A stretch of 45,846 nucleotides of DNA from Deltaproteobacteria bacterium (GTDB lineage: Bacteria; Desulfobacterota; Binatia; Binatales; Binataceae). The notes beneath the pieces were generated by a model. It had not been told where the DNA came from. It saw only the letters and a program-made list of their open reading frames with translations, and made no database searches. The DNA lies in contig JAJZAI010000025.1 of the NCBI GenBank assembly GCA_021799495.1, positions 1 through 45,846 on the forward strand. Direction: 5' to 3'. A program made the position numbers and the translations under genes. Positions within the stretch are counted from its first letter, which is position 1; each line of letters opens with the position of its first letter. Shown piece after piece: positions 1 through 45,846 of this stretch.

Positions 1-298
1 CGAGCGCCGCCAAGCCCATCACGCATAATGCGATCGTGGAGAGCATCAGCGGCGCCCCGACGATCGCGCCCAAGCCGACCGCGCTGTGGGCCGCCGGGTC
101 GTCGCGGCCGGTTAGCAGCGCTACCGCCGGAATAAGGGTTTCGGGCAGCGCCGTGCCGACCGCGGCCATCAGGCTGCCGACGGCGGCTTCGGCGATTCCC
201 AGACGATGGCCGGCCCATTCGACGCCGTTCGTGAACAGTTCGGAGCCGGCCAAAATTATGGCGAAGCTGAGCAGAAGAATCAGGAAATGGATTGGCAC
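1..298 (-). CDS. Sodium/calcium exchanger family protein, N-terminal part (cut by window edge)
   Basis: The reading frame opens with GTG at 298, just after an in-frame TAA, and runs off the left edge, so only the first 99 residues are visible. The protein starts with a hydrophobic helix (PIHFLILLLSFAIILAGSEL) and then has GTALPET at about residues 48-54. That resembles the first alpha-repeat signature (G-S/T-S-x-P-E) of the Ca2+/cation antiporter superfamily, and more hydrophobic sequence follows. Such proteins are inner-membrane antiporters exchanging Na+ or H+ for Ca2+. The second alpha-repeat should lie outside the window. It is divergent from rpoD. I see no strong ribosome-binding site, so the start rests on the upstream stop. 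A related permease with the same motif cannot be excluded. Confidence 0.6.
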   Translation of the reverse strand, partial: MPIHFLILLLSFAIILAGSELFTNGVEWAGHRLGIAEAAVGSLMAAVGTALPETLIPAVALLTGRDDPAAHSAVGLGAIVGAPLMLSTIALCVMGLAAL

Positions 299-490
299 GA
301 GCGATGGTTAGAATAAGCCGGCGCGCCGTCGAAATCACGTGAACAATGAATCCGAAGCGCCCGTCGCCATCCTCGCGGGCGGGTCGGGCGGCGCTGTCAT
401 TTTACGATAATCGGGGCCGCGATGAAGCCGATTTTGCGTTGAACCGTCCTTATATTATAGAAGGGCGGCGGAAGCGGGGAGGGGTAAGTT

Positions 491-519
491 TTGACTCAGA
501 GCCGTTAGTGGTATATTTT
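491..519 (+). promoter_or_regulatory. Candidate sigma-70-type promoter for rpoD
   Basis: TTGACT (491-496) and TATTTT (514-519) are separated by 17 nt. An overlapping TATATT at 512-517 would give a 15-nt spacer. The site lies in the 361-nt region between the exchanger gene and rpoD, which is locally AT-rich and holds no credible gene. Transcription from here would give a leader of about 130 nt before rpoD. The assignment is from sequence only. Confidence 0.45.
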
Positions 520-659
520 GAGATACTTTGGCGATCGTTTTATCGTCTTTGGTGCAATTTCTTATTTTGGGCGGCCAGAAACGGTTCCAGCCGGCAGATT
601 GGGTTGCTTTTAGCCGATGCGCGCAGGCGCGCATGGACCGGCGCTAGGGCCGGCCAAGG

Positions 660-2438
660 GTGACGCGAAATAGGATGAAATCCAAGTACGAAGGCAAGGA
701 TTTGCAGGGTCTCGTCGATCTCGGCCGCGAGCAAGGCTATCTGACCTTCGATCAGGTCAACGATTTTCTGCCGCAGGACGTCGCCTCGCCGACCGATCTG
801 CGCGCGGCGCTCGAAAGCTTCGAGGACATGGATATCAAGGTCCTCGACGAAGTGCCCGCCGCCGGTGAAGACACCGAGCTCGAAGCGGAAGGCAAAGAGG
901 AACCCGAAGAAGCCGCCGAGCCCGTGGCCGAGGATTCGCTTGCGGAATCTTCGGATCCGGTGCGGCTGTATCTCAAGGAAATGGGCAACTTCCAGCTCCT
1001 TTCGCGCGAGCAGGAAGTCGAAATCGCGAAACGGATCGAGGCCGGCGAAAACGAGGTCGCGGACGAAGTTTTGCGCTCGCCGGTGATGCTTGATTTCGTG
1101 ATTACCCTGGGCGAGCAGGTCGAGGCCGGAGAAGCCGATCTGACCGGGGTGTTCGAGGAAAACGAAGAACCGTCCTCGGATTCGTCGGACGAAGAGCGCG
1201 GTCCCGAAGCCAACGAAAAGCATCTGCTCAAGCTCGAGGCCGCAGTCAAAAAACTCAAAGCGTCGCGCGCGCGCCTCGAAGAGGCCGAATCCAAACTCAA
1301 GGACAAGCCCAAGGGCCCGAATAAGGCCAAACTGGAAAAGGCGATCGCGCGCTATCGCCAGGGAATCAAAGAGGAACTGGAAGGACTCGACCTCTCGCGC
1401 CGCGTTTACGACGAGGTGATCGAGCGGATGCGGCGGATGCTCGGGGAGGCGCGCAAATCGCAATACCTGATTCAGCATTACGAGGAGGCGACCGGCCGCA
1501 GCAAGAGCCAGTTGGTGCGCGAGGCCTCGGACGTCGCCGACCGGCGGCATCTGCTGAAAGTCAACGGAACTCGTGAAAACCTGCTCGATATCGCGGCGCG
1601 GATCAAGGAAGCGCAGAAGACGATCCGCGAAGTCGAAAAGGCCGTAAAGGCTCCGAGCGACGAATTCGCCCGCTCGATCGAAACGATCGCGTCCGGCCAG
1701 GACAAGAGCCGCCGCGCCAAAAAAGAACTGACCGAGGCCAATTTGCGCCTGGTGGTGAGCCTCGCCAAGCGCTACACGAACCGCGGCCTCGGCTTCCTCG
1801 ACCTGATTCAGGAAGGCAATATCGGCCTGATGCGCGCGGTCGACAAGTTCGAGTACCAGCGCGGCTACAAGTTCTCCACCTACGCGACGTGGTGGATCCG
1901 CCAGTCGATGTCGCGCGCGATCGCCGATCAGGGCCGCACCATCCGGATTCCGGTGCACATGGTCGAAACGATCAACAAGCTGCTGCGCGTCACCCGCCTG
2001 CTGGTGCAGCGGCTGGGGCGCGAGCCGGGGCCCGAGGAGATCGCGGAGCAGATGGAGATGCCGCTGGACAAGGTTCAGCGCGTGCTCAAGATCGTCAAGG
2101 AGCCGATTTCGCTCGAAACGCCGATCGGCGACGAGGAGGAAAGCTCGCTGGGCGATTTCGTCGAGGACGAACTGGCTCCGTCGCCCGTCGAGGCGGCGAT
2201 TCAGGGCAACCTCGGCGAGCAGACCCGCAAGGTGCTGGCTACGCTCACGCCGCGCGAAGAGCAGATTCTGCGGATGCGCTTCGGGATCGGGCAGAAGACC
2301 GACTACACGCTCGAAGAGGTCGGCAAGCAGTTCGCCGTCACGCGCGAACGTATCCGCCAGATCGAGGCGAAGGCGCTGCGCAAGCTGCGCCAGACCGGCC
2401 GCTCGCGCAATCTCGAAGGCTTCATGGAGCGCGAATAA
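660..2438 (+). CDS. rpoD: RNA polymerase primary sigma factor RpoD (sigma-70)
   Basis: This is the housekeeping sigma factor that directs RNA polymerase to -10/-35 promoters. The 592-residue product has every primary-sigma block. Region 1.1 is at about 10-65, followed by an acidic linker. Region 1.2 is [21 protein letters not shown] long charged non-conserved region comes next. Region 2 has [12 protein letters not shown], the core-binding [20 protein letters not shown], and the -10-reading segment [19 protein letters not shown]. Region 3 has [13 protein letters not shown]. Region 4 has [15 protein letters not shown] and the helix-turn-helix [18 protein letters not shown]. The frame begins with GTG at 660. 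ATG at 675 is an equally plausible start and would remove five residues. Having both region 1.1 and full region 4 marks it as the primary, not an alternative, sigma factor. Confidence 0.97.
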
Positions 2439-2594
2439 CCGGGCGCGTTCGCGATGGCCGCCGCCGGGCAATCCGCCGCGATGCTTGCGGAAATCTGGCG
2501 CGCGCTCGGCGGCGATTCGAGCGCCGACCGATCGCCTCGGCGTGGTCGGTGACGTGGGTTGCCGTCCAATGCCGCTTCGTGAGGCGTGACCCGC
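2439..2594 (+). other. rpoD-DUF3800 spacer with a short truncated-looking frame
   Basis: A 32-codon frame (ATG 2454 to TGA 2550-2552) keeps the GC-rich codon style of the core genes, but it ends abruptly just before the more AT-rich DUF3800 gene. It could be the 5' end of a gene whose remainder was replaced when the DUF3800 gene arrived, or it could be chance. I recognise no family in it. Confidence 0.2.
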
Positions 2595-3470
2595 ATGGCG
2601 TACCTGATGTTCATGGATGAAAGCGGGAGCGATCATCAGGAATCGCCGTATGAGGTGTTGGCGGGACTTGCCGTCGAAGACTGCTCGGCGTGGAGTCTTA
2701 TAAATGCAATTCAGAAAGCCGAGGGAGAACTATTCGATCGCCGCATAAGCGCTGGCGTGTCGGAACTCAAAGGCAAGGAACTTCTGAAGCGAAAGACGTT
2801 CCGATTAGCCGGCCAGATGCCGCCGATTGACGAAGCCGAACGCCGTCATCTGGCTGCGGCACTGTTCGATAGGAAAGCAGCGGTTACTAAAAAGCAATTG
2901 ACAGCGTTCGGACAAGCCAAGCTGGTTTTCGTGGGCCGCGTGCTTGAATTGTGCGCGCAGCATCAGGTTCGCGTTTTCGCTTCGATTGTTGACAGAGACG
3001 TTCCCCGTCCACCAGGAAAAGATTTTCTGCGCAAAGACTATTCATATCTGTTCGAGAGATTTTACTATTTCCTAACGGAACAGCATGGTGCTCCGCAGGG
3101 CCTCTTAATCTTCGACGAACTGGAAAAGAGCCGCAGTCGAATCTTGCTCGACCAAATCGGCAGATATTTTCAATACACCGCAAAGGGCCGGATCAGGGCT
3201 TCGAGAATCCTGCCCGAACCATTTTTCGTGCATAGCGATCTGACGAGCTTGGTCCAGATTGCGGATTTGATTGCCTACATCATTGTCTGGGGCGTCAGAT
3301 TCGGGCAAATGAACCGGCCAACGCGGCCGGAAATTGAACAATTTGCCGACGCGGTGATGGCTTTGCGTTACAAGGTTCAGGATCCGACCATCGCGGGATG
3401 GCAGGGCGTGTCTCCTCCGATATGGAGCTTGACGTTTATCGACGACCTGCGTCCAAGCGGCCAGAATTAA
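2595..3470 (+). CDS. DUF3800 domain protein
   Basis: The product (291 residues from ATG 2595) begins MAYLMFMDESG. This hydrophobic strand followed by D-E-S-G is the hallmark of DUF3800, a family with a predicted RNase-H-like fold. Later family blocks are visible: an FASIVDRD strand, YLFERFYYFL, GLLIFDELEKS, and the C-terminal HSDLTSLVQIADLIAY, in which a polar triad precedes Q-x-A-D-L. The function of DUF3800 is not established. Members are common in defence islands and on mobile elements, so a nuclease-like role is only inference. ATG 2595 is chosen because GAGG at 2581-2584 is well spaced. GTG 2586 is also in frame. Base composition is clearly more AT-rich than rpoD upstream, consistent with transfer. 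No partner gene is evident. Confidence 0.8.
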   Translation: MAYLMFMDESGSDHQESPYEVLAGLAVEDCSAWSLINAIQKAEGELFDRRISAGVSELKGKELLKRKTFRLAGQMPPIDEAERRHLAAALFDRKAAVTKKQLTAFGQAKLVFVGRVLELCAQHQVRVFASIVDRDVPRPPGKDFLRKDYSYLFERFYYFLTEQHGAPQGLLIFDELEKSRSRILLDQIGRYFQYTAKGRIRASRILPEPFFVHSDLTSLVQIADLIAYIIVWGVRFGQMNRPTRPEIEQFADAVMALRYKVQDPTIAGWQGVSPPIWSLTFIDDLRPSGQN

Positions 3471-3688
3471 AAAAGGCAATGCCCGACGTTGCCGTCGTTC
3501 AAAGCCTCCACCTCCAACATAAGCACATTCCGACGTCGAGTCAATCGGTCGTCTGTCAGCTAGCTGAATTACGCCCGTGGAAATAGCCTGTTGCCGGCGC
3601 TCGGCTGGATCGCTCGACGGCGCGCCGCTCCGCTGGACAATTCCGGCGAGCGCTTTAGGTTCATCGCCTCCCCGCTGGTGATTATCTG

Positions 3689-5083
3689 CTAACGGAAGAT
3701 CGCTTGCAGCACGACCGGAATCGATGGTTGTGCGGGATCGTCGGTTGCAATCATTAACGTTGCAGAGACAACCGAGTGCGAAGGATACGGCTGAGCAAGC
3801 GGGCTCGGCGGTGGGGCTGGCGGTTCAAGAGTCACTTCGACAATGTGCGTCTTGCCATGCGCCAGCGTGAACATTCCAGCAGTGCCTCCAGTTACACCAT
3901 AGGGTCCAGCCCCTCCGGGCACGTAGCCGTGCAGAACCGCCGTACCGAGATTGCGAATTCGTAGCTGCCGAGTTTGCCCGCGTTTGCTATTCGCCACTTC
4001 GAAGAAAAGTTGCTTCGGAACAACCTGTGCCTGTACTCCGGGCGTGGTATTGCCAATTCCTGAAAAATAGATGCGTGTAGGTGCGATAACGGCATTGTTC
4101 GCGATTTCTATGACGCCAGTGCGCTGCCCAACGCCGAGTGGCCTGAATGTAAGAATGATTGTGCAACTCCAGCCCGGAGTAAAAATTCCTCCACGAGCGC
4201 AATTATCGACCACCGGATAGAACTCGGGCGATGATGTTATCGAAAGGTAATTGATCGCATAGCTGAGCGTATTCGTAATAGTAAGTATTTGCGTCGCGCT
4301 TTCCGTTGCGATCGTCTGCGCGCCAAAATCAATTGAGGTCGCCGATGGCGTCAGCGCGGGCGGCAGCACCTCGATCGGCACGCTCATGCTCGGCCCGCCG
4401 CTCAACGTCGCCAACAGCGACGTTTTGCCCGGTGCGACCGCCGTGACCATCGCATTTGGCCCGACCGAAACGATCGACGGATCGGACGCCGTCAGCGCCA
4501 GATTTTGCGAGCCGGTCAGATTGACCAATCCGCCCGACGTGTTTCCCACGATCCTGAGCGGCAACTGTTCGCCGATCGCCTCGAAGACCATCGGCGGCGG
4601 AGGCGGCGTCAGGCTCAGCAGCGCGTTGGGCGGCAGCTCGATTTGAACGTACACCGGAGCGCTCGCAACCAGTTTATCGCGCAGTCCGCGCGCGACCGCG
4701 GTCAATTTGTATTGGCCGGGTTTGAGATTCGCCGGAATCACGATCGAGCCGCCAAAAACGGGAGGGCCTTTGCGGGGCAGAGGCGTTCCTAACGGCGACG
4801 CAAATGCGCGACGACGATGCAGGACCGCGCCGCCGAGGCCGCCATCGCCGAGCACTGCGATTCCCGGCCGCCTGGCGGCAAGGGCGTGAGTGGTCAGTAC
4901 GGTGAGTTGAATCGTCTGCCCGCTCTGAAAGACAGTCCCGGTCGTGGGCGTGACAATTTCGAGCTTTGGAGCTGGATCAGCCGCCAACGCGCGTGACGCG
5001 CCAGAGAGAAACGTCAGCACAAAGGCAAGCGCTGCAATGGTCGAGATTCGAGCTGAATTGTTCCGCATCCCCGCGCGCCTCAT
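3689..5083 (-). CDS. Secreted ASH/HYDIN-type (choice-of-anchor D) protein
   Basis: The 464-residue product has an N-terminal signal peptide (basic start, hydrophobic ALAFVLTFLSGA, A-L-A before the mature ADPAPKLEI). Next comes an Ig-like region with a Pro-rich stretch. A bacterial Ig-like segment follows (LTASDPSIVSVGPNAMVTAV). After that is an ASH/HYDIN-like module (SIDFGAQTIATESATQILTI, later CTIILTFRP) and a similar second copy (LFFEVANSKRGQTRQLRIRN). These beta-sandwich repeats usually mediate extracellular protein or carbohydrate contacts, so no enzymatic activity is inferred. The start at 5083 overlaps the upstream lipase stop in an ATGA arrangement. ATG 5068 has a better-spaced GAGG and is a serious alternative. 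The overlap implies co-translation with the lipase-like gene. Confidence 0.7.
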   Translation of the reverse strand: MRRAGMRNNSARISTIAALAFVLTFLSGASRALAADPAPKLEIVTPTTGTVFQSGQTIQLTVLTTHALAARRPGIAVLGDGGLGGAVLHRRRAFASPLGTPLPRKGPPVFGGSIVIPANLKPGQYKLTAVARGLRDKLVASAPVYVQIELPPNALLSLTPPPPPMVFEAIGEQLPLRIVGNTSGGLVNLTGSQNLALTASDPSIVSVGPNAMVTAVAPGKTSLLATLSGGPSMSVPIEVLPPALTPSATSIDFGAQTIATESATQILTITNTLSYAINYLSITSSPEFYPVVDNCARGGIFTPGWSCTIILTFRPLGVGQRTGVIEIANNAVIAPTRIYFSGIGNTTPGVQAQVVPKQLFFEVANSKRGQTRQLRIRNLGTAVLHGYVPGGAGPYGVTGGTAGMFTLAHGKTHIVEVTLEPPAPPPSPLAQPYPSHSVVSATLMIATDDPAQPSIPVVLQAIFR

Positions 5084-6621
5084 CGCAGCACCGTCCATAC
5101 CGAGTCAGTAATCGGCGTATTGAGCAGATTGATTACCGCGTCGGGATTGCCGGTCACGCTGTCGAGCGCGTCGGGCGCGCCGAAACCGAGGGTCTCGGCG
5201 CCGCCGCTATGAACGGCCGCGGCCGGGGTCGCCGCCGGCGATGCGTTGTTGACCTGACTCGTGTAAGGAACGATCGCGTCGCTCTGGTTGCTCAATAGAT
5301 TCGGCCATTTCTGGGGCGTGAGATCCTGCGCGAGCGGATCGTCGGAGCACCATGAGGTCAGGAATTCCTCGGTCAGAGTCGGATTCGTGGTCAGATCGTT
5401 TAGCTGCGTCTGGCTCATCACGCCCGCGATATAGGCGGTCGGAATCTGCGGCGTGAAAATGGGAATACTTGAGCCGGGTTGCAACGCCGCGAGGGCGTAG
5501 CTGAGCGCGCCGCCGGCGCCGTTGCCCGACAAATCGCCCATCGCGCCGGAAATGATGATATTCAGCTCGTCAATCGTGACCGACTCGAACGAATAGAGAT
5601 CGTCGGTCGCCAGCGTGTCGCGCGCACACTCGTTCGCGTTGGCCAGCAGCGCCAGCGCCAGAGGCGATCCGAGATGGGGAGTATCGACGGTGACGAGTTT
5701 GTGCACGTTGCCCTGGCCGAGCGTGGTCGCGCTGGCGAAGTTCTCCAGCAGCGGCATCGTGCGCGTAACGTCTCCGCCCATGCTGTGGCCGACGACGTCG
5801 GCCTGCACGGCGGCGACCGCGATCCCGGCGGGATTCGCGCCCGCTTTGAACGCGGCGACAAAGCTGTCGATCTGCTGCGCGACCTGTCCGGCGTTGTAAG
5901 CGAAGCCGAGCGAGTTGGCCTTCGCGCCGCCGACGATATCGTAAGAAGGCGTGGTGCTGGCGAGCGACTCGCCGATATCGAACGAATAGTCAGCCGTGCG
6001 CACGGCAAAACGCGGATCGTTTCCGGCGGTGCTGTAAAGCGGACCGAAGTCGTTCCAATCCGACGGCTCGCCCCATAGTCCGTGGACAAGCGCGACCAGC
6101 GGGCGAATTATAGTGACCTGGGTGGAACTGTTATCCGCGCTGTTCGACGCGGTCCATTGAATCGTGATCGCGCGCTGGGTCAGCGAATCGTCGCCGCCGC
6201 CGGCGCGCGCGAAATCGAGCGGTGCGCGATAGATCGCGAACGCCATCGGACCAGTCGAGGTGGATACCGACGCAAGGTTGACGCTGCTTTGATCGATTGT
6301 CGGGGAACCGGCGGCGCCGATCGCGCCGTCGTCATTGATCGACGTGCTCGGCTGATTCTGATCGTTGATCACGGTGAAGGTGAAACTTTCGTTTGCCGCC
6401 GACGCCGTCACACGCAGCACGATTTCCGCGACGCCCTCGGCCGCGACTCCCTGCACCGCCGTGCCGCCGGTCGCCAGCGCATTGGGGTCCGTCGTGATCG
6501 CCGGACCATTGAGCAGGTCCGGCACGGGATCGATCATCGCAAAGCTCGCCGCAGCCGCGCGGTGTGCGCAAATCGTCAAAAGCGTCAGGGCGGCGAACAC
6601 GATCGCCAGCAGCGTGCGCAT
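5080..6621 (-). CDS. Secreted alpha/beta hydrolase (lipase/esterase-like)
   Basis: From ATG 6621 the product is 513 residues with a clear signal peptide (MRTLLAIVFAALTLLTICAH, cleavage near RAAAA). A beta-rich region fills about 30-170. It is followed by the alpha/beta-hydrolase core: oxyanion-hole strand ALVHGLWGEPSDW at about 177-189, and nucleophile elbow GHSMGG with Ser280. A likely acid lies in SDAIVPY and a likely His in AVHSGGAE. The fold and elbow match triacylglycerol lipases and PGAP1-like esterases. The substrate is unknown. In-frame ATG 6657 exists, but it would put 12 polar residues before the signal peptide. It overlaps the downstream ASH-domain gene by 4 nt, so a secreted enzyme and an extracellular binding protein are made together. 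Confidence 0.82.
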   Translation of the reverse strand: MRTLLAIVFAALTLLTICAHRAAAASFAMIDPVPDLLNGPAITTDPNALATGGTAVQGVAAEGVAEIVLRVTASAANESFTFTVINDQNQPSTSINDDGAIGAAGSPTIDQSSVNLASVSTSTGPMAFAIYRAPLDFARAGGGDDSLTQRAITIQWTASNSADNSSTQVTIIRPLVALVHGLWGEPSDWNDFGPLYSTAGNDPRFAVRTADYSFDIGESLASTTPSYDIVGGAKANSLGFAYNAGQVAQQIDSFVAAFKAGANPAGIAVAAVQADVVGHSMGGDVTRTMPLLENFASATTLGQGNVHKLVTVDTPHLGSPLALALLANANECARDTLATDDLYSFESVTIDELNIIISGAMGDLSGNGAGGALSYALAALQPGSSIPIFTPQIPTAYIAGVMSQTQLNDLTTNPTLTEEFLTSWCSDDPLAQDLTPQKWPNLLSNQSDAIVPYTSQVNNASPAATPAAAVHSGGAETLGFGAPDALDSVTGNPDAVINLLNTPITDSVWTVLR

Positions 6622-6794
6622 GGGCAAAATCCGCGAAAATTCCGCGCAATTATTCACAAAAACGAGTTATAGCTGATATTCGCTTGCGATTACAGCGCGA
6701 TCGAATTCGTCCGCGCTTTACGCCCGCGCTTGAGATCGATTAGAAATGTTCAGGGGATCGAATAAGAAAATTTTATCGTCGGAAGGGAGCAGCC

Positions 6795-7916
6795 ATGGCC
6801 AACAGGGTGACTTCGAAACCGATAATTTCGGCGGATTCGCATGTGATGGAACCGCCGGACACTTATCTGCCGCGAATCGATAGCAAGTACCGCGAAACCG
6901 CGCCGCGGATGGTGTGGGACGACCGGCGCGGCGACACCGTCGTGATCGACGGAATGAAAGAGACCTTGCCGATCGGGCTGGTTGTCGCCGCGGGCAAAAC
7001 CGCAGAGGAGCTGGCCGGAGCGGCGGCGCGCGCCAAGTTCGACGAATTGCTGCGGGGCGGATGGGACCCCAAGGCGCGCATCGCCGATCAGGATCGTGAC
7101 GGCGTCGCCGGCGAGGTCATCTATCCCAGCGTCGGCATGATTCTGTGCAACCATCCCGACCCCGATTACAAAAAGGCCTGCTTCGACGCCTACAACCTCT
7201 GGATCGCTGAGTATTGCGCGCCGTCGCCGGCGCGGCTCATCGGATTGGGACAGACCGCGATGCGCACGCCGGAGGAGGGAATCCGCGACCTCGAAAAAAT
7301 CAAGTCGATGGGCCTGCGCGGCGTGATGATGCCCGGTTTTCCGGTGCAGGAGGATTACGACAGCGCGATTTACGACGATTTTTGGGAAGCGGCGATCGCG
7401 CTCAAGATGCCGCTCAGCTTTCATATCCTCACTTCGCGCGAGGGCGTGGCGAAACCGCCGCGCGGGCCGAAGATCAATTCGTTCATGTCGATCATCCGGG
7501 GCAACCAGGACATTATCGGCACGTTCATTTTCGGCGGCGTCTTCGAGCGCCATCCGAATTTAAAGATCGTTTGCGTCGAGGCCGACGCCGGCTGGGCGCC
7601 GCACTTCATGTACCGGATGGATCACGCCTACGATCGGCATCGCTTCTGGATGACCGGCGCGAAGCTGTCGCATCCGCCGAGCCATTACTTCAGCGAGAAC
7701 GTCTATATGACGTTCCAGGACGACTGGGTCGCGTTCCAGATGCGCGAGATGTGCAACATGCGCCGCCTGATGTGGGCGAACGACTATCCGCACAGCGATT
7801 CGACCTGGCCGCGCTCGCAGGAGCTGCTGGAGAAGCATACCGCCCGGATGCCGCAGGCCGAGCGCGACTGGGTATTGCACGACAACGTCGCGGAACTGTA
7901 CGGCCTCGCCTCCTGA
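6795..7916 (+). CDS. Amidohydrolase-family metal-dependent hydrolase (Amidohydro_2 type)
   Basis: This 373-residue TIM-barrel hydrolase begins ISADSHVMEPPDTY, where D-x-H with a following Glu gives the first metal ligands. Further ligand-bearing strands are visible: FHILTSREG, the central FGGVFERHPNLKIVCVEADAGW, and the C-terminal MWANDYPHSDSTWP with the catalytic Asp and following His. The family (ACMS decarboxylase-like, PF04909) includes decarboxylases and hydrolases of aromatic or cyclic acids. The exact substrate cannot be read from sequence. ATG 6795 is preceded by GGAAGGGAG at good spacing. The gene is single, divergent from the lipase pair and convergent with the restriction genes. 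Its codon use matches the core genes. Confidence 0.85.
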   Translation: MANRVTSKPIISADSHVMEPPDTYLPRIDSKYRETAPRMVWDDRRGDTVVIDGMKETLPIGLVVAAGKTAEELAGAAARAKFDELLRGGWDPKARIADQDRDGVAGEVIYPSVGMILCNHPDPDYKKACFDAYNLWIAEYCAPSPARLIGLGQTAMRTPEEGIRDLEKIKSMGLRGVMMPGFPVQEDYDSAIYDDFWEAAIALKMPLSFHILTSREGVAKPPRGPKINSFMSIIRGNQDIIGTFIFGGVFERHPNLKIVCVEADAGWAPHFMYRMDHAYDRHRFWMTGAKLSHPPSHYFSENVYMTFQDDWVAFQMREMCNMRRLMWANDYPHSDSTWPRSQELLEKHTARMPQAERDWVLHDNVAELYGLAS

Positions 7917-7924
7917 AGTGGACG

Positions 7925-7958
7925 GCTGGGTGCGCTCCGCATCGAGGGCGCACCCAGC
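7925..7958. terminator. Strong hairpin between convergent genes
   Basis: GCTGGGTGCGC (7925-7935) and GCGCACCCAGC (7948-7958) form a perfect 11-bp stem with a 12-nt loop. It lies 8 nt past the amidohydrolase stop and before the end of the oppositely oriented endonuclease gene. There is no T-tract on either side, so it is at best a bidirectional attenuator or a non-canonical terminator. Confidence 0.45.
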
Positions 7959-8003
7959 TGGTCTATCCGACAGGTCGTTAATATCTGGAATATGGCTGTG
8001 GCC

Positions 8004-8924
8004 TCAATGGTTTTTGCGGGTTTCGCTCAGCGTATCAATCAGCTCGCGCATAAGCGCCTCGACGCGCTCTGATTCCGACTCCCTAGCCGCCATCCGGCGG
8101 TCGAGCAAGGATCGAATCTTTTCCCATGCCTGATCAGCGTCACGGGAATCGGTGAATGTTTTGAAGAATGCTATCCAGTTCTTCGCGGCGATTCCGGCGA
8201 CAGGTTCTTCGATAGATCGAATAATGAATTGATCAAGCTCAGCGAGACCCAAGCGAGCGACCCGGCCGAAATTTCCGCCTTTGTCCGACTTTGGCTGATC
8301 ATTTATGCCGGATTTCGAATTTGGGTACGGATTCGCGTTTGCGGGTGGTTGAATTCCTGTATCCGTCTTTGCGTCGCGTATATGCCGCCACCAGTGATTG
8401 CGCGCCTCGGCGGCATATCGCGCGCTTTCGATGAAAGGAGGATGAATCATAGGTCGGCCGGAAAGAGCATTCTTGAGCCGCCACGGCACGATCACAAGCA
8501 AATCATTTTCAGCGCAAGCCGCTGGCGTTACTGTGTACCGAAACGACGGTTCGCTCTCCTTGGATAGCAAGTACCAACCTTTAAGCTCGATTCCGACCGC
8601 CGTTTCAATTTTTTCGCCCTTCCGTGCGACCAATCGAACGTCAGGGAACGATTGCGACCGACGCTCGAAGCGGTATTCAGTCCACTCTCCGTCAGGATCC
8701 CAGACCTTCCGAATCGCGTTTAGCGTTTCGACGACCTGATTTTCGATTGTCCCTCCAAGCGACGAATTCAACGCGAACAAATCGGCCGCATCGATGCCTT
8801 CGATGAAAGTTTCGGTCGTGAAATAAGCTGGCAATGCGCGAATCGCATCGCGCAACAGGAGGTCGAGCGCGGCTTTACGCTCGTCTTTGAGATTCGGACG
8901 AGTGGGGGATGGAGGTTTAGCCAA
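8004..8924 (-). CDS. Predicted type II restriction endonuclease (PD-(D/E)xK)
   Basis: This gene lies directly downstream of, and overlaps, a DNA methyltransferase gene. The 306-residue product has a PD-(D/E)xK-like nuclease core: Glu61 in an amphipathic helix, then F-P-D (Asp95) starting a strand, then G-I-E-L-K (Glu113, Lys115) about 18 residues later. The next segment has AENDLLVIVPWRL, like the strand after the catalytic motif in many restriction enzymes. No named endonuclease is recognised, so the role is inferred from motif plus context. The start is uncertain. TTG 8924 overlaps the methyltransferase stop by 8 nt and fits coupling, but the frame stays open further upstream to TTG 9089. 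The composition is more AT-rich than the flanking core genes. Confidence 0.6.
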   Translation of the reverse strand: MAKPPSPTRPNLKDERKAALDLLLRDAIRALPAYFTTETFIEGIDAADLFALNSSLGGTIENQVVETLNAIRKVWDPDGEWTEYRFERRSQSFPDVRLVARKGEKIETAVGIELKGWYLLSKESEPSFRYTVTPAACAENDLLVIVPWRLKNALSGRPMIHPPFIESARYAAEARNHWWRHIRDAKTDTGIQPPANANPYPNSKSGINDQPKSDKGGNFGRVARLGLAELDQFIIRSIEEPVAGIAAKNWIAFFKTFTDSRDADQAWEKIRSLLDRRMAARESESERVEALMRELIDTLSETRKNH

Positions 8925-10098
8925 CGCGAGATTCTCGTTGCCGTAATCGAACGGCCTCGGTAAGCCGCTTTCGCGCAATTTCAAAGAAAACGTCGTCGAT
9001 TTCCGCGGCGAACGGCCGTCTGCGCAACTCGATAGCTGCGACCGAACCGGTGCAAAGTCCGCCAAATGGCTCCCAAACGATGCCGTCAACTGTCGTCGAT
9101 GCGTAAATCATGCGCCGCATGAAGCTGAGCGGCTTCTGATTCAAGTGAACAGCGGAACCTTTCCCGGGACGATATACCCGTGGCGCAGATCTTCGATGAT
9201 TGCCCTTGAAACGTTCGTCGCCGTTCAGCGGCGGATGCGCCCAAACGTTGGTCACGGCATGTTGATGTTCCCACGGATGTCGCAGCGAGGCCCATTCTTG
9301 AGATGTGATCGGCGCCCTTCCATCACGTGAGAAGTACGGACGCCCCGAACGATCGCCGAATTCGTTTGCGTATTTTACGAGCTTTTCCATCATATCCGGA
9401 GGAGGAAAATACCATAGCCAATCCTGGGTCAAATATTTTCGTGTAGCGGCGTTTTTGACTCCACAAACCTCATTCGCTTTGTTGAGAGGAAGCCCGGCTC
9501 GGCGCCATTCGTAGCGCAACCATGTTCGTGCCGGCATCATCCCAAGAGGTGTCGCGAATTCAAGTCTGCGCCGATAGAATGCGCACAATTCAGTGACGAC
9601 AGGGAATTGGCGAATCGTGTCGCCATTTACGTTTCCCGCGATATGCTGTACGCCCTTGTCCCATATGATCGACTCGACATAATCCCAGCCGCTTTCGGTC
9701 AGCAACGAATGAACTATCGCCCAGCCTACCTCTGTATTCCAAAACCACAGGGTGGTCGCGGGCATCGCATTTTTAGACCATGCGCGAACATGAGGCCTGT
9801 ACCAATCGAGAATTTCTTCCGGGGTTCGCGGGTCGCCATGAAAACCGCCAACGCCATAGGCTCCGTCAGAAATTATCGTGCTCGGAGCGGGCCAGCTATC
9901 ATAAGCTTCAAGCGCATCGCCCCGATATAGCGTCCAATTTGACGCCGCTTTTGGCGGCCTTGCACCATTGTCTTTGGAAGGTTCGTCAACAGAAACTTCT
10001 CCGCGGTCGTGCTGCGACCGCAATCCGGCATAGCTCGGAGCAGCCAGTGTCAGTTTGAATTGTCGCTCGGCCTGAGCCACGCCGAAAAGTCCTCCCAA
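8917..10098 (-). CDS. Site-specific DNA methyltransferase (beta-class amino MTase) with atypical motif IV
   Basis: This is the modification partner of the adjacent predicted endonuclease. The motif order suits a beta-class N4-cytosine/N6-adenine methyltransferase. The catalytic region is N-terminal (about 74-90). Motif X (HLNQKPLSFMRRMI) precedes the C-terminal AdoMet motif I (VWEPFGGLCTGS), which is followed by FAAEID as the ribose-binding acidic strand. The catalytic position reads S-D-G-A-Y (77-81) instead of the usual D/S/N-P-P-Y/F. The frame opens at TTG 10098, and several later starts are possible (for example GTG near 10077). The first 50 residues are poorly constrained. It is more AT-rich than the neighbouring topA gene. 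The 142 nt upstream hold no gene and presumably carry the promoter. Confidence 0.75.
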   Translation of the reverse strand: MGGLFGVAQAERQFKLTLAAPSYAGLRSQHDRGEVSVDEPSKDNGARPPKAASNWTLYRGDALEAYDSWPAPSTIISDGAYGVGGFHGDPRTPEEILDWYRPHVRAWSKNAMPATTLWFWNTEVGWAIVHSLLTESGWDYVESIIWDKGVQHIAGNVNGDTIRQFPVVTELCAFYRRRLEFATPLGMMPARTWLRYEWRRAGLPLNKANEVCGVKNAATRKYLTQDWLWYFPPPDMMEKLVKYANEFGDRSGRPYFSRDGRAPITSQEWASLRHPWEHQHAVTNVWAHPPLNGDERFKGNHRRSAPRVYRPGKGSAVHLNQKPLSFMRRMIYASTTVDGIVWEPFGGLCTGSVAAIELRRRPFAAEIDDVFFEIARKRLTEAVRLRQRESRVG

Positions 10099-10241
10099 GA
10101 TAAGCAGCGTTCTAGCAGACGACCGGAAGGTGCGCCACGATAACGATTTAGTAAGCTCGTCTCGGCATACGCGACTTGATCAAAACCTGCGCCTTAATGG
10201 CATGACCAGCGAGAGCAAATGGCCACAATTGTCGCCCGCAA

Positions 10242-12596
10242 TTACGCTGGTGCGGGGGACGACGCCGCCGCGCCGGAACTTTCCGCCGGAGCTTCGGGGG
10301 CGGCGATCGCGTAGCCGCAATCCTTGTTCGGGCACTGCCAGCGGGTTCCTTCGCGCTTGGTGGTCTTCTCGACCAGGTAGCTCGAACCGCAATCAGGGCA
10401 GGGCTGCGCGATCACCTTGTCCCAGCTCGCGAACTTGCATTTCGGATAACGGCCGCATCCGTAGAACAGTTTGCCGCGGCGGCTGCGCCGTTCGAGGACT
10501 TCGCCCTCCTTGCAATCCGGACAGGCGACGCCGGTGCGCACCGGCTCGCTGCGCGTGCGCTTGATTCCGTCGCATTCCGGATAACCGGAGCATCCAAGGA
10601 ACTCGCCGAAACGCGAACGCCGGCGCACCATTGGCTTGCCGCATTTTTCGCAGGTCTCGTCGGTCGCCGCAGGCGCGCTCGCCGCGCGCGGCACGATCGC
10701 GATATTGCCCTGCTCGTCGCGCTTGAAATCCTGCGTGTTGGAGCACTCGGGATAGTTCGAGCAGGCCAGGAACTCGCCGTTGCGGCCCCACTTGATCACC
10801 ATCTCGCCGCCGTCGAGCTCGCACTTGAGGCCGGTCGGGATGCCCTTGCGCTTGACTTCGGGCATCTTCTTTTTCGCCTCGCCGAGGCGTTTCGCGAACG
10901 GCCCGTAAAATCGCTTGAGCGCCATGACCCAGTGCTCGCGCCCCTCCTCGACGCCGTCGAGCTCGTTTTCCATCTGCGCCGTGAAGCCGGCCTCGATAAT
11001 GTCCGGAAACGCGGCGACCAGCAGATCGGAGACGACGCGGCCGAGCGAGGTCGGTCGCAGCCGCTTGCTCTCGTCCTCCTCGACGTATTCGCGGTTCAGG
11101 ATGCTGGCCATGATCGCGGCATAGGTCGAAGGCCGGCCGATGCCTTTTTCTTCCAGCTCCTTGATCAGCGTGGCCTGGGTGAAACGCGGCGGCGGCTGGG
11201 TGAAATGCTGCTCGGGAACGAATTTCAGCAGCTTGAGGATTTCGCCTTCCGTCATCGCGGGCAGATTCGCCGCCTCGTCGTCCTCGGACGCTTCATCCTG
11301 CCCTTCGAGATAGACGCGCATGAAACCGTCGAACTTCATCGTTTGGCCGGTCGCGCGGAAGGTCGCGTTGGCCGCGTCGATATCGACGGTGGTGCGGTCA
11401 TACACGGCCGGATTCATCTGGCTCGAGACGAAGCGGTTGTAGATCAGCGTGTAGAGGGCGAGTTCGTCCTTGTCCAGGTAACGCGCAAGCGACTCGGGAT
11501 CGCGGGCGAGCGCGGTCGGGCGGATCGCCTCGTGAGCATCCTGCGCGGATTTGCCCGAGCGGTAGAAGTTGGGTTTTTCCGGCACGTAGTCGCGGCCGTA
11601 GCGCGCGCCGATATATTCGCGCACGCCGGCCAGCGCGTCGTCGGAAACGCGCGGCGAATCGGTGCGCATGTAAGTGATGAGGCCGACCGCGCCCTGATCG
11701 CCCAGTTCGATACCCTCGTACAGGCGCTGCGCCACGCGCATCGTGCGCGACGGCTGGAAGTAGAGCTTGCGCGACGCCTCCTGCTGCAGGCGCGAGGTGA
11801 TAAACGGCGGGGCCGGCGAGCGCCGGACCTCCTTGCGCTCGATCTTGCGAATCGTGAACGGAGCGGGTTTGCCGTTCGCTCCGCCCTCGCATTCGGCGAT
11901 AATCGCGCGCGCCTCGGCCTCGGTCAGCTTGCGCGCCTTGTTGTCGATCCGTTCGCCGCGATAGCTGAACAGCCGCGCGCGGAAAGGCGGCGGATTTTTC
12001 GCTTCAAGGTTGGCGTCGAGCGTCCAGTATTCCTCGGGCCGGAACGCCTCGCGCTCCTTTTCGCGCTCGACGATAATCCTGAGCGCCACCGATTGGACCC
12101 GGCCGGCGCTGAGTCCGCGCTTCACCTTGTCCCAGAGAATCGGGCTTACCTGATAGCCGACCAGCCGGTCGAGGACGCGGCGGGCTTGCTGCGCGTCGAA
12201 CAGATTGTGGTTGAGGTCGCTCGGACGCGCGATCGCGTCCTTGATCGCCCGTTCGGTGATTTCGTGCAGGAGCACGCGATGAACGCCGGCCTTGACCTTG
12301 CCGAGGCGGTCGGCGATATGCCATGCGATCGCCTCGCCCTCGCGATCGGGGTCGGTGGCGAGAAAGATATTTTCTTTGCCTTTGGCGGCGGCCTTGATGC
12401 CCTCGATTACCTTCGCTTTGCCGGCGATCACGTGATATTCGGGCTTGAAATCGTGCTCGATATCGACGCCCAGCTTGCTCTTGGGCAGATCGACGACATG
12501 ACCGACCGAAGGCGTCACCTGAAAGTCGGCGCCGAGATAGCGTTTGATGGTCTTCGCCTTGGCCGGCGATTCAACGATTATGAGATTTTTGGCCAC
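10242..12596 (-). CDS. topA: DNA topoisomerase I
   Basis: This type IA topoisomerase relaxes negative supercoils through a transient 5'-phosphotyrosine. The 784-residue product starts with the Toprim domain (LIIVESPAKAKTI, then acidic TDPDREGE at 81-88). It continues through the gate domains, with the active-site tyrosine in ITYMRTDS (Tyr309). The C-terminal third carries four zinc-ribbon units. The last three are plain C-x2-C...C types (CEKC, CPDC, CPDC). The first has only one Cys at its N-terminal knuckle (KCELDGG) and is probably degenerate. A short Ala/Pro-rich tail ends the protein. The start is GTG 12596, 42 nt after the dprA stop. The dprA-topA order is widespread in bacteria and indicates co-transcription. 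Confidence 0.97.
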   Translation of the reverse strand: MAKNLIIVESPAKAKTIKRYLGADFQVTPSVGHVVDLPKSKLGVDIEHDFKPEYHVIAGKAKVIEGIKAAAKGKENIFLATDPDREGEAIAWHIADRLGKVKAGVHRVLLHEITERAIKDAIARPSDLNHNLFDAQQARRVLDRLVGYQVSPILWDKVKRGLSAGRVQSVALRIIVEREKEREAFRPEEYWTLDANLEAKNPPPFRARLFSYRGERIDNKARKLTEAEARAIIAECEGGANGKPAPFTIRKIERKEVRRSPAPPFITSRLQQEASRKLYFQPSRTMRVAQRLYEGIELGDQGAVGLITYMRTDSPRVSDDALAGVREYIGARYGRDYVPEKPNFYRSGKSAQDAHEAIRPTALARDPESLARYLDKDELALYTLIYNRFVSSQMNPAVYDRTTVDIDAANATFRATGQTMKFDGFMRVYLEGQDEASEDDEAANLPAMTEGEILKLLKFVPEQHFTQPPPRFTQATLIKELEEKGIGRPSTYAAIMASILNREYVEEDESKRLRPTSLGRVVSDLLVAAFPDIIEAGFTAQMENELDGVEEGREHWVMALKRFYGPFAKRLGEAKKKMPEVKRKGIPTGLKCELDGGEMVIKWGRNGEFLACSNYPECSNTQDFKRDEQGNIAIVPRAASAPAATDETCEKCGKPMVRRRSRFGEFLGCSGYPECDGIKRTRSEPVRTGVACPDCKEGEVLERRSRRGKLFYGCGRYPKCKFASWDKVIAQPCPDCGSSYLVEKTTKREGTRWQCPNKDCGYAIAAPEAPAESSGAAASSPAPA

Positions 12597-12638
12597 TCAT
12601 GAGCCCCTTTTTGCTGCTCGCGACGGAACCGGAATCGG

Positions 12639-13781
12639 TCAGGCCAGGGAAAAGAGCTTGCCCGGATATTGGGTCACGAGGCCCCTAAGCTCAAGTTCTG
12701 TCAGTAAGTTAAGCACGATTCTGGCGTTAAGTCCGGAGTTTTCAATTATCGAATCTATATGAAGCTTTTCAGCATTCTTAAGCGCATTTAATATCATTTT
12801 AACTTCATCAGGCTCTGACTCAGCCGCAATCGGCGCGCGCGTGCGAGATTCTTTTCCGTCGTCCTGCGGCGCCGTTTGCGCGGCTGCGACAGCCGCTCCG
12901 CCAAGCTGCGGCGCCAGCTCCTCGATTACATCCTCGACGCAATCGACCAGCCGGGCGCCGTCCTTCAGTAAACGATTGCTGCCGCGGCTGCGTCCGGTCA
13001 AGGGGCTGCCGGGGACGGCGAAAACCTGGCGATCCTGTTCAAGAGCCATCCGCGCGGTGATCAGCGAGCCGCTTTTTTCGGCCGCCTCGACCACCACGAC
13101 GCCCAGCGCGAGTCCCGCGATCAAGCGGTTGCGGCCGGGAAAGTTCTCCGCGATCGGCGGCGTGCCGACCGGCAGTTCCGAAACCAGCCCGCCGTGCCCT
13201 TCGATAATCGCGTCGGCCAGTTTGCGGTTCTCGGGCGGGTAGATGACATCGATTCCGCAGCCCATCAGCGCGACCGTTTGGCCGCCGGCGTCAAGCGCCC
13301 CCTGATGAGCTTCCGCATCGATACCGCGAGCGAGGCCGCTGGCTACAACGTAGCCTTTGGCGGCCAGCTCGAAGCCGATCCGGCGCGCCATCCGCCGGCC
13401 CACTTCGCTCGCGGCGCGGGCGCCGACCACGGCGACGCATCGCGGATTGGCGGCGTCGAACTGGCCGCGGATAAAGAAATAGGGCGGCGGATCGGCGATC
13501 TGCTTGAGGTTGAGGGGGTAGTCGGAATCGGTCCAGCGGACGAGACGCGCGCCGATACGGGGCAACTCGCACAATTCCATTTCGAGCGGGGCGAAGTCGT
13601 CGAAAGCGTGGATCGCACGCGCGGTCGGACGCGGAATTCCGGCGGCGGCGAGCGCCGTTTCACCGGCGGCGAAGATCGCTTCAGGCGAGCCGAAACGTTC
13701 GAGCAGCAGGCGCGCGGTGCGCGGGCCGACGCCGCGGACCCGCCGCAGCGCCAGCCAATAGGCGTCAGGTGATGGAGGCAT
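12639..13781 (-). CDS. dprA: DNA-processing protein DprA
   Basis: DprA binds incoming single-stranded DNA and loads RecA during natural transformation. The product (380 residues from ATG 13781) has an N-terminal helix-hairpin-helix-like region (LRRVRGVGPRTARLLLERFG). The central Rossmann domain shows VAVVGARAASEVGR, ASGLARGIDAEAHQGAL, GCGIDVIYPPENRKL, ENFPGRNRLIAGL and the family-typical AAEKSGSLITARMALEQ with VFAVPGS. A C-terminal winged-helix segment ends the protein (VKMILNALKNAEKLHIDSII). Upstream in-frame GTG 13832 and ATG 13823 exist, but the extension looks non-conserved and AGGA precedes 13781. It is first of a dprA-topA unit. Competence itself cannot be inferred from this gene alone, since DprA is nearly universal. 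Confidence 0.95.
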   Translation of the reverse strand: MPPSPDAYWLALRRVRGVGPRTARLLLERFGSPEAIFAAGETALAAAGIPRPTARAIHAFDDFAPLEMELCELPRIGARLVRWTDSDYPLNLKQIADPPPYFFIRGQFDAANPRCVAVVGARAASEVGRRMARRIGFELAAKGYVVASGLARGIDAEAHQGALDAGGQTVALMGCGIDVIYPPENRKLADAIIEGHGGLVSELPVGTPPIAENFPGRNRLIAGLALGVVVVEAAEKSGSLITARMALEQDRQVFAVPGSPLTGRSRGSNRLLKDGARLVDCVEDVIEELAPQLGGAAVAAAQTAPQDDGKESRTRAPIAAESEPDEVKMILNALKNAEKLHIDSIIENSGLNARIVLNLLTELELRGLVTQYPGKLFSLA

Positions 13782-13936
13782 GGCGATCCTGGCCGGACGC
13801 CGCAAGGCCGGCGCGCCGGCCATTTCAGGCACGCCGCGGCCCGAGTCGTCCGCCCTTCAATCCTTTGGGGCGTATTTGTACAAGATGCCGCGCCAACGGC
13901 AAGCGCGAGATCGATTTCGTGCAAATGGAGCTTATC

Positions 13937-13963
13937 TTGACCCGTCAAAATGAATCCTATACT
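13937..13963 (+). promoter_or_regulatory. Candidate promoter of the ferritin-like gene
   Basis: TTGACC (13937-13942) and TATACT (13958-13963) are separated by 15 nt, which is shorter than ideal. The -35 box lies inside a small inverted repeat, TTGAC-CC-GTCAA (13937-13948), which could be an operator. It sits in the divergent dprA/ferritin-like spacer, about 70 nt before the ATG at 14032. Confidence 0.4.
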
Positions 13964-14031
13964 AATGCTCAAACTGCCGTGAAACCGACCGTCAAGTCAG
14001 CGGTTGTGATCCTGCAAATAAAGAAGGGACG

Positions 14032-14643
14032 ATGGGCCTGACCAACGGATTGAATGTGGGTGGGGAAGAGCGTGGTTATGGCGAACGGCGCGGGATGTCG
14101 CCGGTCGACAAACAGATTCTGATTTTTAGCTTTTACCGCGATGCGGAATTGCGCGGCGCCCGCCTGCTCTTCAATATCATCAATCATCTCAAGGACAGCG
14201 ATTCGCAGCTTAAGCTGTCGCGCCATCTGGCGGACGAAACCCGCCATGCGTGGCTCTGGACGCGCCGAATCGCGGACTTGGGCGGCGTGCCTGAATTCGT
14301 GCCCGACGGCTATCAGCGCCGGCTGGGAACCCGAATCGGCGTGCCCAAGGGAATCGTCGAAATCCTGGGCCTGACCGTCGTGGTCGAGGAGCGGGCGCAG
14401 AGCCGTTATATCGCGCACGCCGCTCTGCCAAACGTGGACGAAGAAACCCGCGAAGTCCTCAAGCTGGTTACCGAGGACGAAACCTGGCATCTCTCATGGA
14501 TAGAAAAGAAGATGCGCGAGATCGCGCGGGAAGAGGGATGCGCCGACAAAGCGGACGAAATCCTCGAACGCTACCGGCGAATCGATCGGGAGGTTTACGA
14601 AACTCTCGCCGTCGATGAAGCTGAACTAATGCGTTCGGCGTAG
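14032..14643 (+). CDS. Ferritin-like diiron protein
   Basis: The 203-residue all-helical protein shows the four-helix-bundle diiron pattern. Glu39 is in YRDAELRGA. E-x2-H is Glu69/His72 in DETRHAWLW. Glu119/120 is in VVVEERAQSRY. A second E-x2-H is Glu150/His153 in EDETWHLSWI. This matches the ferritin-like/rubrerythrin superfamily, but there is no rubredoxin domain. Such proteins oxidise substrates or handle iron and peroxide. Which of these applies is not readable. ATG 14032 follows GAAGGGACG, a good ribosome-binding site. The gene is monocistronic, ends in a strong terminator, and has its own candidate promoter with a small palindrome. Confidence 0.82.
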   Translation: MGLTNGLNVGGEERGYGERRGMSPVDKQILIFSFYRDAELRGARLLFNIINHLKDSDSQLKLSRHLADETRHAWLWTRRIADLGGVPEFVPDGYQRRLGTRIGVPKGIVEILGLTVVVEERAQSRYIAHAALPNVDEETREVLKLVTEDETWHLSWIEKKMREIAREEGCADKADEILERYRRIDREVYETLAVDEAELMRSA

Positions 14644-14686
14644 CCCCGAAGCGTACAGCCACGGCGAATCGCGACCAGTATCACGG

Positions 14687-14721
14687 CCGCGCGTCACATT
14701 TGTGGCGCGCGGCTTTTGTTT
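14687..14721 (+). terminator. Rho-independent terminator
   Basis: CCGCGCGTCACA (14687-14698) pairs with TGTGGCGCGCGG (14701-14712) with one G-T wobble, around a tight loop. CTTTTGTTT follows. It lies 43 nt after the ferritin-like stop and is the clearest intrinsic terminator in the window. Confidence 0.85.
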
Positions 14722-14828
14722 GGTTCCATCGAAGCGCAAAGGATGGCTGGATTTCGCGTGGCCGGCGCCTTCCGGCCCGGACCGCGCGTGGCGGCGAAGC
14801 GAATCTGTCTAAATCGCCGAAGACGTGC

Positions 14829-15704
14829 TTAGCCCGGCGGCGTCTTGCCGGCGGCGGTTAGTGCGGCGTTCAGTTCGTCGCGCATCGCCGTGGCCGCCGC
14901 TGCGGCCGAATCGCCCGGCTTGAGTTCGGGCCGTTTGGCGAACGCGTACATCAGGGAGCGGCTGGCGTTGACGATCGCGCCGAGACCGTCAGGACGGGCG
15001 GCAACGACCGCGTTGGCCGCGGACGCGCCCTGGGCGCCATAGCCCGGCACGAGGATGACCGCATGCGGCATCAGTTCGCGGGCGCGCGCGGCGTGTTCGG
15101 GCCAGGTCGCGCCGACCACGGCCCCCACCGGCGAGAGTCCGGCCGCGCCGACGAAGTCTCCGCCCCATCCGCGCACCCGCGCCGCGACGGCTTCCCACAG
15201 GGGACGATCAGGGGCCGCGAGGTCCTGGAATTCGCCTGATGACGGATTTGAGGTTTTTACCAGCACGAACAGGCCCCGGCCGGAACGAACACGCGCGACG
15301 AACGGCGCGAGCGCGTCGCTGCCGAGATAGGGATTGACGGTGATTGCGTCGCAGGCGAAATCGCCGTCGCCGAGGAAAGCTTCGGCGTAGGCGGCTGAAG
15401 TCGTGCCGATATCGCCGCGCTTGGCGTCGGCGATCGTGATCAGGCCGAGCCGGCGGGCGAGTGCCAGGACCTCCGCGAACGCCCTCATTCCGGCCAATCC
15501 GCGCGCCTCGAAGAAAGCGAGTTGCGGCTTGATCGCGGCGACGTAAGGCGCGCAGGCTTCGACGATTTCACAGCAAAAACGCGCCAGCGTGTAACCGGAA
15601 GGAACTCCCGGCGCGGTTTTCGAGTCAAGTTGCGGATCGACGCCGAGCACGGCGAGGGAGCGCTTGGCGCGCTGCGCGGCAATCAGTTTTTCGATCAGGT
15701 CCAT
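14829..15704 (-). CDS. pyrF: Orotidine 5'-phosphate decarboxylase (subfamily 2)
   Basis: PyrF catalyses the last step of UMP synthesis, decarboxylating OMP. The 291-residue length and the arrangement SLAVLGVDPQ (about 16-25), AAIKPQLAFFE (about 56-66), catalytic IADAKRGDIGTTS (about 91-103) and phosphate-binding ILVPGYGAQG are those of the longer type-2 family rather than the 230-residue E. coli type. The D-A-K-R-G-D signature contains the catalytic Lys/Asp pair. The start ATG 15704 has weak ribosome-binding features. No other pyrimidine gene is near, and the gene seems to be alone, convergent with the ferritin-like gene. Confidence 0.95.
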   Translation of the reverse strand: MDLIEKLIAAQRAKRSLAVLGVDPQLDSKTAPGVPSGYTLARFCCEIVEACAPYVAAIKPQLAFFEARGLAGMRAFAEVLALARRLGLITIADAKRGDIGTTSAAYAEAFLGDGDFACDAITVNPYLGSDALAPFVARVRSGRGLFVLVKTSNPSSGEFQDLAAPDRPLWEAVAARVRGWGGDFVGAAGLSPVGAVVGATWPEHAARARELMPHAVILVPGYGAQGASAANAVVAARPDGLGAIVNASRSLMYAFAKRPELKPGDSAAAAATAMRDELNAALTAAGKTPPG

Positions 15705-15867
15705 GACGCGAAATCATCGCATAACCGGACTCGCAAGCGAATTGCGCCGCGGATTCAGCCGGCACCGCGATGGAAACCGTCCGGCCGCCACGGCGTCTTA
15801 TTGGATGGAGCGGGCGGCCCGCCGGAACGAACGCAAATCGCGCGCGCGGCGCAGCTGCATTCAAATC

Positions 15868-15882
15868 TGACAACCGTTGTCA
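15868..15882. promoter_or_regulatory. Perfect palindrome in the pyrF / small Cys-rich gene spacer
   Basis: TGACAACCGTTGTCA is a perfect 7-bp inverted repeat around one central base, 40 nt before the plus-strand gene at 15923. On the minus strand it includes TTGACA, a perfect -35 box, but no good -10 box is spaced correctly. It could be an operator. Confidence 0.35.
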
Positions 15883-15922
15883 ACGGCGCAAGCTAGATTC
15901 GCAAACGAGCGGGGGTTAACGC

Positions 15923-16192
15923 ATGGCGCAAGACAAATTGGTTAACGTCGGCAAACTTCACGCGGTGAAATGCGAGTGGTGCGGCCTCAAGATGGGCTGC
16001 ACCTGCTTCGACGGCAACGATCCGAGCCGGGATGGCCATATCATGGTGCTGTGTCCGCGATGCCAGGTGACGGATTTTTTGAATCTGCTGTTCGGAGGAA
16101 CCGATCGCCGTTCGGAGATCGTGTCGAAGCTCAATCAGCCGTTTCCGAAGCGCGCGGCCGAAGTCGTCGCGTTTCGTCCGCGCGACGCGTGA
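15923..16192 (+). CDS. Small Cys-rich (zinc-ribbon-like) hypothetical protein
   Basis: The 89-residue protein has three Cys clusters: CEWC at about 17-20, C-T-C at about 27-29 and CPRC at about 45-48. That is enough for one or two zinc sites, followed by a basic C-terminal tail. GGGGG lies upstream of ATG 15923 at usable spacing. I do not recognise the family. It could be a regulator or an assembly factor. The frame has core-gene codon use, so it is probably real. It precedes the exported Gly/Tyr-rich protein gene by 69 nt and may share its transcript. Confidence 0.6.
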   Translation: MAQDKLVNVGKLHAVKCEWCGLKMGCTCFDGNDPSRDGHIMVLCPRCQVTDFLNLLFGGTDRRSEIVSKLNQPFPKRAAEVVAFRPRDA

Positions 16193-16261
16193 GCGCCGGC
16201 GTCTTCGGAAGCCTTGGCGGGCGCTCGTATGACGGCGCCCGACAGAGATAGAATAATCGAT

Positions 16262-17032
16262 ATGAGCCGAATCGCGGGTTTGGCGCTGGCGGCGCTGCTT
16301 ATCCTGCAGAATTGTTACGGATGCCTCGGAGCGCCGGGTTATGCGAACGCGTCAGAATATTCCAGCTCGCCGAGCGGCGGCTCATATGGCGGCGCGCCCC
16401 GGCTGACGACAGTCGCTTACAACTCGGGCGCGAGCGACAAGTCGGAGCTGTCGAATTCGGCGCTGTCGGGCGCGCTCACGACCTATCTCAAGCATCACCG
16501 GTTGCCGCTCGTTGGCGCCAACGTTATCAACGAGTCCGACGGCAGTCGCAAAGTGATTTTGTACGGCTTCACCGCGACCAATTTCGGCAAGGCCGACGCC
16601 GTGACCAAAACCGCGCGGTTTTTGAACGATTCGTCGATCGCGATTACGAATCGCATCGTCGTGCAGCCGGAACTCGCGCATATGCATGCGCCCACGCCGT
16701 CGCGTCAGGCGGTCGCCGCAGCCGGCCCGAGCGATAACTATAAGCCGCCGGGCGTCGGCAACATTCAGGGCTATGAACAAAATCAGAGTCCCGCGACCTA
16801 TGCCGGCGCGTCATCCGGCACGAGCGGCGGCGGAACGAACTGGATGAGCGCGATTGGACCGCTCGTCGGAATTGCGGCGCTGGCGGTCGGCGCCTTGGCG
16901 ATGGGCGGCGCTGGCGGATACGGCGGGTATGGCGGGGTTTATCCGAACTACGGGTATGGCGGCGGCTATCCGCCAAATTATGGCGGTTATCCCGGATACG
17001 GCGGATATCCGGGTTATGGCGGATATCGCTAA
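16262..17032 (+). CDS. Exported protein with Gly/Tyr-rich tail
   Basis: From ATG 16262 the product is 256 residues. The N-terminus is a signal-type segment (MSRIAGLALAALLILQN) followed by two Cys residues that do not make a classical lipobox. Residues about 65-130 contain a BON-like alpha/beta stretch (LTTYLKHHRLPLVGANVI, VILYGFTATNFGKADAVTK). A hydrophobic Gly/Ala-rich helix follows (IGPLVGIAALAVGALAMGG). The last 45 residues are tandem Gly-Tyr-Pro repeats (GGYPGYGGYPGYGGY). Such tails occur in surface or envelope proteins. No enzymatic role is suggested. Upstream in-frame starts at 16214 (TTG) and 16229 (ATG) would put a polar extension before the signal and are less likely. Confidence 0.6.
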   Translation: MSRIAGLALAALLILQNCYGCLGAPGYANASEYSSSPSGGSYGGAPRLTTVAYNSGASDKSELSNSALSGALTTYLKHHRLPLVGANVINESDGSRKVILYGFTATNFGKADAVTKTARFLNDSSIAITNRIVVQPELAHMHAPTPSRQAVAAAGPSDNYKPPGVGNIQGYEQNQSPATYAGASSGTSGGGTNWMSAIGPLVGIAALAVGALAMGGAGGYGGYGGVYPNYGYGGGYPPNYGGYPGYGGYPGYGGYR

Positions 17033-17114
17033 GCGGCGCGTCTATTTCACCTGAAACATATCCGGCGGCGCGGCGATTTCGCCGGGTCGGCGAGCGTAAG
17101 GCGGGCTTGCGCGA

Positions 17115-17687
17115 TCACTCCGGTGCCAGCGGCGACGGAGCTGGGGAGGGGGTTGTTGCGGCGGCCGGAGGAACGCTCGATTCATCGTCGCCGTGAAAGC
17201 CCGACGCCGAAAAGCCGTGCAGGCCCGCATGGATGCACTTCAGTTGGGCGTTGTCGTCGTTGGGGTAGCGCTGCTCGCAGCGGCCGGCGATTTCCGCGCC
17301 GACCATCCGCGTGCGCGCGTCCATATCGACCGGGCCGGAAAATACTTTTCTGATCACGCGGCGCAAGCACGCGATATTGTCTCCCGGCCGCGCCGCATAT
17401 GGCGTGCTGGCGTTGCACGCGCGCATCCCGGCGCCGAGCGTCTCGCGTTGCGCGGATGTCATGCGATCCGTGACCGGCGCCATGCATCGGTTCCACTCGC
17501 CGAGCCGCGATGGAATCATCGCGGCGGACGGTTCCGGAACGCCGCGCGCGGATTCGCTGTCGCAGAAGCGCGCGCGCATCATGAATTCCCGATAGGTCGG
17601 CGGCGCGCCGCCGGCGACCGCCGTCGCGGCGAAGCAAGCGGCGGCGGTCAACGCTAACGCCGCGATTGCGAACGGCGAGGATTTCAT
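17115..17687 (-). CDS. Secreted Cys-containing hypothetical protein
   Basis: ATG 17687 gives 190 residues with a clear signal peptide (MKSSPFAIAALALTAAACFA, cleavage near A-V-A). The mature part has six spaced Cys residues (RFCDSE, NRCMAP, RACNAS, ACLRR, GRCEQR, KCIHAG), which suggests disulfide bonding in the periplasm, and a Pro/Ala-rich tail. No family is recognised. The start overlaps the DNA glycosylase stop as ATGA, and AAGGCGAAAAA gives a ribosome-binding site. The frame is open upstream, but that part lies inside the glycosylase gene. It appears to be the last gene of the leftward series. Confidence 0.65.
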   Translation of the reverse strand: MKSSPFAIAALALTAAACFAATAVAGGAPPTYREFMMRARFCDSESARGVPEPSAAMIPSRLGEWNRCMAPVTDRMTSAQRETLGAGMRACNASTPYAARPGDNIACLRRVIRKVFSGPVDMDARTRMVGAEIAGRCEQRYPNDDNAQLKCIHAGLHGFSASGFHGDDESSVPPAAATTPSPAPSPLAPE

Positions 17688-18370
17688 TTTTTCGCCTTCT
17701 TTCGCGACGTTGACGAAGCGGAAATGGCGGAATCGGGCGTGACAATTCTCAGGCTCTGCCACAGGTACCACGACGCCGCCGAACGAAAAGGCCGCCAGCG
17801 CTCGCCGAGTTCGCGCAATTCTCCCGGCGTCGGCGCTTTCGGCATCCCGTAAAGCCGGCCGGCCGCGTTGCGCACGCCAAGGTCGCCGACCGGCAAGACG
17901 TCGGGGCGCAGCAGATTGAACATCAGGAACATTTCGGCGGTCCATCGGCCGATACCGTTGACGGCGGTGAGATGTTCGATGATCTCCTCGTCGTCCATCT
18001 TTGGAAAGCGATGAAAATTGATCGATCCGTCGCGGACGTGTCCGGCGAGATCGCGCAGGTAGGCGATTTTGCCGCGCGAGAGCCCGGCGGCGCGCAAAGT
18101 CTCGTCGCTGGCGGCAAGCACTTGCGCGGGCGTGGGAAAACGATCGCCGCCGGCCGCGCGAACGAAGCGGGCGAGAATCGCGGCCGCGGCGGCGCCCGCC
18201 AGTTGCTGAAAAATTATCGCGCGGACCAGCGCGGGAAAGCGTTCGCGGCGATGGACAAACTTGATCGGGCCGATCTCGCCGATGACGCGCGCGAGCGCGG
18301 GATCGGCGCGCGCGAGATGGCGGCGGGCGGCGGCGTCATAGGGCGGCGAAGCGGGTTGCGGCATCCTCAT
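17684..18370 (-). CDS. DNA-3-methyladenine glycosylase (AlkA-type HhH-GPD)
   Basis: This base-excision enzyme removes alkylated purines. The 228-residue product has the HhH-GPD layout: helical start, FPALVRAIIFQQLAG, the helix-hairpin-helix LTAVNGIGRWTAEMFLMF, and LPVGDLGVRNA, in which the Asp is the catalytic residue. W-R-P-F-R-S-A-A-S-W-Y-L-W near the C-terminus is typical of AlkA-type proteins. The N-terminal TATA-like domain of E. coli AlkA is absent, as in many short members. ATG 18370 follows AGGAGCC. An in-frame extension to 18460 lies mostly inside the upstream gene. It sits 13 nt after a peptide-binding protein gene and overlaps the next gene, so it is co-transcribed with transport genes of unrelated function. 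Confidence 0.9.
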   Translation of the reverse strand: MRMPQPASPPYDAAARRHLARADPALARVIGEIGPIKFVHRRERFPALVRAIIFQQLAGAAAAAILARFVRAAGGDRFPTPAQVLAASDETLRAAGLSRGKIAYLRDLAGHVRDGSINFHRFPKMDDEEIIEHLTAVNGIGRWTAEMFLMFNLLRPDVLPVGDLGVRNAAGRLYGMPKAPTPGELRELGERWRPFRSAASWYLWQSLRIVTPDSAISASSTSRKKAKK

Positions 18371-18383
18371 TGGCTCCTGACCT

Positions 18384-20015
18384 TCATTGTGGCTTCGGAT
18401 GCGGCGAAAGCCAGACGCGATCGAGTCGCGTCGGCCGCATCGGATTAAGCGCGAGCCCATGCACCCATGGCTGGCGGATTTGCCAGGTCACCGGAAAATA
18501 CAGAAATACCCATGGCGCGTCGGCCACCGCGATACGCTGCGCCTGGCGATAGAGCGCGAAGCGGCGGACCGGATCGGCGAGCGGTTTCGCTTGGGCCAGC
18601 AGCGCGTCGAAGCGCGGATCATAGAACCACGAATCGTTGTTGGCGCCCCATTGCGCGCGCGAGAGCAGCACGTCGAGGAAATTGGCGGGGTCGGGAAAAT
18701 CAGCCTCCCATCCGGAGAAAAACAGCGGCACGGTGTTGGGTTGCCGAATCGCGTCGAGCAGGGGGGCGAAGCCGACCGGCTTCAATTTCAACTGAACGCC
18801 GACGAGCGCGAGATCCTGCTGCACGGATTGGGCGAGGACCATCATCGTCTGATCGGCGGGCAGCCAGACCGTCGCCGTGAAGCCGTGCGGATAGCCGGCC
18901 TGTTCGAGCAGCGCGCGGGCGCGCGCGGGATCGTAGGGATAGCCCCGCAAATCCGGATCGTAACCTGGGAGCGAGGGCGGCAGGACGCCGTTGGCGGGGA
19001 TGCCGCGGCCGTTGATCACGGCGACCAGCTTGCGCTTGTCGATCGCGTAGTTCATCGCGCGGCGGACGCGCACGTCGGTGAACGGCGGCATCTGGCAGTT
19101 CATCCCGAGGTAGCGCGTGGTCATCGTCACGATGCGCATCGTGAGCGCCTTCAGCCGCGGAGTTTTGATCACGTAGGGGAAAACGGCGGGCGGAATCGCG
19201 GAAAGATCGATCGCGCCGGTCTCGAAGCGGAACCATTGCAAATCTTCGTTTACGCCGATCGCTTCGACCACGCCGTCGAGCCTCGGAACGCCTTTCACGA
19301 AATAGTCGGGATTGCGCACGAGGACGATTCGCTGTCCGCCGATCCATTGGCGCAGCATGAACGGCCCGCTGCCGACCACGTGGCGCGAGAAATCTTCGCC
19401 ATAGCGCGCGACCACTTCGCGCGGCACGGCGGCCGCGAACGGCATCGCGAGCTTGTGCGGAAAAATCGGGTCCGGCGCGCTCAGGCGAAAGACGATGGTC
19501 CACGGATCGGGCGTTTCAATTCCCGCGACCGATTTCGCGCGGCCCGCGACGAAATCCGCCGCGCCCACGATTCCGCGGTAGTATTCCATCCCTTTCGAGC
19601 GGGTCTTCGGATCGAGCACGCGCTCGATCGCGTATTTGAAATCGGCGCTGGCGACGGCGCGGCCGTTGCTGAAGCGCACGCCGCGGCGGAGATGGAAAGT
19701 GAAGACGGTCGAGTCGGGCGACGCGGTCCACGAGGCCGCGATATCGGGAACGAGATCGACGCCGGAATCGCTGTAACGAATCAGCGTGTCGAAGATCATC
19801 TGCTCGAACATCCAGGAATCGACGTCGTAACCGGCGGCGGGATCGAGCGTGGGAATGTCGTCGAGGCTGGCCAGATGGAGCACCTGCGCGCCGGGCGGAA
19901 AAACTGGCGCGGGCGAACCGGCGCGGCAGGCCGGAAAAAAGATCGCAAGGGCCAGCGCGGCGACGGCGGCGCGGGCGCGCATCGGACGGGCGGTGGATTC
20001 AACGTGCGAATTCAT
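18384..20015 (-). CDS. ABC transporter substrate-binding lipoprotein (SBP_bac_5, peptide/opine type)
   Basis: This extracytoplasmic binding protein of the DppA/OppA family is 543 residues. The signal segment AAVAALALAIFFPAC ends in a lipobox-like Cys, so it is probably membrane-anchored. Family blocks include LDPAAGYDVDSWMFEQMIFDTL, LVPDIAASW, FTFHLRRGVRFSNG, ADFKYAIERVLDP, VGSGPFMLRQW, LVRNPDYFVKG, VRRAMNYAIDKRKLV, NGVLPPSLPGYDPDL and YDPARARALLEQAGYP. Substrates of the family are oligopeptides, dipeptides, nickel or sugars, and these features do not decide among them. It starts 4 nt after the DppC-type permease stop, with both permeases immediately upstream. No ATPase gene is in the window. 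Confidence 0.93.
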   Translation of the reverse strand: MNSHVESTARPMRARAAVAALALAIFFPACRAGSPAPVFPPGAQVLHLASLDDIPTLDPAAGYDVDSWMFEQMIFDTLIRYSDSGVDLVPDIAASWTASPDSTVFTFHLRRGVRFSNGRAVASADFKYAIERVLDPKTRSKGMEYYRGIVGAADFVAGRAKSVAGIETPDPWTIVFRLSAPDPIFPHKLAMPFAAAVPREVVARYGEDFSRHVVGSGPFMLRQWIGGQRIVLVRNPDYFVKGVPRLDGVVEAIGVNEDLQWFRFETGAIDLSAIPPAVFPYVIKTPRLKALTMRIVTMTTRYLGMNCQMPPFTDVRVRRAMNYAIDKRKLVAVINGRGIPANGVLPPSLPGYDPDLRGYPYDPARARALLEQAGYPHGFTATVWLPADQTMMVLAQSVQQDLALVGVQLKLKPVGFAPLLDAIRQPNTVPLFFSGWEADFPDPANFLDVLLSRAQWGANNDSWFYDPRFDALLAQAKPLADPVRRFALYRQAQRIAVADAPWVFLYFPVTWQIRQPWVHGLALNPMRPTRLDRVWLSPHPKPQ

Positions 20016-20019
20016 CGGT

Positions 20020-20844
20020 TCAGCGGGTCGATGCGTCGCGCCGGCGGCGGCGCAAATAGCCGTGCCCGAGCAGATTGAAGCCCATGACCGCGTAGAGGAT
20101 CGCGAGTCCGGGAAAAATCGCGAGCCAGGGCGCGGTGCGGAAGTAGGCCGTGGATTCCTCGATCATCCGGCCCCAGCTTGGCGTCGGCGGCGGCACGCCG
20201 AGCGTGAGAAAAGAGAGGCCGGCGTCGAGCAGCAGCGTGCCCGACACGCCCAGCGCGGCCATCACGACAATTATCGGCATCACGTTGGGCGCTACGTGCC
20301 GGACAATCAGACGCGTGCGCGTGGCGCCGAGCGCGCGCGCGGCGAGCACGAAATCGCGCCGCGAAATGGACAGCGCCTCGGCGCGGACGACGCGCGCGAC
20401 CTGCGTCCATGAGACCAGTCCGATAACGAGCAGCACCGTCAGCAGGCCGGGTTGGAGGACGGTGACCAGCGCCATCGCGAGCAGCAACGCGGGCATCGTG
20501 AGCATCACGTCGGTGAAGCGCATCAGGAGCGAATCGACGGCGCCGCCGAGAAAGCCGGCGGCGAGTCCGATGGCGACGCCGATCGCGAGCGTGATAGCCA
20601 TAGCGGCGACGCCGACAATAAGCGAGATGCGCGCGCCATAGATGATGCGCGAGAGGACGTCGCGGCCGAGCTGATCGGCGCCGAGCGGAAAGGCGCGCGA
20701 GGGCGGCCACGGATCGCCGAAGCTGGCCGCGACGGCGCGGGCCGGATCGTGCGGCGCGAGCAGCGGCGCGAAAATCGCGACGACCGCCAGTCCCAGCACC
20801 ATCACGGCGCCGGCGGTCTCCATGAAATTGAGCCTGGGCTTCAT
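20020..20844 (-). CDS. ABC transporter permease, DppC type
   Basis: The 274-residue inner-membrane permease has an N-terminal TM helix (AGAVMVLGLAVVAIFAPLLAPHDP), the DppC-type block FPLGADQLGRDVLSRIIYGARISL, and four or five further helices. The EAA loop reads LAARALGATRTRLIVRHVAPN, which docks onto the ATPase. The start at ATG 20844 (MKPRLNF) is 16 nt after the DppB stop. Earlier in-frame codons would overlap that gene, and there is no strong ribosome-binding site. It forms the channel together with the DppB-type subunit encoded upstream. Confidence 0.92.
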   Translation of the reverse strand: MKPRLNFMETAGAVMVLGLAVVAIFAPLLAPHDPARAVAASFGDPWPPSRAFPLGADQLGRDVLSRIIYGARISLIVGVAAMAITLAIGVAIGLAAGFLGGAVDSLLMRFTDVMLTMPALLLAMALVTVLQPGLLTVLLVIGLVSWTQVARVVRAEALSISRRDFVLAARALGATRTRLIVRHVAPNVMPIIVVMAALGVSGTLLLDAGLSFLTLGVPPPTPSWGRMIEESTAYFRTAPWLAIFPGLAILYAVMGFNLLGHGYLRRRRRDASTR

Positions 20845-20860
20845 TTTGACGCAGCCGCGT

Positions 20861-21793
20861 TCAGTCCCGGCTCGCGCCGAGCTCGATCCGCGGATCGAGC
20901 CACGCGTAAAGGAGATCAACCAAAAGATTGGCGGCGACCACCAGCGCGGCGGAGAACAGCACCGTGCCCATGATCAGCGGGAGATCGAGATTGAAGACCG
21001 CCTCGAACGCGAGCCGGCCGAGTCCGGGCCAGTTGAAAACGGTTTCGGTCAGAACGACGCCGGAGAGCAATCCGGCGAAATCGAGGCCGGCGATCGTGAC
21101 CAGCGGCAGAATCGCGTTGGGCATCGCGTGGCGCAAAATCGCGGCGCGGCGCGACAGGCCCTTGCCTATCGCCGTGCGGACGTAGTCCTGATCGAGTGCT
21201 TCGGCAAGGCTGGCGTGCAGAATGCGCGAATAATAGGCGGCCGATCCGAGCGCGAGCGTGAGCGTGGGCAACACGAGGCTGAGCGGTCCGTCGAAGCCGC
21301 CCAGCGGAAACCATCGCAGGTACAGTCCGCCGCCGATCAGCAACAGCGTGCCGAGCCAGAACACCGGCATCGAGACCAGCATCAATGCGGCGACCAGCAG
21401 CCAGTTGTCGAGCGCGCGATCGCGATAGGCGGCGGCGAGCGCGCCGGCCGCGACGCCGAGCAGCAGCGAGAGGGCGATCGCGGTGGCGGCGAGGAGCGCG
21501 GTGGCGGGGAAACGGCTCAGGATAAGGCCGGTCACCGCTTCGCGCCGGATATAGGAGCGTCCGAGGTCGCCGTGCAGGGCGCGATCGACGTAATGCGCGT
21601 ACTGGATGTAGAGCGGCTGATCGAGGCCAAGTTGGCGGCGGATGACCGCGAGCGTTTGCGGATCGGCCTTGGCGCCGGCGACCGCGACGGCGGGATCGGC
21701 GGGCATGACGTAGGCGATCGTGAACGTGATGAGCGAAGCGCCAGCCAGAACGATCAGGCCGAAAAAGATGCGGCGGACGACGTAGGCAAGCAT
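20861..21793 (-). CDS. ABC transporter permease, DppB type
   Basis: The 310-residue inner-membrane permease begins MLAYVVRRIFFGLIVLAGAS, the classic DppB start. A periplasmic loop with IRRQLGLDQPLYIQYAHYV and LHGDLGRSYIRREAV follows, then five TM helices. The EAA motif reads YVRTAIGKGLSRRAAILRHA. ATG 21793 is preceded by GGGAGGATC. This is the first of three transport genes (B, C, binding protein). The usual dppD and dppF ATPase genes do not follow. Confidence 0.93.
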   Translation of the reverse strand: MLAYVVRRIFFGLIVLAGASLITFTIAYVMPADPAVAVAGAKADPQTLAVIRRQLGLDQPLYIQYAHYVDRALHGDLGRSYIRREAVTGLILSRFPATALLAATAIALSLLLGVAAGALAAAYRDRALDNWLLVAALMLVSMPVFWLGTLLLIGGGLYLRWFPLGGFDGPLSLVLPTLTLALGSAAYYSRILHASLAEALDQDYVRTAIGKGLSRRAAILRHAMPNAILPLVTIAGLDFAGLLSGVVLTETVFNWPGLGRLAFEAVFNLDLPLIMGTVLFSAALVVAANLLVDLLYAWLDPRIELGASRD

Positions 21794-21811
21794 CGCCGCG
21801 ATCCTCCCGAG

Positions 21812-22078
21812 CTAGGCGTCGAGCAACCCGCGCGCATCGAGAATATGCGCGAGATGGAGCTCGGCGCGGGCGCGACGGCGCGCGGCGGCGCCGGAACGAT
21901 CGCGTGGAGCGGAGCGGAGAACGGCGCGTTCAGCATCGGACAGTTCGGCGAGCGCCGAATCCATCGCGGCGAGGACCGCGGCGTCCGCGGAGCCGATCGC
22001 GCCGCGATCGCGCGCGCCGCTGAGCGCCGCATGATGGGCGAGGAACGCGGTCAGCGATGAGTAGGCGCGCGGCGTCAT
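21812..22078 (-). CDS. Small Ala/Arg-rich hypothetical protein
   Basis: The 88-residue, mostly helical, charged protein starts at ATG 22078, which overlaps the stop of the VIT-type transporter gene (ATGA). The coupling and codon use argue that it is translated, but no motif or family is recognised. It is followed after 18 nt by the DppB-type permease gene. Confidence 0.5.
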   Translation of the reverse strand: MTPRAYSSLTAFLAHHAALSGARDRGAIGSADAAVLAAMDSALAELSDAERAVLRSAPRDRSGAAARRRARAELHLAHILDARGLLDA

Positions 22079-22806
22079 CCGGCGGAAGCCGCTCCGATCG
22101 GCGAGATTAAAAGGCCCACCAGGTAGCCGATCGCGGCGGCGCCGAGCGCGATCGCGAGAAAGCGCAAGCCGGCCGCTGTCGGCGAACGCTCGCCCGCGAG
22201 AACGCCTTCGAAGACATAGCCGACGGCGAACAGCACGATCGCGGTCATCGCGATTCCAGCGATCAGTCCGTAGCGCACGGAGGCGATCAATACGAAGGGC
22301 AGCAGCGGCGCCAGCGCGCCGGCTAAAAACGCCGCGCCCATCAGCAGCCCGTCGAGCGCAGGATTGCCGAGGGTCGAACCGGAAAGCCCGTAGAGCTTTT
22401 GTTCGGCGGTGGAAAAAAGCGCGTCGGGCGCGTGGCTCAGGAGTTTGACGACGCGATAGCCCGCCTCGCGCGAGAGTCCTTCCTTGCCGAGCGCGGCGAG
22501 CAGCTCCTCCTGAACGATATATGGCTGGCGCTCGGATTCGCGGCGCACCCGCTCGAGCTCATTGCGCATCACCTGGGTTTCGGCGCGCGTGCCGAGGTAC
22601 GCGCCGGCGCCCATCGAGAGCGCGCCGGCGGCGGTCGAGGCGAGGGCGGCGAGTATGACCTGCGACCGTCCCGAGAGCGCGCCGCTCAGGCCCGCGAGCA
22701 CGCCTGCGGTGGTCAGCACGCCGTCCTGGATGCCGAAGACGATTTCGCGGACGCTGCCGAGCCGCTCGAAGGCGCGGCGTTTTTCTTCAGGTTTGAAAGA
22801 GGCCAC
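22075..22806 (-). CDS. VIT1/CCC1-family iron/manganese transporter
   Basis: The 243-residue protein matches the VIT family, which exports Fe2+ or Mn2+ from the cytosol. It has REIVFGIQDGVLTTAGVLAGLSGA in TM1, AGALSMGAGAYLGTRAE in TM2, then a cytoplasmic helical region with many Glu residues (metal-binding in VIT1), then three C-terminal TM helices with AGIAMTAIVLFAVGY. GTG 22806 lies 5 nt after the peroxiredoxin stop, so the two are probably coupled. Pairing iron efflux with peroxide removal makes sense as a response limiting Fenton chemistry. That functional link is inference. Confidence 0.87.
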   Translation of the reverse strand: MASFKPEEKRRAFERLGSVREIVFGIQDGVLTTAGVLAGLSGALSGRSQVILAALASTAAGALSMGAGAYLGTRAETQVMRNELERVRRESERQPYIVQEELLAALGKEGLSREAGYRVVKLLSHAPDALFSTAEQKLYGLSGSTLGNPALDGLLMGAAFLAGALAPLLPFVLIASVRYGLIAGIAMTAIVLFAVGYVFEGVLAGERSPTAAGLRFLAIALGAAAIGYLVGLLISPIGAASAG

Positions 22807-22811
22807 GCGAA

Positions 22812-23339
22812 TCAGAATTTATGGTCGGCCGGGCCGAATTCCGCGCCGGGCTCCCAATCGGCCGGACAGAGGCGGCCGGTACGGATCGCGCGCACGATCC
22901 GCAAAGTTTCGCTGACGCTGCGGCCGACGTTGATCGGGCTGGCGACGCAGTAGGCGACGGTCCGCGCGCGATCGAGCACGAACGTCGCGCGCATCGCGAC
23001 CTGTTCTTTGTCGTCGAATACGCCGTAAGCACGCGCCAGGCGTCCGCCGGCGTCGGCGAGAAGGGGATAGCTGACGCCGCCGAGCTCGACGGCCCATCGG
23101 CGATGCGATTCGGCGTCGTCGGCGCTGACGCCGACGATGCTCGTGTGCTCGGTCTTGAAGGCCGGTTGCGCCTTGTGAAAGCCGACCACTTCGGTCGGGC
23201 AGATGAAGGAGAAATCGCGCGGATAGAAGAACAGCACCACCATCTCCGAACGGATGCCGTCGAGACTGAGATGGCTCAGCTTGCCGTCGAAGGCGCACGG
23301 CAGATCGAAAGGCGGCGCGGGATCGCCGGGCTTCAGCAT
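22812..23339 (-). CDS. 2-Cys peroxiredoxin (AhpC/TSA family)
   Basis: This thiol peroxidase reduces H2O2 and organic peroxides. The 175-residue product has the peroxidatic Cys47 in FYPRDFSFICPTE. SIVGVSADDAESHRRW and YPLLADAGGRLARAYGVF follow. Resolving Cys158 lies in GRLCPADWEPG. The TFVLDRARTVAY strand shows the thioredoxin fold. ATG 23339 gives MLKPGDPAPPFDLP, the usual start of the family. It heads the leftward series with the VIT transporter next. The reductant partner is not in the window. Confidence 0.93.
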   Translation of the reverse strand: MLKPGDPAPPFDLPCAFDGKLSHLSLDGIRSEMVVLFFYPRDFSFICPTEVVGFHKAQPAFKTEHTSIVGVSADDAESHRRWAVELGGVSYPLLADAGGRLARAYGVFDDKEQVAMRATFVLDRARTVAYCVASPINVGRSVSETLRIVRAIRTGRLCPADWEPGAEFGPADHKF

Positions 23340-23379
23340 GACAGCGCCTGATTGGTCACGGGGATCATGTATAGCGGAT

Positions 23380-23395
23380 TTTCGCGCGCGCGAAA
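23380..23395. terminator. Perfect GC-core palindrome between the SIMPL and peroxiredoxin genes
   Basis: TTTCGCGCGCGCGAAA is a perfect 16-bp palindrome immediately past the SIMPL stop and upstream of the peroxiredoxin start. It may act as a hairpin separating the two units or as a protein-binding site. A TATACA sequence (minus strand, near 23370) could be a -10 box for the peroxiredoxin series. Confidence 0.35.
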
Positions 23396-23396
23396 T

Positions 23397-24128
23397 CTAT
23401 TGAATCTCGTAGGTTATCGAAACCGTCGCCGGCACGCTGATTTGTCCCGGCTGGATGGGCGTCTCGGCGCCCGCCGACATCGCCATCGCGCGCATCATCA
23501 CGGGCCGCGGCCCGATTTGGCTTTGCGTGGTCGCGGTGACGATTGGGCCGAGCTTGACGCCGAGAGCGTTCGCCAGAGCCTGCGCCTGGGCCTGGGCGTC
23601 GCGGGCGGCGCGGCCGATGGCTTCGCCGCGGGCGCGGGTTTCGTCGCGCAAGTTGAAGTCGAGCGAATTGATCCGGTTGGCGCCGGCGCCGATCGCCGTG
23701 TCGATCAGCGGCCCGACGAGATCGAGCGAGCCGGTTTCCACCGTGATCGAATTTTCGGCGCGGTAGCCGACGACGGCCGGCCGCGCGTTTGGATTCGTCT
23801 CATTGGCGTATTCGGGATAGAGCGAATAGCCGCCGGTCCAGATTTTACCTTTGTCGCCGAGCCTGGCTTTGAGCGCGTCGGCGACTTTCTGCGCGAGCCG
23901 ACCGTTGCGGCCTGCGGCTTCCGCGGCGGTCGCGGCATGCGTTTCGATCGCGAGACTGAGCGTCGCGTAATCGGGAGCGGCCTGCGCCTCGCCGGAGCCG
24001 CTGACGCTAATCGTGCGGCGCGGCGGCGCGCCCGCATCGTCGGCGGCGCGAACCGCGCCCGGCGCGGCGAGCGTTATCGCCAGAGCGAGCAGCAGCGGAA
24101 TCGGCCGAAAGCGTCTGATCGGTATCAT
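23397..24128 (-). CDS. SIMPL-domain (DUF541) periplasmic protein
   Basis: The 243-residue protein has a signal peptide (FRPIPLLLALAITLAAPGAV, cleavage near V-R-A-A). It then has the DUF541/SIMPL pattern: TISVSGSGEAQAAPDYATLS at the mature N-terminus, VADALKARLGDKGKIWTGGY, a YRAENSITVET strand, and ARDAQAQAQALANALGVKLG before the C-terminal VSITYEIQ. These oligomeric periplasmic or outer-membrane-associated proteins have loosely defined roles, including stress tolerance. The gene is divergent from proS and appears monocistronic. Confidence 0.88.
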   Translation of the reverse strand: MIPIRRFRPIPLLLALAITLAAPGAVRAADDAGAPPRRTISVSGSGEAQAAPDYATLSLAIETHAATAAEAAGRNGRLAQKVADALKARLGDKGKIWTGGYSLYPEYANETNPNARPAVVGYRAENSITVETGSLDLVGPLIDTAIGAGANRINSLDFNLRDETRARGEAIGRAARDAQAQAQALANALGVKLGPIVTATTQSQIGPRPVMMRAMAMSAGAETPIQPGQISVPATVSITYEIQ

Positions 24129-24295
24129 CTGAACTCTCCGTGGCGTGCGGATTCCCGACCGCCGTTTCGATTGAATCCGCCGCTCGCGGGCGCGTCAAGG
24201 AGCGGGACTGGCGCCGGGCGGGCGGGACGATGCGCCCGCGCCCGTATCCGTATAAGATGCGGCGTAATCAGAACGAGGGCTGACGCCGCATACGC

Positions 24296-25759
24296 ATGGC
24301 CGAGAAGCAGGACGAAAAGAAAATCACGCCGCGGAGCGAGGACTTCGCGAGCTGGTACAACGATATCGTGCTCCGCGCGGAGCTGGCCGACTATTCGCCG
24401 GTACGCGGATGCATAGTGTTCCGGCCCGACGGCTTCGCGATCTGGGAGGCGCTGCGCGACGAGCTTGACCGGCGCATTCGGAAGACTGGCGCCCGCAACG
24501 CCTATTTCCCCGTGTTCATTCCGCGCAGCTTTCTGCAAAAAGAGGCCCAGCATGTCGAAGGCTTCGCTCCCGAGGTCGCGGTTGTAACGCACGGCGGCGG
24601 CAAAGAGTTGGAGGAACCGCTGATCGTGCGGCCGACCTCCGAGACGATCATCAACCACATGTTCGCGCAGTGGATCCATTCGCATCGCGATTTGCCGCTG
24701 ATGATTAACCAATGGTGCAACGTCGTGCGCTGGGAGATGCGCACGCGGATTTTCCTGCGCACGGCGGAATTCCTGTGGCAAGAGGGCCATACCGCGCACG
24801 CCACGCGCGAGGAGGCCGAGCGCGAAACGCTCACGATGCTCGAGGTTTACCGCAACTTCGCCGAGGAGTTTCTGGCGATTCCGATCGCGGCGGGGCGCAA
24901 GAGCGCGGCCGAGCGTTTCCCCGGCGCCGAGGAGACCTACACGATCGAATCGTTGATGGGCGACGGACGGGCGCTGCAATGCGGCACCTCGCATTTCCTC
25001 GGCCAGAATTTCGCGCGCGCTTTCGAAATCCGCTTCCTCGACGAAAACAACCAGATGGTCCATCCGTGGCAGACCAGTTGGGGCGTATCGACCCGGCTGC
25101 TCGGAGCGATCATCATGACCCACGGCGACGATCAGGGGCTGCGGTTGCCGCCGGCGGTCGCATCGACGCAGGCGGTGATCGTGCCGATTTGGCGCAAGGC
25201 CGACGATCGCGACGCGGTGCTGACGGCCGCGCGCGCGGCGCTGGCGCAGCTCGAGCAGGCGAATATCCGGGTGCGACTCGACGAGCGCGAGGGCGTCACG
25301 CCCGGCTTCAAGTACAACGATTGGGAGATGCGCGGCGTGCCGCTGCGCATCGAAATCGGTCCGCGCGACGTCGCGGCCGGCGAGGCGGTGATGGCGCGGC
25401 GGGATATCGCGGGCGCGGCGGGAAAGTCAAAAGCGTCACTGGAGGGAATCGCGGTACATGTGAAGTCGTTGCTTGCGGAAATCCAGAAAAATCTGCTGGC
25501 GCAGGCGCGGAGCGCGATGACCGCGAACACGCATCAGGTGGACAACTACGTGCGGTTACAGGAACAGATGGCGGGCGTGGGCGGCGGCGGATTCGCCGAC
25601 ATCTACTGGTGCGGCCGCGCCGAGTGCGAAACGAAAATTCGCGAGGAGACGCGCGCGACCTGCCGCGCGATACCGCTCAACCAGTCGGTCCCGGCCGGGC
25701 GATGCGTCGTCTGCGGCGAGCCGGCGCCGGAACGCTCCCTCTTCGCGAAAGCGTATTAA
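24296..25759 (+). CDS. proS: Prolyl-tRNA synthetase, archaeal/eukaryal type
   Basis: This class II synthetase charges tRNA-Pro. The 487-residue protein lacks the internal editing (INS) domain of the long bacterial ProS and instead has the short type-3 layout. It begins with ITPRSEDFASWYNDIVLRAEL. Catalytic segments include LIVRPTSETIINHMFAQWI and INQWCNVVRWEMRTRIFLRT (motif 2), and HPWQTSWGVSTRLLGAIIMT with HGDDQGLRLPP (motif 3 region). The anticodon-binding domain follows. The C-terminal zinc-binding domain has Cys pairs WCGRAEC and CVVC, ending LFAKAY. The start ATG 24296 has only a distant AGGG. It is a single gene, convergent with trpS. Confidence 0.96.
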   Translation: MAEKQDEKKITPRSEDFASWYNDIVLRAELADYSPVRGCIVFRPDGFAIWEALRDELDRRIRKTGARNAYFPVFIPRSFLQKEAQHVEGFAPEVAVVTHGGGKELEEPLIVRPTSETIINHMFAQWIHSHRDLPLMINQWCNVVRWEMRTRIFLRTAEFLWQEGHTAHATREEAERETLTMLEVYRNFAEEFLAIPIAAGRKSAAERFPGAEETYTIESLMGDGRALQCGTSHFLGQNFARAFEIRFLDENNQMVHPWQTSWGVSTRLLGAIIMTHGDDQGLRLPPAVASTQAVIVPIWRKADDRDAVLTAARAALAQLEQANIRVRLDEREGVTPGFKYNDWEMRGVPLRIEIGPRDVAAGEAVMARRDIAGAAGKSKASLEGIAVHVKSLLAEIQKNLLAQARSAMTANTHQVDNYVRLQEQMAGVGGGGFADIYWCGRAECETKIREETRATCRAIPLNQSVPAGRCVVCGEPAPERSLFAKAY

Positions 25760-25805
25760 CGACGCGACGACGGACCGACTATTAAGTAGTTTTGCTGGGC
25801 GCACT

Positions 25806-27700
<1,895 letters not shown>

Positions 27701-27850
27701 CGGTTTGGACTTTTTCGCGCTTGCGGCGTTCCGGCAATAGTATCGCAAGCGTGGGCCGCGGCGAAGCGCGCCTTGCCACAGCCATCCCGTGGGGCTAATC
27801 CTGCGGATGCGGGATCGCCGCCAGCGCGAAACGGGGCGATCGGGCCGGCA

Positions 27851-28205
27851 ATGGCGACACGAAAATATTTTCCGCGATGGTTGCCGCCGACGCCGGAGCA
27901 GGGCGCCGCGCTGCGGCGAATCCGTCGCCGCCAGCGGGCCGTTACCGCCTGGTGGATCGCGCTGATCCCGGCAAGCTGGATCGTTATTATCGCCACGCGA
28001 TTCGGACGCGCTGTTCGTCCCCTTGACGATTTTCTGGATTGCATTTGGGGTCGAATTCACCCGCCGGATAGTCGAGACGCGATGTCCGCGATGCGGCGAG
28101 GATTTTTGCCGGAAAACCGGATCGCCGTACATCTACGCGCTTTTCAATCGGCAATGCGAGAACTGCGGCTTGTCTTTGACGCCGGACGGAACCAATAGAA
28201 CGTGA
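27851..28205 (+). pseudogene. Frameshifted small membrane protein with C-terminal zinc ribbon
   Basis: Two adjacent frames together make one sensible protein. Frame A (ATG 27851) reads MATRKYFPRW then a hydrophobic helix, AWWIALIPASWIVIIATRF. Near 27998-28010 the sense moves to the +1 frame (continuing to TGA 28203-28205). That frame carries DALFVPLTIFWIAFGVEF (second helix) and a zinc ribbon (CPRCGEDFC about 20 residues before CENC). Frame A beyond this point becomes an unnatural Arg-rich tail. The second frame's stop overlaps the next gene's GTG start as GTGA, supporting it as the native C-terminus. The intact product would be about 118 residues with two TM helices. A one-base insertion, a two-base deletion, a sequencing error or programmed frameshifting could explain it. 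Family unknown. Confidence 0.6.
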
Positions 28206-28990
28206 CTATGGCTCGAACCGGAGATTCGAGACCGGCGTCCGGCGGCGTTCATGCGATCGTCGTGATGGCGAAGGCGCCGCTCGCGGGAGCGGTGAAAAGC
28301 CGGCTTGTACCACCGCTCAGCGCGGACGATGCGGCGGAGTTGAACCGATGTTTTTTACGCGATTTGAGCGCCACGATCGGGCGCGCGATCGCGATTTTCG
28401 CGTCTACGCATGGCGGTCGCGCCGCTGGGTTGATCGCCTATACGCCGGCTGGCGCGGAAAGCGCGTTTGACGGCGTAACGCCGCCGGCGTTCCGCTTGAT
28501 CGCGCAACGCGGCGAAAATCTGACCGCCCGTCTGATCGGGGTGTGCGAAGACCTGTTCGCCGCGGGTCACGCCTCGGTAACGCTGATGAATTCGGACAGT
28601 CCGACTTTGCCGGCGCGGATTCTCGTTTCCACGCTGACGGCGATGCATCGTCCCGGCGATCGCGTCGCGATTGGCGGCGCCGCCGACGGCGGCTACTGCC
28701 TGATCGGCCTGAAGCGGACGCATCGGCGGATCTTCGCGAATATCACCTGGAGTACGGCGCTGGTTTATCGCGAAACTCTCGATCGCGCGGCCGAGCTTGG
28801 TCTTGAAGCCGCGGAACTCGAACGCTGGTATGACGTTGACGACGCGGCGGCTTTGCGGCAACTCGAAGCGGAGCTTTTCGGCCATGGCGCGCGCGTGCGG
28901 CAGGGCGATCCGGCGCCCGCGACGCGCGCATACCTTGAATTTCTCCGGGCACAGCGGCCAGCGGGCGAATCCGAATCGATATTTGAATAA
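28202..28990 (+). CDS. DUF2064 / TIGR04282-type glycosyltransferase-like protein
   Basis: The 262-residue protein begins (after a short polar leader) with AIVVMAKAPLAGAVKSRLVP. This is the nucleotide-binding start of the DUF2064 GT-A-like family, a relative of nucleotidyltransferases such as CofC. MNSDSPTLPARIL (D-S-D-like metal/nucleotide site) and GGAADGGYCLIGLK follow. WSTALVYRET and WYDVDDAAALRQLEAEL complete the fold. Members include a proposed arsenosugar-synthesis transferase, but that role is not established here and no arsenic genes are near. The start GTG 28202 overlaps the frameshifted zinc-ribbon gene. ATG 28208 is an alternative. Confidence 0.82.
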   Translation: MTMARTGDSRPASGGVHAIVVMAKAPLAGAVKSRLVPPLSADDAAELNRCFLRDLSATIGRAIAIFASTHGGRAAGLIAYTPAGAESAFDGVTPPAFRLIAQRGENLTARLIGVCEDLFAAGHASVTLMNSDSPTLPARILVSTLTAMHRPGDRVAIGGAADGGYCLIGLKRTHRRIFANITWSTALVYRETLDRAAELGLEAAELERWYDVDDAAALRQLEAELFGHGARVRQGDPAPATRAYLEFLRAQRPAGESESIFE

Positions 28991-29014
28991 TCACTGTTGC
29001 GGACCGGCGATGCT

Positions 29015-29035
29015 CCGTGGCTGTCACAGCCACGG
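29015..29035. terminator. Hairpin between the DUF2064 gene and nadK
   Basis: CCGTGGCTG-TCA-CAGCCACGG forms a perfect 9-bp stem with a 3-nt loop, 25 nt past the DUF2064 stop. There is no T-tract after it, so termination is uncertain. Confidence 0.4.
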
Positions 29036-29089
29036 CTGGCTGGCGGATGCGTTGCCCGACAAAAGGGCGCATGATAGTTCCAAAGCGCC

Positions 29090-29962
29090 GTGGCGGAAAA
29101 GAAGTCCATTGAGTCGGTGGGTTTGGTGGTGCGGAATGATTATCCCGCCAATGCGATCGCGCTCGCGGCCCATCTGTGCGGATGGCTGCGCGCCGAAGGA
29201 TTGCACGCCCTGGCGAATCCCGAAACGGCGGCGCGGATCGGTGCCATCGCCGTTTCCGAAGCCGAATTGATGGCGCGCGCCGAGTTGATGGTTGTCATGG
29301 GCGGCGACGGCACGCTGCTCGGCGTCGCGCGCCATATATGTCAGCGCGCGGTGCCGATTCTCGGAGTCAACCTTGGCGGCCTCGGCTTTCTGACCGAGGC
29401 GACGACCGACGAAGCGATGGCGACGCTTGCGCGCGTGATCGGCGGCGATTACGAGGTCGATCGGCGCATCATGCTGGAAGCGGAGGTCGAACGCGTTGGC
29501 GGCGGCCCCGAGTGCCGGATGACCTTTTTGGCGCTCAACGACGTCGTTATCGTCAAGCGGCCGGTTGGGCGGATGCTTACGGTGGAAATCAATGCGGATC
29601 ACATGCCGTTCTGCACCTATCGCGCGGACGGACTGATCGTGGCGACGCCCACCGGTTCCACCGCCTATGCTTTGAGCGCGGGCGGGCCGATCGTGTATCC
29701 GAATCTTGGAGTGATCGTGCTGGCGCCGATCTGTCCGCATACGTTGAGCAATCGGCCGGTCGTGTTGCCCGACAGTTTCGAGCTCGAAGCGCGGGTCAAT
29801 GTTGACGATAAGGGCGCGATTTTGACCTGCGACGGCCAGGAGTCGGCGCCGCTCACGTCCAACGACATTGTCCGCGTGCGGCGCGGCAAATACTCGGTCG
29901 CGCTGATTCGTTCGACCCATCCGTATTTCGAAATCTGGCGCGACAAGTTGCGCTGGGGGTGA
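29090..29962 (+). CDS. nadK: NAD kinase
   Basis: NadK phosphorylates NAD to NADP using ATP or polyphosphate. The 290-residue product shows the family hallmarks: VVMGGDGTLLGVARH (catalytic Asp73 in G-G-D-G-T), PILGVNLGGLGFLTEA, and FLALNDVVIVK with the N-D pair. YRADGLIVATPTGSTAYALSAGGPIVYPN and LAPICPHTLSNRPVV follow. The start is GTG 29090. recN begins 15 nt downstream, a pairing seen in many bacteria, so the two are co-transcribed. Confidence 0.96.
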   Translation: MAEKKSIESVGLVVRNDYPANAIALAAHLCGWLRAEGLHALANPETAARIGAIAVSEAELMARAELMVVMGGDGTLLGVARHICQRAVPILGVNLGGLGFLTEATTDEAMATLARVIGGDYEVDRRIMLEAEVERVGGGPECRMTFLALNDVVIVKRPVGRMLTVEINADHMPFCTYRADGLIVATPTGSTAYALSAGGPIVYPNLGVIVLAPICPHTLSNRPVVLPDSFELEARVNVDDKGAILTCDGQESAPLTSNDIVRVRRGKYSVALIRSTHPYFEIWRDKLRWG

Positions 29963-29977
29963 CGCGCGGAGCGGGGG

Positions 29978-31675
29978 ATGCTGGCGCAATTGCGCATCCG
30001 CAACTTCGCCGTGGTCGAGTCCGCGGAATTGTCTTTCGGTCCCGGCCTCAACGTGCTGACGGGGGAAACCGGCGCCGGCAAGACCATCGTGATGACCGCT
30101 TTGGGCCTCCTGCTGGGCGAACGGGCGGCGCCCGAGATGGTGCGCGCGGGCGCGAAAGAGGCGGTCGTCGAAGCGGTCTTCGAGCTTGAGGGCGAGACGG
30201 CGGCGGCGGATGCGGCCGATTTTATCGATCCGGAAAATCCGCGCGAGCTGATTATTCGCCGCGTCATCGCGGACGGCGGGCGATCGCGGCTCACGATCAA
30301 CGATTCGCCTGCAACGGTCGGCGCATTGGCGCGAATCGGAGCCGCCCTCGTTCAGATCTACGGCCAGCACGAACAGCAATCGCTGTTGCAGCGCGAAAGC
30401 CATCTGCGCATCCTCGATCGCCACGGCGGCCTCGACGCGGAACTGAATCAATACGGCTCCGCATACGAACACGCGCGCGCGCTCCGCGGCCGGCTCGATG
30501 AGATCGAGCGGCGCGAACGCAACCGCGCTGAATTGCTCGACGTGGCGCGCTTTCGAGCCGCGGAACTCGAGCGCGCGGCGCTCGAGGCCGGTGAAGACGA
30601 AAAGCTCGCCGCCGAGCGGACGGTGCTCGCCAATGCCGCGCGCCTTGCCGAGGCCGCGGCGTCGGCGGAACAGGCGTTGTATGGCGGCGAGGGCGCGGCC
30701 GTGGATGCGATCGCACTCAGCGAAGACCGTCTTTCCGGCGCCGCGGCGATCGATCCTGAATTGCGCGTGACGCTCGAATTAATCGCCGCCGCCCGCGCGA
30801 ATCTGGAAGAAGCCGCCCGTGCGCTTGCCGCATATTCCACCCGAATTGAGGCCGATCCCGCCCGTCTCGAGCAGATCGACAACCGGCTGCAGGAATTGAT
30901 GCGGCTGAAGCGCAAATACGGCGGCTCGATCGAGTCGGCGCTGGACGCCCTCGATCGCGCGCGCCGCGAAATCGCCGAACTCGAGGCGGGAAAACAGAAC
31001 CGCGCCGCGCTTGCCGCCGAGCTTGCGCACGCGATCGAGGACCTTGCGAATCGCGCGAACGATTTATCGGAGCGTCGCAAGCGCGCCGCCGCGGAATTGA
31101 AACGAAGGATTGAAGCCGAGTTGCGGACGCTCGGAATGCGCAACGCCGTCTTCGACGTCCGCTTTACGCGAATCCCGGCGGATGGCGCTGAATTTTCAAA
31201 CCCCGGCGGCGCGTTTGGGCCGGCGGGCCACGACGCGGTGGATTTTCTGATCGCGCCCAACCTTGGACAGCCGCCGTTGCCGCTCGCGCGTTTCGCGTCG
31301 GGCGGAGAACTGTCGCGCGTGATGCTTGCGATCAAGCGCGTCGAGGCGCAGCGGCGCGGCGTCGCCACCATGATTTTCGACGAGGTTGACGCCGGAATCG
31401 GCGGCGCGGTCGGCGAAGTGGTCGGCCGCAAGCTCAAGGAACTCTCGCGTTTCCATCAGGTGCTCTGCGTGACCCATCTGGCGCAAATCGCGGCCTTCGC
31501 CGACGAGCATTTCGTGGTCGAAAAAGAGGAGCGGCGCGGCGTCACGCGCAGCCGCGTTGCGGCCCTTCAGACCGGCGGGCGCGCCGGAGAAATCTCCCGG
31601 ATGATCGGCGGCAGCGCCGACAACGAAAAATTCCTGCGCGCCGCCCGCGAGTTGATCGACCGCGCCCGCGCCTGA
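29978..31675 (+). CDS. recN: DNA repair protein RecN
   Basis: This SMC-like ATPase acts in double-strand-break repair. The 565-residue product has the N-terminal head with Walker A (NVLTGETGAGKTIVM, about 29-43). A Q-loop-like segment lies in IYGQHEQQSLL. A long Ala/Glu/Arg-rich coiled coil spans about 150-390. The C-terminal head has the ABC signature FASGGELSRVMLAIK, Walker B MIFDEVDAGIGG and VTHLAQIAAFADEH. Length is normal. ATG 29978 follows GGGGG closely after nadK. Confidence 0.96.
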   Translation: MLAQLRIRNFAVVESAELSFGPGLNVLTGETGAGKTIVMTALGLLLGERAAPEMVRAGAKEAVVEAVFELEGETAAADAADFIDPENPRELIIRRVIADGGRSRLTINDSPATVGALARIGAALVQIYGQHEQQSLLQRESHLRILDRHGGLDAELNQYGSAYEHARALRGRLDEIERRERNRAELLDVARFRAAELERAALEAGEDEKLAAERTVLANAARLAEAAASAEQALYGGEGAAVDAIALSEDRLSGAAAIDPELRVTLELIAAARANLEEAARALAAYSTRIEADPARLEQIDNRLQELMRLKRKYGGSIESALDALDRARREIAELEAGKQNRAALAAELAHAIEDLANRANDLSERRKRAAAELKRRIEAELRTLGMRNAVFDVRFTRIPADGAEFSNPGGAFGPAGHDAVDFLIAPNLGQPPLPLARFASGGELSRVMLAIKRVEAQRRGVATMIFDEVDAGIGGAVGEVVGRKLKELSRFHQVLCVTHLAQIAAFADEHFVVEKEERRGVTRSRVAALQTGGRAGEISRMIGGSADNEKFLRAARELIDRARA

Positions 31676-31849
31676 TTCGCGCCGCCCGGATCGCGATCCG
31701 CCGCCGCGCGAAAGCTTCATCGCATTATCCTTGACCGTCGCGACACGGGCGGGTTAAGCCTTGGCGCGGAGCCGGCGCTCGCGACTTCGCCCGGCCCGCT
31801 CGATTGCGCGCGCCGATCCAATTGCGGCCGTTCGCATCCGGAGGCATTG

Positions 31850-33079
31850 ATGGGATCGCTTACCGATAAGTACTGCATCGTCGGAGTCGGCGAGACGCCG
31901 CATATGCGGCCGTCGAACCGGACCACGCTTTCGATGGCGTGCGAGGCCGTTTCCAAAGCCGTCGCCGACGCCGGACTCAAGCTTTCCGATATTGACGGCA
32001 TGACCAGCTATCAGATCGGCGATTCGACGACCTCGCCGCACGTCGCGACCGCGCTCGGAATGCGCCTCAACTACGCGGTTGACATTCTCGGCGGCGGCTC
32101 CAGCGGCGAAGCGCTGGTTGCGCACGCGATCGGCCTGATCGAGGCGGGCTACTGCAAAACGATGGTGATATTCCGCGCGATGAACGGCCGGTCCGGCCGC
32201 CGGATGGGCGGACAGACGCCGGGCGGTCCGATTCCCGTCGCCGTCGCGGAAGGCGATGGGCAATTCAACATGGGATGGGGCTGGACCACGCCGGCCCAGC
32301 GTTTCGGCATGTCGGCGATGCGCTATCTGCGCGATACCGGCTGCACCACCAGGGCGTTCGCCGAAATCGCCGTCGCGCATCGCTACCACGCCAGCCTGAA
32401 TCCGAAGGCGATCCATCGCAGTCCCATCACGATTGAGGACCATCAGCGCTCCCGCTGGATCGTCAAGCCGTTTCGCCTGCTCGATTGCTGCCAGGAAACC
32501 GACGTGTCGGTCGCGATCGTTGTTACCTCGCGCGAACGCGCCTTCGATCTCCGCCATCCGCCCGTCTTTATCATGGGCGGCTATGCGCGCACGCTCACCG
32601 ACAGCCCGCAATGGAATTATTCGCGCGACGAAATTCATTACGTCGCCGGCAATTACGGATGGAAGCGCGCCTTCGGTATGGCCGGAATCAGCCACAAGGA
32701 CGTCGATTTCATCTCCTGCTACGACGCGTTTACGTTCACCACTCTGATCCAGCTTGAAGCCAACGGCTTTTGCGGCAAGGGCGAGGCGGGCGAATTCGTC
32801 AAGGGCGGCCGCCTGCGAATCGATCGCGAATTGCCGAGCAATCTCTCCGGCGGGCACTTGTCGGAAGGATATACGCACGGCGTGCAGATGGTCATCGAAA
32901 ACGTTCGCCAGTTGCGTCATCGCGCCGACGACGCGTGCCCCGGATGGGCCGAAGGCCGCCATACCTACGATCGCAAGGCGGGATGCCGTCAGTTGCGCAA
33001 GGCCGATATCTGCTGCGGCATGGGATGGGGATGGGAGAATATGGCGAGCTGCCTGATCCTGCGCGGCATCGCCGCGTAA
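31850..33079 (+). CDS. Thiolase-fold protein, lipid-transfer (Ltp2/SCP-x) type
   Basis: The 409-residue thiolase-fold protein begins YCIVGVGETPHMRPSNRTT, like other SCP-x/Ltp members. The position of the canonical thiolase nucleophile reads DILGGGSSGEALVAHAI, with no Cys. Downstream blocks are FISCYDAFTFTTLIQLEANG and LSGGHLSEGYTHGVQMV. A thiolase fold lacking the catalytic Cys, paired with a DUF35 partner gene, is the signature of Ltp2-type retro-aldolases that shorten acyl-CoA side chains in steroid degradation. That activity is an inference here. ATG 31850 has GGAGG five bases upstream, and TTG 31847 is less likely. The next gene, 65 nt away, is the DUF35 partner. Confidence 0.85.
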   Translation: MGSLTDKYCIVGVGETPHMRPSNRTTLSMACEAVSKAVADAGLKLSDIDGMTSYQIGDSTTSPHVATALGMRLNYAVDILGGGSSGEALVAHAIGLIEAGYCKTMVIFRAMNGRSGRRMGGQTPGGPIPVAVAEGDGQFNMGWGWTTPAQRFGMSAMRYLRDTGCTTRAFAEIAVAHRYHASLNPKAIHRSPITIEDHQRSRWIVKPFRLLDCCQETDVSVAIVVTSRERAFDLRHPPVFIMGGYARTLTDSPQWNYSRDEIHYVAGNYGWKRAFGMAGISHKDVDFISCYDAFTFTTLIQLEANGFCGKGEAGEFVKGGRLRIDRELPSNLSGGHLSEGYTHGVQMVIENVRQLRHRADDACPGWAEGRHTYDRKAGCRQLRKADICCGMGWGWENMASCLILRGIAA

Positions 33080-33144
33080 CCCCCGCGATATTCGATATCT
33101 CGCCGGCGTTGACCAGGTATCAGCAATAGTAAAGGAATACGCAG

Positions 33145-33618
33145 ATGCCCGCTCCGATTGACTATTCCAAACTGAGAATCGTCCCCGACTTCGACACCGC
33201 CGAATGGTGGGCGGCGGCGAAGGAGCATAAATATCTCGTCCGCCAGTGTTCCGATTGCGGTCACAAATGGTTTCCGCCGATCTTTCCGGCGTGCGCGCGA
33301 TGCGGTTCGCTGAAACCCGGATGGTTCGAGACCGCAGGCAAGGGCGTGATTCACAGCTACGTGGTCGTTGTGCAGCCGATCGTCGGAGCCTTCGTCGGAA
33401 CCGCGCCGTACGTGGTCGCGATTATCGAACTCGACGATTGCCGCGAGGCCGGCGGCTCGGTGACCCGCGTCGCGGGTGTGATGCTCAACGACGAGCCGGA
33501 AGTCGCGATCGGACTGCCTTGCGAGGTTGTTTACGAGGAGACCGCCGATCCGCGCATCGTGATGCCGCGCTGGCGCGTGAGCGGGAGCGCGGCCAACGCA
33601 TGGCGGTTCGCCGAATAG
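33145..33618 (+). CDS. DUF35 OB-fold / zinc-ribbon partner protein
   Basis: The 157-residue protein has the two-part DUF35 layout. The N-terminal rubredoxin-like zinc ribbon has CSDCGHKWFPPIFPACARCG (two C-x2-C pairs), followed by WFETAGKGVIHSYVVV, which starts the OB-fold. In characterised systems such proteins bind acyl-CoA thioesters and form complexes with thiolase-like aldolases or MaoC-like hydratases. Adjacency to the Cys-less thiolase supports the Ltp2-type interpretation. A GGAATACGC stretch precedes ATG 33145 and gives a weak ribosome-binding site. Confidence 0.9.
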   Translation: MPAPIDYSKLRIVPDFDTAEWWAAAKEHKYLVRQCSDCGHKWFPPIFPACARCGSLKPGWFETAGKGVIHSYVVVVQPIVGAFVGTAPYVVAIIELDDCREAGGSVTRVAGVMLNDEPEVAIGLPCEVVYEETADPRIVMPRWRVSGSAANAWRFAE

Positions 33619-33626
33619 CCGCTTCA

Positions 33627-33651
33627 CCGGGGCCGCCTCATGCGGCCCCGG
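33627..33651. terminator. Bidirectional hairpin between the convergent DUF35 and HpaB-family genes
   Basis: CCGGGGCCGC-CTCAT-GCGGCCCCGG is a perfect 10-bp GC stem with a 5-nt loop, 9 nt after each of the facing stop codons. There is no T-run, but its placement between convergent genes argues for a shared terminator. Confidence 0.6.
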
Positions 33652-33660
33652 CGCATATCG

Positions 33661-35091
33661 TCAAACGCCCGCGAGCTTGTGCGCGTAGGCCGCGACCGTC
33701 TTGAAATCGTATTCGCGATAGGCCTGCAGCTTTTCCGCTTCGAAGCCGCCTTCGGCGTGAACCGCCAGCACTTCCTGATAGCCGCCGAAATCCGACGCCG
33801 TCAGGTCGCTGATCAGGTTCAACAGCCTGAGCCGCTTGTCCGCGTCGAAGCCCTTCGCGCCGCCCAGATATTTCAATACGTATTCGCGCGTCGCTTCGCT
33901 GGTCATGTCCTCGGCCGCCGGCGCGGTCACCAGGATTCCGCCCGCGAGGTCCTGCACGATCTGCACCGCGTGATGATAGTTGTGCGCGAAATGATATTTC
34001 GCCACGTTCGTCAACAGCGTGTTCGGCACCGCGTAGCCCTCTTCGATCGTGCACGCCGCGGCGGCATGCTCGATCAGCCCGCGCACCGTCGAATGATACG
34101 CCGCCAGATGCGTCAGCTTGTCGCGGACGTGCGCCGCGCGCTGCACCCCGTTCGCCTCCGCGATCGCGTAGCCCGCCCCCGCCATTAGTTCCAGCAGCGG
34201 CAGCTTGTACGACACGGCGGTGAATCGATGGTAGCGCACGAAGGTCAGCGCCAGCAGGCCCGCGAACTCGATTTCGCCGTTGAGGAAAATCCGTTCGTTC
34301 GGCACGAACACGTCGTCGAAGACCGTCAGCGTCTCCATCATCTTGTGCCGCGCGCTAATCGGATGCTCGTAGGGATCTTTCGGCGCGCTGCCGTGCGGAC
34401 TCGCGATCAGCTTCAACCCCGGCGTGTTGATCGGAACCGCGAACGCGATTGCATAGGCCTTGTCCTCCGCGCGCATCGCCCGCGTCGGCAGCACGATCAC
34501 CTCGTCGGAATTGGTCGAAACCGACGTGTGAATCTTCGCGCCGCGCACCACGACGCCGTCCGGCCGTTCCTCGACCACTCGCACGTAGTAGTCCGGATGC
34601 TCCTGCGTGGTCGGCCCCTGCGACCGGTCGCCTTTGACGTCGGTCTGCGCCACCGCGACCGCCAGGTCCCTGTCGCGGCAATGCCGATGGAATTTCTGGA
34701 TGCGCTCGCGATATTGCGGCTTGCCCGCCGTCGCCAGCTTCTCGCCGATCAGATGCAGCGCGATCAGCGCGTCGCTCCCGATCTCTTTGATCAGCACCAC
34801 CAGCGTCGCGCCCTCCCGCGTGGACGCCGCGATCAGTTCGCTGCGCTTGAGCAGGTCGCCCGAGTTGCGCGGCAGATGGAAATAGCGGCTGTAGCGGTCG
34901 CCGTTTTCCGTCACCACCGCCAGGTCCCGATACTTCGGATCCTCCGCCATCCGGTAATCGATGCTCGCGTGCTCGACCGCGATGCCGATTACCGGATGCG
35001 TCGTCACGTCGGCCACCCGCTCGCCCCGGAAATAGACCGCGCGGCCGTCGCGCAGCGCCTGCTTGTATTGTTCTGGCGTCCTCAGTCCCAT
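33661..35091 (-). CDS. 4-hydroxyphenylacetate 3-hydroxylase (HpaB) family flavoprotein
   Basis: The 476-residue protein has the HpaB/AbfD acyl-CoA-dehydrogenase-like fold. It begins LRTPEQYKQALRDGRAVYFR, then GERVADVTTHPVI. Central blocks are QTDVKGDRSQGPTTQEHPDY, VVVRGAKIHTS and PTRAMRAEDKAYAIAFAVPI, then VFDDVFVPNERIFLNGE. The C-terminal helical part has HNYHHAVQIVQDLAGGILVTAP. Members are FADH2-dependent aromatic hydroxylases or [4Fe-4S] 4-hydroxybutyryl-CoA dehydratases. The conserved His is present in VRYHRFTAVSYK, but the following Cys of the dehydratase cluster is replaced by Tyr, so a monooxygenase or other flavin role is more likely. No flavin reductase is adjacent. It is divergent from the SDR genes. 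Confidence 0.85.
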   Translation of the reverse strand: MGLRTPEQYKQALRDGRAVYFRGERVADVTTHPVIGIAVEHASIDYRMAEDPKYRDLAVVTENGDRYSRYFHLPRNSGDLLKRSELIAASTREGATLVVLIKEIGSDALIALHLIGEKLATAGKPQYRERIQKFHRHCRDRDLAVAVAQTDVKGDRSQGPTTQEHPDYYVRVVEERPDGVVVRGAKIHTSVSTNSDEVIVLPTRAMRAEDKAYAIAFAVPINTPGLKLIASPHGSAPKDPYEHPISARHKMMETLTVFDDVFVPNERIFLNGEIEFAGLLALTFVRYHRFTAVSYKLPLLELMAGAGYAIAEANGVQRAAHVRDKLTHLAAYHSTVRGLIEHAAAACTIEEGYAVPNTLLTNVAKYHFAHNYHHAVQIVQDLAGGILVTAPAAEDMTSEATREYVLKYLGGAKGFDADKRLRLLNLISDLTASDFGGYQEVLAVHAEGGFEAEKLQAYREYDFKTVAAYAHKLAGV

Positions 35092-35299
35092 CGGGATTCT
35101 CCCTGCTCGTCGATTTTCATTCCGCGGCGCGGTTCCGCGCGCGAACGCCCGCCACGTTCCAATCCGCCTCGCGTCTTTGCCGGCGGCGCGTTCAACCGCT
35201 CAATATAGAAGCCGGTCGCCGCCCCTGTCCAACCATCGCGCGATCGCGCATAATCCGGGCCGCCGGCCCCGCAAGGGCGGATTGGAGACTGTCACGACC

Positions 35300-36091
35300 A
35301 TGGATTCGGACTCGCCCACAAACCGACTTTTCGATCTGACCGGCCGCGTCGCCATCGTCACCGGCGGGAATCGCGGCCTCGGACGCGCGCTCGCGCTCGC
35401 TCTGGCCGGCGCCGGCGCGTCGGTCGCGATTCTCGCGCGCGACGAGGAAAAAAGCCGCGAAACGCTCGCGATGCTCCATCAGCGCGGCGCCCGTGCGCTT
35501 GCGCTCAAAACCGATCTCGCCAATCGTCCGCAAACTTCCGCCTCTTTTGAAGCCGTCGAACGCGAACTCGGCCCGGTCGATATCCTCGTCAACAACGCCG
35601 GCTTCGCGATCCTGAAGGGCGTCCTCGACCAGACCGATGAGGATTGGGACGCCGTGATCGAAACCAATCTCACCGCCGCGTTCCGGCTTTCCCGGATGGC
35701 CGCGCGGTCGATGGCGGCGCGCGGCCGCGGCGGCAAAATCGTCAACGTCAGCAGTATCGCAGGCAACTTCGGCACTCCTGTCTTCCCCTCCTACGCGGTT
35801 TCCAAGGGCGGGATGCAGCAGCTCACGCGATGCCTCGCGCTGGAGCTTGCGCCCCATAACATCCAGGTCAATTCGCTGCTCCCCGGATGGTTCACTACCG
35901 ACATGACCGACTGGATACGCAACTGGCCCGAATACGCTGAGGCGCTCAAGGAGATGATTCAGCGCACTCCGCGCGGCCGCTTTGGCGAACCCGACGAGCT
36001 TGCCGGCGCCGTCGTTTTCCTGGCTTCGCGCGCGTCCGACCACATGTCAGGCGCCGACCTCGTGATCGACGGCGGCTTCTCCGTGCGCTGA
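35300..36091 (+). CDS. SDR-family oxidoreductase (first of tandem pair)
   Basis: The 263-residue NAD(P)-dependent short-chain dehydrogenase has the cofactor motif TGGNRGLG near residue 22. NNAG appears in DILVNNAGF. Catalytic Ser is in IVNVSSIAG and Tyr/Lys in YAVSKGG. The C-terminus MSGADLVIDGGFSV is typical of classical SDRs such as gluconate dehydrogenase or 3-oxoacyl-ACP reductase types. The substrate is unknown. The frame is open far upstream, but ATG 35300 places the first strand correctly. The next SDR starts 34 nt later and is closely related. Confidence 0.88.
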   Translation: MDSDSPTNRLFDLTGRVAIVTGGNRGLGRALALALAGAGASVAILARDEEKSRETLAMLHQRGARALALKTDLANRPQTSASFEAVERELGPVDILVNNAGFAILKGVLDQTDEDWDAVIETNLTAAFRLSRMAARSMAARGRGGKIVNVSSIAGNFGTPVFPSYAVSKGGMQQLTRCLALELAPHNIQVNSLLPGWFTTDMTDWIRNWPEYAEALKEMIQRTPRGRFGEPDELAGAVVFLASRASDHMSGADLVIDGGFSVR

Positions 36092-36125
36092 CTTTTGCCC
36101 CCGATTCCGCTGTGGAGCTTCGCCG

Positions 36126-36890
36126 ATGAGCGCGCCCGCAATTTTCGATCTTTCCGGCCGCGTCGCCGCTGTGACCGGCGGCAATGGCGGTATCGGTCTG
36201 GGAATCGCGCGGGGCTTCGCCGAGGCCGGCGCGGCCGTCGCAATCCTCGCTCGCGACGAAGCCAGGAATCGCGACGCGCTCGCCCAGCTTCAGGCGCTCG
36301 GCGTCCGCGCGCTCGTGCTCAGGCTGGACGTTACCGATCGCGCCGCGCTTGCTCCCGCGTTCGATGAAGTCGAACGCGCGCTCGGCCCGGTCGATATTCT
36401 CGTCAACAACGCGGGCGTCGCCCGCACGGTCGGCGTCGCCCGCGGCGAAATTGACGACTGGGACCGCGTGATCGAAACCAATCTCAACGCCGCCTTTCTG
36501 CTTGCGCGGCTCGCGGCGCGCGCGATGATCCCGCGGCGGCGCGGAAAAATTATCAATATCGGCAGCGAATACTCGCTCTTCGGCAATCCGATCGCCCATT
36601 CCTACTCGGCCAGCAAGGGCGCGTTGATCCAGCTCACAAAGTCGATGGCGGTCGAGCTCGCGCCGCACAATATCCAGGCCAACGCGATCGTTCCCGGATG
36701 GATCGAGAGCGACATGACCGCGCCGATGAAGTCGCGGCCGTTTTATCAGGAAGTTCTCCGCCGCACTCCCGCCGGACGGCTCGGCACGCCCGCCGAATGC
36801 GCCGGCGCCGCGATTTTTCTCGCCTCGGCGGCGGCTGATTTCGTCACCGGCGCCACGCTCTTCGTTGACGGCGGCTACTCGATCAAATAA
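36126..36890 (+). CDS. SDR-family oxidoreductase (second of tandem pair)
   Basis: The 254-residue classical SDR is a paralogue of the preceding gene. Both share FDLxGRVAxVTGGNxGxG, AILARDE and the RTPxGRxGxPxE C-terminal block. The cofactor motif is TGGNGGIG. The active site has INIGSEYS (Ser) and YSASKGALIQL (Tyr/Lys), and the end is VTGATLFVDGGYSI. The two genes most likely arose by tandem duplication and may act on related hydroxy or keto intermediates of the nearby thiolase/HpaB block. That link is inference from position. Confidence 0.88.
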   Translation: MSAPAIFDLSGRVAAVTGGNGGIGLGIARGFAEAGAAVAILARDEARNRDALAQLQALGVRALVLRLDVTDRAALAPAFDEVERALGPVDILVNNAGVARTVGVARGEIDDWDRVIETNLNAAFLLARLAARAMIPRRRGKIINIGSEYSLFGNPIAHSYSASKGALIQLTKSMAVELAPHNIQANAIVPGWIESDMTAPMKSRPFYQEVLRRTPAGRLGTPAECAGAAIFLASAAADFVTGATLFVDGGYSIK

Positions 36891-37017
36891 TTCCGCTTGC
36901 CCGCCACTGCGCATTTCAGAGGTTTTGGCCCGGCAAAGCTCCCGTCCGCCGTTTTAGCCAAAATCTGCAAATCCACCATCGGACTCCGCTCCAATTTGGG
37001 TTAACGATCGCCCGGCG

Positions 37018-38628
37018 ATGCCGTATTATCGCGTTCCGATGGCTCCGCGTACGCCGAAGAAATCGTCATCCGCATCGCTTTCCGCGACCGTCGTGTCCGG
37101 GCGGCTCGCGATGCCCGAACTGAAGCCGCTCAACATTCTCGTCGCCGGTGAGGTGATTCTCGATCGCTATCTGTGGGGCGACGTCGAGCGAATCTCGCCC
37201 GAGGCTCCGATTCCCGTCCTGCGCGTCAACCGGCGCGAGGAAAAACCGGGCAACGCGGGTTTCGTGATGGCGTCGTTGCGCGCGCTCGGCGCGCGTCCCG
37301 GCGCGCTCAGCGTGGTCGGCGCGGATCGGAACGGCGCGATGCTGCGCGAAATTTTTCACGACCTCGGCGTCGAAACGCGCGCGCTTGCCGTCGATCCCGA
37401 TCGTCCGACGATCGTGAAGGAACGGATGCTCGGTTCGGTGCAATCCGCCAATCGCGCCACACAGCAGTTGCTGCGCGTCGATGAGGAAGACTCAAGCCCG
37501 ATTTCCGCCGCGCGCGAGCGCGCGCTGATCGCCAGCGCCAAAAGCGAGCTCAAGCGCGCCGACGGCGTGCTCGTTTCCGATATCAACAAGGGCCTGCTCA
37601 CCCCCGCGTTGCTGCGCGCGATTATCGACGGCGCCGCGCGCCGCTGCGTTCCGGTGATCGTCGATCCGCGCCTGACCGACGATTTTTCAATCTATCGCGG
37701 CGCCACGGCGCTCACGCCGAATCGCTATGAAACCGAGCGCGCCACCGGCATCCGCCTCAAGGATCGCTCGGCGTGGCGCGCGGCGGCGGAAAAGCTGGTC
37801 CGCGAACTGCATTTGCGCGCCTGCCTGATCACGCTCGACCGCGACGGGATGTATCTCGCCGAGCGCGACGGCGCCGACGCCTATATCCCCACCACCCCGC
37901 GCGACGTTTACGATGTCACCGGCGCCGGTGACGTCGTGCTGACCGTCTTCGGCCTGCTCGCGATCGCCGGCCTGAGCTTTCCCTCCGCCGCCGCGCTCGC
38001 GAACCTCGCGGCGGGAATCGAAGTCGGACGCATCGGCGCCGAAATCGTCACGGGCGAGGACCTGGCCGCCGCGCTCCAGCCGGTTCACAACGGCTACGAG
38101 AAAAAAATCGTCTCGGCTGAGGAGATCGCCGCCGCGCTCGCCCGCGAACGCCGCGCCGGCCGCAAAATCGTCTTTACCAACGGATGCTTCGACCTGCTGC
38201 ACGCCGGCCATCTCCAAATCCTCAATTTCGCTCGCGCGCAGGGCGACGTTCTGGTGGTCGGCCTCAACAGCGATCGTGGCGTGCGCGCGCTCAAGGGCGC
38301 CGGCCGTCCGGTTCAGCCCGCCGCCGACCGCGCCCGCCTGCTTGCCGCGCTCGAGATGGTAAATTACGTGGTGGTGTTCGACGAAACCCGCGCCGAAAAA
38401 ATCATTCGCGCCGCCCGGCCCGACGTTCTGGTCAAGGGCGAGGATTACGCCGGCCAGAAAATTGACGGCCAGGATTTTGTCGAGCGCTGCGGCGGGCGCG
38501 TCGCGCTCGCGCCGCTGCTCGAGGGCCACAGCACCACGGCGACGCTCGGCCGCATCCGCCCAACGGCCGGCGATGCGCAGAGCCGCCGTCCAGCCTCGCG
38601 CCGCATCGACCCCGCCCCTCAGGGCTGA
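37018..38628 (+). CDS. hldE: Bifunctional heptose-7-phosphate kinase / heptose-1-phosphate adenylyltransferase
   Basis: HldE makes ADP-heptose for the LPS inner core. The 536-residue protein has two domains. Residues about 35-355 are a PfkB/ribokinase-type kinase (ILVAGEVILDRYLWGDVERI, SPEAPIPVL, PGNAGFVMASL, and the anion-hole/base motif DVTGAGDVV). Residues about 375-520 are a nucleotidyltransferase (IVFTNGCFDLLHAGHLQIL with H-x-G-H, then LVKGEDYAGQKIDG and LAPLLEGHSTTA). The fused order is as in E. coli HldE. The start is uncertain: ATG 37018, 37039 and 37111 are in frame and none has a strong ribosome-binding site. The first 30 residues are Ser/Pro-rich and may not be translated. It implies an LPS-bearing outer membrane. 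Confidence 0.93.
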   Translation: MPYYRVPMAPRTPKKSSSASLSATVVSGRLAMPELKPLNILVAGEVILDRYLWGDVERISPEAPIPVLRVNRREEKPGNAGFVMASLRALGARPGALSVVGADRNGAMLREIFHDLGVETRALAVDPDRPTIVKERMLGSVQSANRATQQLLRVDEEDSSPISAARERALIASAKSELKRADGVLVSDINKGLLTPALLRAIIDGAARRCVPVIVDPRLTDDFSIYRGATALTPNRYETERATGIRLKDRSAWRAAAEKLVRELHLRACLITLDRDGMYLAERDGADAYIPTTPRDVYDVTGAGDVVLTVFGLLAIAGLSFPSAAALANLAAGIEVGRIGAEIVTGEDLAAALQPVHNGYEKKIVSAEEIAAALARERRAGRKIVFTNGCFDLLHAGHLQILNFARAQGDVLVVGLNSDRGVRALKGAGRPVQPAADRARLLAALEMVNYVVVFDETRAEKIIRAARPDVLVKGEDYAGQKIDGQDFVERCGGRVALAPLLEGHSTTATLGRIRPTAGDAQSRRPASRRIDPAPQG

Positions 38629-38663
38629 AGCGTTCGCTAGGGAATCTCCGTACGAGCGATTTT

Positions 38664-38702
38664 TGTCATTCTGAGCGGAGTCCGTGAAGTGAAGAATCTC
38701 GG
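38664..38702 (+). repeat. Dispersed-repeat-like intergenic sequence
   Basis: The stretch contains TCATTCTGAGCGGAG and, after a short AGTCCGTGAAG-type segment, GAAGAATCTC. It resembles a short dispersed motif of this TCATTCTGAGC...GAAGAATCTC form that is common between genes in many bacterial genomes. Only one copy is in the window, so repetition cannot be shown here. Confidence 0.4.
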
Positions 38703-38741
38703 AACTGTCCGCTTCGCCGTTAGCTGCGCCTCTGATTAGTC

Positions 38742-38764
38742 ATGCCCGGGCCTGACCCGGGCAT
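38742..38764. repeat. REP-like GC palindrome at the hldE/murJ convergence
   Basis: ATGCCCGGG-CCTGA-CCCGGGCAT is a perfect 9-bp inverted repeat with a 5-nt loop between the ends of the two convergent genes. It has the look of repetitive extragenic palindromes and may also serve as a bidirectional terminator. Together with 38664-38702 it fills the 187-nt spacer. Confidence 0.5.
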
Positions 38765-38815
38765 CCATAAAATCTGCAGGCGCCGACCACGTTGCGTCGC
38801 GATCGCAGGATTCAC

Positions 38816-40369
38816 TCACGCGCGCAGATGCGAGGCAAAGCGGCCCCGGGCGTAATTCTTCAGCCGGTCGAGCTCGGGATCGCGGGCAATAGCCGCCAGT
38901 CCCAGATAGACCACGCCAAAAACCGCGATTACGACGAGCGCCGGCAGCCGTCCGCGCGAGCCGGCCAGATACCATGCGCCGAGCGCCGCGCCGCCCGCCC
39001 CGATCGCCATCGCCCACAACCGCATCAGGTAGCGCGGCTGGATTCCGGTCCATCCGATTAGCTGGTTCAGCCGCCGCCGCAGCATCGCATATTCCACCCA
39101 CGACGCGAGTCCCGCCGACGCCGTAAGCCCGACCACGCCCCATCGCTGCGGAATTCCGATCAGGTGCGGCAGCGGAATTGCGCACAGGTAGCCGAAGACA
39201 AAGGTCAGGCTCACGCGCACCACGCCGTAGCGAAACGGCGTCTTCGCATCCAGCAGGGCGTAAAACGCGGAGATGTAAAGCCGGGCCCGCGCGCCCGACA
39301 GCATCCCGATCGACATCCCCGCGACCGTCGCCCAGACGTAAAGCGAATCGCGCCGCGTGAACTCGCCCGACTGAAACAGCAGCGCGACGATCCGATCGCC
39401 GATCAGGATGAACGCCACGCACGACGGCACGATCATGAACGCGATTTGCCGCAGCCCGCCGTCGAGCCGCCGCCGCAGCACCTCCGCGACGCCGTCGCCG
39501 CCGGCCGCGGTCAGCCGCGACATCGAGGGCAGCTCCGCCGCCGCGACCGACATCCCGAACAGGCTGACCGGCAGGATATAGAGGATTTGCGCGTAATTGA
39601 GCGCCGCCACCGCGCCGGTCGGCAGCAGGCTCGCGAGCAGGTTGTCCACGTAGCCGCTTACCTGCGCGACTCCGCGGCCCATCACCACCGGCCCGAAATT
39701 CCGCATCACTTCGCCGAGCGGCTTGCGCACCCGCCGGAAACTGACGCGAAAACCGCCCATCAGCGGCAGCATCTGCGGCAACTGCAACATGACTTGCAGG
39801 ACCGCGCCCCCTACCGACGCCCACGCCGCGTCGATCGCCAGCCGCGCCTGCGTGACGTGCGGCCCGTACCATGCCAGCGCCGCGATTATCACCAGGTTCC
39901 ATCCCACCGGCGCCGCATACGAGGCGAAGAACCGATGGTGGCTGTTGAGCACGCCGAGGCACCACGCCGACATCACCAGCAGCCCCACGCCGGGGAACAG
40001 GATTTGAACCAGCCGGATCGTCAGGCGGCGGGTCTCGCCGTGGAAGCCCGGCGCGATCGCGTCGATCATCCAGGGCGCGGCATAGACGCCCAGCAGGACG
40101 AAAATCGCGACCGCCAGCGCCAGCGCCGCGCCCACCGCCCACGCCAGCAGGTCGGCGGTTTCCTCGTCGCCCTCGCCCAGCAGTTTGCTGTAAACCGGGA
40201 TGAACGACGCCGACAGCACGCCCTCGCCGAACAGGTTCTGGAGGATATTGGGGATGCGGAAGCCGGCCTTGAAGGCGTCGGCGGCGGCGGAATTGCCAAG
40301 GAAATGGGCGAAGATGCTTTCCCGGACCAATCCAGCGATCCGGCTCAGCAGGATTCCCGCCGCGACCAA
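38816..40369 (-). CDS. murJ: Lipid II flippase MurJ
   Basis: MurJ flips the peptidoglycan precursor lipid II across the inner membrane. The 517-residue frame gives about 14 TM helices. Family signatures include ILLSRIAGLVRESIFAHFLG at the N-terminus, AADAFKAGFRIPNILQNLFGEGVLSASFIPVYS, and ELPSMSRL. The C-terminal helices close with RLKNYARGRFAS. The start is unresolved. TTG 40369 falls inside what should be the first conserved segment, since YSSNLAGLVAAGI continues in frame further upstream. No ATG, GTG or TTG is found there. AGGAGAGGA (40475-40483) lies six bases before an in-frame GTC (40466-40468), where a start would fit. The gene is otherwise intact. Confidence 0.9.
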   Translation of the reverse strand: MVAAGILLSRIAGLVRESIFAHFLGNSAAADAFKAGFRIPNILQNLFGEGVLSASFIPVYSKLLGEGDEETADLLAWAVGAALALAVAIFVLLGVYAAPWMIDAIAPGFHGETRRLTIRLVQILFPGVGLLVMSAWCLGVLNSHHRFFASYAAPVGWNLVIIAALAWYGPHVTQARLAIDAAWASVGGAVLQVMLQLPQMLPLMGGFRVSFRRVRKPLGEVMRNFGPVVMGRGVAQVSGYVDNLLASLLPTGAVAALNYAQILYILPVSLFGMSVAAAELPSMSRLTAAGGDGVAEVLRRRLDGGLRQIAFMIVPSCVAFILIGDRIVALLFQSGEFTRRDSLYVWATVAGMSIGMLSGARARLYISAFYALLDAKTPFRYGVVRVSLTFVFGYLCAIPLPHLIGIPQRWGVVGLTASAGLASWVEYAMLRRRLNQLIGWTGIQPRYLMRLWAMAIGAGGAALGAWYLAGSRGRLPALVVIAVFGVVYLGLAAIARDPELDRLKNYARGRFASHLRA

Positions 40370-40568
40370 TCCGGCCAGGTTCGAGCTGTAGCGCAGCTCG
40401 CGCCCGCCGTTCCGGGCCGAGCCGGCGGACGCGGCCGCATCTTCCTCTCGTGAACGATAAGTGGCGACGGCCTGTCCTCTCCTAGCGAAACGGTCGCGCC
40501 CAAGTATAGCGGCCCCAGCTCCGGCTTACAGCATTCCTCCGCTCCGGCGCGCATCGCGCCCCACGGCT

Positions 40569-40958
40569 CTACCAGACGATGCGGATCTTGTAGGCGGCGA
40601 GCTGTCGGTCGGCGCTCACCAGCGCCAGCTCCTCCGTGGCGGCCTGGGCGACCAGCAGGCGGTCGAAGGGATCATTATGATGGCCGGGCAGCGAATAAGT
40701 CTTAAGCGCATGGGTCAGGGTTATGGGCAGGATTTGGAAGCCGTTGGCCGCTGCCTGCTCCGCGATGAAGCTCTCAACGTCCGCGCCCGCGACGCTTAAG
40801 CGGCCGAGGCGGGCCTTGAGCGCGATCTCCCAGCCGCTCGCGGCGCTGAAGTAGACTTCGTTGGCGCTGGCCCCCACTACCCGGCGCGCCCGCGGAGAAA
40901 GTTGGGGATCGTCGGTGATCCACCAGAGGAAAACGTGGGTGTCGAGCAGGACCTTCAC
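40569..40958 (-). CDS. PIN-domain ribonuclease toxin (VapC-type)
   Basis: The 129-residue PIN-domain protein begins MKVLLDTHVFLWW (Asp6). The second acidic residue is in SGWEIALKARLG. The C-terminal acidic positions are in HNDPFDRLLVAQA and LVSADRQLAAY, giving the quartet of a metal-dependent RNase. Toxins of this subgroup commonly pair with Phd-type antitoxins, as here. GTG 40958 overlaps the antitoxin stop as GTGA. The length is normal and all acidic residues are present, so it is probably functional. Confidence 0.9.
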   Translation of the reverse strand: MKVLLDTHVFLWWITDDPQLSPRARRVVGASANEVYFSAASGWEIALKARLGRLSVAGADVESFIAEQAAANGFQILPITLTHALKTYSLPGHHNDPFDRLLVAQAATEELALVSADRQLAAYKIRIVW

Positions 40959-41188
40959 GCGAAGGCTTTCTGAATCTCACGCGGCAGCGGCGCGTCGAAA
41001 TCAGCCCCTATGGTCACGCGCCCCCTGGCGCTGCCCGGTTTGCGGGTGGACGCCGGCTGGGCCAGCGGCGCCAGCCGCGCCACCGGCCGGCCTGCTTTGG
41101 CGATGATAATTTCCTCGCCCAGTTGGACCCGCTTGAGCAGCTTCGAGAATCGGGTCTTGGCCTCATGAATATTTACGGCGCCCGCCAT
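40955..41188 (-). CDS. Phd/YefM-family antitoxin
   Basis: The 77-residue antitoxin starts MAGAVNIHEAKTRFSKLLKR and continues VQLGEEIIIAKAGRPVARLAP. This is the DNA-binding half of Phd/YefM proteins. The C-terminal Pro/Arg-rich and amphipathic tail (FDAPLPREIQKAF) is the toxin-neutralising part. ATG 41188 is preferred over in-frame TTG 41197. The gene comes first and overlaps the PIN toxin gene, and a consensus -10 box plus palindromic operator lies directly upstream, as expected for autoregulation. Confidence 0.9.
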   Translation of the reverse strand: MAGAVNIHEAKTRFSKLLKRVQLGEEIIIAKAGRPVARLAPLAQPASTRKPGSARGRVTIGADFDAPLPREIQKAFA

Positions 41189-41196
41189 GGTAAACA

Positions 41197-41225
41197 ATTA
41201 TAGACTTAGTCCATGACTAGGTCTA
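41197..41225 (-). promoter_or_regulatory. Promoter and palindromic operator of the Phd/VapC module
   Basis: On the minus strand TAGACC (41225-41220) and a perfect TATAAT (41202-41197) are separated by 17 nt. TAGACTTAGTC (41201-41211) and GACTAGGTCTA (41215-41225) form an 11-bp inverted repeat with one mismatch around CAT. It spans the region from the -35 to the edge of the -10 box. Occupancy by the antitoxin would block polymerase. The -10 lies 8 nt upstream of ATG 41188, so the transcript would be nearly leaderless. Confidence 0.75.
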
Positions 41226-41451
41226 TAACCCGCCTGGATATAGCTAACGCGCCAATCCTCCTTAACGCGTGCCGAACGCGCCGCCGCCCTGGCCGCCGCC
41301 GGGTCCGCTCTGGCCGATGTTCGACGACTGCGTCACCGCCGTCCAGTTCTACGACCGGCGCTCGGACGAAGCGACGCTCGATGAAGTCGAAAGGGTTGGG
41401 ATTTGAAACAGCACGCCGCCTCGCGCGCCCGCGCTTACGTTCCCTCACCAA

Positions 41452-41801
41452 TCAGAGGTCGCCGGCGTGCCGTAATTTTTCAGAAACTTCTCTCATCAGG
41501 GTTGGTGGCAGACGGCCAAGCCGCTGAAGCAGCGCCGCCTGTCAACCGCCCGCGACTGATCGATCATCACCTCGCAGGCGCGGGAGTTGCCCGCTATTCC
41601 CGCCGGCAGTTCGACGCGCAGAATGCTCGTTCCCGTGAGCCGGGTGGTACAGGGAAGAATCCAGGCGTTCGGATGGCCAGTATCATTCAACAAATCGGAC
41701 TGAACCACGAGCACGGGCCTCACCTTTCCCGGCTCGGTGCCTCGGCGAGGATTCAAATCGGCGGACCACAGCTCGCCTCTTCGCGGCACCCGGTCAGGCA
41801 T
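41452..41801 (-). pseudogene. PemK/MazF-family toxin, frameshifted near the C-terminus
   Basis: The frame from ATG 41801 reads MPDRVPRRGELWSADLNPRR, then GKVRPVLVVQSD, ILPCTTRL and CEVMIDQSRAVDRRR, all classic MazF/PemK blocks. It then ends as CFSGLAVCHQP at 41496 (101 residues). The usual C-terminal helix is encoded one frame over: QRLGRLPPTLMREVSEKL and a short tail to TGA 41452-41454. One missing base near 41528-41535 explains this. The RNA-cutting core is complete, so partial activity is possible, but the family-typical last helix is lost. A sequencing error is the other explanation. It is the second gene after its antitoxin. Confidence 0.8.
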
Positions 41802-42054
41802 TGTCGAGGCCGTCGTTCACCAGCGGCTCCAGCTCTCGGAGCTCTTTGCGAGTGGACGATCGCACTCGCGCCGCGGCTTCGCGGAACTGCCGGCGAAGTT
41901 CCTCTCGAGCGATATGTTCCTCGAGCAGGCTGAGCGACTGACGGATAACTTCGGTGTTCGAGCGCGCCTTGAGCAGCCGCCGCAGGCGCCGCACTTGCGC
42001 ATGTTGAGCGGCGCTTAGAGTGAACGACGACTTCTTCGCGGCATTGGATTTCAT
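41794..42054 (-). CDS. Ribbon-helix-helix antitoxin (MazE-like)
   Basis: The 86-residue protein begins MKSNAAKKSSFTLSAAQHAQ. An RHH strand is followed by RLRRLLKARSNTEVIRQSLSLLEEHI, in which the N-T-E-V-I-R-Q-S-L helix is typical of RHH DNA-binding domains. The Arg/Glu-rich C-terminal helix would bind the toxin. Its stop overlaps the MazF start by 8 nt (ATGCCTGA). Overlap and order (antitoxin first) fit an autoregulated module. No obvious palindrome lies upstream. Confidence 0.82.
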   Translation of the reverse strand: MKSNAAKKSSFTLSAAQHAQVRRLRRLLKARSNTEVIRQSLSLLEEHIAREELRRQFREAAARVRSSTRKELRELEPLVNDGLDNA

Positions 42055-42148
42055 GCTTTTCTCATGCCGCGTTCATATTTCCTGCGCAAGCAAAACGCCC
42101 GCGCCGCGCGAAGCGGGACGGCGGTGGCGTGAACGCCGTGCTGAAAAC

Positions 42149-42313
42149 TCATTCCGTCGCTTTCCGAAGGCCGCCGCCGGGGGCGTTGGGAACGCCGTAG
42201 CCCTCCAGCGGCCGGCCCAGGGCAGGGCTGTAATAGCCCCGCCCGTTGAAATACAGCCCGGTCTGGTCGAGCTCCATGCCCGCGTACTGGTACGGATAAG
42301 GCAGGCTCTGCCT
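42149..42313 (-). pseudogene. Rhs core-end fragment (module 3 remnant)
   Basis: About 54 codons repeat the end of the Rhs core found in the gene at 44055-45359: LPYPYQYAGMELDQTGLYFN, then GRGYYSPALGRPLEGYG and NAPGGG. It then diverges (LRKATE) and stops at TGA 42149-42151. DNA 42171-42312 matches 44830-44971 with about 5 differences. Upstream homology breaks off at 42312-42313, 7 nt after the stop of the membrane-protein gene that precedes it. No independent start signal is seen, so this is a displaced remnant of an Rhs gene. Confidence 0.75.
42171..42312. repeat. Direct repeat copy of Rhs core end (partner 44830-44971)
   Basis: The 142-bp segment is aligned without gaps to 44830-44971 at a constant offset of 2659 nt. 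I counted about five mismatches, roughly 96% identity by eye. It encodes the final Rhs core residues on the minus strand. Confidence 0.9.
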
Positions 42314-42318
42314 AGCCA

Positions 42319-42723
42319 CTATGAAGTCTGCTTCGATCGAACTACGACCACCATAAACCAAAAGATTGCGATACTTAATAGATACCGTAAGCCTAATACG
42401 ATCGAGCCGATTAACTGACCGTCAAACAATAAATTATCAGATAACGTTTTTAACACACAAAGTAGAACGCTCGAAAAACCTACCAGAAATATAAGTCTAC
42501 GTACTTTCTTCTCCTTTTCGCGCCACCATGCTGCTACCGACCAGATCGTTATGGCGCCAAAGATTAAGTACTCCATTACGTCAAGTCGTGAAATGATTGA
42601 ATCAATCATAAATGAAAGAACGGTGAATGAAGCAATGATTCGTGGATAAAATAAGCCAGCCATAAATATCAATACCAAAACAATAGAAATGATCGCGATT
42701 GTGTATCTTAATAAACGAATCAT
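42319..42723 (-). CDS. AT-rich multi-spanning membrane protein (possible immunity protein of module 2)
   Basis: From ATG 42723 the product is 134 residues with four or five TM helices (AIISIVLVLIFMAGLFYP, YLIFGAITIWSVAAWW, LIFLVGFSSVLLCVLKTL, LGLRYLLSIAIFWFMVVVV). It has no Cys-rich or catalytic motif. The gene is far more AT-rich than its surroundings. It lies 52 nt downstream of the Cys-rich tip of Rhs module 2 and ends 7 nt before Rhs homology resumes. That is where an immunity gene sits in Rhs/polymorphic toxin loci, but the role is inference. The frame continues upstream to 42816, overlapping the tip gene's end, without a credible start. Confidence 0.6.
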   Translation of the reverse strand: MIRLLRYTIAIISIVLVLIFMAGLFYPRIIASFTVLSFMIDSIISRLDVMEYLIFGAITIWSVAAWWREKEKKVRRLIFLVGFSSVLLCVLKTLSDNLLFDGQLIGSIVLGLRYLLSIAIFWFMVVVVRSKQTS

Positions 42724-42775
42724 TGAATTTGCTTTCGCTCCACAATGATGAGCATTAAGATCTCCACTGCGCCAA

Positions 42776-43510
42776 TTATTGCTGTCCTTCGCTTTGCTTG
42801 TAACACTTTGCCTCAATGAAAAGGCCGCCGAGGCAGGCAGCGTAGCCCGGTACGCACGCGATAGGTAATCCGGTCAGCAGACACGAAATACCGCCAGCAA
42901 CACATGCTCCAGGAAGTTCGGCATATTTCGCGTTTGCTCCTGCGAAATACCGCGCCATACATTGCGGATAAGGCGTTGGTTTCGGAGCCGGAACCGGCGG
43001 CGCTTTTTTTATTTGTGGATTCGGAGCAGCAGATGGGGAGCTTGCGACGTACTGCGCCATTGAGACAGGGCCGCCGTAGGGGTTGCCGCTCGTCGAGGGC
43101 GGATTGGCGGAGAGGGCGGCGAACGGCGGGGCGAAGATCGCCGCCGCCTCGACCGCGGCGGAGTCATACATGTTCGGCGCGAGGCATGGAAGCAGGCCGA
43201 GGAATTCCGCCGCGACGTAATGAAAGAAGCGGTAGAGCATCGGCGGCGGGGTCGGCCGGCTCTCCCCGCCGCCGAAGATGCTGATGCCGAAAAATTCGAG
43301 CACCGTCTGCGCTATAGCTGTAACGGCGGCGACCGCTCAGCCGATCGGTCCGGCCTGAGCTTCGACTCCATACATTATGAGTTCATACCCGGCGGCGGCC
43401 AAGCCCGCCGCGCCTGAGATCGCGTCCTGCACCATGAGCGAGCGCGTTATGTACCCGCCAGTGTAACCAAAGGCGCCTGTCAGCCGACGTATCGCATCAA
43501 CGTCTATCAT
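42776..43510 (-). pseudogene. Orphan Rhs C-terminal module 2 with Cys-rich tip, interrupted by an in-frame TGA
   Basis: One frame, broken by TGA at 43337-43339, encodes a displaced Rhs C-terminal module. The first part starts at ATG 43510 (overlapping the preceding membrane-protein stop as ATGA) and reads MIDVDAIRRLTG to MYGVEAQAGPIG. Past the stop it continues AVAAVTAIAQTVLEFFGISI, then the shared linker (SRPTPPPMLYRFFHY, LPCLAPNMYDSAAVEAAAIF, APPFAAL) and a unique tip after NPYG. The tip is Pro/Lys-rich and has six Cys residues near its end. The shared part aligns with the module at 44055-45359, where the TGA position is a sense codon. GTG 43303 could restart translation. Whether any product is made is unknown. 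Confidence 0.7.
43091..43316. repeat. Direct repeat copy of Rhs shared linker (partner 44391-44616)
   Basis: The segment is collinear with 44391-44616 at a constant offset of 1300 nt. It is nearly identical between 43095 and 43197, then more diverged. It encodes the linker before the variable tips on the minus strand. Similarity ends just past the NPYG codons (near 43075), where the two tips become unrelated. Confidence 0.9.
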
Positions 43511-44040
43511 GCTGTCTGATGCGACGGCGTATGCGTATCGGCCGGCGCATGCGGACCTGATTGGGAGGATTCCATAAAGAGCGCTATGAGTAGTCCGGAA
43601 TACCCGCCCGCGACCATTCCAACGATTGCCCATGTTGTCATTTCGAATTGAGCGCCTCCAACAACGACCACGATTAGCATTGAGGCGAGACCGGCCAGCG
43701 TACCTAGCAGTATTCCTATCGAAATCAGAGTCGAGCCTGTGAACCGTGAGGACCGTGCGCTAACGAAGCGCCACGCTACCGACCCCAAGAAGGTGGGAAA
43801 ATATCCGAACGAAATTAGAGCGAAGAAGTAGGTGCCCGCCACGGCTCTCACGAAATCAATCGAAACAACAGGGTATCCTCGCCCCGGGAGAACAAGCTCA
43901 GCGACGCTCGCCACGAGCGGTACCGAAAGGAACAGAAGTGCGATGAGCCGCCACGGAACACGCATGAGCAGGCAGAGGCCCAGCGTTATCGCTGGAGGAG
44001 CGAGTAGAATAGTAATTCCTCGTGCGAAACTGGGATTCAT
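43507..44040 (-). CDS. Multi-spanning membrane protein (possible immunity protein of module 1)
   Basis: From ATG 44040 the product is 177 residues with about five TM helices (GITILLAPPAITLGLCLLM, LIALLFLSVPLVASVAELVL, TYFFALISFGYFPTFLG, LISIGILLGTLAGLASMLIV, AIVGMVAGGYSGLLIALFM) and a Ser/His-rich tail. AGGAGG 10 nt upstream is a strong ribosome-binding site and fixes the start. It lies 14 nt after the Cys-rich tip of Rhs module 1, the usual place of a cognate immunity gene, and its stop overlaps the ATG of module 2. No sequence similarity to the other two membrane proteins is apparent. The function is inferred from position only. Confidence 0.65.
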   Translation of the reverse strand: MNPSFARGITILLAPPAITLGLCLLMRVPWRLIALLFLSVPLVASVAELVLPGRGYPVVSIDFVRAVAGTYFFALISFGYFPTFLGSVAWRFVSARSSRFTGSTLISIGILLGTLAGLASMLIVVVVGGAQFEMTTWAIVGMVAGGYSGLLIALFMESSQSGPHAPADTHTPSHQTA

Positions 44041-44054
44041 CTCTACATTTCCTC

Positions 44055-45359
44055 CTACGGCAGCAATTGTGATCCCAGCGCCCTGCATGCCGGATATCCT
44101 AGAAATTCAAAAGGATTTTGCAGGCACTGTACGTAACAACTAATATGGGCTTCCGCCCTGCACGCCGAAGCGGAAGAACTCCCGAAGCAAGAGGCTTCGT
44201 GTTGTAGTAGACAGCCGCGGGTGCAATTTGCTGTCGGATTATCGCCGAAGGCTCTGCAACAGGGACCAGCATGACAGGCGTATTGGTCAGCGTCCCCGCT
44301 TTTGCCGCATTCCGCGTCGTATTGAGAACAGGCGCCGGGCGGTGAACTGTATTGCACCCTTTCGATATGGTCTCCGTATGGATTGCCGGTCAATGAGGGC
44401 GGATTGTCGGAGAGGGCGGCGAACGGCGGGGCGAAGATCGCCGCCGCCTCGACCGCGGCGGAGTCATACATGTTCGGCGCAAGGCATGGAAGCACGCCGA
44501 GGAGCGGTCCGGAGGGGTAGTGGAAGAAGCGGTAGTCCATCGGCGGCGGGGTCGGCCGGCTCCCCCCGCCGCCGAAGATGCTGATGCCGAAGAGGTCAAG
44601 CACCGCCTGCACGATCGCCGTGACCAGGGCCACCGCCGGCCCCACCACCGGAATGCCGGTCTCGACCCCGTAAAGCGCAACGTACGCAGCGTTGACGATG
44701 CCCTGGACCGCGTCGGCGGCGGCTTGAGAGATGGCGTACTGCGCCGCGCCATTTTCCGCCGACGCTGCGAAATTGAACCCTCCGCCTCCTCCGCCGGAGC
44801 TGGAGGGCTGGCTCCCGCCGCCGCCTTTGCCGCCGCCGGGGGCGTTGGGCGCGCCGTAGCCCTCCAGCGGCCGGCCCAGGGCCGGGCTGTAATAGCCCCG
44901 CCCGTTGAAATACAGCCCGGTCTGGTCGAGCTCCATGCCCGCGTACTGATACGGATAGGGCAGGCTCTGCCCGCTCGCGGTCGCGTTGCCGAACGGATCG
45001 TAGGCGTACTGCGCCGCGACCCCGCCGGCCGCGTTCACCAGCGCCAGCGTCGAACCCAGCGCGTCCGTGAGCGGCACATAGACGCCGGCCGTGCCGCCGC
45101 TGTTGATCGTCGCCGCTGGCGCCTCGCCGGTCCCCGGCACGGTCAGATAGGCGTTGGACGCGCCCGCGCCGCTGGTTCCGCTCTGGCTGGTGTTGGTCGA
45201 TTGCGCCACCGCGTTCTTATCATGCACATAGGTGGTCGTGCCGCCATAGGATGACGCTGCTCTGGAACAAGACGAGAGTCTGTGGAACTGAGGAACGCCA
45301 TTAACGTATTCGGAAGGCGGCAGATAGTAAAAGCTGGCATGTGTATGGAACGGGATAGG
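44055..45359 (-). CDS. Rhs-repeat core fragment with shared linker and Cys-rich C-terminal tip (module 1)
   Basis: The frame is open from just after a TAG at 45360-45362 and codes for up to 434 residues. It starts mid-domain (FYYLPPSEYVNGVPQFH), so the large N-terminal Rhs shell is missing. The Rhs core is clear: VYVPLTDALGSTLALVNAAG, AYDPFGNATASGQ, YQYAGMELDQTGLYFNGRGY, SPALGRPLEGYG. A Gly/Ser-rich linker and a hydrophobic stretch (VVGPAVALVTAIVQAVLDL) follow, then the shared SRPTPPPMDYRFFHY...AAIFAPPFAAL linker. After NPYG there is a unique tip of about 100 residues with twelve Cys. The tip matches no toxin family I know. The start is uncertain; GTG 45227 is one option. It is probably a truncated, displaced cassette. 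Confidence 0.75.
   Translation of the reverse strand, partial: PIPFHTHASFYYLPPSEYVNGVPQFHRLSSCSRAASSYGGTTTYVHDKNAVAQSTNTSQSGTSGAGASNAYLTVPGTGEAPAATINSGGTAGVYVPLTDALGSTLALVNAAGGVAAQYAYDPFGNATASGQSLPYPYQYAGMELDQTGLYFNGRGYYSPALGRPLEGYGAPNAPGGGKGGGGSQPSSSGGGGGGFNFAASAENGAAQYAISQAAADAVQGIVNAAYVALYGVETGIPVVGPAVALVTAIVQAVLDLFGISIFGGGGSRPTPPPMDYRFFHYPSGPLLGVLPCLAPNMYDSAAVEAAAIFAPPFAALSDNPPSLTGNPYGDHIERVQYSSPPGACSQYDAECGKSGDADQYACHAGPCCRAFGDNPTANCTRGCLLQHEASCFGSSSASACRAEAHISCYVQCLQNPFEFLGYPACRALGSQLLP
44391..44616. repeat. Direct repeat copy of Rhs shared linker (partner 43091-43316)
   Basis: This is the second copy of the linker repeat, inside module 1. The two copies are in the same orientation, 1300 nt apart, and could recombine to swap tips or to delete the intervening tip and membrane-protein gene. 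Confidence 0.9.
44830..44971. repeat. Direct repeat copy of Rhs core end (partner 42171-42312)
   Basis: This is the full-context copy of the 142-bp repeat, lying inside the Rhs core of module 1. Homology to the remnant stops at 44971 within the codons just before SLPYPYQY. Confidence 0.9.
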
Positions 45360-45605
45360 CTAATCTGAAGAGGTTTTATTTCTGGAGAGGTGTTTTCTAA
45401 GCAAATACTGTTGTACCGCTGTTAGGGCCCCAATCAACGCGATCATTATAGCTACTACACCAAATCCGACCTTGCTAACCGCTAGCGATCCACACAAAAG
45501 ATACGAACCAATCCATATGAGCGCCGCGAGCATCGCAAGCCTCAGCACGATCGCGGATATTCGGGCGGGCTTCTTTTGCAGTTTGATGTTCATCCAGTTA
45601 TTCAT
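45360..45605 (-). CDS. Small two-helix membrane protein upstream of Rhs module 1
   Basis: The 81-residue AT-rich protein has two TM helices (LRLAMLAALIWIGSYLLCGSL and GFGVVAIMIALIGALTAV) between basic ends. Its TAG stop is directly followed, in the same frame, by the truncated Rhs module 1. By analogy with the other two membrane genes it may be the immunity partner of a tip lying further right. Its ATG 45605 overlaps the TAA of a short upstream hydrophobic frame (ATGAATAA). ATG 45593 is another possible start. Confidence 0.5.
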   Translation of the reverse strand: MNNWMNIKLQKKPARISAIVLRLAMLAALIWIGSYLLCGSLAVSKVGFGVVAIMIALIGALTAVQQYLLRKHLSRNKTSSD

Positions 45606-45740
45606 GATTATCTTGCACCGTCATCAGCATAAGTCCGTACCGCAGAAACTGAAAAATGATAAAAGAGTTCAAGATCGGCAGGGTAAAAATCAGAAATCTG
45701 TAAGTTCGCCACGGCAAGAAATTTAGGATCGCGATTTCTA
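45606..45740 (-). other. Hydrophobic gene remnant upstream of the two-helix membrane protein
   Basis: A minus-strand frame without a recognisable start (open to about 45765, TAA at 45598-45600) encodes a hydrophobic stretch (FLIFTLPILNSFIIFQFL) ending TVQDNHE. It overlaps the next gene's ATG, which suggests a real gene end cut off upstream. It may equally be chance in AT-rich DNA. I see no family match. Confidence 0.25.
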
Positions 45741-45846
45741 GCAGGCTGTTGACGAAAGCGTTTGATTACTCAGTTTCATAGTTCTCGGCGGTGCGGCGGC
45801 GGCGGGTTCAGAGTTGCGGTTCGGCTGCCTTCGCCGACAGCGGTCG
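45741..45846. mobile_element. Possible insertion-sequence end at the right window edge
   Basis: GCAGGCTGTTGACGAAAGCG at 45741-45760 resembles the GCAGGCTGTTGA-type terminal repeats seen on several transposons (for example IS1182-like). Composition changes sharply here from AT-rich to GC-rich. A minus-strand frame entering from the edge ends at TGA near 45803 and could be a transposase C-terminus, but too little is visible to name it. The second terminus is outside the window. Confidence 0.3.

Follow-up and report, generated by a model that had tools for sequence, protein, structure and literature searches.

The gene M of the 45,846-nucleotide stretch of DNA analysed here (hereafter, the window) and its neighbour R probably form a mobile Type II restriction-modification (R-M) system; the pair resides in a low-GC insert that is absent from the nearest relative (Table 1). 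M belongs to a subfamily of DNA amino-methyltransferases with DG[AP]Y at the position of catalytic motif IV and is probably the active modification enzyme of this small system, with the N6 atom of adenine as the most likely target and a recognition site that would be shared with R. The R gene, which is not mentioned in the original prediction, best explains the purpose of M. What is new here is the DG[AP]Y methylase subfamily together with an unannotated endonuclease family, in an otherwise known type of Type II R-M system.

Table 1. Coordinates of the R-M pair, its motifs and the adjacent genes in the window
Feature	Position	Strand	Basis
M, DNA amino-methyltransferase, DG[AP]Y subfamily	8917..10098	-	ORF, Pfam match, homologues
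GGGAGG, candidate Shine-Dalgarno sequence for GTG 10080	10091..10096	-	sequence
M motif IV, residues 77-81, S-D-G-A-Y	9856..9870	-	D78, G79, Y81 invariant, 92 rows
M motif X, residues 318-323, H-L-N-Q-K-P	9130..9147	-	H318, Q321, K322, P323 invariant, 92 rows
M motif I, residues 342-347, W-E-P-F-G-G	9058..9075	-	W342, P344, F345 invariant, 92 rows
R, companion Type II restriction endonuclease, 306 aa	8004..8924	-	TTG start, 8-nt overlap with M stop (8917-8924)
R catalytic Pro94-Asp95	8640..8645	-	alignment
R catalytic Glu113-Leu-Lys115 (PD-x17-ELK)	8580..8588	-	alignment
Insert with the R-M pair	7917..10241	.	54.6% GC vs 63.0% in the window; 88 bp in G011
Flanking gene, presumably DNA topoisomerase I-like by sequence	10242..12596	-	83-97% identical in six same-genus genomes
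Other flanking gene, presumably amidohydrolase-like by sequence	6795..7916	+	ORF

Motif IV of the methyltransferase and its relatives

The M reading frame, as translated from the TTG at 10098, encodes 393 amino acids, and this reading is used for all residue numbers. The GTG at 10080, six codons past the TTG, would yield a protein of 387 amino acids and appears to be the likelier start because GGGAGG lies 10 nt upstream. A Pfam search with M identifies a single match, to N6_N4_Mtase (PF01555; E 1.8e-13, 51.4 bits against a cut-off of 26.7), and the NCBIfam CcrM profile NF050803 scores 39.2 bits, far below its equivalog cut-off of 830. The motifs follow the beta-class order IV - TRD - X - I (residues 77-81, 318-323 and 342-347, with WEPFGGLCTG at 342-351), and the AlphaFold2 model (pLDDT 82.8, pTM 0.83) adopts the beta-class fold, the top matches being CcrM (6pbd, Z 24.9, 223 residues aligned, 2.8 A), M.BceJIV (9c3u, Z 24.9, 214 aligned, 2.2 A) and MboIIA (Z 24.2). 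The beta-class arrangement that was originally predicted is thus borne out by both motif order and fold.

A phmmer search aligns SDGAYG of M with ADPPYG of M.BceJIV, an enzyme of solved structure (8urk), which places SDGAY at the position of motif IV; in the model, the strand formed by residues 74-77 runs straight into this motif. Pro-Pro pairs are found elsewhere in M only at 48, 232-234 and 289, none of them in a [DNS]PP[YFWH] setting, so that, as the original prediction had it, SDGAY indeed stands in place of the x-P-P-Y/F motif. Compared with the beta-class motif (D/N/S)PP(Y/F/W), the outer residues Asp and Tyr are kept and the Pro-Pro alone is exchanged, for Gly-Ala; likewise, IISDGAY departs at both prolines from the PROSITE N6-adenine pattern [LIVMAC]-[LIVFYWA]-{DYP}-[DN]-P-P-[FYW], as quoted in a passage of PMC3814359. 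Because both prolines are replaced whereas the first and last residues are retained, we assign M to a variant subfamily that would work like the beta class. CcrM (6pbd) and M.BceJIV (9c3u, 8urk) share with M the motif order, the H-x-x-Q-K-P signature of motif X and the Asp and Tyr of motif IV, but they carry DPPY where M has DGAY (for the CcrM motif, see the relevant part of PMC6787082) and D-P-F-x-G in motif I where M has W-E-P-F-G-G; identity to M over the aligned parts is 21% for CcrM and 26% for M.BceJIV. The same genome encompasses three other weakly matching loci, two of which (L002 and L004) have DPPY and the third (L003) no motif detected by the filter used.

Relatives of M were collected from genome contigs of 84,980 species (the best 80 of 96 relatives were used), from IMG/VR (8 loci in one scan and 36 in another, overlapping), from plasmids (20 matching records, 10 of them at a coverage of at least 80%) and phages (6 records, 4 of them at a coverage of at least 80%), and from one genome each of the family and phylum of the window. 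The scan peptides excluded motif IV and were taken from conserved regions, so that distant sisters may escape. In the alignment of 92 sequences, namely, the window protein and 91 relatives selected as near full-length, motif IV reads DGAY in 62, DGPY in 28 and DGGY in 2. The invariance of D78, G79 and Y81 across this alignment indicates that SDGAY results neither from chance nor from an assembly error, and the conservation of D-G-x-Y in 92 of 92 sequences agrees with the original view of M as a member of a divergent subfamily. In a larger set (136 loci examined, 135 matched at E 1e-20, 126 non-identical), motif IV is readable in 122 of the 126 non-identical loci and is always DG[APG]Y; the search expression presupposed D and Y, and the unbiased basis for the invariance of these two residues is the 92-row alignment. 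No motif IV is seen in the other four loci, three of which (L014, L065 and L074) match only downstream of the motif, whereas L015 is broken. The latter, at positions 3001-3806 of the Clavibacter capsici plasmid pCM2_1207, is a broken M copy that is absent from the gene table and retains the fragment SDGTYG.

The family is widely scattered and apparently uncharacterised. By record title, the hosts include Acidimicrobiia, Eremiobacterota, Pseudomonadota, Bifidobacterium, Clostridia and Planctomycetota, and the nearest relatives among the best 80 of 96 are 74% (L016) and 71% (L017) identical to M. A quick tree calculated after removal of motif IV, which came with long-branch warnings, requires four changes of the third motif letter, suggesting that this letter changes rarely. 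Four viral DGPY methylases that lack a partner (L099-L102) form a single clade with full support on this tree and are perhaps phage-borne solitary methylases. A search of 395 genomes of the phylum at E 1e-25 detects only the window's own gene and a locus of G363 (L148), which is included among the loci examined for motif and partner, and no sister family with DPPY by which the change could be dated. Among the matches listed from the open-access papers searched, most of them judged by title, none links DGAY or DGPY to a methyltransferase. NruI and Sbo13I were considered as characterised relatives, NruI on account of its origin in a Nocardia and of the description of its methylase as an odd group; these enzymes have DPPY, 267 amino acids and a gamma-like motif order (in the relevant part of PMC2890505), and belong to another family.

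The predicted companion endonuclease

The open reading frame of R spans 8004-9089 and is open into M; the TTG at 8924 overlaps the M stop codon (8917-8919), and the R homologues annotated in seven plasmid or phage records are 306-321 amino acids long. In an alignment of 49 sequences, for which near full-length copies were selected, E61, P94, D95, E113 and K115 are identical in all rows. A search of the Pfam and NCBIfam profiles with R yields no match, and sequence and profile searches up to E 1 identify no solved endonuclease. The predicted structure (pLDDT 89.0, pTM 0.85) is closest to SwaI (5tgx, Z 7.9, 154 aligned, 4.3 A), HincII (Z 5.8), NlaIV (Z 5.7) and EcoRV (Z 5.5); the best Z of 7.9 falls under the value of 8 that the comparison tool gives as its bar for trust, the best Foldseek match has an E of 0.012, and 46 of the 50 fold matches listed are nucleases by title, mostly EcoRV and HincII entries. 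Thus, R looks like an endonuclease of the PD-(D/E)XK superfamily with a predicted fold similar to those of EcoRV, HincII and SwaI. A fold of this kind would suggest that R leaves blunt ends, as these three enzymes do.

The PADLOC profile REase_II PDLC03583 matches R in the catalytic core only (30.8 bits), in contrast to the divergent partners of the M relatives L063 and L014, which it covers nearly full length (155.6 and 155 bits, respectively). R and the divergent, convergently transcribed partner are distant homologues, with about 27-31% identity over the core. The profile match suggests that existing catalogues of Type II enzymes already include relatives of R; the profile itself carries no readable specificity. 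In 10 of 10 plasmid records and in phage Xavia, the R homologue is annotated as 'hypothetical protein'.

Pairing was counted over 111 non-identical M loci with at least 1200 nt of downstream sequence. R of the window type lies downstream in the same direction at 63 of these loci, in 53 of the 63 as a single-piece match over at least 230 of the 306 R residues; it lies downstream but reversed at one locus and upstream and reversed at another. A divergent R homologue is located downstream in convergent orientation at 24 loci, so that R or its divergent homologue accompanies M at 89 of the 111. No endonuclease homologue was found at the other 22, and some members of the M family may act alone; in several cases, the reading frame of the R copy is truncated or broken up. 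Conversely, all six viral contigs with R also appear in the M scan, and 9 of the 10 plasmid records with R also carry M. In the tenth, Rossellomorea CP128836.1, the R match is split into two parts, as expected of a remnant, and the gene listing up to 4 kb away includes no M.

The arrangement in the window combines two hallmarks of a Type II R-M system: adjacent methylase and nuclease genes, which here overlap by 8 nt, and an intact nuclease site, the PD-x17-ELK that R shares with every one of the 49 aligned rows, alongside a modest fold Z. With Type II systems whose PD-(D/E)XK endonucleases adopt the EcoRV/HincII/SwaI type of fold, the pair has in common the adjacent, overlapping M and R genes, an R with PD-x17-ELK and a predicted fold of this type, and a mobile, patchy distribution. 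The system described here differs from these in that its methylase lacks DPPY and in that R matches no solved endonuclease up to E 1.

An active Type II endonuclease would be lethal without a protecting methylase. Given that R with an intact site is maintained alongside, M is very probably active. It is highly improbable that M is instead catalytically dead or weak, either a retained DNA-binding protein or a decaying gene, a view for which one could invoke the absence of the two prolines from a catalytic motif that is otherwise nearly universal and the 22 of 111 loci where no partner endonuclease was found. Against it stand the conservation, in members from different phyla, of the catalytic D and Y and of motifs X and I, the intact catalytic residues of the companion R, and the fact that the sole plasmid record with R and no M match, that from Rossellomorea, contains the two-piece, remnant-like R.

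The inserted segment and mobile carriers of its relatives

The M-R segment looks like a recent insert. It occupies 2325 bp between two flanking genes that in G011, the closest genome of the same genus, are separated by only 88 bp. G013 has about 660 bp at the corresponding place and no M match at E 1e-30; in the remaining stretches taken from the genus, the two flanking genes were not both visible. Of 1741 segments of equal size, a single one has a GC content as low as that of the insert, and it overlaps the insert itself. M is present in 2 of 41 genomes of the family and in 2 of 395 genomes of the phylum, the window's own genome being counted in both. No convincing repeats were found at the ends of the insert.

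Several of the relatives reside on plasmids or in phages. The acne-associated Cutibacterium plasmid pTZC1 (NZ_AP026711.1), which carries tet(W) and erm(50), encodes a collinear relative of the M-R pair at 28717-30721 (L106), whose R is labelled 'hypothetical protein'. The pair may contribute to the stability of this plasmid. In the Mycobacterium phage Xavia (L013 and L104), which encodes an integrase and a repressor, genes 30 and 31 are M and an unannotated R, located between the lysis genes and the integrase, and phage Tortellini has a similar M. The Aeromonas veronii plasmid pAV7K (L014) shows an M match at the very start of the record (1-1919) that is missing from the gene table, which omits genes spanning the record start; in this plasmid, the gene of the convergent endonuclease follows and overlaps one for a helix-turn-helix protein, likely a controller protein of the R-M system, an arrangement known for R-M controller genes.

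Catalysis, target base and recognition site

In the CcrM-DNA complex, according to the relevant part of PMC6787082, the carboxylate of Asp31 and the main-chain carbonyl of Pro32 hold N6 of the flipped adenine, the main-chain NH of Tyr34 contacts N1, Lys193 contacts N7, and the adenine is sandwiched between Tyr34 and Thr191. The authors of the RlmJ study give the same base-contact roles for DNA m6A enzymes (in a passage of PMC3814359), and Asn416 and Lys418 in motif X of EcoP15I contact adenine (PMC4490356, in the part concerned). M keeps D78, Y81, N320 and K322, and a backbone carbonyl is available at G79, so that the chemistry can run without the prolines. The original suggestion that the loss of the prolines points to an unusual base or site is therefore not supported, because the CcrM-contact residues D78, Y81 and K322 are present and G79 retains the carbonyl. 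Some effect of losing both prolines is possible: the CcrM authors note that the two rigid prolines shape the adenine pocket (PMC6787082, same part), and in M the cost would probably be one of stiffness. The predicted model is silent on whether DGAY holds the base correctly.

Under the preferred scheme, M would bind AdoMet via motifs X and I, and the target base would be flipped into a pocket formed by D78-G79-A80-Y81, N320 and K322, where a single methyl group would be transferred to an exocyclic amine, with N6 of adenine as the likeliest acceptor. G79 would substitute for the first proline, still offering its backbone carbonyl; A80, a proline in other members of the family, would be a tolerated spacer; and D78 and Y81 would serve chemistry and stacking. 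R would then cut the same site when it is unmethylated.

For the product of M, m6A is a better guess than m4C. The same R-M system with N4-methylcytosine as the product is unlikely, even if neither motif IV nor the fold readily separates the two bases. The rule that Asp indicates m6A is unsafe because M.NruI and M.Sbo13I, which are 49% identical and both carry DPPY, are assigned m6A and m4C, respectively (in the relevant part of PMC2890505), and the M model fits the m4C enzymes (8s9m, Z 21.9; PvuII, Z 21.1) as well as the m6A enzymes HpyAVI (Z 21.9) and RsrI (Z 20.9). What argues against m4C is that motif IV of M begins with Asp rather than Ser, that N-x-K in its motif X corresponds to the adenine contacts Asn416 and Lys418 of EcoP15I (PMC4490356, as above), that M keeps the lysine with which CcrM contacts adenine N7 (PMC6787082, as above), and that the three top fold matches, CcrM, M.BceJIV and MboIIA, are adenine enzymes by title or name.

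A more radical consequence of the DGxY motif would be a backbone loosened at the first proline such that the same amine is methylated a second time. In the rRNA dimethylases KsgA and Erm, the first proline gives way to a small hydrophobic residue, and the resulting backbone change lets the monomethylated base rebind; these enzymes, however, retain the second proline, have Leu, Ile or Val rather than Gly at the first position and act on RNA (in a passage of PMC3814359). In the M family, the first proline is replaced by Gly in 92 of 92 aligned sequences, and there is only a very slight chance that this invariant Gly yields, for example, N6,N6-dimethyladenine or N4,N4-dimethylcytosine. Dimethylation of DNA is not known from any R-M enzyme, nor, to our knowledge, does a dimethylated protective DNA mark occur in any other R-M system. 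If it were true nonetheless, the M-R pair would protect its host by a DNA mark new among R-M systems. Monomethylation, most likely at N6 of adenine, is the reading that we retain.

To look for traces of the recognition site, palindromes of 4 and 6 bases, as well as interrupted ones of the 3+3 type, were screened for avoidance in 359,334 bases of the own genome (the window and 20 further stretches) and in seven replicons with a relative of the system (Xavia, pSD10, pTZC1, pRWAY04, a Cupriavidus plasmid, PLAsvaD and pGCWB2; 50,000 of the 50,709 bases of pSD10 and 100,000 of the 105,060 bases of pGCWB2 were used). No site is depleted throughout this sample, in which every genome or replicon carries the system or a relative of it. 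CAGCTG is very rare in the own genome (8 seen against 75.6 expected) and in PLAsvaD (0 against 18.9) and reduced in pTZC1 (5 against 15.3) but is outside the nine most depleted sites listed for Xavia, pSD10, pRWAY04, the Cupriavidus plasmid and pGCWB2. GTCGAC is also low in the 359,334 bases of the own genome (50 seen, 175.6 expected), and the depletion of both sites there is perhaps a trace of other R-M systems. A system that seems to have been inserted only recently would in any case be expected to leave little avoidance.

The textbook way of recognising amino-methyltransferases is by the two prolines of motif IV, and the family described here suggests that the standard two-proline pattern misses some of these enzymes. 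The first proline is always absent and the second mostly so in a widespread family, which suggests that the essentials of the motif may be the Asp, a backbone carbonyl and the Tyr. R, in turn, points to an unrecognised family of restriction enzymes carried by plasmids and phages.
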